Shown piece by piece: positions 1 through 51,802 of a DNA stretch of 51,802 nt (positions are counted from its first letter, which is position 1; each line of letters begins with the position of its first letter). The stretch lies in the NCBI GenBank assembly GCA_947630675.1, contig CANRIN010000007.1:1-51802 (forward strand). The letters are read 5' to 3'. The notes under the pieces were generated by a model. The model saw only the letters and a list, made by a program, of their open reading frames with translations, was not told the DNA's origin and made no database searches. The position numbers were made by a program, and so were the translations under genes. The DNA comes from an uncultured Clostridia bacterium. GTDB taxonomy: Bacteria > Bacillota > Clostridia > Oscillospirales > JAAYOS01.

Positions 1-1202
1 TTGAAGCCCTCGGGCACCGAGGGGTCGCGCATCCACCCCGCATAGACCGTGATGCTGCCCTGTATCCATTCGCCCGGAACGACGTCGTGAGTCTCATCCT
101 CCGGGTCGTCGAACCATGCCACGAAGAGATAGCCTTCCCGCGTGGGCTCGCTCGGCAAGATGGTGTTGAACTTCTCCCCGCCCTTTATCTGCGCCGTCGC
201 CGGGCCGGTGAGCTCTCCTCCGTTCGGGTCGAAGGTGACGGTGTATGTCGGCTTCTCTCCCTTGGTGTAGAAGTAGGAATTCGGATACCCCTCTATCTCC
301 ACCCCGTCAAAGATGCCGAACCAGTGGTAGCGGTATATCGTACCGGAGTTCATCCACATTCCGAGGTCCTTCTCGGTGTCGAACCAGAAGTAGAACTTCG
401 TGTCCGAGGCCTTCACCTTCGTTACGGGGAAGCTGTACTCCATGATCGGGTTCCAGTAGTAGTCCATCAGGCGGATGCCGATGCGCGTCACCGACACCCC
501 GGCGGGCTTCTCCACATACCCGACGGTCGTTCCGCCGTGCTCGCGGTTCTCCATGCGGTCGCCCCACGGGTCGCCGTTATCCGGAAGGGAGAACTTCACC
601 TCGCTCACGTTCGAGGAGGTCCCGATGCCGCCGATATTCTCCGACCCGCCGCCCGAGCTGCTCGAGTCGAGGTCCGCAAGGTGTATGACGTGCGCGCGCA
701 TATCGCAGCTCTTCGTATGCTCGTAGGCGGTATTGACGTTCAGCTTATACACCTTGTTGTTCATGGCTCCGTTGTGCGCGTAGAAGGTCGCGCGTCCCTG
801 CGAGTCAAAGCCGCCGCAGAGGAGTATGTGCGGCCGCGTATTGTGCGTCGCGCAGTACTGCACGACCGGGTCGCCGGGGGAGAGTATCCCCTCGTTGAGT
901 GACTTTGTCGCATAGCCGTTCTTGTCGAGCTTCAGCTCGACCTCGGGCAGATATGTCGAATTACTGATGGCTTTCATACATCTGCCGGTGGTCGTCTGCA
1001 CCTTCATGTCAACTCCGCCCGCCATAACGCAGCGCGAGACGAACTCGGCGCAGAGGCCTTTGCCGTCGTTCCAGTGCGCCTTCGCGTAGCTGAGTGCCGC
1101 CGACGCGTCGTAAGACGTCGTCTTGGCGGCGGCTCCGAGCGCCGGGAGCATCGCGACGACCGTGAGGAGCGCCAAAACGAAAGCGACTATTCTCTTTTTC
1201 AT
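1..1202 (-). CDS. Secreted amidase-like protein with an InlB-type repeat (3' end outside window)
   Basis: Reads leftwards off the window edge; about 400 residues are visible and the C-terminus is missing. The ATG at 1202 has an AAGGGG ribosome site about 10 bases upstream. Residues 1-26 form a signal peptide (MKKR, hydrophobic run, ALGAAA). Residues about 35-150 look like a papain-fold peptidoglycan amidase of the CHAP/Amidase_6 type: GLCAEFVS with Cys51 as likely nucleophile, His125 in RPHILLCGGF, and YAHN at 141-144. After a Ser/Gly linker and a beta-rich stretch, residues about 330-395 match a Listeria-Bacteroides (InlB B) repeat, with FDPNGGELTG and GYLFVAWFDD. This suggests a cell-surface or cell-wall enzyme. 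The fold assignment rests on motif spacing only; the substrate is unknown. It is divergent from gph. Confidence 0.75.
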   Translation of the reverse strand, partial: MKKRIVAFVLALLTVVAMLPALGAAAKTTSYDASAALSYAKAHWNDGKGLCAEFVSRCVMAGGVDMKVQTTTGRCMKAISNSTYLPEVELKLDKNGYATKSLNEGILSPGDPVVQYCATHNTRPHILLCGGFDSQGRATFYAHNGAMNNKVYKLNVNTAYEHTKSCDMRAHVIHLADLDSSSSGGGSENIGGIGTSSNVSEVKFSLPDNGDPWGDRMENREHGGTTVGYVEKPAGVSVTRIGIRLMDYYWNPIMEYSFPVTKVKASDTKFYFWFDTEKDLGMWMNSGTIYRYHWFGIFDGVEIEGYPNSYFYTKGEKPTYTVTFDPNGGELTGPATAQIKGGEKFNTILPSEPTREGYLFVAWFDDPEDETHDVVPGEWIQGSITVYAGWMRDPSVPEGF

Positions 1203-1279
1203 ACCACCGCATCCCCTTCTTATATGCTTATATCTCTGCCGGCGGGTATCCCTCCCGCGCAGAACAACTATACACGGTA

Positions 1280-1308
1280 ATTATAGCACAGTGAGTACGG
1301 GATTTCCA
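1280..1308 (-). promoter_or_regulatory. Sigma-A-type promoter of the leftmost surface-protein gene
   Basis: On the minus strand TGGAAA (1308-1303) and TATAAT (1285-1280) are separated by 17 bases. This lies about 75 bases upstream of the ATG at 1202. The -10 is perfect and the -35 is weak. Confidence 0.55.
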
Positions 1309-1370
1309 CCGCTGTTTTTGCAATTTGTTCCGGTGCGGCGGACTTTTTTGCACCGGGAGAGCGCCGCCGC

Positions 1371-1398
1371 TTGCAAAATATCCTGATAATGGTATAAT
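1371..1398 (+). promoter_or_regulatory. Promoter of gph
   Basis: TTGCAA at 1371-1376 and TATAAT at 1393-1398, with a 16-base spacer, 65 bases before the gph start. The same TTGCAA -35 variant recurs at several promoters in this window. Confidence 0.6.
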
Positions 1399-1463
1399 AG
1401 CCGCAGACCGCCGCTCCGCCTTCGGCCGGCGCGGCTAGCCTTACGCATAAGGAGCCGCTTTCC

Positions 1464-2123
1464 ATGAAGTACAAAGCAGCCGTATTCGACCTAGACGGCA
1501 CCGTTCTCGACACTCTCGACGACCTTGCGGACGCGCTTAACTTCTCCCTCGCGGAGGAGGGCTTTCCCGTCCGCTCGTGGGACGAGGTGCGCGAGTTCGT
1601 CGGCAACGGTATCCGTAAGCTGATAGAGCGCGCCGTGCCCGCCGGGACGTCCACGGAGCGTACCGACGCCGTCCACCGCACCTTTACCGCGCGCTACTCG
1701 CGCTTCTGCTGCGAAAAGACCCGCCCGTATCCCGGTATAGACCGGCTTTTCCTGGCGCTTCGGGAGCAGAATACGGCCGTCGCCGTTCTCTCGAACAAGG
1801 ACGACGCCATCGTGAAGCTGCTCTGTGACAGATACTATCCCGGCCTTGTCGGCACGGCCGTCGGCGCGCGCGACGGCGTCGCGAAAAAGCCCGCACCGGA
1901 CGCGGTGTTCGACATACTCGGCGCTCTCGGCGTCCGCCCGTGCGAGGCTGTATATATAGGCGACTCGGACGTGGACTTCCTCACCGCGCGCAGCGCCGGC
2001 ACGGACTGCGTGCTTGTAAGCTGGGGATTTCGCCCGGCGGACGGGCTCCGCGCGCTCGACCCTGCCGTGCCGGTCGCGGACAGCGCGGAGGGGCTTGCGC
2101 GTCTGATACTCGACACGCCCTGA
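1464..2123 (+). CDS. gph: HAD-family phosphoglycolate phosphatase-like hydrolase
   Basis: 219 residues, the usual length for the Gph/PGP branch of haloacid dehalogenase phosphatases. Motif I is FDLDGT at 8-13, giving nucleophile Asp9 and acid/base Asp11. A helical cap follows (about 15-85). Motif II is VLSNKDD, motif III Lys lies in KKPAPDAV, and motif IV is GDSDVDF at 166-172. It likely removes phosphate from a small phosphorylated metabolite in the cytosol, with phosphoglycolate the family default; substrate specificity cannot be read from the motifs. AAGGAG precedes the ATG. It has its own promoter and no intrinsic terminator is visible before the Crp promoter. Confidence 0.85.
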   Translation: MKYKAAVFDLDGTVLDTLDDLADALNFSLAEEGFPVRSWDEVREFVGNGIRKLIERAVPAGTSTERTDAVHRTFTARYSRFCCEKTRPYPGIDRLFLALREQNTAVAVLSNKDDAIVKLLCDRYYPGLVGTAVGARDGVAKKPAPDAVFDILGALGVRPCEAVYIGDSDVDFLTARSAGTDCVLVSWGFRPADGLRALDPAVPVADSAEGLARLILDTP

Positions 2124-2203
2124 CGCATCGGAACCGATACGGCAGGTTGCCGCGAAAGCAGGACTTTTCGCGCGCTCCAAACGGCACATTCCACAAAAAT
2201 GAC

Positions 2204-2240
2204 GGCCGCGCTTGACAGCGCGGCCGCTCCGCGCTATAAT
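2204..2240 (+). promoter_or_regulatory. Consensus promoter overlapped by a GC-rich palindrome (crp-ABC operon)
   Basis: TTGACA (2212-2217) and TATAAT (2235-2240) are both perfect consensus with a 17-base spacer. A perfect inverted repeat with 9-bp arms (GGCCGCGCT / AGCGCGGCC, 2204-2225, 4-base centre) covers the -35 box. It may be an operator for an operon repressor, perhaps the Crp-like protein encoded next, but it does not resemble the classical CRP or FNR half-sites. Inference. Confidence 0.7.
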
Positions 2241-2278
2241 AGCGGCTGTAATAAATGTTACAGTTCGAAGGTGTTGAT

Positions 2279-2908
2279 ATGTTGACTGCGGAAATTGAAG
2301 AGATACTTCGCTCCGGCATCCTGTTTGACGGCTCGGATGTGCCGAAATGGCTTGCAGATGCGGCGGAGCGCGTGCCCTACTCGCGCGGAGACGTTATCTA
2401 CTCGCCGGCGGACTTCCGCCGCGCGCTCGGCATAGTCGTCTCCGGCCGGGTAGACGTGGAAAACGAGGCAGGCGTGCACCTCAACCGGCTCGGCCGGGGC
2501 GGGATGTTCGGCGTCGCGGCGGCGTTCGGCGAACCCGATCACTACATCTCGACCGTTCGGGCAGCGAGCGCGTGTGAAGTGCTCTTCATTCCGGGAATAC
2601 TTCTCGAGAGGCTTTTTCGCGAAAACCCGGACTGCGCGGTGCGCTACATCGGCTTTCTCACCGACCGCGTCCGCTTCCTGAACGCGAAGATTGAAAACTT
2701 CACCGCCCCGAATATTCCCAACGCGCTCGAGCTCTGGCTCGTAAGCGCGAGCGGCGGGAAGCCGACCTTCACCGTCCAGAGCTGGAGCGGCGTCAGCCGC
2801 GCGCTCGGCATATCGCGCACCTCGCTCTACCGCGCGCTCGACATTCTCGAACTGAACGGAAGGATCTCCCGGGACGGGAAAAATGTTACCATATTGGAGG
2901 ACAAATAA
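2279..2908 (+). CDS. Crp/Fnr-family transcriptional regulator
   Basis: 209 residues. Residues about 25-120 form the cNMP-binding-type beta roll (YSRGDVIYSP, GRGGMFGVAAAF). Then comes the long dimerisation helix, and a C-terminal winged HTH with recognition helix in SRALGISRTSLYRALDIL (about 162-185). I chose ATG 2279 because GAAGGTG sits directly upstream; an in-frame ATG at 2255 would lie only about 8 bases after the expected transcription start and lacks a ribosome site. No N-terminal FNR cysteine cluster is seen, so the ligand is unknown. The stop is one base from the start of the ABC substrate-binding gene, so it probably controls this operon. Confidence 0.88.
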   Translation: MLTAEIEEILRSGILFDGSDVPKWLADAAERVPYSRGDVIYSPADFRRALGIVVSGRVDVENEAGVHLNRLGRGGMFGVAAAFGEPDHYISTVRAASACEVLFIPGILLERLFRENPDCAVRYIGFLTDRVRFLNAKIENFTAPNIPNALELWLVSASGGKPTFTVQSWSGVSRALGISRTSLYRALDILELNGRISRDGKNVTILEDK

Positions 2909-2909
2909 G

Positions 2910-4019
2910 ATGAAAAGACGTATTATCGCACTTGTTCTTGCCGTAATGATGCTCGCGGCGCTCGCCGGCTGCGGCGGCGGAAGCACGACTTCCACCGAGC
3001 CCAGCACAGAGCCGAGCACCGCCGCTTCCACCGAGCCCACCGAAGCCGCCTCCGCCGAACCGAGCGAAGCCCCCTCCGAGGAGCCGTCGGCCGAGCCCTC
3101 CGAGGAAGCTCCCGCCGAGCCCGCCGAGATAAAGGTCGCGGCCATGAAGGGCCCGACGGCGATAGGTCTCCTCGGCCTCATGGATAAGTCGGACAACACC
3201 CCGGACGAGCTCACCGACACTTACACCTTCACCCTTGCGGACGCTCCGGACGAGGTCACGGGCGACATCATCCAGGGCAACTTCGACGCGGCGGTCGTTC
3301 CCACGAACCTCGCCGCCACCCTTTACAACCGCACCGAGGGTCAGGTCAAGATAGTCGCAAACGTCACCCTCGGCACCCTCTACCTCGTCACCACCCGCGA
3401 CGACATCTCGTCGGTCTCCGACCTCGAGGGGCTCACGATATGGTCCACCGGCCAGAACAGCACCCCCGAGTACGCGATAGCGTATATCCTCGAGAAGAAC
3501 GGCGTCACGGCGGACGTTCAGTTTGCCGCCGAGCCGAGCGAGGTCGCGGGTCTCTTCGCCGCCGGTACCGCCGACACCGCCGTCCTCCCGCAGCCCTTCG
3601 TCTCCAGCCTGCTCATGCAGAACGAGAACGTCCATGTCGCCCTCGACCTCACCGAGGAGTGGAGCGCCGTCAGCGAGAACGGCAGCGGCCTCGTGATGAG
3701 CGCCGTCATAGTCCAGCAGAAGTTTATAGACGAGCATCCGGACGCCTTCGCCCGCTTCATGAGCGAGTACGAGGCTTCGGTCGACTGGGTCACGGACGAG
3801 GCAAATCTTGACGCCGCCGCACAGCTCACCGAGAGCTACGGCATCGTCGGCAAGGCCGCCATGGCGAAGGCCGCTATACCCCAGTGCAACATCGTCTTCG
3901 AGTCGGGCGAGAGCATGAAGGCTCTGTCCGCCGGCTTCATCGAAGTTCTCTACAACGCCAACCCGCAGTCTGTGGGCGGCACGCTTCCGGGCGATGACCT
4001 CTACTATATCGCGCAGTAA
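2910..4019 (+). CDS. ABC transporter substrate-binding lipoprotein (NitT/TauT-like)
   Basis: 369 residues; GGAGGA precedes the ATG at 2910. The signal peptide ends in lipobox LAGC with Cys21 as the lipidated residue. A Ser/Thr/Glu/Pro-rich linker (about 25-75) holds it off the membrane. The rest resembles the NMT1/SsuA-type periplasmic-binding fold, including KGPTAIGLLGLMD, GNFDAAVVPTNLA and a hinge near SDLEGLTIW. It would deliver a small organic or anionic ligand to the permease encoded next. The ligand cannot be deduced; sulfonate, pyrimidine-precursor or nitrate-type substrates all occur in this family. Its coding end overlaps the permease start by 26 bases. Confidence 0.85.
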   Translation: MKRRIIALVLAVMMLAALAGCGGGSTTSTEPSTEPSTAASTEPTEAASAEPSEAPSEEPSAEPSEEAPAEPAEIKVAAMKGPTAIGLLGLMDKSDNTPDELTDTYTFTLADAPDEVTGDIIQGNFDAAVVPTNLAATLYNRTEGQVKIVANVTLGTLYLVTTRDDISSVSDLEGLTIWSTGQNSTPEYAIAYILEKNGVTADVQFAAEPSEVAGLFAAGTADTAVLPQPFVSSLLMQNENVHVALDLTEEWSAVSENGSGLVMSAVIVQQKFIDEHPDAFARFMSEYEASVDWVTDEANLDAAAQLTESYGIVGKAAMAKAAIPQCNIVFESGESMKALSAGFIEVLYNANPQSVGGTLPGDDLYYIAQ

Positions 4020-4788
4020 GCGGTGGCTCCGCACCGTCTGCGCCGCAGCGGTGTGGCTCGCGCTATGGCAGATATTGAGTATGATAATAGGGCTTGAGCT
4101 TTTACTGCCAAGCCCTATTTCTACTGTCACGCGGCTTTTCGAGCTCGCCTGCACCGGCACTTTCTGGGGCGCCGTCGGGCGGAGCCTCCTGAATATCCTC
4201 GCAGGATGGCTCCTCGGCGCGCTCGCGGGCGGACTTCTCGCGCTCGCGACGAACGCGAGCGCCGCCGTCCGCGCGCTGTTCCGCCCGATAATGAGCGTCG
4301 TCAAGGCGACGCCGGTGGCGAGCTTCGTGATGCTCGCGTTCGTGTGGATACGCAGCGCGCGCCTGCCCACCTTCTGCACCTTCCTCATGGTGCTGCCGGT
4401 GGTCTGGACGAACATCCACGAGGGTCTCGGCTCGGCGGACGCCGGACTTCTCGAGATGGCGCGGGCGTTCCGCCTCCGCCGCTCCGCCGTCTGGCGGACG
4501 ATACGCCTCCCCGCCCTCCTGCCGCACATCTTTGGCGCGGTGCGCGTGAGCCTCGGGTTTGCGTGGAAGGCCGGCGTCGCCGCGGAGGTCATAGCGCACG
4601 CGGGGCGGTCTATCGGCGGCTCGCTCTACGACGCGAAGCTCTACCTCAACACGGCGGACGTCTTCGCTTGGACCGCCGTGACGATAATCCTCTCGGTGCT
4701 CCTCGAACACGTCTGCGCCGCGCTTATGGACCGCGCCTCGCGCCGCCTAGGCGCGGCTGCCGACGTAAAGGAGGCGACGGCGGCATGA
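3994..4788 (+). CDS. ABC transporter permease (NitT/TauT-like, SsuC/TauC type)
   Basis: 264 residues with about six hydrophobic segments and the BPD_transp_1 EAA loop (EMARAFRLRRSAVWRTI, about 156-172) that docks the ATPase. PSPISTVTRLFEL near residue 36 is typical of SsuC/TauC permeases. The ATG at 3994 lies inside the substrate-binding gene and has only a weak ribosome site, so translation is probably coupled. Its TGA overlaps the ATG of the ATPase gene (ATGA). It forms the membrane channel of the importer. Confidence 0.88.
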   Translation: MTSTISRSKRWLRTVCAAAVWLALWQILSMIIGLELLLPSPISTVTRLFELACTGTFWGAVGRSLLNILAGWLLGALAGGLLALATNASAAVRALFRPIMSVVKATPVASFVMLAFVWIRSARLPTFCTFLMVLPVVWTNIHEGLGSADAGLLEMARAFRLRRSAVWRTIRLPALLPHIFGAVRVSLGFAWKAGVAAEVIAHAGRSIGGSLYDAKLYLNTADVFAWTAVTIILSVLLEHVCAALMDRASRRLGAAADVKEATAA

Positions 4789-5363
4789 GCATCGCATTTG
4801 AAAACGTCGGCTTCTCCTTCGGCAAGAAGAAGGTCTTTGACGGCTTTTCTCTGAAAATCCAGGACGGCGCGCGCGTCGCTCTGATGGGCGAGAGCGGGAG
4901 TGGGAAGTCCACACTTCTCCGTCTCGCGGCGGGGCTTCTCGCGCCGCAGACCGGGCGCGTCTCCGGCGTTCCCGAGAGGGTCGGGTTCGTGTTTCAGGAG
5001 AGCAGGCTTATTCCGCAGCTCACGGCGCTCGAGAACGTCCTTCTCGTGCTCGACGGCGTACCTGATGCGCGAGAGACGGCACAGGCTCTCCTTACAGAGC
5101 TCGGCCTCGGCGCGGAGCTCGATGCGCTTCCCGCGTCGCTTTCGGGCGGGATGGCGCGGCGCGTTGCGCTGGCGCGCGCCGTTGCGTACCCTTCCCCGCT
5201 TCTGCTGCTCGACGAGGCGTTCACCGGCCTTGACGAGGCGACGCGCCGCGCCGCCGCCGAGGTCGTCCTGCACCGCTCGGAGGGCAGGACGATACTCGCC
5301 GCCACCCACTCCGAGGAGGAGGCGGCGCTGCTCGGCGCAGAGATCGTCCGGCTCGGCCGGTAA
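4785..5363 (+). CDS. ABC transporter ATP-binding protein (NitT/TauT-like)
   Basis: 192 residues, short for the family (usually about 240-260) because the C-terminal part after the H-loop is trimmed. Walker A is GESGSGKST (35-43), Q-loop VFQES, signature LSGGM, Walker B LLLLDEA, and H-loop ATHSEEEA. AAAGGAGG precedes the ATG, which overlaps the permease stop. It powers the importer. The short length does not remove any catalytic motif. Confidence 0.9.
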   Translation: MSIAFENVGFSFGKKKVFDGFSLKIQDGARVALMGESGSGKSTLLRLAAGLLAPQTGRVSGVPERVGFVFQESRLIPQLTALENVLLVLDGVPDARETAQALLTELGLGAELDALPASLSGGMARRVALARAVAYPSPLLLLDEAFTGLDEATRRAAAEVVLHRSEGRTILAATHSEEEAALLGAEIVRLGR

Positions 5364-5387
5364 AATGATCCCACGGGAGGACTTGCT

Positions 5388-5741
5388 ATGGCACAGAACA
5401 ATGAACGCGTATTCGGGATGAAGTTTTCCAAGGTCTACCCGCTGCTTGTCGCAAAGGCGGAGCGGAAGGGCCGCACCCGCGCCGAGGTGGACGAGGTGAC
5501 GGGGTGGCTCACCGGCTACACTCCGGAGCAGCTCGAAGCGCTGCTCGGTTCGGACGTCGACTACCGCTCCTTCTTCGAAAACGCTCCCGCTCCGAACCCC
5601 CGGGCGGAGCTCGTCACCGGCGTCGTCTGCGGGGTGCGGGTCGAGACGATAGAGGACCCGCTCATGCGCGACATCCGCCGCCTCGACAAGCTCGTCGACG
5701 AGCTCGCGAAGGGCAAACCGACGGAGAAGATTCTGAGGTAA
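5388..5741 (+). CDS. DUF2200 family protein
   Basis: 117 residues, close to the usual full length of DUF2200. Characteristic stretches are [36 protein letters not shown]-type ITD (here [18 protein letters not shown]) and the end [10 protein letters not shown]. The protein is cytosolic, with no signal or membrane segment. Function is unknown in the family. It starts 24 bases after the ATPase gene behind GGGAGG, and a terminator follows, so it is probably the last gene of the Crp-ABC operon. Confidence 0.85.
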
Positions 5742-5755
5742 ATATGAGAACGCAA

Positions 5756-5790
5756 AAGCCGCCGGGATACGTTTCTGTACCCGGCGGCTT
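5756..5790 (+). terminator. Terminator-like hairpin after the Crp-ABC-DUF2200 operon
   Basis: An 11-bp stem AAGCCGCCGGG / CCCGGCGGCTT (5756-5766 with 5780-5790) closes a 13-base loop, 14 bases after the DUF2200 stop. Only a poor T tract follows (GATTTACTG), so efficiency is uncertain. Confidence 0.6.
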
Positions 5791-5830
5791 GATTTACTGC
5801 GCGATTCCCCGAAAATTTTTTCGCGCGGTA

Positions 5831-5859
5831 TTGCAATTTTGCAACCGTCCGATTATAAT
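5831..5859 (+). promoter_or_regulatory. Rightward promoter facing the ncRNA locus
   Basis: TTGCAA (5831-5836), 17-base spacer, perfect TATAAT (5854-5859). The transcript would start near 5866, run through the region complementary to the minus-strand RNA, and meet the terminator at 6050-6083 before the gene at 6173. Confidence 0.65.
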
Positions 5860-5871
5860 AAATTCGGAAGC

Positions 5872-5960
5872 AAAAAAGCGGCAGCGCCCCGGAGCTGCAA
5901 CTCCGAGGCGCCTGCACAGGTGCCTACAACACCTACACAGCGGCCTTTCGGCCGCACCGC
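5872..5960 (-). ncRNA. Candidate small structured RNA with own promoter and terminator
   Basis: About 89 bases with no plausible reading frame. Read on the minus strand it has a GCGGCC-GAAA-GGCCGC tetraloop hairpin, an AGGTG/CACCT hairpin, and an 11-bp stem (5911-5901 with 5894-5884) followed within a few bases by six T's (5877-5872). In that stem one pair is G-U in the minus-strand RNA but would be C-A in the plus-strand RNA, which favours the minus strand. The promoter at 5995-5967 fits. It resembles the layout of an antisense regulator or type I antitoxin, but no toxin peptide was recognised. It matches no small RNA family I know. Confidence 0.5.
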
Positions 5961-5966
5961 ACGCTC

Positions 5967-5995
5967 ATTATAACTTATTTTCTCCTCTTTTACAA
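5967..5995 (-). promoter_or_regulatory. Leftward promoter of the candidate small RNA
   Basis: On the minus strand TTGTAA (5995-5990), 17-base spacer, perfect TATAAT (5972-5967). Start expected near 5960. Confidence 0.65.
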
Positions 5996-6049
5996 GGGGA
6001 GTTTGGTTTTTATGTGCGTGTGCGCGTTCGGCGCGTTTGCGCCTCCGCA

Positions 6050-6083
6050 GCCGTGTAGGGACAAGCCCTGCGCGGCATTTTTG
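6050..6083 (+). terminator. Intrinsic terminator ahead of the NPCBM gene
   Basis: An 11-bp stem GCCGTGTAGGG / CCCTGCGCGGC (two G-U pairs, 5-base loop) is followed by ATTTTTGTTTT. It lies about 90 bases before the start at 6173. It would end the rightward transcript from 5831 or act as an attenuator in the leader of the next gene. Confidence 0.7.
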
Positions 6084-6172
6084 TTTTCCGCCGAACCTCG
6101 GCGCGGGAGGATGGCTTCCCAACTCCATCTCTCCCGCGCGCGGCGGCGAATCTACAAAGCGGAGGTAACAGC

Positions 6173-6871
6173 ATGAAAAGCACACGCAAAACGATCGTAA
6201 GAGTGGGAGCGCTCACGCTCGCACTCGCGTTGGTGTTCGCTCTGCCGATAGCGAGCGCCGCGATACTTATCCCAAAGACCATTGACGTCCGTACCGGAGT
6301 TACGATCGTCGCAGACGGAATCGAATATATTCCGACAAACGTCAACGGCGAGCGCGTTGATACGTTTCTGTACAACGGCACCACCTACGTTCCTATACGC
6401 GCCATGTCCGAGCTCTTCGGAAAGGGTGTGACCTGGGACGGCACGACCGGCACGGTCTATATCGGCGACAACCCGAATACGCACCAGTGGCTTCTTGACG
6501 TCTGCAAACCTTACAGAACTGATGTTTTCCGCGAATATCAAACCGTTACTATGGCCGGCAAAAAGTTTGCCCACGGCTTTATACTCGGCGAATATGCCTT
6601 AGGAGGTGGAGGTTATAACCCCGGTTATGCTGATTTCAATCTGGATTGCCGTTACAACACTCTGGAATTTGATATTGGGTGTCAAGACGGAAGCGCAGAA
6701 AATGCGGAACTCTACATTTACCTTGACGATCAGCTAGCTTATACAGTTGACTTAAACTGTGATATGTTGCCCGAACATCATGTAGTTCCGCTTAATGGTG
6801 CAATTACGATGAGGATTACTGGCACTCAATACACTTTATACTATCCTCTCGCCAACGTCGAAGTCCACTAA
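6173..6871 (+). CDS. Secreted protein: copper-amine-oxidase-like stalk domain plus NPCBM domain
   Basis: 232 residues; AGCGGAGG lies 9 bases before the ATG. Signal peptide 1-29 (ALALVFALPIASA). Residues about 40-100 match the copper amine oxidase N-terminal-like stalk domain common in Clostridia surface proteins (YIPTNVNGERVDTFLYNGT, YVPIRAMSELFG, VTWDGTTGTVYIG). Residues about 122-230 look like an NPCBM/NEW2 carbohydrate-binding module (GKKFAHGFILGE, FNLDCRYNTLEFDIG, AELYIYLDDQ). It has no catalytic domain and probably binds glycans at the cell surface. The leader contains a terminator and faces an antisense promoter, so expression may be controlled before translation. The second half is less GC-rich than neighbouring genes. 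Confidence 0.8.
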   Translation: MKSTRKTIVRVGALTLALALVFALPIASAAILIPKTIDVRTGVTIVADGIEYIPTNVNGERVDTFLYNGTTYVPIRAMSELFGKGVTWDGTTGTVYIGDNPNTHQWLLDVCKPYRTDVFREYQTVTMAGKKFAHGFILGEYALGGGGYNPGYADFNLDCRYNTLEFDIGCQDGSAENAELYIYLDDQLAYTVDLNCDMLPEHHVVPLNGAITMRITGTQYTLYYPLANVEVH

Positions 6872-6892
6872 GCGCCGTAAACCCGCAATCAA

Positions 6893-6938
6893 GCGCAAAA
6901 ACGAAGGAGAGGCTTTCGCCTCTCCTTCGTTTTTGCGC
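6893..6938. terminator. Bidirectional terminator between convergent genes
   Basis: A perfect 46-base palindrome: 21-bp arms from GCGCAAAAACGAAGG inward, around a TTTC loop. The A5 and T5 tracts inside the arms provide a T run after the stem on both strands. It serves the NPCBM gene (+) and the DHHW gene (-). Confidence 0.92.
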
Positions 6939-6941
6939 GTT

Positions 6942-8066
6942 TTATCTTCCTATCATGATCAGATCCGTCGTGGTGATGAGGTTCGATACGCCGTAGCTGA
7001 CGACGACCGCGTCCGCGCCGACCTGCTCGGCGTAGGCCGCGCCGCCTATCTTGTAGTAGCGCGGGTCGATGAGGTGCACCTCCGAGAAGTGCTCCGCGAT
7101 GAACGGCACCTCGCTGTCTGCGTAGCTGTCTCGTATCATGACGAGCACGCCGCCGTCCGGGTTCCGCTCATTCTTTATTATGACGAGCGGACAGTTGCCG
7201 CCGAGGAAGGTCGAATATTTGTCCTTCTCGCTAAGGAAGCTCTCGACATACAGCTCGCTTTCGTGCTCGCCCGTCTCGTCCACGCGCGTCACTGAAAAGC
7301 CGCCCTCGTCCACCCACGCCTCCATCCTGTCCGGCGCGATGTCGCGCACGCCGGAGGAGGAGTAGGTCGTGCCGTAGAAGCTGTCCGAGAGTACGGTCTT
7401 CTCAAACGCGCTCTCCGGCTTCGGCTCGAGACTCATCGCCTCGCAGAGCGAGACATAGCCGTAGTACGCGCCGCGCGTCGTCCAGTGGTGGTCGGTGCGG
7501 TAGAAGACGTCCTGCGACGCGTGACTCTGCAGCACGGAGCGCGTGTCGACATACCGCAGCGCGGTGTTCTCACGGATATAGTCGATGATCTCCCCCTGGT
7601 TCGCCGTCGGCGCGCCGTAGGGGAGCCTGTCCGCCCAGACGTCCGCCGCGGTCGGTATGACTGAGATATAGCCGTCTATCCCGGCCTCGTCGAGCTTTTC
7701 CGCGAGGGTGTTCAGATAGCCGAGGTTGCGGTCTATGCGCTCGTAGTCCGGCTCGTCGAGGCGGGAGATGAGCGTGTCGCCGCAGAGGTACGCGCCGTTG
7801 TTCTCCTTCTTGCCCGAGATCTGTTCCGCTTTGGCCTTCACCGAGACGAAGGTCTCGCGCAGCGGGAACTGGTCTGCAAGGTACTTCTCGAAGTCCTCGC
7901 CGAACTCGCCGGAGAAGAACTTCTCCGCCGTGAGCTCCGGTGTCTGCGCGAGCATGCGGTTCTCGTTCTCCGAGAACTCCGCGTCCGGCAGGACGAGCAT
8001 CGCGACGCCGAACGCCGCGATAAACACACAGAATAGCGCCGTGAGCGCGATTTTCATTGCTTTCAT
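6942..8066 (-). CDS. DHHW-motif protein, AlgJ/AlgX-like partner of MBOAT acyltransferase
   Basis: 374 residues from ATG 8066; a GTG one codon earlier (8069) is an alternative. An N-terminal hydrophobic anchor (about 5-25) is followed by FSENENRMLA and by RTDHHWTTRGAYYGY, the signature of the DHHW family, which is related to the SGNH-like acetyltransferases AlgJ/AlgX. Other conserved parts are the Ser/Gly-rich FYGTTYSSSGVRD and MIRDSYADS near 315. It probably transfers O-acetyl groups to an extracytoplasmic polysaccharide using acyl groups moved across the membrane by the MBOAT protein encoded 15 bases upstream. The polymer is unknown. Confidence 0.85.
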   Translation of the reverse strand: MKAMKIALTALFCVFIAAFGVAMLVLPDAEFSENENRMLAQTPELTAEKFFSGEFGEDFEKYLADQFPLRETFVSVKAKAEQISGKKENNGAYLCGDTLISRLDEPDYERIDRNLGYLNTLAEKLDEAGIDGYISVIPTAADVWADRLPYGAPTANQGEIIDYIRENTALRYVDTRSVLQSHASQDVFYRTDHHWTTRGAYYGYVSLCEAMSLEPKPESAFEKTVLSDSFYGTTYSSSGVRDIAPDRMEAWVDEGGFSVTRVDETGEHESELYVESFLSEKDKYSTFLGGNCPLVIIKNERNPDGGVLVMIRDSYADSEVPFIAEHFSEVHLIDPRYYKIGGAAYAEQVGADAVVVSYGVSNLITTTDLIMIGR

Positions 8067-8081
8067 CACGCATACACCCCC

Positions 8082-9476
8082 TCAGAAGCGGAAATACAGG
8101 AACGGGTTGTAGCTCGTGTTGACGAGGTACGCCGTGCAGAGCACGAGCGCCGCCGCGGCGAGGACGAGAGCGCCCGCGGCGCGCGGCTTCTCACCGAGCC
8201 GTGTCCATAGCTTTTTCACAAGCGGCGTCGAACCGACGCCCGCAAGGAGCAGCACCGGTCCGAAGCTCGCGAGGTAGTAGAAGAATACGCTCCCCGAGGC
8301 TCCGCCAGCGAACATCGCGCGGAGATAGAGGCCCATGCTGCCGAAGTCCTCCACGGCAAAGAGCACCCATCCGACGATTATGAGGAATATCGCGTAGACG
8401 TGGCCCACCCAGCGCGGCGCGCGGTCGAGCGCCTTCAAAAGGAAGGTCTTCTCGAGCATAAGTATCACCGCGAAGTAGAGTCCCCACAGAAGGAAGTTCC
8501 AGCTCGCGCCGTGCCAGAATCCGGTGAGCGCCCAGACGACGAGGATGTTGCGGTACTGGCGCGGCAGTCCCCTTCTGCTTCCGCCGAGCGGGATGTAGAC
8601 GTACTCGCGGAAGAACGAGCCGAGCGAGATGTGCCACCTCCGCCAGAACTCGGTTATCGACCGCGAGACATACGGATAGTTGAAGTTTTCCGGAAACTCG
8701 AAGCCGAACATCCTCCCGAGACCTATCGCCATATCCGAGTAGCCCGAGAAGTCGAAGTATATCTGGAAGGCGTAGGCGATTATCCCGAGCCATGCGAGCG
8801 GCGCGCCGACGGTCGTGAGGTCGCTCGCCTTCACCGCCTTCCACAGGGCGCCGACGTTGTTCGCGACTAGCACCTTCTTTGCAAGCCCCGCGCAGAATCG
8901 CGAGACGCCCGAGGCAAATCGGTCGACGTTGTGGCTGCGGGAATCTATCTGCTCCGCGAGCTCCTTGTACTTGATTATCGGGCCCGCTATGAGCTGCGGG
9001 AAGAGCGTCACGAACATCCCGAAGGAGAGTATGTTTCGCTGCGGCTTCGCGTCCCCGCGGTAGACGTCTATCGTGTAGCTCATGGTCTGGAAGGTGTAGA
9101 AGGATATGCCTATCGGAAGCGCCAGCCCGAGCGGCTTCACAAAGCCCACGCCTATGGCGTTCAGGTTCTCGGCGAAGAAGTCGTAGTACTTGAAGAACAG
9201 CAGCAGCGCAAGGTTGAAGACGACGCTCGACACCACCGCGCCCTTCGCCGCGCGGATGTGGCCCTTCTTCTTTGCACGCTCTACGAGCATCCCGTGCGTG
9301 TAGTCTATCGCTATGGATGCAAACATGATAAGTATATACACCGGCTCGCCCCACCCGTAGAAGATGAGGTTGCAGACGAGCAGGACCGCGTTCCGCGCCT
9401 TCAGCGGCGTGAGGTAGTACACCGCAAGCGTCACCGGCAGGTACGCGAACATGAAAACAAGGCTCGAAAATACCAA
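8082..9476 (-). CDS. MBOAT family O-acyltransferase (AlgI/DltB-like)
   Basis: 464 residues with 10 or more membrane segments. Family marks are FSSLVFMFAYLPV at the N-terminus, SFYTFQTMSYTIDVYRG, FPENFNYPYVSRSITEFWRR, SLGSFFREYVYIPLGG, and FWHGASWNFLLWG with the catalytic His. The start is TTG at 9476: AGAGGGGAG lies about 8 bases upstream and the first residues align with homologues, while the next Met is 8 residues later inside the conserved segment. It moves acetyl groups from the cytoplasm to an outside acceptor and is paired with the DHHW protein downstream. No promoter was recognised; the upstream spacer is occupied by a hairpin repeat. Confidence 0.92.
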   Translation of the reverse strand: MVFSSLVFMFAYLPVTLAVYYLTPLKARNAVLLVCNLIFYGWGEPVYILIMFASIAIDYTHGMLVERAKKKGHIRAAKGAVVSSVVFNLALLLFFKYYDFFAENLNAIGVGFVKPLGLALPIGISFYTFQTMSYTIDVYRGDAKPQRNILSFGMFVTLFPQLIAGPIIKYKELAEQIDSRSHNVDRFASGVSRFCAGLAKKVLVANNVGALWKAVKASDLTTVGAPLAWLGIIAYAFQIYFDFSGYSDMAIGLGRMFGFEFPENFNYPYVSRSITEFWRRWHISLGSFFREYVYIPLGGSRRGLPRQYRNILVVWALTGFWHGASWNFLLWGLYFAVILMLEKTFLLKALDRAPRWVGHVYAIFLIIVGWVLFAVEDFGSMGLYLRAMFAGGASGSVFFYYLASFGPVLLLAGVGSTPLVKKLWTRLGEKPRAAGALVLAAAALVLCTAYLVNTSYNPFLYFRF

Positions 9477-9588
9477 GCTGTTCTCCCCTCTCGTTTTTCA
9501 TTTCGGAGGCAGATAAAGCGGCGGGGCGGTTGCCCGTCCCGCCGTGCAAAAAGTTTGTATGAATTCGCGAGAGCGATTTCCCGCAAAA

Positions 9589-9974
9589 CGCCTCGCAGAG
9601 AATGCGCCCTCAACTTGCTTCGCACCGGCACTTTCTACCGGGCGCATCAGAATCCCAAACGGCGTTTTACGCCGTTTGGGGACCCCGTTAATTGAAAAGC
9701 TCGGGACAAATGAATTGCCCCTGCGCAAATTCGACGCTTCGCGCCGAAAAACGCCTCGCAGAGTTTCGCGCCGAAGGCGCGAAATAAATTCAAATCCGTA
9801 AATTTCGGCGGCGTGTACGGCGAAATTTACACCTCTCGCGGAGCGTGCGTCGATTTTCCGCCGTAGGCGGAAAACTCGGCGCGTAGCGGAGCGTATAGCA
9901 CCGGCAGAGCTCCGCTCTGTCCGGTGCTTTCGCGGCAAATTGGTAAGCGAGCGAAGCGAGCGCGATTTGCCGCG
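9589..9974. repeat. Composite hairpin repeat, locus A (fills most of a 505-base spacer)
   Basis: The spacer 9477-9981 has no gene. Module E (9589-9646) recurs inverted at 17397-17455. Module H (9653-9731) begins with an 11-bp hairpin (CCCAAACGGCG / CGCCGTTTGGG) and recurs at 17127 and 27732. Module L (9798-9830) has a GTAAATTTCG/CGAAATTTAC stem around GCGGCGTGTACGG; the loop recurs inverted near 17294-17311 on a different stem. Module D (9931-9974) recurs inverted at 17022-17074. Stems differ in sequence between copies but remain paired. No transposase or coding frame is present. Confidence 0.75.
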
Positions 9975-9981
9975 AAATTTT

Positions 9982-10563
9982 TTAAAATGCCGCCTTGAAA
10001 TTCTCCGCCATCTCTGCGGCATGGTCGCTCACGGCAAAGAAGACGTAGTCGCCCTCCTGCACCAGCTCATACTGCTTGACGAGCTCGTACTGCTCGGGGA
10101 GGTAGGTCGCCCACGTCTGCTCGAGCGAGGACACGCGGTTCTCGATGGCCTCCACCACGGCGTCCATATTCCCCGACTTCACCTTTGCCGCGAAGAACTC
10201 GGTCGCGGTGACGTTCATGAGCGGGAACTTGCCGGCGTACTCGTCAAGCAGCGACGGGTCAATGCCGTAGGTGTCGCTTAGAATACTGTCGTCAAAGTCC
10301 ATCATGGCGGGCAGGTCGTCGTAGTCCTCTGCGACCTTGTCCATGAATCCCTTGACGTCCGAAACGTCCTCATAGCCGCCGGACGTACCGCCGGGGTTGG
10401 AGTCGGGCTCGTCGGAAGGTTCGTCGGTCACGGGTGCGGACGGCTCTACGGACGGAGCGGTCGAGGGTTCGGTGCTCGTGCCGCCGTTCCCGCCGCCGCA
10501 GGACGCAAGCCCGAGCGCAAGCGCGAGCGCGAGGATAAGTGCGATGATGCTTCTCTTTTTCAT
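9982..10563 (-). CDS. DUF4358 lipoprotein (paralogue 1)
   Basis: 193 residues. The lipoprotein signal ends in LASC with Cys near 22. A Ser/Thr/Glu/Pro linker (about 28-65) precedes a C-terminal DUF4358 domain (about 85-193) with DFDDSILSDTYGID, LLDEYAGKFPLMNV and DYVFFAVSDHAAEMAENF. Anchored on the outer face of the membrane; family function unknown. A second paralogue lies directly upstream on the same strand, sharing EYAGKFPLMNV and QYELV. A possible operon with it: the 88-base gap holds a GGCCGCAC/GTGCGGCC palindrome but no T tract. Confidence 0.85.
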   Translation of the reverse strand: MKKRSIIALILALALALGLASCGGGNGGTSTEPSTAPSVEPSAPVTDEPSDEPDSNPGGTSGGYEDVSDVKGFMDKVAEDYDDLPAMMDFDDSILSDTYGIDPSLLDEYAGKFPLMNVTATEFFAAKVKSGNMDAVVEAIENRVSSLEQTWATYLPEQYELVKQYELVQEGDYVFFAVSDHAAEMAENFKAAF

Positions 10564-10651
10564 AATGTCTCTTCCTTTCCGAAATGTATGTTTTTCAAGG
10601 CCGCACCGTGCGGCCGGGGTATCTTGTGTATTATGCTCCCGGTTTCGGGAA

Positions 10652-11548
10652 TTACTCGTAAGTCGCCCTGAAATAGTCCGCTATCTCGGCGGCATGCTCG
10701 TGGATAACAAAGAGTATGTAATCTCCTTTTTTGACGATCTCGTACTTCTGCACGAGCTCATACTGGTCTATGAGGTACTGCGACCACTGTTCCTTGAGGT
10801 AGTCCAGCCGTCCTTCGATGCCATCGTTGACGCTTTCCACATTGTCCGGCTTGACGTGCGCGACGAAGATCTCGGACGCATGTACGTTCATCAGCGGGAA
10901 CTTGCCGGCGTATTCCTCGAGAAGGGACGCGTCGATATTGTACCAGTCGCTGAGCAGTTCGTCGTCGAAGTCCATGCTTGCCGGGCTCTCAAAGCTGCTG
11001 TAGACCGCTTCGACGAAATCTTGGACGTCCGCGTTCTTCTCCAGCTCGGGCAGCTCCACCTTTTCCGAGGGCTCCGGCGAGTCGGAGTTCTCCCCTCCGC
11101 CGGCGCTTCCCGGCTTTATCCAGCCGGCTATCGGAGGTGCAGACGGGGGCGTCGGCTCGTCCGAGGTATCCGGCGCCTCCGACGGTTCGGCGGTACCCGG
11201 AACGTCCGACGGCGTGGGCGCGGCGGTAGGTTCGGCGGACGGCGCCGGGGTCGCGGTGGGCTCGGGCGTCGGGGTCTTTGTCGGTTCCGCCGTCGGCTCA
11301 GACGACGGCGCTTTTGTCGGCTCTTCCGACGGTTCCGCGCTCGGTTCTTCCGACGGTTCTGCGGAGGGTTCGGGCGTCTCGCTCGGCTCCGCGCTCTCCG
11401 GCGCGGACGGGGACGGGCTCGCGCTCGGCGCCATGCTCTCCGGGACGGTCGAGGGCTCGGTCGAGACCTCGTCCTCTCCGCCGGACGAACACGCGGCAAG
11501 AGACAGCGCAAGCGCAAGTGCGAGGAGTATGGCTATTGCTCTTTTCAT
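10652..11548 (-). CDS. DUF4358 lipoprotein with long PEST-like linker (paralogue 2)
   Basis: 298 residues. Lipobox LAAC with Cys near 20, then an unusually long low-complexity spacer (about 25-160) of EPS/EPT/APS repeats, then DUF4358 (about 185-298) with MDFDDELLSDWYNID and LLEEYAGKFPLMNV. The linker is about three times that of paralogue 1, so the domain may reach further into the wall. GAAAGGTGG precedes the ATG. The repetitive linker DNA is a likely site of length variation. Function unknown. Confidence 0.85.
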   Translation of the reverse strand: MKRAIAILLALALALSLAACSSGGEDEVSTEPSTVPESMAPSASPSPSAPESAEPSETPEPSAEPSEEPSAEPSEEPTKAPSSEPTAEPTKTPTPEPTATPAPSAEPTAAPTPSDVPGTAEPSEAPDTSDEPTPPSAPPIAGWIKPGSAGGGENSDSPEPSEKVELPELEKNADVQDFVEAVYSSFESPASMDFDDELLSDWYNIDASLLEEYAGKFPLMNVHASEIFVAHVKPDNVESVNDGIEGRLDYLKEQWSQYLIDQYELVQKYEIVKKGDYILFVIHEHAAEIADYFRATYE

Positions 11549-11640
11549 ATTGCATATCCACCTTTCAGCTATCCGGTCGGCAGCGCGACCTCACGTTAGA
11601 CGTCCGTGCTCCCCGAAAGTTCCGCAAATTTCCGTTTTTT

Positions 11641-13074
11641 CTACTCTCCGTCGCGACGGCGCAGAAGCTCCTGCTTTATTCCCCAGAGCTTCTCGGAGAG
11701 GTCGACGTAGTAGGTGTGCGGGTTCTCGAAGCGCGTCACCTCGTCCCAGAGGCTCGCGACCTCGCGCGCGCAGTGGGCGCGTATCTCCTCGATGGATGGT
11801 CTATCGTACACCAGCTCGCCCGAGCGGTAGACCTGAACCCCGAGTTCGCGGGCAGTATAGTTCTCTATCGTCTTGCGCTTCCATGTGTGCTCCGGGTCGA
11901 AGAGCTCGAGCGGCTTCGACCCGTCCGGCGGCGTCTCGTCGAAGACGCAGAGAAGGTCGGCCTCCGCCTTACCCGTTGCGTTGTCGTAGAGGCGAAAGGC
12001 GCGCTTGAAGTGCGGGTTCGTTATCTTCGAGGCATTTTCGCTTATCTTTATCTTAGGCTCGACCACGCCGTCTTTCTCCACCGCGACGAGCTTGTACACC
12101 CCGCCGAACACCGGCGAGTCTTTCGACGTTATCAGCCGTTCGCCCACGCCAAAGGAGTCGACCTTCGCGCCCTGGCGTATGAGATCGGTTATTATATACT
12201 CGTCAAGCGAGTTGGAGGCGATTATCTTTATGCCGGGCAGGCCCGCGTCGTCCAGCATCCTCCGCGCCCTGCGCGAGAGGTAGGCGATGTCGCCCGAGTC
12301 AAAGCGTATCCCTCCGTGCTCTATGCCGGCCTCGCGGAAGGCGCGTATCGCGTTCGGAACGCCGCTGCGGAGCGCGTTGTAGGTGTCGACAAGCAGGGTC
12401 GCGTTCTGCGGGTACAGCCGACAGTAGGTCCGGAACGCCTCAAGCTCGGTGTCAAACATCTGTACCCAGCTGTGCGCCATCGTCCCGCCGCAGGGCACGC
12501 CGAAGTCGCGGTCGGCCAGGGCGCACGCGGTCCCGGCGCAGCCCGCGATGTACGCGGCGCGCGCGCCGTATATCGCGCCGTCCGCACCCTGGGCGCGGCG
12601 CGAGCCGAACTCGCTTATCGCTCTGCCCTGTGCGGCGCGGACTATCCTGTTTGCCTTCGTCGCTATGAGCGACTGGTGGTTGATGCTGAGGAGCACGAAG
12701 GTCTCGACAAACTGCGCCTCTATCGCGGGTGCGCGGACGGTGAGTATCGGCTCGTTCGGGAATACGACCGTTCCCTCCGGCACGGCCCATATATCCCCCG
12801 TGAAGCGGAAGGTGCGGAGATAGTCGAGGAACCTCTCGTCAAAGCAGCCCTTCGAGCGGAGGAACTCGATGTCCTCCTCGGTAAAGCGGAGGTTTTCGAT
12901 GTAGTCTATCACCTGTTCAAGTCCCGCGGCTATCGCGTATCCCCCGCCGTCCGGCACGGTGCGGTAGAACACGTCGAAATAGCACACGTTTTCGCCCATC
13001 CCGGAAAGCAGATAGCCGTTTGCCATTGTCAGCTCATAGAAGTCGCAGAGCAGAGTGTAGTTGTTCTTGTTCAT
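11641..13074 (-). CDS. pncB: Nicotinate phosphoribosyltransferase
   Basis: 477 residues, full length for the long bacterial form. It starts with NKNNYTLLCDFYELTMANGY, typical of PncB, and contains FDVFYRTVPDGGGYAIAAGL, RVRAPAIEAQ-like TVRAPAIEAQFVET, GGIRFDSGDIAYLSRRARRM, and IGVGERLITS-like FGVGERLITSKDSPVFGGVYK. It converts nicotinate and PRPP to nicotinate mononucleotide with ATP hydrolysis, the entry step of the Preiss-Handler NAD salvage route, in the cytosol. It lies 40 bases downstream of the nicotinamidase-like gene on the same strand, which would supply its substrate. Confidence 0.93.
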   Translation of the reverse strand: MNKNNYTLLCDFYELTMANGYLLSGMGENVCYFDVFYRTVPDGGGYAIAAGLEQVIDYIENLRFTEEDIEFLRSKGCFDERFLDYLRTFRFTGDIWAVPEGTVVFPNEPILTVRAPAIEAQFVETFVLLSINHQSLIATKANRIVRAAQGRAISEFGSRRAQGADGAIYGARAAYIAGCAGTACALADRDFGVPCGGTMAHSWVQMFDTELEAFRTYCRLYPQNATLLVDTYNALRSGVPNAIRAFREAGIEHGGIRFDSGDIAYLSRRARRMLDDAGLPGIKIIASNSLDEYIITDLIRQGAKVDSFGVGERLITSKDSPVFGGVYKLVAVEKDGVVEPKIKISENASKITNPHFKRAFRLYDNATGKAEADLLCVFDETPPDGSKPLELFDPEHTWKRKTIENYTARELGVQVYRSGELVYDRPSIEEIRAHCAREVASLWDEVTRFENPHTYYVDLSEKLWGIKQELLRRRDGE

Positions 13075-13114
13075 AACATATCTCCAGCGTTCGGATGATT
13101 TTTGAGGTGTCCCT

Positions 13115-13633
13115 TCAGATGACGTCGATGTGCAGGTTTGTCAGAATGTCGTACGCCTCTTCCTCGAGCTTCGGGTCGTTCGAGGCGCACGCCGCGCGGA
13201 CGACGGATATTCTGGCGTTCGGGAGCGCAGCCTTTGCCATCACGGCGTTGCTTATGACGCAGATGTTTGTCACGACGCCCGCAAGCGTCACCTCGTCGTA
13301 GCCTCCCGCGCGCAGACGCTCGGCAAGCTCGAGCGAGGGGAAGGTCGGCTTTTCGATGCACTCGCCCTCCCGTGCCTCCGCCGCGACGGCCGGGGTGAGC
13401 TTCCACCCGTCCGCGCCCTTTATGCAGTGCGGCACCGGCAGGTGCTGCCCCTCCACGGTATCCGTGTAGTCCGTGCCGTGGGTGTCGAGCGTGAACAGCA
13501 CATCGGCGCCGCTCTCCCGCGCCTCACGGATGAGCCCTACAAGACCGGGCTCCGCCTTCACCGCCGCATCGAAGCCGAGCGCGCCCGTGACGAAGTCATT
13601 CTGGAAGTCGACCACGACAAGTATCCGCTTCAC
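13115..13633 (-). CDS. pncA: Isochorismatase-fold amidohydrolase, probable nicotinamidase
   Basis: 172 residues, a compact member of the family. The catalytic triad is visible: Asp9 in VVVDFQNDFV, a Lys in IEKPTFPS, and Cys in VVTNICVISNA. Start is GTG at 13633 preceded by GGGGGGAG. Co-directional with pncB 40 bases away, which supports deamidation of nicotinamide to nicotinate. The specific name rests on this context; the metal-site pattern of classical PncA is only partly recognisable. Transcribed from a clear promoter at 13701-13673, back to back with that of the isomerase gene. Confidence 0.85.
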   Translation of the reverse strand: MKRILVVVDFQNDFVTGALGFDAAVKAEPGLVGLIREARESGADVLFTLDTHGTDYTDTVEGQHLPVPHCIKGADGWKLTPAVAAEAREGECIEKPTFPSLELAERLRAGGYDEVTLAGVVTNICVISNAVMAKAALPNARISVVRAACASNDPKLEEEAYDILTNLHIDVI

Positions 13634-13672
13634 TTCTTATCTCCCCCCCGAAACATCGCATAAATTAAATGT

Positions 13673-13701
13673 ATTATACGCCTGATTTTGTCGAATTGCA
13701 A
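13673..13701 (-). promoter_or_regulatory. Promoter of the pncA-pncB pair
   Basis: On the minus strand TTGCAA (13701-13696), 17-base spacer, TATAAT (13678-13673), about 40 bases before the GTG start. Confidence 0.7.
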
Positions 13702-13710
13702 CATTTTTGC

Positions 13711-13739
13711 TTGACATCCTTTCACGGCGGAAGTATGAT
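13711..13739 (+). promoter_or_regulatory. Promoter of the sugar-phosphate isomerase-Nudix operon
   Basis: TTGACA (13711-13716), 17-base spacer, TATGAT (13734-13739). Its -35 is only 9 bases from the -35 of the divergent pncA promoter, so the two polymerases could compete. Confidence 0.7.
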
Positions 13740-13780
13740 TTTATTAGCGCCTGCAAAAAACTTGAAACGGAGGAAAACCC

Positions 13781-14695
13781 ATGAAAATAGGAATGAGCAG
13801 CTACTGCCTCACCCCTGCCATGGCGGCGGGGCGCAAGAGCGTCTACGACGTCATAGACTGGGCTGCAGACCACGGCTGTGAGCACATCGAATTTGTCCCG
13901 TTCTACCTGCCCTTTGTAGACGAGGAGAAGGGCACGCTCGACACCGGCCTCATCGACTCGGTCCGGGAGAAGTGCGCGGAGCGCTCGCTTGAGATATCGA
14001 CATACTCCGTCAACGCCGACCTCATAAGCCACGACCCGGCGGAGCGCCGCCGCGAGATAGAGCGCGTCAAGCTGCATATAGACACGGCCGCGCGCCTCGG
14101 CATCAAACTGATGCGGCACGACATCGCCGGCTTCCGCCGTCCCTTTGAGACAAACACCGCCGAGAACTTCGAGCGCGAGCTGCCGCTGATGGTCGAGGGC
14201 GCGCGCGAGCTCTACGACTACGCCGCCTCTCTCGGCATTACGACGACGCTTGAGAACCACGGCTTCTTCTGCAACGGCTCGGACCGGCTGATACGCCTCA
14301 TACAGGAGATCGACCGCCCGAACATAAGCATGACGCTCGACGTCGGAAACTTCCTCTGCGTGGACGAGTACGAGTACGCCGCCGTGAAGAAGTGCATCAA
14401 ATACGCAAAGATCATCCACTTCAAGGACTTCTACATCCGCGAGAAGTCGAAGCTGCCGGGACAGACCGAGATGTTCAACTGCGACTGCGGGTCGTGGTTC
14501 GAGACCCTCGGCGGCAGGATGCTGCGCGGCTCGATAGTCGGTCAGGGCGACCTCGACATCTGGGAGATAGCGCGGATAATCAAGGGCTCCGGCTTTGACG
14601 GCTACGTCTCGGTGGAGTTTGAGGGCATGGAGGAGTGCGAGCAGGGCACGCGCATCTCTCTCGATATGGCGAGGGCGATCCTCGCTCTCGCATGA
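13781..14695 (+). CDS. Sugar phosphate isomerase/epimerase (TIM-barrel, AP-endonuclease 2 superfamily)
   Basis: 304 residues. A xylose-isomerase-like TIM barrel: KIGMSSYCLT at the N-terminus, HIEFVPFYLPF, TTTLENHGFF with a metal-ligand Glu, SMTLDVGNFLC with Asp, IIHFKDFYI with His, and YVSVEFEGMEECE with Glu. These fit the divalent metal site of IolE/YcjR-type enzymes. It probably isomerises or epimerises a sugar or cyclitol derivative; substrate not determinable. ACGGAGG lies 9 bases before the ATG. The stop overlaps the Nudix start (ATGA). Confidence 0.85.
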   Translation: MKIGMSSYCLTPAMAAGRKSVYDVIDWAADHGCEHIEFVPFYLPFVDEEKGTLDTGLIDSVREKCAERSLEISTYSVNADLISHDPAERRREIERVKLHIDTAARLGIKLMRHDIAGFRRPFETNTAENFERELPLMVEGARELYDYAASLGITTTLENHGFFCNGSDRLIRLIQEIDRPNISMTLDVGNFLCVDEYEYAAVKKCIKYAKIIHFKDFYIREKSKLPGQTEMFNCDCGSWFETLGGRMLRGSIVGQGDLDIWEIARIIKGSGFDGYVSVEFEGMEECEQGTRISLDMARAILALA

Positions 14696-15099
14696 AGCGG
14701 GAGAAGTCCTGCGGCGCCGTCGTCATTGACGACCGCGGCCGCGTACTTGTGATAAAGCAGACGGCGGGGCACACGGCGTTTCCGAAGGGACATGTCGAGC
14801 CCGGTGAGACCGAGGCCGAGACCGCGCGGCGCGAGATCCTCGAGGAGACCGGCATAGAGGTCAGAATAGACGAGCGATTCCGCACGACCGACGCGTTCTC
14901 GCCGAAGAGCGGCGTGATGAAGGACGTCGTGTATTTCCTCGCGCGGCCGGTGGGCGGCGCTCTGCGCCCGCAGAAGGGCGAGGTCGAAAGCCTCGCGTGG
15001 CTCTCGCCGGAGGAGGCGCGCGCCGCCGTGACCTACCCCGCGTCGCGCAGGATACTTGACGAGGCGATGGCTTTCCTGCGTGAACACGGAGACGCCTAG
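14692..15099 (+). CDS. Nudix hydrolase (diadenosine polyphosphatase-like)
   Basis: 135 residues from ATG 14692, which overlaps the isomerase stop; an upstream in-frame ATG at 14635 would embed deep in that gene and add non-conserved residues. A perfect Nudix box GX5EX7REUXEEXGU spans 33-55 (G33, E39, R47-E48, E51-E52, G54). The opening KREKSCGAVVID is typical of the Ap4A hydrolase-like branch. It hydrolyses a nucleoside diphosphate linked to another moiety, with Mg2+; substrate uncertain. Confidence 0.88.
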   Translation: MKREKSCGAVVIDDRGRVLVIKQTAGHTAFPKGHVEPGETEAETARREILEETGIEVRIDERFRTTDAFSPKSGVMKDVVYFLARPVGGALRPQKGEVESLAWLSPEEARAAVTYPASRRILDEAMAFLREHGDA

Positions 15100-15145
15100 C
15101 GCCGTTTTTCTTCACTTCCACAATATGTTTCACCGGAGGACAGAC

Positions 15146-15763
15146 ATGAAGGTTCTTATCGTAAACGGAAGCCCGCGTATGAACGGAAACACCGCCCTCG
15201 CGCTCGGCGAGATGGAGAAGGTGTTTGCCGAGGAGGGCATCGAGGTCGAGCGAATGGATATCGGCGCACAGGCGATACGCAGCTGCATCGCCTGCGGAAA
15301 ATGCGGCACGCTCGGAAAGTGCGTCTTTGACGACGCGGTGAATCTCGCCGCGCAGAAATTCGAGGAGTGCGACGGGCTCGTCGTCGGCAGCCCGGTCTAC
15401 TACGCCTCCGCCAACGCTACGCTCGTGGCGTTCCTCACCCGCCTCTTTTACAGCACGGCCTTCGACAAGACGATGAAGGTCGGCGCGGCGGTCGTCTCCG
15501 CGCGCCGCGGAGGACTCACCTCCTCCTTTGACGAGCTCAACAAGTTCTTCACGATATCCGGCATGCCGGTCGCGTCGAGCAGCTACTGGAACGGCGTCCA
15601 CGGCGCCGCTCCCGGCGAGGCTGCGGGCGATGCCGAGGGTCTTCAGACCGTGCGCACCCTTGCCCGCAACATGAGCTTTCTCATAAAGAGCATAGCTCTC
15701 GGCAAGGAGAAGTACGGTCTTCCGAAGAAGGAGAAGACGGTGCGCACGAACTTCATCCGCTGA
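15146..15763 (+). CDS. Iron-sulfur flavoprotein (Isf-like, NADPH-dependent FMN reductase family)
   Basis: 205 residues; GGAGGA precedes ATG 15146. A flavodoxin-like fold with the FMN phosphate loop NGSPRMNGNT (7-16) and GSPVYYASANA. Compact cysteine motif C47-x2-C50-x2-C53-x5-C59 matches the Isf [4Fe-4S] ligand pattern. It probably shuttles electrons between ferredoxin or NAD(P)H and small acceptors in this anaerobe. Acceptors are unknown. A strong terminator follows. Confidence 0.88.
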   Translation: MKVLIVNGSPRMNGNTALALGEMEKVFAEEGIEVERMDIGAQAIRSCIACGKCGTLGKCVFDDAVNLAAQKFEECDGLVVGSPVYYASANATLVAFLTRLFYSTAFDKTMKVGAAVVSARRGGLTSSFDELNKFFTISGMPVASSSYWNGVHGAAPGEAAGDAEGLQTVRTLARNMSFLIKSIALGKEKYGLPKKEKTVRTNFIR

Positions 15764-15790
15764 CAGGCGCCGTCACAACTCAAAACGGTC

Positions 15791-15818
15791 AAGGGGCAGG
15801 CGCAAGCCTGCCCCTTTT
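15791..15818. terminator. Intrinsic terminator after the flavoprotein gene
   Basis: AAGGGGCAGGC-GCAA-GCCTGCCCCTT followed by TT and GTCTTT. Strong on the plus strand. Confidence 0.9.
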
Positions 15819-15834
15819 GTCTTTCTCCGCGGAG

Positions 15835-15863
15835 TGGACTTTTTTCCGCTTATATGATACAAT
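15835..15863 (+). promoter_or_regulatory. Promoter of dcd
   Basis: TGGACT (15835-15840), 17-base spacer, TACAAT (15858-15863), 36 bases before the dcd start. Confidence 0.5.
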
Positions 15864-15898
15864 AGCGAAAAAGCCGCAAAGAATATTGGAGGCGCGAT

Positions 15899-16435
15899 AT
15901 GATACTCTCCGACGGAACAATACGCAGAATGCTGCGGGACGGCACGCTCCGCATCTCCCCCATGGAGGACAGCCAGATACAGCCCGCAAGCGTCGACATC
16001 CGGCTCGGCAGCACCTTCAGCGTGGTGGAGGACTCTCCCTCCGGAAAGATAACCCTCGAAAACGAGATATGCTACCGCACCATCACGAGCGACACATACG
16101 TGCTGCTGCCGAACCAGTTCGTCCTCGCGACGACGATGGAGTTCTTCGACCTGCCGAACGACATCACGGCGTTCGTCGAGGGACGCAGCTCGCTCGGCAG
16201 AATGGGTCTCTTTATACAGAACGCCGGCTGGGTCGACCCCGGCTTCAGGGGCGAGATAACGCTCGAGCTGTACAACGCGAACCGCTGCGCTATCGAGCTG
16301 AAGGCGGGGCGGAGAGTGGGCCAGCTCGTGTTCAGCCGGATGGACGCCGCGGCGGAGAAGCCGTACAGCGGCAAGTATCAGGACCAGCGCGGCGCGACCG
16401 GCTCCCGCGTCTACCTCGACGAGGAGGCGGAGTGA
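15899..16435 (+). CDS. dcd: dCTP deaminase
   Basis: 178 residues, within the usual 174-195 range. Opens with ILSDGTIRRML, then QIQPASVDIRLG, the trimer-interface core VEGRSSLGRMGLFIQ, NAGWVDPGFRGEITLEL containing the catalytic Glu, and GQLVFSRMD. It deaminates dCTP to dUTP for thymidylate synthesis; some members also hydrolyse dUTP to dUMP, and the motifs do not settle which applies. GGAGG lies 8 bases before the ATG. One base separates it from the next gene. Confidence 0.95.
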   Translation: MILSDGTIRRMLRDGTLRISPMEDSQIQPASVDIRLGSTFSVVEDSPSGKITLENEICYRTITSDTYVLLPNQFVLATTMEFFDLPNDITAFVEGRSSLGRMGLFIQNAGWVDPGFRGEITLELYNANRCAIELKAGRRVGQLVFSRMDAAAEKPYSGKYQDQRGATGSRVYLDEEAE

Positions 16436-16436
16436 C

Positions 16437-17015
16437 ATGAGCGAGACTCTCAGGAGGGTCATCCTTTCGGACGGCTCGCCGCTCGAATACACGCTTGTGC
16501 GCGGAGGCGTGAAGAACATCAATCTGCGCGTCCGGACGGACGGCACGGTGCGTGTCTCCGCGCCCGCGAGGGTACCCGTGGGTACTGCGGACAGCATCGT
16601 GCTCGGGCGCGCGGAGTTCATCCGCTCCGCGCGTGAGGAGCTTCGCCGCCGTGAGGAGCGGCGTCCCGCCCCGGAGCGGCGCATCCCGGAGGCGGAGTGC
16701 CGCGCCGCCATCCGCGCGGCGGTGGACGCGGTCTACCCCGCGTTTCGCTCCATGGGCGTCCCCTACCCCGAGCTGCGCTTCCGCGATATGAAGACGCGCT
16801 GGGGCGTCTGCCGGTACCGCGACGGGATAGTCACCTTCAACACGCGCCTTGCCTACGCGCCGAGGGAATGCATAGAATACGTCGCGGCGCACGAGCTCTG
16901 CCACTTCATCCACCCCGACCACTCCGCGCGCTTCCACGCCCTCATGGCGTCCGTCATGCCGGACTACCGCGAACGGAAGCGGCGTCTCTCGGAGAGCGCC
17001 GCCGCGTGGCTGTAG
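16437..17015 (+). CDS. YgjP-like metallopeptidase-domain protein (DUF45)
   Basis: 192 residues. The zinc site HELCHFIHPDH gives H152, E153, H156 and probably H162. The preceding RFRDMKTRWGVC block and the end YRERKRRL are typical of DUF45/YgjP-like zincin proteins. Cytosolic, no signal peptide. Role in bacteria poorly known. Starts 1 base after the dcd stop with GGAGGCGGAG upstream, so it is co-transcribed with dcd. Confidence 0.88.
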   Translation: MSETLRRVILSDGSPLEYTLVRGGVKNINLRVRTDGTVRVSAPARVPVGTADSIVLGRAEFIRSAREELRRREERRPAPERRIPEAECRAAIRAAVDAVYPAFRSMGVPYPELRFRDMKTRWGVCRYRDGIVTFNTRLAYAPRECIEYVAAHELCHFIHPDHSARFHALMASVMPDYRERKRRLSESAAAWL

Positions 17016-17021
17016 TCATCT

Positions 17022-17455
17022 CGCGGCGAATCGCAGTCGCGGGCCAAAGCCCGCTCCTTTACCAATTCGCCGCGGGGCCGCCGTACAGGTCAAAGCCCTG
17101 TCGACGGCAACGCTCCGCTCTGCAATTCCCACGCGGCTGGGCCGCGTGGGAGCCCTTCTGATTGAAATGCTCGCCGGAAATGAATTCCGGCTCCGCAAAG
17201 TTGCTTGCCTATGGCAAGCAACTTTAACCGCGCGAACCGGCGCGGAACCGCCTGCGGCGCTTCGAAGCGCGCTACGCGAGAGGAGTTTTTCCGCCGTACA
17301 CGCCGCCGAAAAAGCGGATAAAACTCTATTCGCCGCTAAAACGGCACCTCCGGTTCGTACAATGTTGGGACGTCGGCGCGGAGCGCCGAGGTCTAATGCG
17401 CCCGGTAGAAAGTGATGGTGCGTAACAGGTCTAGGGGCGCATTCTCTGCGAGGCG
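17022..17455. repeat. Composite hairpin repeat, locus B (gene-free spacer 17016-17678)
   Basis: Module D (17022-17074) and module E (17397-17455) are inverted copies of those at locus A. In D the A-T pair of CGGCAAAT/ATTTGCCG at locus A becomes a G-C pair here (CGGCGAAT/ATTCGCCG). Module H (17127-17246) holds four successive hairpins: CCCACGCGGC/GCCGCGTGGG, GCCGGAA/TTCCGGC, a 13-bp AAAGTTGCTTGCC stem, and CCGCGC/GCGCGG. Module L lies at 17283-17326. The remaining 17456-17678 contains a small GAGATAC/GTATCTC hairpin near 17550 and a TATGAT at 17619 that may be a -10 box of the next gene. Confidence 0.75.
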
Positions 17456-17678
17456 GGCGCGGGAAATCACGCGCGCTATGCGCACGGACGCTTTGCGGCC
17501 GCAGCGACGTGCATATTGAAAGCGGCCCCGCCGTGTGGTATCATTGAGATACGAAGGTATCTCCCGCGATTTTAGAAATATTTAAGATATAGTTTCTTTG
17601 GAGTTTAGATTTCCCTGATATGATATGACTGTAAGCTCAAAGGAGACGTCTCGTGAGAGCTTCGGAAAGGAGCGGCTT

Positions 17679-19691
17679 ATGAAAAAGCTCAGAAACAACA
17701 AGCATTTTGTGACATTCGTGTGCCTCATCGTCGGGTCGGCTCTGCTCTGCTCCGCGGCGGTCGCGAATATCGGCAACGCCGGAGGGTATGAGGCGTACAA
17801 GGACGGGCTTCTCGGGCTCTTCTCCCTCGACAACTACTCCGCCACGCTGAAGGGCACGGCGCTGTTTGACGGCGAGGTCGTCGATGAAGCGACCTACACC
17901 GAACAGCTCAACCGAAACGCCGGCGTGGGCGAGGCGGCGGCGTACAACACCGAGGATGACTCCGGCCGCTACTCCAACTGGTATGTCGTCAACCCCGCAG
18001 ACCACGAGAGCGGCGACAAGTACACCTACTACTACTTCAACGGCTCCCGATACTCGGACGGCTCTCCGAAGGCCAGGTCGTGGTCGCTGAACTCCACCAA
18101 CTATCTCAGCACCTCCTTCGGCGGCGACTTCGACCCGAGCGACCCGGAATCCGCGAAGATCGTGCGTCTGCTCGAGGCGGCGGCGGACCTGCTCGTCGGC
18201 GACCTCAAGAACAACTTCGTCTACCTCGGCGGAGAGAACGGCAGCTCGAGCTACCGCGTAAGTCTCAGCCAGAGCCAGCTTCCGGAGATAGTTCAGGCGG
18301 CCATCTCGCTTGTACTGAGCGAGTACACCGGCTATAACGGCAGCGTCATTTATGAGGAGCCCATCGCCGAAGTCATAGATAGTGCCGCGCCGCAGGAGAC
18401 TGCCGAGCCATACTCCTACGACTACTACACCTCTCAGCCCAAGGACGACGACCCGGTCGCAGGCAAGACCGACTACGAGCGGCTGCTTGACAGCATCGAG
18501 GTGCCGTTCACCGACATGACCGGCGGCGAGAGCCATGCCACCGGCTACTCGGAGCTTCGCGGCATGGAGGACGCCGTCGACCTCGAGTATGACGGCAGCG
18601 ACTCCGACTTCACCACGCGCTACGACGCGGCGTGGAGAGAGGCGCGCAGACGCCTCGAGAGCGGCGAAGCAGGCTACTATATCATCACGAAGGACTGCGG
18701 CCTCGAGAAGTACGCTTCGGACACCGACTACTATCTCTCGCTCAATAAGACCGGCCGGCTCTTCTTCGACAGCCCCCGCGCCTTCTTCTCGCTCCTCAAG
18801 GACGAACCGTATGTTGACAGCGCGATATGCGAATTCACTCTCGACCGCGACGGACACATCACCCAGAACACCCTCGAGGGCACGCTTTCGATGAGGCTGC
18901 TGAACGGCGAGCGCCACACCCTCACGATCCGCGTCGACGCGGAGATGTACGACATCGGCACGACGAAGATAGCCCTCCCGGTGATAGAGCCGATGGACTA
19001 CGTCACCGACCGCTCGCGCGCGACCTACGAGAACGGCTATGAGTACACCATCACGCAGAACGGCATCACGACCGTCCACTCCGACGAGGAGGACAGCAAG
19101 CGCGACACGTTCTACCGCTTCAGCAATATGACCCCCCTGGACCGGTTCGACGACCTCTCGATCTACCTCTTAGGCCAGTCCATCCCCTACACCTACTTCG
19201 ACCTCACCGAGGGCAATGTCGACCTCGCGGGCCTCGCGGAGACGCACTACCTCTACGCCGATCCCGAAGCCTTCGCCTCCGACGGCACCCTGAATAAGGA
19301 TTCGGAACAGCCTCTCGTGTGGCTCGCGGTAGAGAAGGACCTTTTCGACAACGTGACGTGCGCGCAGATTTTCTCCAATCACGACGGCGTGCTATGGTAC
19401 TCCGAGAACATGGGATGCACGCCGGACGAAGTAACGCAGGTCCTGCTTGACGACTACCGCGCCATCACCGGTAAGGAGTACGAGGGCACGACGGTGTGGG
19501 ACACCTCCGGCAACAACATCGTCGGCTTCGACTCCGCCGAGGGCTCCGATCTCTACCCCTACAGCGCGGAAGCCTCTCCCATGGACGGCATAGACGACAC
19601 GCTCGGCATCATCGGCGGAGCGGACGGGCCCACCGGTGTCATGGTAACCGGCCCGGGCGAGCCTCTGGACGGCTCCGGCTCCGACAACTGA
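17679..19691 (+). CDS. Large secreted or membrane-anchored protein of unknown function
   Basis: 670 residues from ATG 17679, chosen for AAAGGAGCGG just upstream; an earlier in-frame ATG at 17625 lacks one. Residues 1-28 have a basic start and a hydrophobic segment (VCLIVGSALLCSAAVANI) acting as signal or anchor. The body is acidic and rich in Tyr, Asp and Ser (e.g. YTYYYFNGSRYSDGSPKARS) and has beta-rich character; no enzyme motif was recognised. The last 30 residues carry GIIGGADGPT (643-652), a motif known from the beta subunit of sodium-pumping decarboxylases (OadB), here without any membrane domain around it. It sits alone between a repeat spacer and the ABC operon. Confidence 0.8.
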   Translation: MKKLRNNKHFVTFVCLIVGSALLCSAAVANIGNAGGYEAYKDGLLGLFSLDNYSATLKGTALFDGEVVDEATYTEQLNRNAGVGEAAAYNTEDDSGRYSNWYVVNPADHESGDKYTYYYFNGSRYSDGSPKARSWSLNSTNYLSTSFGGDFDPSDPESAKIVRLLEAAADLLVGDLKNNFVYLGGENGSSSYRVSLSQSQLPEIVQAAISLVLSEYTGYNGSVIYEEPIAEVIDSAAPQETAEPYSYDYYTSQPKDDDPVAGKTDYERLLDSIEVPFTDMTGGESHATGYSELRGMEDAVDLEYDGSDSDFTTRYDAAWREARRRLESGEAGYYIITKDCGLEKYASDTDYYLSLNKTGRLFFDSPRAFFSLLKDEPYVDSAICEFTLDRDGHITQNTLEGTLSMRLLNGERHTLTIRVDAEMYDIGTTKIALPVIEPMDYVTDRSRATYENGYEYTITQNGITTVHSDEEDSKRDTFYRFSNMTPLDRFDDLSIYLLGQSIPYTYFDLTEGNVDLAGLAETHYLYADPEAFASDGTLNKDSEQPLVWLAVEKDLFDNVTCAQIFSNHDGVLWYSENMGCTPDEVTQVLLDDYRAITGKEYEGTTVWDTSGNNIVGFDSAEGSDLYPYSAEASPMDGIDDTLGIIGGADGPTGVMVTGPGEPLDGSGSDN

Positions 19692-19783
19692 CCAAACCTA
19701 CTCTTCTTTCCATTCCATATTTCCCGCCGGGACGGGCGCGTGTTCCTATCACGCGCCCGGCTTCGGCACCTTCGGAGGACGTT

Positions 19784-20530
19784 ATGACGGAAATGACAGG
19801 CGTACCGGCGGTACGCGTTTCAAATATGACAAAGCTCTACAAGAACGGGCGCGGAGTGAAGAACATCGACCTCACGCTCGAGCCCGGCGACATCGTCGGG
19901 CTTCTCGGCCCGAACGGCTCGGGCAAGACGACGATAATGAAGGTCATAGTCGGCCTCTGCCATGCCACGGATGGCACGGCGGAGGTCTTCGGCCACTCGG
20001 TAGAGCGCGACTACGAGGCGGCGGCAAGGCACATCGGCGCGCTCATAGAGTCCCCCGCGCTCTACTACAATCTCTCGGCGGAGAAAAATCTCCGCCTCGC
20101 GGCGCGTGTGCGCGGCGCGGGCGACGAGGACATCGCGCGGGTGCTCGCGCTCGTGCGGCTCGACCGCTACGCGCGCGACAAGGTCGCGCGCTTCTCGCTC
20201 GGCATGAAGCAGCGCCTCGGCCTCGCGCTCGCGCTCCTCGGAAGTCCCGACCTCCTCGTCCTCGACGAGCCGACGAACGGTCTCGACATCGAGGGCACGG
20301 TCGAGGTGCGCGAGCTGATACTCCGCCTCGCCGCCGAGCGCGGACATGCCTTCCTGATAGCGAGCCATCTCGCAAGCGAGATAGAGCGCACCTGCAATAA
20401 GGTTGCGATAATCCACGAGGGCGAGCTGCTGAGCTTTGTCCCGGTGGCGGAGGCCGTCCGCCGCGCTCCTACGCTCGAGGACTACTTCCTCGCGGAGGTC
20501 AGGCAGAAGCGCGGCAGCGCGGTGATATAA
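19784..20530 (+). CDS. ABC transporter ATP-binding protein (BcrA-like exporter)
   Basis: 248 residues; ATG 19784 with GGAGGA 4 bases upstream. Walker A GPNGSGKT, signature FSLGMKQRLGLA (a BcrA-type SLGMKQR motif), Walker B LLVLDEPTNGLD, and H-loop IASHLASEIE. BcrA-type ATPases work with ABC-2 membrane proteins to export peptide antibiotics or lipids. Followed 12 bases later by the permease and then by a two-component system, suggesting inducible defence or envelope-stress export. A CGGGCGCGTG/CACGCGCCCG hairpin at 19734-19760 lies just before the ribosome site. Confidence 0.9.
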   Translation: MTEMTGVPAVRVSNMTKLYKNGRGVKNIDLTLEPGDIVGLLGPNGSGKTTIMKVIVGLCHATDGTAEVFGHSVERDYEAAARHIGALIESPALYYNLSAEKNLRLAARVRGAGDEDIARVLALVRLDRYARDKVARFSLGMKQRLGLALALLGSPDLLVLDEPTNGLDIEGTVEVRELILRLAAERGHAFLIASHLASEIERTCNKVAIIHEGELLSFVPVAEAVRRAPTLEDYFLAEVRQKRGSAVI

Positions 20531-20542
20531 GGAGGGGTCGGT

Positions 20543-21280
20543 ATGCAGCTTTTCGGAAGATCCTACCGCTGCGAGCTGAGAAAGCTGCTCGCGCGGAAGA
20601 AGTTCATAGTTTTCCTCGCGCTCGAGGTCGCGATATGCGGCATCGTGCTTCTCGTGCAGCTCGCTGTCGAGCACGTCAGCGGCCTTGCCTTCAACGTCAA
20701 CCTCAGGATGATGCTGCTCGGGTTCTTCATCAGCGCGTATATACCGCTCGTGAGTTTCATGGCGGTGTGCGACCTGTTCTCGAGCGAGCTTCAGGACGGC
20801 TCGCTCCGCGCCTCTCTGCTCCTGCCCGCGAGCCGCTTCAAGGTCTACCTCGCAAAGGCGCTCGCGGCGTACACCATAGCCGTCGTCTACCTCTTCTCGC
20901 TCTTTGTGGTGACGGCGGCGCTCGAGCTGTCCTTCGGCTCGACGCTTCACGGCTTCTTTGAGAGCTTCGGGAGCTACCTGCTCGATGCGATACCCCTCGC
21001 CGTCGTGATACTCATGGCGGTGTTCTTCAACCAGATACTCCGCTCGCCGACGCTTGCGATGCTGCTCTGCATCGGCGTGCTCATCACGGCGTACATCGTG
21101 AACATCTTCCTGCCGCAGGTCGGCGCGATGCTCTTCACGAGCTACGGCCAGTGGCACAACCTCTTTATCGGCAAGGCGCTCCCCTTCCTGCCGATGATGA
21201 TGAAGATAGGTCTGCTTCTCGGCTACGGGACGGTGTTCTTCAGCGCCGGCTACTATATCTTCGAGCGCAGGGATATGTGA
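20543..21280 (+). CDS. ABC-2-type transporter permease
   Basis: 245 residues with about six hydrophobic segments (first near 20-40, LEVAICGIVLLVQL; last near 215-238). Overall pattern fits BcrB/ABC-2 permeases: short cytosolic N-terminus (FGRSYRCELRKLLARKKF), then paired helices with SSELQDGSLRASLLLPASR in the coupling region. GGAGGGG lies before the ATG. It probably forms the membrane part of the exporter with the preceding ATPase. Confidence 0.85.
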   Translation: MQLFGRSYRCELRKLLARKKFIVFLALEVAICGIVLLVQLAVEHVSGLAFNVNLRMMLLGFFISAYIPLVSFMAVCDLFSSELQDGSLRASLLLPASRFKVYLAKALAAYTIAVVYLFSLFVVTAALELSFGSTLHGFFESFGSYLLDAIPLAVVILMAVFFNQILRSPTLAMLLCIGVLITAYIVNIFLPQVGAMLFTSYGQWHNLFIGKALPFLPMMMKIGLLLGYGTVFFSAGYYIFERRDM

Positions 21281-21281
21281 T

Positions 21282-22439
21282 ATGTCGCTAAAAAAGAGGC
21301 TCGTCATCACGATAATACTGATGGTGCTCATCCCGGCAACGTTGCTTCTGCTCATTGCCGGGGTGATGTATTCCGTGTTTCTGCTCGGAGGCGGCGCTGA
21401 GCCCCCGCCGGACACCATCGTACTCAATGATGAGTTTTTCGCCCAGGCGCTCGACCCGGGCGGCAGAATATTCAAGCTTGCGCTCATCTTCGTCATCTGC
21501 GCGATAGTGGCGGTCACCGCGTCGTTCATAGTGGGCGTGACCTACATCTCGCGGAAGATCCTCCCGCCGATGGAGGAGCTTGCACGGGCGGCGCGGCGGA
21601 TAAGCTCGGGCGAGCTCGAGTTTGAGATACTCGGCTCGAACGTATCGGAGATAAGCGACCTCTGCGGCGCGTTTGACGAGATGCGCCGGCGCCTCCGCGA
21701 CAACATTGCGGCGGAGCTCGAGCTTGAGCGCGAACGCAACCTCATGCTCGCGCACATATCCCACGACCTCCGCACGCCGATAACCTCGATACAGGGCTAC
21801 GCGGAGGGACTGCTCGACGGCGTCGCCTCCACCGAGGAGATGCGGCGGCGCTACCTCGAAACGATAGTCGCGAAGTCCGGCTCGATGCAGCGGATGATCG
21901 AGCAATTGAGCGACTTCTCCGAGCTCGAGCTGGGGCGGATGGCGTTCGACTTCAGGAGCCTCGACATAGTGGGATTTCTCCGCGCCATAGGCGACGACTA
22001 CCGCACCGACATCGAGAGCGCGGACGCGTCCTTCTCGCTCACTCTCCCGGAGGAGCCGGTGACCGTCCGCCTAGACCCCGAGAAAATGGGGCGGGTCTTT
22101 TCAAATATACTCACAAACGCGATAAAGTACCGCTCGCCGGAGCGCCGCCTCGAAATAGAGCTTTCGGCGGAGCGGACACCGACGGGGATACACATCACCG
22201 TCGCGGACAACGGCAAGGGCGTCCCGCCGGAGGACCTTGAGCGGGTGTTCGAGGGCTTCTACCGCGCCGACCCCGCGCGGACCGGCGGAACGTCCGGCCA
22301 CGGCCTCGGCCTCGCGATATCGCAGCGGATAGTCCTCCGCCACAACGGCCGCATCTGGATGACCCTGCGCGACGGCGGCGGAAGCGAGATACACATAACT
22401 CTGCCCGGGGAGGATAACGATGAAAATTCTGATAGTTGA
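21282..22439 (+). CDS. Sensor histidine kinase
   Basis: 385 residues. Two membrane segments (about 8-32 and 66-88) enclose a short 30-residue outer loop, then a HAMP-like region (PPMEELARAARRISSGELEF), the H box with phospho-acceptor His161 in ISHDLRTPI, N box NILTNAIKYRS, and G boxes DNGKGVPPEDLERVFEGF and SGHGLGLAIS. The tiny sensor loop is typical of intramembrane-sensing kinases that work with ABC transporters. It starts 1 base after the permease stop and overlaps the regulator gene by 20 bases. Confidence 0.93.
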   Translation: MSLKKRLVITIILMVLIPATLLLLIAGVMYSVFLLGGGAEPPPDTIVLNDEFFAQALDPGGRIFKLALIFVICAIVAVTASFIVGVTYISRKILPPMEELARAARRISSGELEFEILGSNVSEISDLCGAFDEMRRRLRDNIAAELELERERNLMLAHISHDLRTPITSIQGYAEGLLDGVASTEEMRRRYLETIVAKSGSMQRMIEQLSDFSELELGRMAFDFRSLDIVGFLRAIGDDYRTDIESADASFSLTLPEEPVTVRLDPEKMGRVFSNILTNAIKYRSPERRLEIELSAERTPTGIHITVADNGKGVPPEDLERVFEGFYRADPARTGGTSGHGLGLAISQRIVLRHNGRIWMTLRDGGGSEIHITLPGEDNDENSDS

Positions 22440-23100
22440 AGACGACCGCTCTATTGCCGAGCTCGAGCGGGACTACCTCGCCCTTGACGGCTACGAGTGC
22501 GACATCGCCGAGGACGGCGTCACCGGCCTCCGGATGGCGCTCGGACACAGCTACGACCTCATAATCCTCGACATCATGCTTCCCGGCATGGACGGCTTCG
22601 AGGTGCTGAAGCGCATCCGCGCCGAGAAGGAGACGCCGCTCATCCTCCTCTCGGCAAAGCAGGAGGACTTCGACAAGATACGCGGCCTCGGCCTCGGCGC
22701 GGACGACTATATGACAAAGCCCTTCAGCCCGGGCGAGCTCGTCGCGCGGGTCGGGAGCCACATCGAGCGCTACTCCCGCCTCACCGGCGTGAAGCGCTCG
22801 AACATCCTTCGCATCAGGAGCCTCGAGATAGACCGCGACGAGCACGTCGTGCGCGTCGGCGGCAACGCCGTCCCGCTCACGGCAAAGGAGTACGACCTGC
22901 TTCTCTTCTTCGCGGAGAACCCGAACCGCGTCTTCAGCCGCGAGCAGCTCTTCGAGCGGATATGGGGCGAGGACTCGTTCGGCGACCTCGCGACGGTGAC
23001 GGTACACGTCCGCCGCATCCGCGAGAAGATCGAGCCGGACGCCGCGAACCCGCAGTATATCGAGACGGTGTGGGGCGCGGGCTACCGCTTCCGCGCATGA
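22420..23100 (+). CDS. OmpR-family response regulator
   Basis: 226 residues. Receiver domain 1-118 with acidic pocket EDD (7-9), phospho-acceptor Asp51 in LIILDIMLPG, and Lys in DYMTKPF near 101. The C-terminal winged helix (about 128-225) contains PLTAKEYDLLLFF and VTVHVRRIREKIE ending WGAGYRFRA. It likely controls this transporter operon in response to the upstream kinase. Its TGA overlaps the ATG of the radical SAM gene. Confidence 0.95.
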   Translation: MKILIVEDDRSIAELERDYLALDGYECDIAEDGVTGLRMALGHSYDLIILDIMLPGMDGFEVLKRIRAEKETPLILLSAKQEDFDKIRGLGLGADDYMTKPFSPGELVARVGSHIERYSRLTGVKRSNILRIRSLEIDRDEHVVRVGGNAVPLTAKEYDLLLFFAENPNRVFSREQLFERIWGEDSFGDLATVTVHVRRIREKIEPDAANPQYIETVWGAGYRFRA

Positions 23101-24002
23101 GCGGCGTGGACTTTGTCCCGCGCCGCTGTACGCTCTGCCCCAGGGAGTGCGGCGCGGACAGGACCTCCGGGCGCGGGATATGCGGGGGCGGCGCGAAGGT
23201 GCGTGTGGCGCGCGCCGCCGCGCACTACTGGGAGGAGCCGTGCATCAGCGGCGAGCGCGGCGCGGGCGCGGTGTTCTTCTCCGGCTGCCCGCTGGGGTGC
23301 ATCTTCTGCCAGAACCGCGAGATAAGCGCCGAAAACTTCGGCAAGGACCTCACGGTGGAGCAGCTTGCGGAGGTGTTCCGCCGGCTCGAGCGCGAGGGCG
23401 TCCACACCCTCGACCTCGTCACGCCGACGCACTACACCCCGTGGATACTCGCGGCGCTCGACCTCGCGCGGCCGCGCATCCCGGTCGTCTGGAACACCGG
23501 CGGATATGAGAAGACAGGGACGCTGAAAGCTCTCGAGGGAAAAGTCGACGTGTTTCTCCCCGATTTGAAGTACCGCTCGGCCGCGCTCTCCGCGCGCTTC
23601 AGCGGAGCCGAAGACTACTTCGACCGCGCGTCCGCCGCGATAGCGGAGATGCACCGCCAGACCGGGGCGTACCGCTTCGACGGCGGCGGGATACTCACGC
23701 GCGGCGTGCTCGTGCGGCACCTCGTCCTCCCCGGTCACGCGGAGGACAGCATCGCGGTTTTCGAGGCACTCAGCGACCTCGTCCCACCGGACGAGATCCT
23801 CGTCGGACTGATGAGCCAGTACACCCCGCCGCGCGAGCCGCCGGAGGACTTCCCGCCGGAGCTCCGCCGACGTCTCAGTGAGGACGAGTATGAGCTCGTC
23901 GCCGACGCAGTCCATGCCCTCGGCTTCGAGGGCTATGAACAGGAGCTCTCGAGCGCGCAGGAGGAGTACACTCCCCCGTTCGACCTTACTGGTCTTGATT
24001 AG
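23097..24002 (+). CDS. Radical SAM protein, PflA-like activase
   Basis: 301 residues. The [4Fe-4S]-SAM motif C64-x3-C68-x2-C71 lies in FFSGCPLGCIFCQN. An N-terminal cysteine group (C11, C14, C18 in CTLCPRECG) is typical of the PflA-like branch also seen with AmmeMemoRadiSam proteins. Conserved DLVTPTHYTPW and VVWNTGGYE follow. It is translationally coupled to the response regulator (ATGA). Its target is unknown and no glycyl radical enzyme is encoded in the window. The operon placement may only reflect co-transcription. Confidence 0.88.
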   Translation: MSGVDFVPRRCTLCPRECGADRTSGRGICGGGAKVRVARAAAHYWEEPCISGERGAGAVFFSGCPLGCIFCQNREISAENFGKDLTVEQLAEVFRRLEREGVHTLDLVTPTHYTPWILAALDLARPRIPVVWNTGGYEKTGTLKALEGKVDVFLPDLKYRSAALSARFSGAEDYFDRASAAIAEMHRQTGAYRFDGGGILTRGVLVRHLVLPGHAEDSIAVFEALSDLVPPDEILVGLMSQYTPPREPPEDFPPELRRRLSEDEYELVADAVHALGFEGYEQELSSAQEEYTPPFDLTGLD

Positions 24003-24024
24003 TCAAAATTTTGTTCGATTTTGC

Positions 24025-24053
24025 TTGCAATTCAAGAACGTATGTGCTAAAAT
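24025..24053 (+). promoter_or_regulatory. Promoter of the RidA-VOC pair, -10 fused to a terminator stem
   Basis: TTGCAA (24025-24030), 17-base spacer, TAAAAT (24048-24053). The -10 shares three bases with the left arm of the terminator that follows, so transcription would start inside that hairpin, near 24060. Confidence 0.55.
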
Positions 24054-24086
24054 AATCCCGACGGACTATCCGTCGGGATTATTTTT
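24051..24086. terminator. Intrinsic terminator after the ABC/two-component/radical SAM operon
   Basis: A perfect 15-bp stem (AATAATCCCGACGGA / TCCGTCGGGATTATT) with a CTA loop, followed by TTT; the arms also give a T run on the minus strand. Confidence 0.85.
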
Positions 24087-24106
24087 AAGTCTGGAGGAAG
24101 TGTAGT

Positions 24107-24481
24107 ATGAGCGGCATCGAGAGAAAAGAAGTCAACGAGGATTGGGCGCACTCCGGCATAGTCAAGGCCGGGGACTACTGCTTCCTTAACTACTGCGCCG
24201 GAAACGTCGGCGGCACGGTGGAGGAACAGATTGAAGGCGCGTTTACTGAAATGGAGTGGCGGCTTGCGCTCTTCGGTCTCACGCTCGCGGACGTCGTGCA
24301 GATGGACTGCCTTTTCCGGGACGTCTGGAACATCCCGATAATGGAGGAGGTCATAAAGCGTCGCTTTGCCGGGAAATATCCCGCAAGGAAGTCCATCGAG
24401 ACGAACTTCGCGCACCGCGGCGGCCCGGAAGGTCTCCAGTTCCAGGTCGACGGCATAGCGTACTGCGGAAGGCAGGAGTGA
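24107..24481 (+). CDS. RidA/YjgF-family protein
   Basis: 124 residues, the usual size of this trimeric family. Recognised by GDYCFLNYCAGNVGG, VEEQIEGAFTEMEWRLALFG, DVVQMDCLFRDV, and the end FQVDGIAYC. True RidA removes reactive enamine/imine intermediates; its key Arg lies in the segment aligned with ARKSIETNFAHRG, where the pattern is divergent, so deaminase activity is uncertain. GGAGGAAG precedes the ATG. Four bases separate it from the VOC gene. Confidence 0.8.
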   Translation: MSGIERKEVNEDWAHSGIVKAGDYCFLNYCAGNVGGTVEEQIEGAFTEMEWRLALFGLTLADVVQMDCLFRDVWNIPIMEEVIKRRFAGKYPARKSIETNFAHRGGPEGLQFQVDGIAYCGRQE

Positions 24482-24485
24482 TCGC

Positions 24486-24851
24486 ATGGAATACAGCATA
24501 AGGCTTAATTCGCTCTACATCTGCGTGCGGGACCTCGAGCGCGCGCGGAGGTTCTACACCGAGCTTCTGGGCATCGAGGACGAGCCGGACAGGCCGGGCA
24601 TGTTCGTCCTGGGCGGCTTCCGCTTCATGCTATACGACTATCAGTCGGTGGGAGACACAGTAGTATTCGGCGACAACTGCCTGCCGAGCTTTCTCGTCGA
24701 CGACCTCGACGCATTTGAAAGGAAGCTCGCGTCCCTCGGCGCGCCGATAGTCTTTCCGAGGACTCGGATACTCGATAACGACGTCCTTGAGTTCCGCGAT
24801 CCGGAGGGAAACGACATCGAGGTCTACGCAAGGGCAAAGGGCTTGCAGTAA
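24486..24851 (+). CDS. VOC/glyoxalase-fold protein
   Basis: 121 residues. Two beta-alpha-beta-beta-beta units typical of the vicinal oxygen chelate fold: RLNSLYICVRDLERARRFYT at the start and LEFRDPEGNDIEVYA at the end, with a probable metal-ligand Glu there. It binds or transforms a small molecule; no specific activity can be assigned. Co-transcribed with the RidA-like gene. Confidence 0.87.
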   Translation: MEYSIRLNSLYICVRDLERARRFYTELLGIEDEPDRPGMFVLGGFRFMLYDYQSVGDTVVFGDNCLPSFLVDDLDAFERKLASLGAPIVFPRTRILDNDVLEFRDPEGNDIEVYARAKGLQ

Positions 24852-25070
24852 ACATTTCGTACTATTGTACGCTGATTTTGCAAAATGTTGTCGCAGCTAG
24901 GCAGGTGATCGGGAAACTTGCAGCCATGCATCGCTCATAAAATAAGGCATGACTCATTCGGGAGGCTTTCTTTGCCTCAGAATGTCCTTACGATCGTTGA
25001 ACTGTCCCCGTCGTATGTTTATCCGCCGCCCAAAGCGGCGGTGTCTCGGTATTTCGGCTGCAACGAGCAA

Positions 25071-25115
25071 GACGCTCCGGCGAACTTTCGCCGGAGCGTC
25101 CATTTTCCTTTTTCA
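25071..25115 (+). terminator. Terminator in the gene-free spacer 24852-25192
   Basis: A 14-bp stem GACGCTCCGGCGAA / TTCGCCGGAGCGTC (25071-25084 with 25087-25100) is followed by CATTTTCCTTTTT. It ends plus-strand transcription from the RidA-VOC pair, though it lies 220 bases after the stop. The rest of the spacer shows a small CCGCC/GGCGG hairpin near 25023-25041 and another near 25146-25160, with no gene recognised. Confidence 0.7.
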
Positions 25116-25192
25116 GCCAATCTGCAAATCACCGCGCAACCCTGCCGCCTTTCGGCGGCGCAAAGCGCCCCCGGCGCGCGTCGGCGCGAATC

Positions 25193-26047
25193 TTACTCGA
25201 ACTCTATGCCCTCGAACTTGCGGAATGACTCCATGCTCACCTGAATGCTCTTTATCTCGCCGAGCTTGGTGTGGTCCTGTTCGAGGACGACGAACTTCAC
25301 GCCGACCTCGTTGCCCTTGTCGATGTAGCTCTGTATCGGCAGGATACCGGTGCCTATCTCGACGAAGTTCTCCGGCCGTCCTGCGACGCGGAAGTGCTCG
25401 AAGGTTATCTCGGTGTTGTTCGGTATCACCTTGCCGAGGTACTGCACGTCGTCCGGCGAGTCCTTCCAGAAGTCCTTCTGATGGAGGAGTATCACGCGGC
25501 TCCCGAGTCGGTCCATGACGGCTATCGGGTCATATCCTCCGCGGCAGCACCAGAAGGTGTCGAGCTCGAACGAGAGGTTCTCCGGCTCGGTGAGGTCGGC
25601 GAGATGGTAGAGCGCCGGCTTGCCATCGAACTCACGGAACTCCTGGAAGTGGTTATGATAGTAGAACTGTATGCCCGCCGCGCGGAACTTCTCGCCGAGC
25701 TTGTTGAAGAGCTCCGCGCCGCGCTTTATCTCGTCCATCGAATTCCAGAAGCCCATCGCCCAGCCCACGCGGGTATTGCCGACGGCCTGATGGTACTCGA
25801 TTATCTTGCCGAGGTTGTCCGGGTCGAGCGGAGCAAGGTGCGCGCCGACGACCTTTATCCCGTTGCTGTCGAGGAAGTCCTTCATCTCGGCGGCAGGCAT
25901 ACCGAAGCCGCTGCCCGGATCTTCCGTGGTGTTGCCGTTCGCGAACTCGACGTACTTGTAGCCGGCGTCGGCCACGGCGCGCAGAGTTTCAAGCGGAGCC
26001 TCCTTCAGAGAATTGCGTACAGAGTATAGCTGTATTCCGACCTTCAT
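25193..26047 (-). CDS. Sugar phosphate isomerase/epimerase (IolE/YcjR-like)
   Basis: 284 residues from ATG 26047, chosen for AAAGGAGAG upstream; an extension to 26077 lacks one. TIM barrel with KVGIQLYSVRN, YKYVEFANG, FYYHNHFQEF (metal/substrate His), FELDTFWCCRGG with Asp, and VILLHQKDFW with His, a set close to other Clostridia and Planctomycetes-type sugar isomerases. Follows an MFS transporter gene by 66 bases on the same strand, so it may act on the sugar or glycoside that transporter imports. Paralogous in fold, not in close sequence, to the protein at 13781. Confidence 0.88.
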   Translation of the reverse strand: MKVGIQLYSVRNSLKEAPLETLRAVADAGYKYVEFANGNTTEDPGSGFGMPAAEMKDFLDSNGIKVVGAHLAPLDPDNLGKIIEYHQAVGNTRVGWAMGFWNSMDEIKRGAELFNKLGEKFRAAGIQFYYHNHFQEFREFDGKPALYHLADLTEPENLSFELDTFWCCRGGYDPIAVMDRLGSRVILLHQKDFWKDSPDDVQYLGKVIPNNTEITFEHFRVAGRPENFVEIGTGILPIQSYIDKGNEVGVKFVVLEQDHTKLGEIKSIQVSMESFRKFEGIEFE

Positions 26048-26113
26048 GTCTGTTCTCTCCTTTGCTGTTTTTCGCACTTCCGTGCGGTCTTAACATGTTT
26101 GGTGCGGCGTGCA

Positions 26114-27349
26114 TCAGCCGCCTGTTCGTATCCGCGTCGGGGCACTTTTCTTCCTCTTTCGCGTTATGACGAAAATCGCCGCCGCGGCCGCGCTCAGCAC
26201 GCCTATCGTGAAATAGTAGCCCTTGACGCCGATGTTGTCGCTGAGGAAGCCTCCGAGCAGGTTTCCGATAACGCCCGAAAGCGAGCTCATCGCCCCGACC
26301 AGCGCCGCCGCGGTCGTCTTGAGATTGTCCGGAGCGAGCGAGAAGACGTAGGTGGAGCTCGTCGCGTAGAAAAGTCCCGCGCCGATGCCGTCAAGCAGGA
26401 GCGAGATGACTATGACCTGCCAGAACGCCATCGAGAAGGAGTAGAGGATAGCCTGGCCCGCGAACATGAATCCCGTGAGTCCAATCACCCACTCGAGACG
26501 GAAATGCTTGCGGAGCCAAGGAAGTATCGCAATGAACGGCACCTCCACAAACGCCTTTACACCCATGACGAGTCCAACACGTTCGCCGTCCGTACCGATG
26601 CTCTCAAGCAGGCGGGGCAGGAAGTTGCCGTTGCAGTAGAGCAGCGAGCCGAACACCGCCGACAGCAGCAGATAACTGGTGAGCTGGCCGTTCCCGAAGA
26701 GCTCCCCGAACCGCATGTCGCGAAGCGACATCGCTTTCGTCCCGGCCGGCTGTTTGTCTCCCCTGCACGCGCTGACTATGAGCAGCAGCGCCGGAACGAA
26801 CAGCACACAGGATATGTAGAAGGTGACGGCGGGCCCGGTCTTCGGGACAAGCAGGCCGAGGAGTATCGAAGCTATGGCAAACGACAGCGACCCCGTCGCG
26901 CGCATAAGCCCGTAGTTCAGCTTATGTTCGTCGCTCTTGCGGAGGAAAATGTTGTCTACGAGCGAAGTCGTCGGGGTGCGGAAGAACATCGCAAACGGTA
27001 TGAGTATAAGTATTATCGGGAAGCCCGCGACCTCCGTCCCGGCAAAGAACGGCACTGCTCCGTAGGCTAGTCCGCCCACCGAAGCGCAGAGCAGGAGCGC
27101 CCGCACGACCGACCGCCACCTGTCCGCGAGCATGCCCCAGAGCGGTCCCGAGACGATAGAGAGCGCGGAGTTGACGGCGGTAATAACGCCGACCTCCGCC
27201 TCGCTGTACCCGAGGGAGTACAGAAAAACCGCCAGATAGCTTATCACAGCGGCGTTGGACATGTAAAATGAGAAGCTCGCGCCCATGAGCTTCGCCAGCA
27301 GTCCGACCCGCTTGCCGCCCGACAGTTCGGGCGTCTCCCGTGTATTCAT
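26114..27349 (-). CDS. MFS transporter (MFS_1-like, sugar/nucleoside type)
   Basis: 411 residues from ATG 27349 (TTGGAGGCGGCT upstream). Twelve membrane segments. The loop 2-3 signature GPLWGMLADRWRSVVR, GLMRATGSLSFAIASILLG in helix 5, and GGFLSDNIGVKGYYFTIG near the C-terminus are typical of the MFS_1-like/LacY-NupG-related group. A proton-coupled importer of a sugar or nucleoside is likely; ligand unknown. In operon with the isomerase downstream. Confidence 0.88.
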   Translation of the reverse strand: MNTRETPELSGGKRVGLLAKLMGASFSFYMSNAAVISYLAVFLYSLGYSEAEVGVITAVNSALSIVSGPLWGMLADRWRSVVRALLLCASVGGLAYGAVPFFAGTEVAGFPIILILIPFAMFFRTPTTSLVDNIFLRKSDEHKLNYGLMRATGSLSFAIASILLGLLVPKTGPAVTFYISCVLFVPALLLIVSACRGDKQPAGTKAMSLRDMRFGELFGNGQLTSYLLLSAVFGSLLYCNGNFLPRLLESIGTDGERVGLVMGVKAFVEVPFIAILPWLRKHFRLEWVIGLTGFMFAGQAILYSFSMAFWQVIVISLLLDGIGAGLFYATSSTYVFSLAPDNLKTTAAALVGAMSSLSGVIGNLLGGFLSDNIGVKGYYFTIGVLSAAAAAIFVITRKRKKSAPTRIRTGG

Positions 27350-27403
27350 AGCCGCCTCCAAAGTATGTGCATATATATGTATTTGGAAATCGTTTTCATA
27401 AAT

Positions 27404-27432
27404 AGCATAGCACAGGAGCCACGTTTTGTCAA
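27404..27432 (-). promoter_or_regulatory. Promoter of the MFS-isomerase operon
   Basis: On the minus strand TTGACA (27432-27427), 17-base spacer, TATGCT (27409-27404), about 55 bases before the start. It shares TTGACAAAAC with the rpoB promoter. Confidence 0.75.
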
Positions 27433-27485
27433 TATGAAACCGCAAGAGAAAATGTTATGGTCCTTATGTCTGGCGTGCAAAGTTG

Positions 27486-27590
27486 GCAGCGAAGCCGTGG
27501 GCTTCGCCCGCTGCGAACAGCGAGGGCGCGAATCAATTCTTCGTCCGACTCTCTACTGCTTTCGCCTGCAATATTCGCTCCGCGAATATT
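27486..27590. repeat. Hairpin pair in the MFS-tuf spacer
   Basis: Two hairpins: GAAGCC/GGCTTC extended by GCAGC/GCTGC (27486-27514), and a perfect 10-bp CAATATTCGC/GCGAATATTG (27568-27590). They resemble the hairpin-dense composition of the repeat loci A to C and may be another divergent module. No credible gene is seen in 27433-27617; a 100-codon open frame here translates repeat DNA and was not called. Confidence 0.5.
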
Positions 27591-27617
27591 GCCCAACTTT
27601 GAGCTTTTCCATTGGAC

Positions 27618-27731
27618 GGGCGGCCGCACTTTCCGTACGCAAAAGAGGCGGGATGCAAAGCATCCCGCCTCTCCTATGGCTGTGATTACTCCTCGATGTC
27701 GATAACGACGCCCGAGCCAACCCTGCGGCCG
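27618..27731 (-). pseudogene. Duplicated 3' end of tuf with terminator
   Basis: Near-identical to 27855-27964, the end of the real tuf. It carries the last 14 codons ([14 protein letters not shown], one ACG-to-AGG change giving Arg for Thr), the TAA (27688-27686) and a terminator. The terminator loop region differs (ATGC-TTT-GCAT rather than GC-GCAA-GC) yet still pairs. No other part of tuf is present. It is a tail-only fragment about 235 bp downstream of tuf, separated from it by a module H repeat. Confidence 0.85.
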
Positions 27732-27852
27732 TTTCCCCATTCGGCCACAGCCGAATGGGGACCCCTTATATTAAAATGCTCGCCGGAAATAAATTCCGGC
27801 TGCGCGAAGTTGGCAGCTTCGCCGCCAACTTCAACCGCGCGAACAGGCGCGG
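27732..27852. repeat. Hairpin repeat module H, locus C
   Basis: Same order as at 17127: CCCCATTCGGC/GCCGAATGGGG hairpin, the conserved linker around ATTAAAATGCTCG, GCCGGAA/TTCCGGC hairpin, GAAGTTGGC/GCCAACTTC hairpin, and CCGCGC/GCGCGG hairpin. The linker and small loops are conserved between loci while stem sequences vary. It sits exactly between the two copies of the tuf tail. Confidence 0.8.
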
Positions 27853-27876
27853 GAGGGCGGCCGCACTTCCGCGCAC

Positions 27877-27904
27877 AAAAGAGGCGGGGCTTGCGCCCCG
27901 CCTC
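27877..27904 (-). terminator. Intrinsic terminator of tuf (str operon end)
   Basis: On the minus strand GAGGCGGGGC-GCAA-GCCCCGCCTC followed by TTTT, 15 bases after the tuf stop. A second terminator of the same ancestry lies at 27641-27671. Confidence 0.92.
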
Positions 27905-27918
27905 TCCTATGGCTGTGA

Positions 27919-29115
27919 TTACTCCTCGATGTCGATAACGACGCCCGAGCCAACCGTGCGGCCGCCCTCACGGATAGCGAAGCGGAGGCCCTTCTCGATG
28001 GCTATCGGGGTGATGAGCTCGACCTTCATGTCGACGTTGTCGCCGGGCATGCACATCTCGGTGCCTTCCGGAAGGGTGATAACGCCGGTAACGTCGGTGG
28101 TACGGAAATAGAACTGCGGACGATAGTTGCTGAAGAACGGCTTATGACGGCCGCCTTCTTCCTTCGTCAGAACGTAGACCTGGCCGGTGAACTTGGTGTG
28201 CGGATGAATGGTGCCGGGCTTGGCCAGAACCTGGCCGCGCTCGACCTCGTTCTTCGCGACGCCGCGGAGCAGGCAGCCGACATTGTCGCCGGCCTCAACA
28301 TAGTCGAGGGTCTTGCGGAACATTTCCATCGAGGTAACGACGGTGTTGCGCTTCTCGTCGGTAAGGCCGACTATCTCGACCGGCTCGCCGGCCTTCAGCT
28401 GGCCACGCTCGACACGGCCGGTAGCGACGGTACCGCGGCCGGAGATGGTGAAGACGTCCTCAACCGGCATAAGGAAGGGCAGGTCGCTCTTGCGGTCCGG
28501 GGTCGGGATGTGGTCGTCGACCGCGTCCATAAGAGCGCGGATGGACTCGTAGACCGGGTCGTTCGGGTCGGTGGACTCGCTCGTAAGAGCCTCAAGAGCG
28601 GAGCCGCGGATGATCGGGACGTTCTCGAAGCCGTAGCTCTCGAGAAGCTCGGTGACTTCCATCTCGACGAGGTCGAGGAGCTCAGGGTCATCGACCTGGT
28701 CGCACTTGTTGAGGTAAACGACCATCGTCGGAACGCCGACCTGACGGGCGAGCAGGATGTGCTCACGGGTCTGGGGCATCGGGCCGTCCGCCGCGCTGAC
28801 AACGAGGATAGCGCCGTCCATCTGAGCAGCGCCGGTGATCATGTTCTTGATATAGTCGGCGTGGCCGGGGCAGTCGACGTGCGCATAGTGGCGCTTGTCG
28901 GTCTCGTACTCGACGTGAGCGGTGTTGATGGTGATGCCGCGCTCGCGCTCCTCCGGGGCCTTATCGATCATATCATAAGCCTCGTACTGAGCCTGGCCCT
29001 TGAAAGCCAGATACTTGGTGATAGCGGCGGTAAGAGTGGTCTTGCCGTGGTCAACGTGGCCGATAGTGCCGATGTTGACATGCGGCTTCGTACGTTCAAA
29101 TTTTGCCTTGGCCAT
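27919..29115 (-). CDS. tuf: Translation elongation factor EF-Tu
   Basis: 398 residues from ATG 29115 ([23 protein letters not shown] upstream). G1 GHVDHGKT, G2 region with [12 protein letters not shown]3 DCPGHADY, and G4 NKCD; domains 2 and 3 complete to [12 protein letters not shown] GTPase that brings aminoacyl-tRNA to the ribosome. Last gene of the str cluster, with its own promoter in the 117-base gap after fusA, allowing the extra expression EF-Tu needs. Its 3' end is duplicated downstream. Confidence 0.98.
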
Positions 29116-29170
29116 TTGTATTGTCCTCCTTACAGACAAATATTAGGTTACCCTCCTGCGGTATAAAACC

Positions 29171-29199
29171 ATTGTACAGCAAAGGGGTAAATATTGCAA
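29171..29199 (-). promoter_or_regulatory. Internal promoter of tuf
   Basis: On the minus strand TTGCAA (29199-29194), 17-base spacer, TACAAT (29176-29171). A CAGCGG/CCGCTG hairpin spanning the fusA stop (29226-29246) with T6 about 10 bases later may partly terminate upstream transcription. Confidence 0.7.
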
Positions 29200-29232
29200 T
29201 AGTTTTTTTGAAAAAACGATGCTTTACAGCGG

Positions 29233-31314
<2,082 letters not shown>

Positions 31315-31338
31315 GCTAGGTCGTTCTCCTTTAACAAA

Positions 31339-31809
31339 TTACCAGCGATAGTGGGCAAACGCCTTGTTTGCCTCCGCCTGGCGGTGCATCTCTTCCTTAC
31401 GGCGGAAGGATGCGCCGAGCCCGTTGGTAGCGTCCATCAGCTCGGCCGCGAGACGCTCCTTCATGGTCTTTTCGCTGCGGGTACGGGAGAACTGGGTGAT
31501 CCAACGCAGAGCAAGGGTCTGTCGGCGCTCCGGCCTGACTTCGACCGGGACCTGGTAGTTCTGACCGCCGACACGGCGTGCCTTTACCTCGAGCGCGGGC
31601 ATGACATTCTCAAGAGCCTGCTCGAAAACCTCAACGGGCTCCTTGCCGGTCTTCTCGCGAATGATGTCGAATGCCCCGTAGACGACCTTCTGGGCGGTGC
31701 CCTTCTTGCCGTCAAGCATGATACTGTTGATAAGTTTCGTAACAACCTTGGAGTTGTACATAGGATCCGGAAGCACGTCCCTCTTGGGGACAAATCCTCT
31801 TCTGGGCAC
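31339..31809 (-). CDS. rpsG: 30S ribosomal protein S7
   Basis: 156 residues, standard length. Starts with GTG at 31809 behind AAGGAGGG; residues [20 protein letters not shown] are the typical N-terminus, and [20 protein letters not shown] is the conserved core. Binds the 3' major domain of 16S rRNA and initiates head assembly. The 128-base gap to rpsL is longer than usual and contains a CGTTTTATATAAAACG palindrome near 31882-31897. Confidence 0.97.
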
Positions 31810-31937
31810 TTATCTTCCCTCCTTCACAAAGAATATGAGATCATAGGTACTCGAAAAATCTGTCTTTCCGCAAAGCGCCCACGTTTTATATAAAACGCGA
31901 GCAAAAAGCCCCGCGTGAAATGACATTGTCTGCGGCC

Positions 31938-32351
31938 TTACTTCTTCGGGCGCTTAGCGCCGTACTTGGAACGGGCCTGCCTGCGGTTCGCGACGCCCTG
32001 AGTATCGAGCGTGCCGCGAATGATGTGGTAACGCGTGCCCGGGAGGTCGCGCACACGTCCGCCGCGGATCATAACGACGGAGTGCTCCTGAAGGTTGTGG
32101 CCCTCACCCGGGATGTACACGGTAGCCTCCATGCTGTTCGACAGACGAACACGCGCGATCTTACGAAGGGCGGAATTCGGCTTCTTCGGGGTCATGGTAC
32201 GCACCGCGGTACAAACACCGCGCTTCTGCGGGGACGGCTGGTCGGTCATACGGTTCTTGATGGTGTTGAAACCCTTCTGCATGGCCGGGCTCTTGGACTT
32301 GTAGCTCTTGTCCTGACGTCCGTGACGCACGAGCTGATTAAAAGTAGGCAT
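31938..32351 (-). CDS. rpsL: 30S ribosomal protein S12
   Basis: 137 residues from ATG 32351 ([28 protein letters not shown] upstream). Contains [15 protein letters not shown] with the usual Lys linked to streptomycin sensitivity, and [21 protein letters not shown]. Ribosomal decoding-centre protein. Longer in-frame extensions to 32528 run back into the L7Ae-like gene and were discarded. Confidence 0.97.
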
Positions 32352-32422
32352 GATTTTCCTCCTTTCCGGAATGATTATATTCTTAACGGGACGATTTTCG
32401 TTTATCCCGACAAGAAACGATT

Positions 32423-32665
32423 TTACTTCAGAACGGCCGCTGCCGCCGCGCCGACGTTTATCCCGCAGCTTTCGCCGAGCTCCTGCATGGACTCGACCGC
32501 CTTTACCGGGACCTTCTTCTCGCCGCACAGCGTCTCGAGCTCCTCGCGTATCTGCGCCGAGGCGTCCCGCGCGATAAATACCTCCGCTGCCGTTCCCTCT
32601 TTGATGGCGCGCCGGGTCTGCTTCAGCCCGACGACCTTTCTGTCGGTGTTCAGTTCATCTATCAT
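32423..32665 (-). CDS. L7Ae-family ribosomal-associated protein (YbxF/RplGB-like)
   Basis: 80 residues from ATG 32665 (GGAGGAATACG upstream). Compact L7Ae/L30e fold: [33 protein letters not shown], and [13 protein letters not shown]. Members bind kink-turn RNA and lie between rpoC and rpsL in many Firmicutes, exactly as here. Role in the ribosome remains minor or accessory. It leads the rpsL-rpsG-fusA run and has its own promoter. Confidence 0.92.
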
Positions 32666-32694
32666 CGTATTCCTCCGACAACGCACAACATCGT

Positions 32695-32723
32695 ATTTTA
32701 GCATTAAATTCCGCCAAAGTCAA
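32695..32723 (-). promoter_or_regulatory. Promoter of the L7Ae-rpsL-rpsG-fusA genes
   Basis: On the minus strand TTGACT (32723-32718), 17-base spacer, TAAAAT (32700-32695), 30 bases before the L7Ae-like start. Confidence 0.7.
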
Positions 32724-32810
32724 TACTTCAGCCTGACCAAAATACGCTTTTCTGCGTATCTCTGCCACGTGAAACTGCACGAAAAACGTGCGGCTCCGTG
32801 AGGCGCGAGT

Positions 32811-32844
32811 CCCTTTGCGGGCGGCCTTCGCCGCCCGCAAAGGG
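32811..32844. terminator. Strong hairpin between rpoC and the L7Ae-like gene
   Basis: A perfect 15-bp stem CCCTTTGCGGGCGGC / GCCGCCCGCAAAGGG with a 4-base loop. On the minus strand no T tract follows, so it may be an incomplete terminator or an RNA-processing site rather than a strong stop. Confidence 0.5.
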
Positions 32845-32890
32845 ATACTTTGTCCGTGCGTTATCTGTGCTTGCTGCCGGGCGGAGGCTC

Positions 32891-36520
<3,630 letters not shown>

Positions 36521-36538
36521 CTACTTCTCCTTCCCCAC

Positions 36539-39500
36539 TCAAAGGTCAAATATATCGTCGTCGGAGGGCTCAATGGAGTCGAAGTCGTCTCCGAACTCCT
36601 CGTCCTCGCCTTCTTCGTCGTTGAAATCCTCGTCGCCGTCGTCCTCGAACTGTCCGAGGTCGTCGTCGAACTCCTCGCCCGCCTCGCGGACGCGGAAGCC
36701 CGCGGCCTCGAACTCGTCGTCTCCGCCGGAGCGGTAGTCGCTGCGCTCGACCGCGCCGAAGCTGGTGTCCTCGTCGTCCTCCTTGAGCTCGATCTCGTTC
36801 CCGTCGCGGTCGAGCACGCGGACGTCGAGACCGAGGGACTGCAGCTCGCGCAGCAGCACCTTGAACGCCTCCGGCACGCCCGGCTCGGGGATGTTGTGAC
36901 CCTTGACTATCGCCTCGTAGGTCTTGACGCGGCCTACGACGTCGTCCGACTTGACGGTGAGCACCTCGCGCAGCGTATACGCCGCGCCGTAAGCCTCGAG
37001 CGCCCACATTTCCATCTCGCCGAAGCGCTGTCCGCCGAACTGCGCCTTGCCGCCGAGCGGCTGCTGGGTAACGAGCGAGTACGGACCGGTGGAGCGGGCG
37101 TGTATCTTGTCGTCGACGAGGTGGTGCAGCTTGAGGTAGTACGCATAGCCGACGGTGACCGGGCTGTCGAACCGCTCGCCCGTGCGTCCGTCGTAGAGAA
37201 CGCTCTTGCCGTCCGGCTCGATGCCGGCGAGCTCCAGCGTTTCCTCGATGTCCTTCTCGTCCGCGCCGTCGAACACCGGCGTCGCGACCTTCCAGCCGAG
37301 CTTCTGCGCCGCGCGCCCGAGGTGTATCTCGAGCACCTGTCCGATGTTCATTCGGCTCGGGACGCCGAGCGGGTTCAGAACTATGTCGAGCGGGGTGCCG
37401 TCCGGCAGGAACGGCATGTCCTCGCGCGGAAGTATGCGGCTGATGACGCCCTTGTTGCCGTGGCGGCCGGCCATCTTGTCGCCGACAGAGATCTTGCGCT
37501 TCTGGGCAATGTAGCAGCGCACGACCATATTCACGCCGGGGTTCATCTCGTCGCCCGCGTCGCGGCTGAACACCTTGACGTCGACGATGATGCCGCTCTC
37601 GCCGTGAGGAACGCGGAGGCTGGTGTCGCGCACCTCGCGCGCCTTCTCGCCGAATATGGCGCGGAGCAGCCGCTCCTCGGCGGTGAGCTCGGTCTCGCCC
37701 TTCGGCGTGACCTTGCCCACGAGGATGTCGCCCGGGCGGACCTCCGCGCCGATGCGGATTATGCCGCGGTCGTCGAGGTCCTTGAGCGAGTCGTCGCCGA
37801 CGTTCGGGATGTCGCGCGTTATCTCCTCCGGGCCGAGCTTGGTGTCGCGGGACTCTATCTCGTGCTCCTCGATGTGGATGGAGGTGAACACATCGTCGGT
37901 CACCATTCTCTCGGAGAGGAGTATCGCGTCCTCGTAGTTGTAGCCTTCCCAGGTCATGAAGCCGACGAGGACGTTCCGTCCGAGCGCGACCTCGCCCTCG
38001 ACGGTGGAGGGTCCGTCCGCAAGGACGTCGCCCTTGTGGACCTCGTCGCCCACAGACACGACCGGCCTCTGGTTGACGCAGGTGCCCTGGTTGGAGCGGA
38101 GGAACTTTATAAGCCGGTAGGTGACCTGTCCCCTGCCGGTGTACTCGACGGTTATCCGGTCGGCCGAGACCGAGCGGACAAATCCGTCTCCCTCGGCGAG
38201 GATGCAGACGCCGCTGTCGACCGCCGCCTTGTACTCGATGCCGGTGGCGACTATCGGCGCCTCCGGCTTGAGCAGCGGGACGGCCTGCTTCTGCATGTTC
38301 GAGCCCATCGCGGCGCGGGTCGCGTCGTCGTTCTCGAGGAAGGGTATCATCGCGGTCGCGACCGAGACCATCATCTTCGGCGAGACGTCGACGTAGTCGA
38401 CCCTGCCCGGCTCGACCTCGATTATCTCGTTGCGGTGGCGGCAGGTGACGCGGTCGCTCTTGAAGTTTCCGCTCTCGTCGAGCTGGTTCGCCTCCGCGAC
38501 GATGTAGTCGTCCTCGGTATCCGCCGTCATGTAGGTGACCTCGTCGGTGACCTTGCCGGTCTCGTGGTCGACACGGCGGTACGGCGCCTCGATAAAGCCG
38601 TATTCGTTTATCCGCGCGAATATCGACAGGTAGTTTATCAGGCCGACGTTCGGGCCTTCGGGGGTCTCTATCGGGCACATGCGGCCGTAGTGGCTGTAAT
38701 GGACGTCGCGGACTTCGAAGGTCGCGCGGTCCTTGGAGAGGCCGCCCGGGCCGAGCGCGGAGATACGGCGCTTGTGCGTCAGCTCCGCGAGCGGGTTGTT
38801 CTGGTCCATGAACTGCGAGAGCGGCGAGGAGCCGAAGAACTCCTTGACCGCCGCAGTCACAGGCCGGATGTTGACAAGCGACTGCGCCGTGACCTCGCTC
38901 GCGTCCTGAATGGTCATACGCTCGCGTATAGTACGCTCCATGCGCGAGAAGCCTATGCGTATCTGGTTCTGGAGCAGCTCGCCCACCGAGCGGAGACGGC
39001 GGTTGCCGAGATGGTCGATGTCGTCGACCGAGCCGACTCCGTAGTGGAGGTTGAGCATATAGTTGATAGAGGCGAGTATGTCCTCGCGGGTGATGTGGCG
39101 CGGCATGAGCTCGTCGCGGGAGGCGGCTATCGCCTCCTTGAGAGCTTCGCCGGAGTACTTCTCCATCAGCTCGCTCAGCACCGGGAAGGAGACCTTCTCG
39201 CGGATGCCGAGCTCCTGCGGGTCGAAGTCCACGAACCCTCCGAGCTCCACCATGCGGTTGGTGAAGACCTTGACCTCTATCGGCTGCTGGTTGTGGTGGA
39301 TGCTTTCGACCTCGATCCACACCTCGGTCACGCCGCGGCGCTCGAGCGTCTCCGCATCCGCGCGGCTGAGACGCTTTCCGTCGTCAAATATGACCTCGCC
39401 CGTGAGCGGGTCGGCGACGGGGCGGGTGAGCTTGCGGCTGGCGATGCGGCTCGCGAGAGACAGCTTCTTGTTGAACTTGTAGCGGCCGACATTCGAGAGG

Positions 39501-40312
39501 TCGTAGCGCCGCGAGTCGAAGAACAGGTTGTTTATCAGCGTGCGCGCCGACTCGGTCGTGGGCGGCTCGCCGGGACGCAGACGGCGGTAGATCTCGATGA
39601 GCGACTCGTCCACGTTCGAGGAGGGGTCGCGCTCGAGGGTGGTGAGGAGCACACGGTCCTCGCCGAAGAGCTCCTTTATCTCCGCGTTCGTCTCGACGCC
39701 TATCGCGCGGATGAAAGCGGTTATCGGCAGCTTGCGGTTCTTGTCTATGCGGACGTGGAACACCCCGGCGGGGTCGGTCTCGTACTCGAGCCACGCGCCG
39801 CGGTAGGGTATGACGGTGCTCGCATAGAGCAGCGGGTCGCTCTTCTCGTCGACGACGTTGAAGTAGACGCCCGGCGAGCGGACTATCTGCGAGATTATGA
39901 CGCGCTCCGCGCCGTTTATCACAAACGTGCCGGAGTCGGTCATGAGCGGGAAGTCGCCCATGAATATCTCGCTCTCCCTGATGTCCTCTGTCTCCTTGTT
40001 GCGGAGGCGGACCTTCACCTTGAGGGGTGCGGCGTAGGTCGCGTCGCGGTCCTTGCACTCCTCTACGGTGTACTTCGGGGTGTTCTCGAGGGTGTAGCCG
40101 ACAAAGCTCAGCTCCAGATTTCCGCTGTAGTCGGTTATCGTGCCCACGTCGCGGAACACCTCACGAAGGCCCACGTCAAGGAACCATTGATAGCTGTTTT
40201 TCTGAATCTCTATGAGGTTCGGCATATCAATGAGGTCTCCGAGTCTCGCGTAGCTCTTTCGGACGGTGCGGCCGAAGCGCACTTCCTTGAGTCGGCTCTC
40301 AACATCCGGCAT
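36539..40312 (-). CDS. rpoB: DNA-directed RNA polymerase subunit beta
   Basis: 1257 residues from ATG 40312 ([24 protein letters not shown] upstream); an in-frame start at 40483 would include the promoter-leader region. The rifampicin pocket reads [10 protein letters not shown] and [13 protein letters not shown], i.e. the sensitive-type Asp, His and Ser are all present. The acidic C-terminus (DDEFEAAG to DDIFDL) is extended. Unlike the classical order, no rplK-A-J-L genes precede it; an ECF sigma/anti-sigma pair lies upstream instead. Confidence 0.98.
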
Positions 40313-40473
40313 TTGATCAACTCCATTTCTGTAATACTCGGGGCGCCCGGTTGAAACGCCCGGAAGGGTTGAAACTTTTGCTCGACACTCCCTTGTCACC
40401 GGCAACTGCATGTGATATAATGCCATGTGTAAAAAGGTGAGTGTTGTCCATAATATCAATGGTGCAATATAGA

Positions 40474-40502
40474 AGTATAGCATAGAGAACCTGTTTTGTC
40501 AA
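40474..40502 (-). promoter_or_regulatory. Promoter of rpoB-rpoC
   Basis: On the minus strand TTGACA (40502-40497), 17-base spacer, TATACT (40479-40474). This predicts a leader of about 155 bases before rpoB, containing a CCGGGCG/CGCCCGG-type pairing near 40343-40366. Confidence 0.8.
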
Positions 40503-40522
40503 CAGGTTCTTTTTTAATTCAC

Positions 40523-40556
40523 AAAAAATGCGGCGGCAGATTTCGTCTGCCGCCGC
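40523..40556 (-). terminator. Intrinsic terminator of the ECF sigma/anti-sigma operon
   Basis: On the minus strand an 11-bp stem GCGGCGGCAGA / TCTGCCGCCGC with a CGAAA loop, followed by A and T6. It sits just upstream of the rpoB promoter and insulates it. Confidence 0.88.
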
Positions 40557-40600
40557 GCCGCTCGGGAAAGCATCTGCACGGCCTGCAAATCAGGCGCGGG

Positions 40601-40634
40601 AACGGGCAGCCGATTTTCGGCTGCCCGTTTTTGA
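40601..40634. terminator. Second hairpin behind the anti-sigma gene
   Basis: A 13-bp stem AACGGGCAGCCGA / TCGGCTGCCCGTT with a TTT loop; the T run (TTTTT) lies on the plus strand, where no gene ends nearby. It may stop antisense transcription or be a divergent repeat hairpin. Confidence 0.5.
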
Positions 40635-40673
40635 ATGACCTGCTTTGCCGTACTGCGCGTTTTCCGGCCGATG

Positions 40674-41228
40674 TTACCGCTCCGCGACGCCGGTCCTCGG
40701 CGAAGCGGAATCGGCGATCTCCCACTCCCCGGTCTCTGTGTCCTCCGTCAGGTAGAAATACTGCTCCACATGGCCGTCCTTCCTAAAAGTTTTTGTGTGG
40801 TCATACTCCACATAGTATTTCGCCAAAACCACGACAAAGTGCTCCTTAAGGTATTCATCCGTCCATCCTCTTGACTGCGCAAGGTCGCTTCCCATGTACA
40901 TCCTGACAACGCGCTCCGTTTCGCTCTCGTCCACTTTTACCTCATCCACGCGCACGGTTATCGTATACTCCTTTCCGGACTGTCCTTCTATAGCGCTTCT
41001 AACGGTCTGGGTCGGGTCGGCAGACGGTATCTGGAGCCACGGGTCAAACAATCCCATCTCGTACGCCGCAAAGCCGCAAAGAGCCAATACGGCAAGGACG
41101 GCGGCGATAAGGAGACCCGGCTTCAGGAGCTTCCTTTTCGATATATGAGCTCTGTCGTATGAAACGGCTTCACTGATATATTTCACATCCAGCTCGCTCA
41201 TGGCGTCGGAAAACTTCTTTCCGTTCAT
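40674..41228 (-). CDS. Putative anti-sigma factor, single-pass membrane protein
   Basis: 184 residues. Cytosolic N-terminus (about 1-36, ELDVKYISEAVSYDRAHISK), one membrane helix (about 37-57, LLIAAVLAVLALCGFAAYEM), and an outer domain of about 125 residues with a Cys-free, beta-rich character. It overlaps the end of the sigma gene by 4 bases (ATGA), the standard arrangement for an ECF sigma and its membrane regulator. The outer domain is not one I recognise. Confidence 0.75.
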   Translation of the reverse strand: MNGKKFSDAMSELDVKYISEAVSYDRAHISKRKLLKPGLLIAAVLAVLALCGFAAYEMGLFDPWLQIPSADPTQTVRSAIEGQSGKEYTITVRVDEVKVDESETERVVRMYMGSDLAQSRGWTDEYLKEHFVVVLAKYYVEYDHTKTFRKDGHVEQYFYLTEDTETGEWEIADSASPRTGVAER

Positions 41229-41785
41229 ACGAACATCCCCCTTTCCTTTAAATACCGTTTCAGCTTTTCCCGCAAGCGCGTCAGCCGGACGGAGACGTTT
41301 TTCTCCGAAAGTCCCGTCATCTCGGCTATTTCTTTATAGCTGTCGGCAAACCAGTAGCGGCGCATGAAGATAACGCGGTTCTCGGCGGACAGCGTATCGA
41401 GAAAGCTTTCAATTATGTGCGCCAGTTCCCGCGCTTCGACCTCGGTCTCCGCCGTGTTCGGGTCCGCCATGCAGGCCTCGATCTCCTCCACGGCGACCGT
41501 GTAGCGGCTGCTTCGCTTTGCCGCCGTATTCCTGTAATATAGCTTCAGCGAGATGTTCCGAACGATCCTGCACAGATATGCGAGCAGCGGGTCGGGACGC
41601 TCCGGGGGTATCGTGTTCCACGCGGCAAGATATGCGTCGTTGACACATTCCTCCGCGTCCTGCATATTGTTCACGATATTATACGACAGGCCGCGGCACA
41701 CCCTGCCGTATTTTATTTCCACTTCCCGTATCGCCTGCTCCGAGCGTGCGAAAAACAACCCTATGATAGCTTCATCTTCGACCAC
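41225..41785 (-). CDS. ECF-type RNA polymerase sigma factor
   Basis: 186 residues. Sigma region 2 (about 20-90: RGLSYNIVNNMQDAEECVND with YLAAWNTI) and region 4 (about 125-180: LSAENRVIFMRRYWFADSYK, SEKNVSVRLTRLREKLKRYL). Start is GTG at 41785 because AAAGGAGG is 8 bases upstream; the next GTG at 41794 overlaps that site and cannot be used. Directs transcription of an unknown stress regulon, held inactive by the membrane protein downstream. Confidence 0.92.
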   Translation of the reverse strand: MVEDEAIIGLFFARSEQAIREVEIKYGRVCRGLSYNIVNNMQDAEECVNDAYLAAWNTIPPERPDPLLAYLCRIVRNISLKLYYRNTAAKRSSRYTVAVEEIEACMADPNTAETEVEARELAHIIESFLDTLSAENRVIFMRRYWFADSYKEIAEMTGLSEKNVSVRLTRLREKLKRYLKERGMFV

Positions 41786-41815
41786 TCGCGGCACCTCCTT
41801 TCCGGCTTCGACTAT

Positions 41816-41845
41816 ATACTACGTTTCCCGAAGCGAATACTACGT
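41816..41845 (-). promoter_or_regulatory. Two direct repeats, 21 bp apart, upstream of the ECF sigma gene
   Basis: The 9-mer ACGTAGTAT (minus strand) occurs at 41845-41837 and 41824-41816, exactly two helical turns apart and 30-60 bases before the start codon. GGGAAAC lies between them, similar to an ECF -35 element, but no matching -10 at the usual distance was found. Likely a regulator site or autoregulated promoter. Confidence 0.5.
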
Positions 41846-41913
41846 CGGATCCGAATATTTTTTAAAAACATCCGAAGCGCTTTCCATGTCCCGCAGCTGG
41901 CGCCTCCCGTAAG

Positions 41914-41941
41914 CAATAAAGGGCGGCGCACAGCGCCGCCC
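41914..41941 (-). terminator. Intrinsic terminator of rhaD
   Basis: On the minus strand GGGCGGCGC-TGT-GCGCCGCCC followed by TTTATTGCTT, about 30 bases after the rhaD stop. Confidence 0.85.
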
Positions 41942-41972
41942 CTTCGGTTTATCGCTTATATGAAGCTTCTGA

Positions 41973-42791
41973 TTACAGGAACTTCTCGTTCAGGTCGACG
42001 TTGAAGTCCTTTGCGAGCCTGCGGAAGTCATCCGAGCTTATCGAGCGCTTGCGTCCGCCCATCGAGATTATCTTGACGAGGATGTCCGCCGCCTTGTCCA
42101 CGGTGTGCGCGAGGCCGAACGCCATGTCGAAGCTCTCGCCGGCGCAGAACATCCCGTGGTGCGCCCAGATGATAACGTCGTAGGTCTTCATCTTCTCGCA
42201 GCTCTTGAGGCCGATGGCGCGTCCGCCGGGGACCTCCCACTCGAGCACGCCCACTCCCGCCGGGAATATTATCGGGCACTCGGTCATCGTGTCCCACAGC
42301 TCGCGGCTCCACACCGCGTCCTCAAGCGGCAGGACATAGCTCAATGCTATCACGTTTGCGGGGTGGCAGTGGTATATCACGCGGTTCTTACCGCCGGTCG
42401 CCTCTATCTTGACGGCGTGGTTCAGGAGGTGGCTCGGCAGCTCGCTCGTGGGCCGTCCGCCGTTCACGAGTCCCCAGACTATGCGGTAGTTTTCGCCCTT
42501 GTCGTCGAGCTCGACTATCGCCGTCGCGTCCTCCGGCTCACGGAGGGTGTTCTGGAAGAACTTGCCCGAGCCGGTCACCATAAAGAAGTCGCCCGCGAGC
42601 GACGGAATGGACGCGTCAATCGGCGTCCACGGCTTCGGGTCGGCGTAGAAGTCTTCCCGCACTGACTCGGCCTCCTCCGGACGAAGGCGGTAGCTCATGT
42701 TGCCGCCGTTGCGCTCATGCCAGCCCATCTTCCAGCAGTTCTCGGCCATACCGAGAAATCCCTTTGCAAATTCGGAATCCAGTACCTTCAT
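41973..42791 (-). CDS. rhaD: Rhamnulose-1-phosphate aldolase
   Basis: 272 residues, family length. Class II aldolase/adducin fold with GWHERNGGNMSYRL at the N-terminus, zinc ligands in YHCHPANVIALSY, and WAHHGMFCAGESFDMAFGL. It splits rhamnulose 1-phosphate into dihydroxyacetone phosphate and lactaldehyde. No rhaA or rhaB is nearby, so the rest of the pathway must be elsewhere. AAGGAGGAG precedes the ATG. Divergent from the threonine-aldolase-like gene. Confidence 0.92.
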   Translation of the reverse strand: MKVLDSEFAKGFLGMAENCWKMGWHERNGGNMSYRLRPEEAESVREDFYADPKPWTPIDASIPSLAGDFFMVTGSGKFFQNTLREPEDATAIVELDDKGENYRIVWGLVNGGRPTSELPSHLLNHAVKIEATGGKNRVIYHCHPANVIALSYVLPLEDAVWSRELWDTMTECPIIFPAGVGVLEWEVPGGRAIGLKSCEKMKTYDVIIWAHHGMFCAGESFDMAFGLAHTVDKAADILVKIISMGGRKRSISSDDFRRLAKDFNVDLNEKFL

Positions 42792-42866
42792 AGCTCCTCC
42801 TTATTCTTCTGCGGCGCCGCCGCAGGTATGTTTCCGCATCCGTGCGGGAATATCTCCCTATACGAT

Positions 42867-42894
42867 ATTATATCACCGTGCGGAAAAAAGTAAA
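42867..42894 (-). promoter_or_regulatory. Promoter of rhaD
   Basis: On the minus strand TTTACT (42894-42889), 16-base spacer, TATAAT (42872-42867). The -35 is weak, which fits an activated promoter. Confidence 0.5.
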
Positions 42895-42904
42895 GTGCTC
42901 TTCC

Positions 42905-42933
42905 TTGCGCGCGCTGAAGGTATGTTGTATAAT
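42905..42933 (+). promoter_or_regulatory. Promoter of the threonine-aldolase-like gene
   Basis: TTGCGC (42905-42910), 17-base spacer, perfect TATAAT (42928-42933). It lies back to back with the rhaD promoter, 10 bases apart. Confidence 0.6.
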
Positions 42934-42961
42934 TGACGTATACCTTATAGGAGGCAGAAGC

Positions 42962-44008
42962 ATGATACTTTTTACCTGCGACTACAACGAAGGCGCGCAT
43001 TCGCGCATAATCGAGCGGCTCGCCGCAACCAATCTCGAGCAGAACCCCGGCTACGGCATGGACGCACACTCCGCCGCCGCGCGGGGATATATCTCCGAAC
43101 TCACCGGCGTCCCCACTGACAGGATACACTTCCTCGTCGGCGGTACGCAGACGAATTTCACCCTTATCGCGGCGGCGCTCCGTCCGCACGAGGGCGTCCT
43201 CAGTCCCGAGACGGGGCACATCAACGTCCACGAATCCGGCGCTGTCGAGGCGACGGGGCACAAGGTCATCACTCTGCCCCCCACAAACGGCAAGATAACG
43301 GCGGCACAGGCGGAGGCAGCCTTTGAAGCGCACTATAACGACGCGACGCACGAGCATATCGTAAAGCCCGCAATGATATACATCTCCGAGCCCACCGAGA
43401 CCGGCACGGTGTACTCTATAGGCGAGCTCCGCGCGCTCCGCGACACGGCGCACAGGTACGGCGCAACGCTCTACGTCGACGGCGCGCGCCTCGGCTACGC
43501 CATGGCGTCCGACGTGTGCAACTTCACGCTCCGCGACCTCGCGGAGGCGTGCGACGCGTTCTACATCGGCGGCACGAAGGTCGGCGCTCTCTTCGGCGAG
43601 GCGCTCGTCATCTCAAACGAGAGCCTCGGGCGCGACTTCCGCTACATAATGAAGCAGCGCGGCGCGATGCTCGCGAAGGGACGCCTGCTCGGCATACAGT
43701 TCGAGACGCTTTTCGAGGACGGGCTTTACTTCGAGATATCAAAGCACGCGGTCGCGCTCGCTATGCGCGTTCGGGACGCGTTCCTGAAGGCGGGCTGCCC
43801 GTTCTACGCCGAGTCGCCTACAAACCAGCAGTTCCCGCTGATAACGCCGGAGCTCCGTGCGCACCTCGAGCGCGAGTTCGTGTTCGAGCACTGGGGCGAG
43901 CGGGACGGGCTCGAGGCCGTCCGCTTCGCGACGAGCTGGGCGACGACCGAGGAACAGGTCGCGGCGCTCGAAAAATCTCTTGCCGATTTCTCGGCAGGCA
44001 AACATTAA
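42962..44008 (+). CDS. Low-specificity threonine aldolase-like PLP enzyme
   Basis: 348 residues from ATG 42962 (AGGAGG upstream). Fold type I aminotransferase-like lyase: FLVGGTQTNFTLIAAAL, ETGHINVHESGAVE, LYVDGARLGYA with the PLP-binding Asp, and the Schiff-base Lys in YIGGTKVGALFG near 205. Cleaves threonine or allo-threonine to glycine and acetaldehyde; related enzymes are annotated ltaE or beta-eliminating lyase. The substrate isomer cannot be read off the sequence. Confidence 0.9.
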   Translation: MILFTCDYNEGAHSRIIERLAATNLEQNPGYGMDAHSAAARGYISELTGVPTDRIHFLVGGTQTNFTLIAAALRPHEGVLSPETGHINVHESGAVEATGHKVITLPPTNGKITAAQAEAAFEAHYNDATHEHIVKPAMIYISEPTETGTVYSIGELRALRDTAHRYGATLYVDGARLGYAMASDVCNFTLRDLAEACDAFYIGGTKVGALFGEALVISNESLGRDFRYIMKQRGAMLAKGRLLGIQFETLFEDGLYFEISKHAVALAMRVRDAFLKAGCPFYAESPTNQQFPLITPELRAHLEREFVFEHWGERDGLEAVRFATSWATTEEQVAALEKSLADFSAGKH

Positions 44009-44042
44009 AGAAAGGCCATTCTAAAAATAAAAAGGAGCAAAC

Positions 44043-44522
44043 ATGAAAAAAGCGGAATTTCTGAGGATAGCCGGGCGGCTGAACGGCCGGCTTGGGGTCA
44101 CGCCGCTGCTCTTCGGTTCGCTCGGGCTGGAGCAGCGGCTGCATGCCGACCTGTCGGCGGACGACATCGACATACTCCTACCCGAAGTTTTCCTCGCGGA
44201 AAGTTGGTCCGACCTCGCCTCGGTCATGGAGGAGGACGGATACGTCCTCTGCGACGCGGACGAGCACGAGTTTGAAAAGGAGGGTTTCAGCGCGGCATTC
44301 GCGGCGCTCGAAAGTCTCACACCCTTTGCGGGGGTAGATCTCACGGGCATACCTGTCGTTGAGGAAGCGGGAACACGCTACCTTCTGCTCGATCTTGAGG
44401 ACTATCTCAAGGTGTACACGGCTTCCTCAAAGGACGGCTATCGAAAGAACACCAAGCACAAGAATGACAGCGAGAAGATCGACCTGATAAAGCGGGCTCT
44501 CGCGGGCGAGAAGCAGCAGTGA
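44043..44522 (+). CDS. Nucleotidyltransferase-like protein of unknown function
   Basis: 159 residues; AAGGAG precedes the ATG. LLFGSLGLEQRL (23-34) followed by DDIDIL (40-45) resembles the GSxG...DxD core of MNT-type minimal nucleotidyltransferases, and the C-terminus DYLKVYTASSKDGYRKNTKH is basic. Relatives are sometimes labelled phosphoribosylanthranilate isomerase, which the sequence does not support. It is 34 bases after the aldolase gene and immediately before the AT-rich repeat array. Function unknown. Confidence 0.65.
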   Translation: MKKAEFLRIAGRLNGRLGVTPLLFGSLGLEQRLHADLSADDIDILLPEVFLAESWSDLASVMEEDGYVLCDADEHEFEKEGFSAAFAALESLTPFAGVDLTGIPVVEEAGTRYLLLDLEDYLKVYTASSKDGYRKNTKHKNDSEKIDLIKRALAGEKQQ

Positions 44523-44633
44523 CCTCCGTTCGTGCGCACCTCTCCTCTGCACCAAGCCGCGACCGAGAAGCGCAGGAGTGTTGCTACAAGATCGCTTTTG
44601 AAGTGCATGGACATATTTGCAAGCTTGATTTTC

Positions 44634-44893
44634 GTTATATTATAACGTATACAGTTATTATATAACCTATTTTTTGAGTTTGTCACCTTATTCCGTATAA
44701 CACAACTTATTTCGTTATGTTATATCGTATATCGTGATTTTACCATCGATATTAGAAGAATATTTCGTTTACAGTTACACTTTAACTTATATAGTTATTT
44801 TATAACCTTATATTCTATTTTATCACCTAATCAGTTTGTTGCTAACTCAACAAGTTATATTATCACCCAATGCGATAACTCCGTGATCTACAT
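44634..44893. repeat. Tandem array of about 13 degenerate 20-bp units, AT-rich
   Basis: Units start at 44634, 44654, 44674, 44695, 44714, 44734, 44754, 44774, 44794, 44814, 44834, 44854 and 44874. Consensus is about GTTATATTATAACCTATACA. Units 1 and 5 agree at 16 of 20 positions and units 1 and 2 at 14 by hand alignment. Several contain the palindrome GTTAT-N3-ATAAC (44634, 44654, 44794). The period is not a multiple of three and stops interrupt all frames, so it is non-coding. It occupies most of the gene-free spacer 44523-44970 and stands out from the GC-rich surroundings. Confidence 0.85.
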
Positions 44894-44903
44894 CACCATT
44901 GAG

Positions 44904-44935
44904 AAGAAGGGAGGGGCTGCAGCCCCTCCCTTCTT
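44904..44935. terminator. Bidirectional terminator after the array and the SLH gene
   Basis: A perfect 32-base palindrome (AAGAAGGGAGGGGCTG and its complement); on the plus strand it is followed by GTTTT. It separates the array from the convergent SLH protein gene. Confidence 0.75.
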
Positions 44936-44970
44936 GTTTTCACTTTGCGGTTCAGCTTTGCCGTTCCGCT

Positions 44971-47900
44971 TTACTTCACGACCTTTTCGCAGAAGCGCAT
45001 GAGGATGGTCGCAACTTCGGCGCGGGTAGCATTGTTCGCGGGCGCGAGGTGCGTCTTGTCGACACCGTTCACGAGACCAATGCTCACTGCCCAGCTCATC
45101 GCGTCCTTTGCCCAGCCGCTCACCGACGACGCGTCCGCGTAGCCCGCGAGCGTCCCGCTCGAAGTGGTGGCGTAGCCCATCTTCTTCGCGTAACGGTAGA
45201 GTATCGTCACGAGCTGCTCGCGTTTGACGTTGTCATTCGGCCCGAACTCGCTATCCGTGTAACCTGTAACCACACCCGCGTTCTGCGCCCACGCGACGGC
45301 GTCCGTGTAGTACTGTCCGGACGGGACATCCTCGAACTGCTCCGCGACGGTGTCCGGCTCATACGCGAGACGGTACAGCACCGTCACCATCATTCCGCGG
45401 GTCATTGCTCCGTTCGGGGTGAACTTGTTTGCACCGGTGCCCTTGAACAGCTCGCGCGCCGCGACGAACTCCACGGCGTCGCTCGCCCAGTGATGCGCGG
45501 GTTCGACGTCCTCGAATGTCTCGGTCTTGTCCACAATCTTGAGTGTGACGTCGCCTTCGACATTGAGAATCACGCCGTTCTCACCTATCACGCAGTCGCG
45601 GACGATCTCCTCGGTGCCGTCGGGATTAACCACAACCGCAGCCGTTCCCGGTCCGAACTCAGTGACGGGGATCTCGACTTTCGTACTCTCCGCAGACTCG
45701 CTGCGGACGCTTATCTCCGGTGCCGTCTCGGCGCTCTTGGAGGCCGGGACCTCGACCGGTGCGGTCACGACATCCTGCTTCTCGGCTTCCTTCGGTATCA
45801 CGACCTCGGCGGAGGTCACTTCTCCCTCGGCGTCGGTGTTCGTCTGACCGACGACGCCGTCCGGCGTGGTGGTACGCTCGGTCGCGCTGCCGTCGGTCTG
45901 GGTGACCTTCTCGGTGACGGTGTTGTCCGGGGTGACCGTCTTCTCGGTTACCACGCCGTCCTTGTCCGTGTTTTTCTCGGTGACGGTGCCGTCCGTCTGA
46001 GTGGTGGTCTCGGTAACGGAGCCGTCCGAGTATGTGGTAGTTGTTGTGGTCGAGCCGTCCGGGTTCGTGACGGTCTCGGTCTTGTTGCTGGGATCCGTGC
46101 CGCCACTGGCGCCGGGGCTCACATAGGGCAGCTGCGGGATCTCCTCCGTCACCATCTCGCCGCAGACGGTGCACTCGCCGGTCCTGCTGCCGGGCGCGGA
46201 AGTGGTGGCTTCCTTCTCGATCTCCCACTTTTCGACGTTGTGCCCCTTGGCGGGAATATCAATATCCTCCCGCTCTCCGCAGATGGTGCAGGTGTGGATG
46301 AGCCTGCCGGCGTTCTCGCAGTCGGCTTCCTTGCTCCCATCTTCCGGTTCGCCCCAGATGTGTTTTATCGTACCCTCCAGAATATTCGACCAGTTGGCAC
46401 TGTAAAAGGTCCTCTCCTCCCCGCCGTTTGTCACGTCCGGCGCGTCGGCGCGGGAGCCGACCTCTATGTAATAACTGTCGCCCAGCTCGAAGTTGTCGAG
46501 AGTCACGCTTGTCTCGGTAGTCTTCGCGACCAGCTCCTCCCACTTGCCGTCCGCGTTCCTGTTCCACACGGAGTAGAACTCAGCGCCGAGAGGCTTCTCC
46601 CAACTGAGGGTCAGCTCGTGGTTTGCGCCCTCAGTTAGCTTCACGTCCTTAACGTCAGCCGGGACGATCTCAAAGGTCACGGACTTCGTTCCGTAGAAGT
46701 CGCCGCGTCCTTCGACCGTCAGTGTCGCGACGCCTATCTCAATGTTATTGGTATAGGTCGAAAGTCCGTCTATACCGCGTCTGTCCGAGTACAGGGACAG
46801 TATCCTGTTCCCGTATCTCCCGGTGTGGGCGGCGCGGATGGCCTGTCCGGTATAGGTGAAGTACTTGCCGGAGGTCGTCAGTGTGATATCCTCGATGTTG
46901 ATGCCCACCGTTCCGCACTTTGTGCAGACATATTTGCCCGAGTCCGGGTCTTCCCAGTGGTGGCCGTTCGCCCAAAGGAGCTCGGACTGGGTCGTCGCCT
47001 TGCACGCCGGGTCAAGGCATGTGTAGAAGATGAAGTTGCTGTGCGTGCAGTCGCGCGCGTCGTAGGTATGGACACTGCGTATGACCTCGAGCGGCGTGTC
47101 CTTCGCGTCCTCGCTGTAGTCATGGCCGACGTGAACCTTCCCGTCCGTGCCGACGTGGATGACGCGCTGGGACTCGATCTCATCCTGCCTATCCTCGTCG
47201 ATGGTCGGGTCGTCCCCCTCCGCGCCCTGCGTTCCGCCGCCTGCCGTGGGCTTCTGCACCTCTCCGGCGGCGCTGTAGAACATAAACCCGGGTCTGGGCT
47301 TGCCGGCTTCGGTGTACCAATAGGTCACTCCGGACACGGCGAGCTCGGCGTCGCTTGGCTCGTCCTCCATAGGCGTTCCGATGAGGCTTTCACCCTCGGT
47401 CTTGAAATAGCCGGTGTAGCCGGAGTTCTTGTCCGTGCAGACGCCGTCCTCGTTAAAGCTGTAGTAGGTCTCTTCGACCTGCTGGACGCCCTCGCCGAGC
47501 TTCACGCCGTCGTCGTAGTAGGTGTTGTCGGGCTGCCAACCCTTGACGGTCTCGCCGTCCTTGTAGAGCTTTTGGTCGGTCCAGACGCCGTTGTAAAGCT
47601 GCCCGCACTCCTCATTTGTGCATTTCAGAACGCCGTCAACCAGCTCGTAGTGGTGCCCGGTCGCCTTCTGTGTTTCGCCCCAGTCCACAACGGACTTGCA
47701 GGTCTCGCAGTAGGTGCGGTTTGTATAGCCGTCGGTGGTGCAGGTGGCGGCCTGATTCACTGGTTCCTGCTCGGTATGCTTGTGCCAACGTGTAGCTCCG
47801 GGGTAAGCATTGTATATTTCATCGTTTTTGCCAAATAATTCAGTATTTACCTCAATGCGTCCGCCACCGGCAACCGCAAGTACATCGGGCTGCATTCCGG

Positions 47901-50736
47901 CCGCATAAGTGATTTTGCCATAGTCTACGTCAACGGTAACAACTTCTCTGGGAAGTCTCTTATCACTCCATAGCTTTTCCGGTGTATAGTTTGTTCCAGC
48001 ACAAATAAGCGGACTATCAAAAACCCATGTGCGAATCGGCAAAGAGGCAATAACGTCACTATCGCCGTCTTCCCACACAGTTTCCGGCCTGCGTGTCAGA
48101 GAAACGGAGACGGTATTTTCATACTCGGAGGTCAGCTCCCAGGAGAGCTCAAACTTGGGATCGACCACGGCGTGCTCCAACTCCCAGGTACTCAGGTTGT
48201 TTAGGTTCAAATCAAACTCGACCGCATCGATTGCTTTCACATTAGTGGCTTTGACGTCGAGCCACAGGACACTGTCCAGCGGAATCCTGTCCGCGTCCGG
48301 GTCTTGTTTGACGATTTGGACAGTGGGGACGTCAGCGTTTTCTGAAACGGTAAAACGCCGGATTACATTGGAATAGTTCCCCGCCTTGTCCGAGATCCCA
48401 AGCTCCACAGTGTGTGCCCCGGCAGCTAACTTGATCTCGCTTGTTACAATTTGTCCGCCTCTGTAGGTGACGGCTATCGGCTCTCCGTCAATAAATGCCA
48501 CGACGCTGTTTTCGTCAATGCCGGAGATATTCGTCCCCTTCTGCATGTCTGCCGCGGTCGCGGAGAAACCAACTTTGCCGGAGGGGGCCGCGGTAGTGGT
48601 ATTTCGCTCCATGGCTTTGCTGAGTCCGCCGTCATTAGCGGTGATTTTTACGTCTTTGATCTCGGGACAGTTCCGGTCATCAATAACGCTTGAGTAGTCA
48701 ACTGTAATGTCGTCTATGTAAAAAGTCAGTTTGTTGTTCAAAGAGGGATATACGGGGGTGACACTTCCATCTGCGGGTGTGTTATACAAATAGAAGTATA
48801 AAATACCTTTATGTTCGATTTTCCACCCGGTTGAATCCTGGTCGTAGTCCGCATGGATATAAAACCAGTGCCCACTGTCGTACTTTGCCCCTTCGTGTCT
48901 TGGCCAGCCGCTTTCTACATATTTTTTTGTTCCCACATTTGACGTTTTTATATTTGTAGTCAGTTCTTCGTCCGGCATCCAAACCCACATACCTATGCCA
49001 ACAGCGCCGGAAACATCGATTGTGGGTCCGGCATATCGAAGATGAGCGCCGCCATACCCGCTTGTTCCAATAAATGATCCCGGCACCTTGCTCCAGTCAA
49101 TGGTGATTCGATACGATTTGCTGCCGGAATGGGCTTTGCCTCCTGTCTCGACCGAGGCTATGCCTCCTTCTGCTTCTATTAAATTAGTTTTAGACCCATC
49201 ATCAAGATAAATAGAAAAATCATCTTCGGCACCTTTATTGTCAAAATCAAAGAGCACCTCGGATCCTCTGCCCAAAGTCAAAGATGCCTCAACGGTTATA
49301 TCCGAGCAGATTAATTTTGCGGTAACGCTGCCGCTGGTAGGCGCTCCTTCCCTGTTTCCGCAGGCGGTAAAAGAAAAGTCTTTCAGTTCGCCAATATTTT
49401 CCGACGACAAGCTAAGTTCTATATCCTTCTTGGTGAATGTGACCTCATGCTCCTCGCCATTTTCAGCCTTATAGATGCAGTCAAAAGCAAAATCTATCGT
49501 TTTGCCATACGGAACTGCGTAGGATTTTTGCCTAAACGAAAATAGATTAGGTTTTACAACGTGTATGGTAGTGTAACCCTTTACCTCTCCGTCTACGAGA
49601 TACTGGACCTTAACTTCGCCGTCTTGGTCATTGGCAGTGAAAATGCCCTCAGGCGAAATAGTTCCCAAAGCCTCTGAAGTGGAATCAAGCTTCCACTCTG
49701 CGGTTTCAGGAATATCTACCTGCGTGCCCGCCGGGCTAATGCCCGTGGCCTCAAGGTAAACGGTTCCTCCGGGAGTGATATAGTCCGTATCGGTGGAAAT
49801 GGACACATGGTCAAGTGTATTAGAATCCGGTGCGGTGGAAACCACCATCCACGATGCCGACACGATGCGTTCAAATCCGTCGCTGGGGCTGTTGATCACG
49901 CGGAAGGTACTCTCGCCCTCGGGGCGGGAGAGGATGGTGGAGGAGCCGCCGCCGTCCAGGTTGAACGCCTCTACGCAGCCCATGTCCAGCAGGATATCCG
50001 CCAGCTGCTGCATATCGCAGCCCTCGGAGGCGGGAGCCTGACGTCCGTCCACCACGAGCATGACGACCTTGTTGTCCTCCGTGCGGCCTATGGCCGTGCG
50101 GGGTTCAAGGCCTTTCAGACCCAGGTTAGGAACGATTTTGCCGTCCACAATGAGCCTCGAGCCGAAGATGCCTACGGCCTCTTTGATTTTATCCTTATTC
50201 GCGTTGTAATCGCTGTCGCCGTTCCAGCCGAAAAACGGCGTCTGTTTGCCGTTTTCATCTTCGAGCATGGCGAAAAACGCCTCGTTGCCGGTGTTCGGAT
50301 GGGCAAGCACGCCGTTCATGACGAGAAGGTTGCGCGTTTCACCAGTGGACATATTGTAGCCGGTGCCGTTGATGCCGCCAACGACCTGCCAGCCCTGTCC
50401 GGCGGCGTCAAATTTCTTCTGCGCGGCGGTCATCTGGTCGCGGACCGTCTGAAGGCCAACAGTGGTGCAGGGCTCGTTGTCCTTGTAGTTGGCCATTATC
50501 TTCACATACGGATTATTGGTATCCACGGTGAGCGCGAAGTAGTTCAGCGTGGCGTCGTTATACTTTTTACGCACTTTGCCGACTGTCTGCGTCACGCCGG
50601 GCGCGACGCGGGTCTCTTTTTCGCCCAGTTTCAGGAGGCCCCTGTCCTCCTCCGCCGCGGCCTGCGTAACCGGAAGGATCGGCACGAGCGACAGGAGCAG
50701 GACGACAGACAGCAAAAACGATATTATCTTTTTCAC
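44971..50736 (-). CDS. SLH-anchored phosphodiester glycosidase, multidomain surface protein
   Basis: 1921 residues; start is GTG at 50736 with AAAGGAG upstream. Signal peptide 1-27. Residues about 60-315 form a NAGPA-type phosphodiester glycosidase domain (VVGGINGTGYN, RTAIGRTEDNKVVMLVVDG, FNLDGGGSSTI). Then Ig-like segments, a CBM-like jelly roll (about 500-710, FDFDNKGAEDDFSIYLDDG), a possible cohesin-like segment (about 870-1000), several CxxC zinc-ribbon-like repeats (e.g. CTTDGYTNRTYCETCK), an FN3-like segment, and a Thr-rich repeat of TETVTNPDGST type (about 1595-1690). The last about 180 residues are three SLH domains that bind wall polymers (e.g. YTDAVAWAQNAGVVTGY). It probably removes or remodels sugar-phosphodiester groups at the cell surface; substrate unknown. 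Confidence 0.9.
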   Translation of the reverse strand: MKKIISFLLSVVLLLSLVPILPVTQAAAEEDRGLLKLGEKETRVAPGVTQTVGKVRKKYNDATLNYFALTVDTNNPYVKIMANYKDNEPCTTVGLQTVRDQMTAAQKKFDAAGQGWQVVGGINGTGYNMSTGETRNLLVMNGVLAHPNTGNEAFFAMLEDENGKQTPFFGWNGDSDYNANKDKIKEAVGIFGSRLIVDGKIVPNLGLKGLEPRTAIGRTEDNKVVMLVVDGRQAPASEGCDMQQLADILLDMGCVEAFNLDGGGSSTILSRPEGESTFRVINSPSDGFERIVSASWMVVSTAPDSNTLDHVSISTDTDYITPGGTVYLEATGISPAGTQVDIPETAEWKLDSTSEALGTISPEGIFTANDQDGEVKVQYLVDGEVKGYTTIHVVKPNLFSFRQKSYAVPYGKTIDFAFDCIYKAENGEEHEVTFTKKDIELSLSSENIGELKDFSFTACGNREGAPTSGSVTAKLICSDITVEASLTLGRGSEVLFDFDNKGAEDDFSIYLDDGSKTNLIEAEGGIASVETGGKAHSGSKSYRITIDWSKVPGSFIGTSGYGGAHLRYAGPTIDVSGAVGIGMWVWMPDEELTTNIKTSNVGTKKYVESGWPRHEGAKYDSGHWFYIHADYDQDSTGWKIEHKGILYFYLYNTPADGSVTPVYPSLNNKLTFYIDDITVDYSSVIDDRNCPEIKDVKITANDGGLSKAMERNTTTAAPSGKVGFSATAADMQKGTNISGIDENSVVAFIDGEPIAVTYRGGQIVTSEIKLAAGAHTVELGISDKAGNYSNVIRRFTVSENADVPTVQIVKQDPDADRIPLDSVLWLDVKATNVKAIDAVEFDLNLNNLSTWELEHAVVDPKFELSWELTSEYENTVSVSLTRRPETVWEDGDSDVIASLPIRTWVFDSPLICAGTNYTPEKLWSDKRLPREVVTVDVDYGKITYAAGMQPDVLAVAGGGRIEVNTELFGKNDEIYNAYPGATRWHKHTEQEPVNQAATCTTDGYTNRTYCETCKSVVDWGETQKATGHHYELVDGVLKCTNEECGQLYNGVWTDQKLYKDGETVKGWQPDNTYYDDGVKLGEGVQQVEETYYSFNEDGVCTDKNSGYTGYFKTEGESLIGTPMEDEPSDAELAVSGVTYWYTEAGKPRPGFMFYSAAGEVQKPTAGGGTQGAEGDDPTIDEDRQDEIESQRVIHVGTDGKVHVGHDYSEDAKDTPLEVIRSVHTYDARDCTHSNFIFYTCLDPACKATTQSELLWANGHHWEDPDSGKYVCTKCGTVGINIEDITLTTSGKYFTYTGQAIRAAHTGRYGNRILSLYSDRRGIDGLSTYTNNIEIGVATLTVEGRGDFYGTKSVTFEIVPADVKDVKLTEGANHELTLSWEKPLGAEFYSVWNRNADGKWEELVAKTTETSVTLDNFELGDSYYIEVGSRADAPDVTNGGEERTFYSANWSNILEGTIKHIWGEPEDGSKEADCENAGRLIHTCTICGEREDIDIPAKGHNVEKWEIEKEATTSAPGSRTGECTVCGEMVTEEIPQLPYVSPGASGGTDPSNKTETVTNPDGSTTTTTTYSDGSVTETTTQTDGTVTEKNTDKDGVVTEKTVTPDNTVTEKVTQTDGSATERTTTPDGVVGQTNTDAEGEVTSAEVVIPKEAEKQDVVTAPVEVPASKSAETAPEISVRSESAESTKVEIPVTEFGPGTAAVVVNPDGTEEIVRDCVIGENGVILNVEGDVTLKIVDKTETFEDVEPAHHWASDAVEFVAARELFKGTGANKFTPNGAMTRGMMVTVLYRLAYEPDTVAEQFEDVPSGQYYTDAVAWAQNAGVVTGYTDSEFGPNDNVKREQLVTILYRYAKKMGYATTSSGTLAGYADASSVSGWAKDAMSWAVSIGLVNGVDKTHLAPANNATRAEVATILMRFCEKVVK

Positions 50737-50769
50737 TGTAGACTCCTTTCAGAGAGATCTTTTATGGAC

Positions 50770-50803
50770 AGGGCGGCCGGAACTGTCCGGCTCCGGCCGC
50801 CCT
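50770..50803 (-). terminator. Hairpin between the two surface-protein genes
   Basis: A 12-bp stem AGGGCGGCCGGA / TCCGGCCGCCCT with a 10-base loop, 37 bases after the stop of the right-hand gene. The T tract is poor (TGTCCATAAAA), so read-through into the SLH gene is possible. Confidence 0.55.
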
Positions 50804-50839
50804 GGGTGTGTATGGATTTGTGTGCTTTACGGTATTGGA

Positions 50840-51802
50840 TTATTCAGCGTCGCCCCATACCGCATAAAGGGTTACAGTATCACTGCCAACGAAGTGAGTA
50901 GCATCAGTAATGATATCCGCAACAGTAGCAGTCTGGCTGAGAGCCCAACCGACTACTTTTTGATTTGACTCACCAGTCATCTTAGCCTCAGGCATATGAG
51001 TCAGGTCAAGTGTCGTACCCTTCTTTATGGTGATCCAGAACTTGTAATATCCATTTTCAGGGGCAGAAGAATCTACACCAGAACCGGTGGCAGTATTGTC
51101 TCCGCCGTTACAGGTTCCAGGGAGTCTGGTATCGTGATCCTGACCCGTTACTATGTTGCTTCCGCCATAGCAAGCATTATTCAGGAAGTAACCGCCGTTA
51201 GCATCCAAGTGGATAATAACATAGTCTTCTGCGCTATCAACATTACCGTTAAGCGACCAGATGGCATAGAGGTTAATCTCGTTGGACGAGTTATAATTAA
51301 CTGTTATATCCGAAGAAATTTTGCTCTGCGCTCCGCTTCCTTCCTTCTCATAAGCCCAGCCCACGAATTCATAGCCATCACGGGTAGGAGCAAGGCCGTT
51401 ATCGTTAACCTTAATAGTAGCGCTGCCAGAACCATCGGACCACACGGTATAAGTGAGCTTATAGGCGTTGAACGGATCGGAAGGAGTTGCAGTATCTCCA
51501 CCGCTGCCTGTGGCATCGTTGAATCCGCTGTCGCAGGTGCCGGGATCGCTGGAGTTGCCGGGTGTACCGGTGGCAGTGTTATCTCCGCTGTAGCAAGCCT
51601 GGTTGTTGAACTTACCAAAACCGGCCCAGAAGGTCACAGTGATGGTCTTGGAATAGGGGCCGCTCGGGACGCTCGGAGTGCTCGGAGTGCTCGGGGTCGT
51701 GGTGGTGGTATCCGGGATGACAACGTCGTTGTCCGCGTCGCCGGAGACGTCGATGCCGTTCGCGGTGACGCCGGTGGTGTCCTCGGCCGCCACTATCTCG
51801 GT
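50840..51802 (-). CDS. Surface protein with InlB-like repeats (5' end outside window)
   Basis: Only the last 320 residues are visible; the frame is open to the edge. A Thr/Pro/Ser linker (about 25-45 of the visible part) precedes two Listeria-Bacteroides-type repeats (GYEFVGWAYEKEGSG to INLYAIW, and VVGWALSQTAT to TLYAVWGDAE at the very end). Each is preceded by a Cys-containing insert: NNQACYSGDNTATG...PGTCDSGFNDATGSG and NNACYGGSNIVTG...PGTCNGGDNTATGSG. The paired Cys may form disulfides outside the cell. No anchor is seen at the C-terminus, so attachment would have to be at the unseen N-terminal side. No enzyme domain is visible. Confidence 0.8.
   Translation of the reverse strand, partial: TEIVAAEDTTGVTANGIDVSGDADNDVVIPDTTTTTPSTPSTPSVPSGPYSKTITVTFWAGFGKFNNQACYSGDNTATGTPGNSSDPGTCDSGFNDATGSGGDTATPSDPFNAYKLTYTVWSDGSGSATIKVNDNGLAPTRDGYEFVGWAYEKEGSGAQSKISSDITVNYNSSNEINLYAIWSLNGNVDSAEDYVIIHLDANGGYFLNNACYGGSNIVTGQDHDTRLPGTCNGGDNTATGSGVDSSAPENGYYKFWITIKKGTTLDLTHMPEAKMTGESNQKVVGWALSQTATVADIITDATHFVGSDTVTLYAVWGDAE

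Follow-up and report, generated by a model that had tools for sequence, protein, structure and literature searches.

The hairpin element described here, designated E, is a mobile element. It was delineated in a window of 51,802 nt, meaning the whole stretch of DNA that was analyzed, from an uncultured Clostridia bacterium. The evidence makes it likely that E belongs to an order-wide family of non-autonomous elements, each consisting of a fixed chain of hairpins of ~200-230 nt, that insert at terminator stem-loops while duplicating them and have their stems remodelled by block replacement or arm copying. With roughly 120-150 copies per 2-Mb genome in many congeneric genomes, this is a large natural system that bears on two open questions: whether compensatory evolution arises from template switching or from point mutation plus selection, and whether transposition guided by structure is capable of duplicating an entire stem-loop, a possibility put forward as pathway b in PMC5678879.

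Structure and distribution of the element

Collecting copies genome-wide and aligning them by structure placed the bounds of one complete E-type element (locus A) at positions 9752-9977 on the minus strand, where it matches R1, the covariance model of E used for copy searches, over its full length (265 bits). The unit is ~226 nt long, has the termini TTTCGC../..GAGGC, and comprises five hairpins spaced by strongly conserved linkers in the order hp5-hp4-hp3-hp2-hp1-CTCTGCGAGGC, as laid out from an alignment of 35 copies. On the minus strand, hp5 (9928-9977; assigned from sequence) begins a few nucleotides past the TAA stop codon of an upstream minus-strand open reading frame (9982-10563; DUF4358) and is followed by hp4 (9898-9927), which occurs as two main block alleles (GCACCGG.. 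and CCGCCGG..). The segment at 9830-9897 contains hp3 (9854-9874) flanked by the linkers CGCTCCGCTACGCGCC and TCGACGCACGCTCCGCGAGAGG, both conserved in the 35-copy alignment. The loop of hp2 (9799-9829), GTACACGCC, is constant while its stem has four main alleles, and hp1 (9764-9784), defined from the same alignment, is followed by the 3' tag CTCTGCGAGGC (9752-9763), which is conserved across the order Oscillospirales.

Searches with R1 recovered at least 139 copies in the window's genome, far beyond chance, and at least 117, 130, and 149 copies in three congeners, all of these numbers being lower bounds; no E copy was recovered by R1 from a further congener, G002. Relatives matching R1 were present in 34 of 295 Oscillospirales genomes, representing 20 genera, and a DNA pattern combining the 3' tag and the hp2 loop matched at least 116 contigs, from Flavonifractor, Oscillibacter, Intestinimonas, Sporobacter termitidis, Papillibacter, and many Oscillospiraceae MAGs. 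Common to these relatives are the core GAGAAG-hp2(GYRCAYGYC)-ATT..-hp1-AACTCTGCGAGGC and an outer stem around hp3; their ends are degenerate (AGACTGTC../..GACAGTCT). At the gathering score, neither the window nor the element copies at 20 relative loci matched any Rfam family, loose thresholds gave sub-threshold matches only, none of them relevant, and no paper describing such an element was found in the literature searched. One Oscillospiraceae MAG (L325:4830-5034) carries three tandem hp1-hp2 units with a period of 71 bp, as if the core amplifies in tandem, and sixteen contigs of the viral collection IMG/VR (L362-L377), which may be prophages or host fragments, carry the element pattern. Additionally, another hairpin-rich repeat array, built of GCGGGGAAGCCCCGC and GAACCTAGCGGTTCC units, adjoins one E copy (L013:750-1500), and the congener G001 contains a CRISPR-like array (C2:21897-22116; L151:1897-2116) with a 33-nt repeat, GTCGCGCCCCGCACGGGGCGCGTGGGTTGAAAT, and a period of ~67.

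Insertion at terminator stem-loops

In 31 of 107 relative loci the element sits between two direct copies of one sequence, an arrangement seen in none of 400 cross-locus controls. Almost every such duplicated sequence is an entire stem-loop of an intrinsic terminator, 24-42 bp long, whose loop has the same orientation in both copies; the downstream hairpin copy is followed by T-rich sequence and the upstream copy by the element, at fixed offsets. The resulting arrangement in relatives is A-tract, hairpin, element, hairpin, T-tract. Since the terminator stem-loop is duplicated around it, an inserted element is in most cases incorporated into the 3' UTR, and elements of this kind remodel the 3' ends of numerous genes in common gut Oscillospirales. 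In DNA from outside the genus (distant-homologue, G021, and genome-contig loci), palindromic direct repeats occur almost only at a spacing of 200-330 bp.

The copy in G267 (L215), which lies between two terminator hairpins, can be compared with the orthologous site in ten congeners: nine have a single terminator hairpin and no element, with apices that vary among them, and the tenth has diverged. The comparison of this filled site with nine empty ones demonstrates insertion with stem-loop duplication for the G267 copy; other copies of the element presumably arrived in the same way. For E copies of the window's own genus, flanking stem-loop duplication did not exceed the control, and thus the evidence for the insertion rule comes from relatives, its extension to the genus resting on homology. 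Presence/absence pairs between G000 and G001 (L020, L061, and L066) were rejected as proof of insertion because G001 mostly retains remnants, which resembles deletion, and the copy at L219 was not usable for an empty-site comparison because synteny is broken in its genus. At one of these loci (L020; L154:13840-13960), an E copy in G000 separates a promoter -10 box from the start of a gene, at a place where G001 has only a short palindrome. In G021 (L113:1234-1725), an element is located between a T-box terminator and ileS, within the regulated leader.

Position and orientation follow the genes. In G001, 40 of 44 placed copies are sense to the upstream gene (p = 1.7e-8), with 19 sense and 3 antisense copies in co-directional spacers; about half of the 40 begin no more than 15 nt past the upstream gene's stop codon, and in several of the remaining copies an additional hp5-like hairpin intervenes between the stop codon and the element. 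A promoter -10 box marks the start of a few copies, and the copy in G267 has the antisense orientation. A role of replication direction in setting orientation was rejected, as orientation follows transcription and there is no leading-strand preference in G001 (27 lagging versus 17 leading copies). Terminators are polar and their targeting explains both position and orientation; an RNA function would do so as well.

The element is short, present in high copy, devoid of open reading frames, and polymorphic for insertion between relatives, all features of miniature inverted-repeat transposable elements (MITEs), and the target-site duplication of MITEs is seen in relatives (31 of 107 loci) but not for E in its own genus. 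Like bacterial MITEs and the BOX, RUP, and SPRITE repeats (PMC10969869; PMC3049150), E and its relatives are short, non-coding, high-copy, intergenic, structured, and mutually inserting. They differ from these repeats in that no autonomous partner was found, they have weak terminal repeats or none, and a hairpin, not a fixed length, sets the extent of the target duplication; for bcr1, BOX, and RUP the comparison is with literature descriptions only. The element is therefore MITE-like, with a target choice that resembles those of IS1272 and group IIC introns, and is set apart by its hairpin-defined duplication and by the frequent replacement of paired blocks.

The initial annotation suspected a REP-type transposase, and the present elements do share with REP/BIME sequences and their RAYT partners (PMC3733652) the occurrence of hundreds of transcribed, extragenic palindromic units near gene ends. 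Mobilization by a RAYT (Y1 HUH) transposase would account for high-copy extragenic hairpins beside genes. However, the unit is a 226-nt chain of five hairpins rather than a 20-40 bp palindrome with a GTAG/CGTC tag, no short GTAG-tagged palindrome is present, and the target hairpin is duplicated on insertion. Moreover, Y1_Tnp (PF01797, RAYT type) is absent from the five congeneric genomes (G000-G004) and from the element-bearing genomes G113, G126, and G267, which refutes this origin for the genus unless the gene lies in unassembled sequence; overall, it is barely credible. A retroelement, in which a reverse transcriptase inserts RNA copies at terminators, would fit the strong transcriptional orientation of the element and has a precedent for target choice in group IIC introns, which recognize and prefer intrinsic terminator stem-loops (PMC7161350). 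Those introns combine a ribozyme with a reverse transcriptase, whereas RVT_1 is absent from G000-G004 and from the element-bearing G113 and G267; the whole-hairpin duplication and the lack of any intron-like ends noted also argue against such an origin, which is very unlikely.

The closest precedent is the IS1272/IS1182 family, for which structure-dependent, "stem-loop replacing" transposition has been described (PMC5678879). As in that family, the targets are stem-loops of unrelated sequence. Unlike IS1272, which encodes its transposase and replaces its target stem-loop without duplicating it, the present elements are non-coding, ~200-230 nt in length, and duplicate the stem-loop. No IS1182-type gene could be linked to them, as no IS1182-type transposase was detected by motif in the 3.3 Mb of DNA searched or by Pfam among 38 atypical proteins of G001, both of which are weak tests; nor was an autonomous copy of the element present in the DNA searched. 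By analogy, the best guess for the mobilizing enzyme is an IS1272/IS1182-like, structure-guided DDE transposase. Such an enzyme, acting in trans, would join the element to two opposite feet of an extruded terminator cruciform, and gap filling or repair would then duplicate the terminator hairpin; these two steps would correspond to pathway b in the model of structure-dependent transposition put forward for IS1272 (PMC5678879). The recognition sites are probably the conserved unpaired parts of the element, namely the hp2 loop, CTCTGCGAGGC, and GAGARG.

How stems change and stay paired

The compensatory stem changes reported in the initial annotation hold up in the 35-copy alignment. Of all structure cells, 98.4% are paired, and 186 cells are changed on both sides, compared with 44 +/- 5 after shuffling, a count that 0 of 500 shuffles reach. 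The covariation score is 0.295, compared with 0.101 for shuffled alignments (0 of 500); sliding the partners yields at most 0.084. One-sided stem changes are strikingly rare, and ordinary duplication with unpaired stem differences, which was looked at as an explanation, is not what the copies display. A long-range helix suggested by RNAalifold (columns 103-109 with 246-252) has no two-sided changes, which speaks neither for nor against it. More generally, covariation among copies of a repeated element does not, taken alone, prove that an RNA is under selection.

At 15 orthologous sites, i.e., copy pairs from two genomes that were matched by their upstream flank (88-97% identical), 89 two-sided changes from one Watson-Crick pair to another were counted versus 19 single-sided changes (8 to G-U, 8 to A-C, and 3 to other mismatches). 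In 83 copies with 3822 pairs, 3705 are Watson-Crick, 27 are G-U, 42 are A-C, and 48 are of other kinds. The acceptor stems of tRNAs from the same organism have 7 G-U and 1 A-C in 112 pairs, and the element differs from them both in G-U against A-C (Fisher, p = 0.019) and in G-U frequency (p = 3.6e-5), G-U being about nine-fold rarer in element stems. An RNA strand under selection is expected to tolerate G-U over A-C. The lack of such an excess, together with the matched blocks, favors a DNA-level process over slow selection on RNA.

An alternative is that the copies are a selected, structured 3'-UTR RNA (an mRNA stabilizer, or a termination or processing element) that spread by duplication and whose stems are compensated through selection at the RNA level. 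The sense orientation, the sites just past stop codons or promoter -10 boxes, and the order-wide conservation of loops and linkers would all be expected of such an RNA. Yet G-U pairs are rarer than A-C pairs, double changes dominate even at short divergence, insertion events are marked by hairpin duplications, and the congener G002 lives with no copy at all; taken together, these observations make a purely RNA-level origin doubtful.

The manner in which stems change points instead to arm copying or block replacement in DNA. All 12 pairs of hp2 are perfect in 72 of 82 copies, hairpins with mixed arms are nearly absent, and at orthologous sites hairpins swap independently, as units. Between one copy in G003 (L090) and its counterpart in G004 (L096), a left arm that was bulged now complements the right arm exactly, and the loop GGATTTCATCC has been turned into its reverse complement, GGATGAAATCC. 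Loop inversion accompanied by arm copying is regarded as the strongest support for template switching (PMC8794818), a process that creates and maintains hairpins in rRNA, where loop inversions are very rare (PMC8794818). The elements share with those hairpins the matched multi-base stem changes, stem extension, and inverted loops attributable to a single event; unlike in rRNA, template switching would here act at a high rate and on high-copy mobile elements. Two copies of the tuf terminator in the window likewise have different apices that are each perfectly paired (ATGC-AAA-GCAT versus GC-TTGC-GC). The initial annotation offered selection on structure or hairpin-dependent replication as explanations; both may operate, and the excess of double over single changes, the lack of a G-U excess, the loop inversion, and the tuf apices favor a hairpin-dependent DNA process.

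Template switching may not be needed for much of the block exchange, which ectopic recombination between copies could also produce. In its full form, this explanation accepts the mobility proposed above and derives compensation wholly from gene conversion among intact copies and the loss of broken chimeras, with no arm copying. It accommodates the small number of stem alleles shared among copies and genomes (four main alleles for hp2) and the independent swapping of hairpins at orthologous sites. However, no donor is evident for the loop inversion and bulge repair at L096, for the replaced tuf apex, or for the varied terminator apices at empty sites, and the homology between copies around a hairpin spans merely ~15-25 nt; recombination as the sole cause is rather unlikely. 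Strong evidence instead suggests that stems stay complementary through whole-hairpin block replacement combined with intrastrand template switching, along with some selection for foldable copies. After insertion, template switching and exchange between copies would both remodel the stems, with the arms re-copied from each other by intrastrand switches during DNA synthesis. A more speculative and rather improbable proposal is that these are mobile hairpin arrays, transposase-independent or RNA-guided, that land on terminator cruciforms, grow by nesting, and keep their foldability through their own replication errors (arm-copying template switches), such that structure is inherited mutationally rather than by selection.

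Nested modules and duplicated gene ends

The mosaic order of modules in the window arises from nesting: modules H and D are hairpin elements in their own right, both of them found nested in E, and H additionally beside gene ends. Modules D, E, H, and L had been reported to recur at 9.6, 17.0, and 27.7 kb, a description that is accurate for H at all three loci and for D and E at loci A and B, while locus C proved to contain H only. In a repeat search of the window, H recurred at 9671, 17141, and 27750, and D and the core of hp2 appeared as inverted copies between loci A and B; R1 matches locus A in full and locus B in interrupted form, and has no match at locus C.

Based on sequence and the repeat search, positions 9590-9746 at locus A, downstream of E, comprise a D module with the tag GCCTCGCAGAG (9590-9651, plus strand) and H, a four-hairpin element (9652-9746, minus strand). 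Locus B is an E-type element (17019-17355, plus strand; R1, 112 bits) interrupted at its hp3 junction by a nested H (17121-17250, plus strand; sequence and repeat search), a nesting that also occurs in G003, and followed by a D module (17343-17455, plus strand) in which 17392-17436 is an inverted copy of the D of locus A. The insertion site of H in locus B and in G003 is the hp3 linker region, and that of D in other E copies is the hp2 loop. Across genomes, locus A ranges from no element in G002 through plain E in G001 to E with H and D in the window and, in G003, to an E that carries H at hp3 and D within the hp2 loop. A segment of the window that includes locus B and a gene for a YgjP-like metallopeptidase (16437-17564) has neither of the two at the orthologous place in G001.

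At locus C, H (27732-27854, minus strand, in tuf sense; sequence and repeat search) is flanked by two ~110-bp copies of the tuf 3' end and terminator, an arrangement akin to the stem-loop duplications around the elements of relatives; an inverted repeat edges the duplicated unit. The original copy, with the stop codon, occupies 27855-27964 (minus strand) and is bounded by GGGCGGCCGCAC and GTGCGGCCGCCC. The second, identified by the repeat search (27618-27731, minus strand), has 1 mismatch in the 68 nt beside the hairpin and a terminator apex that was replaced as a paired block. Like tuf in the window, rplL in G001 has its 3' end and terminator duplicated around H as ~110-bp copies, again edged by an inverted repeat, and in this case two H modules lie inside the duplication (C4:59185-59705; L176:19185-19705). 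Past the first terminator of the rplL locus there is an inverted copy (GGCCTCGGCGTCTTCC) of coding sequence from the left edge of the repeat, a possible template-switch scar.
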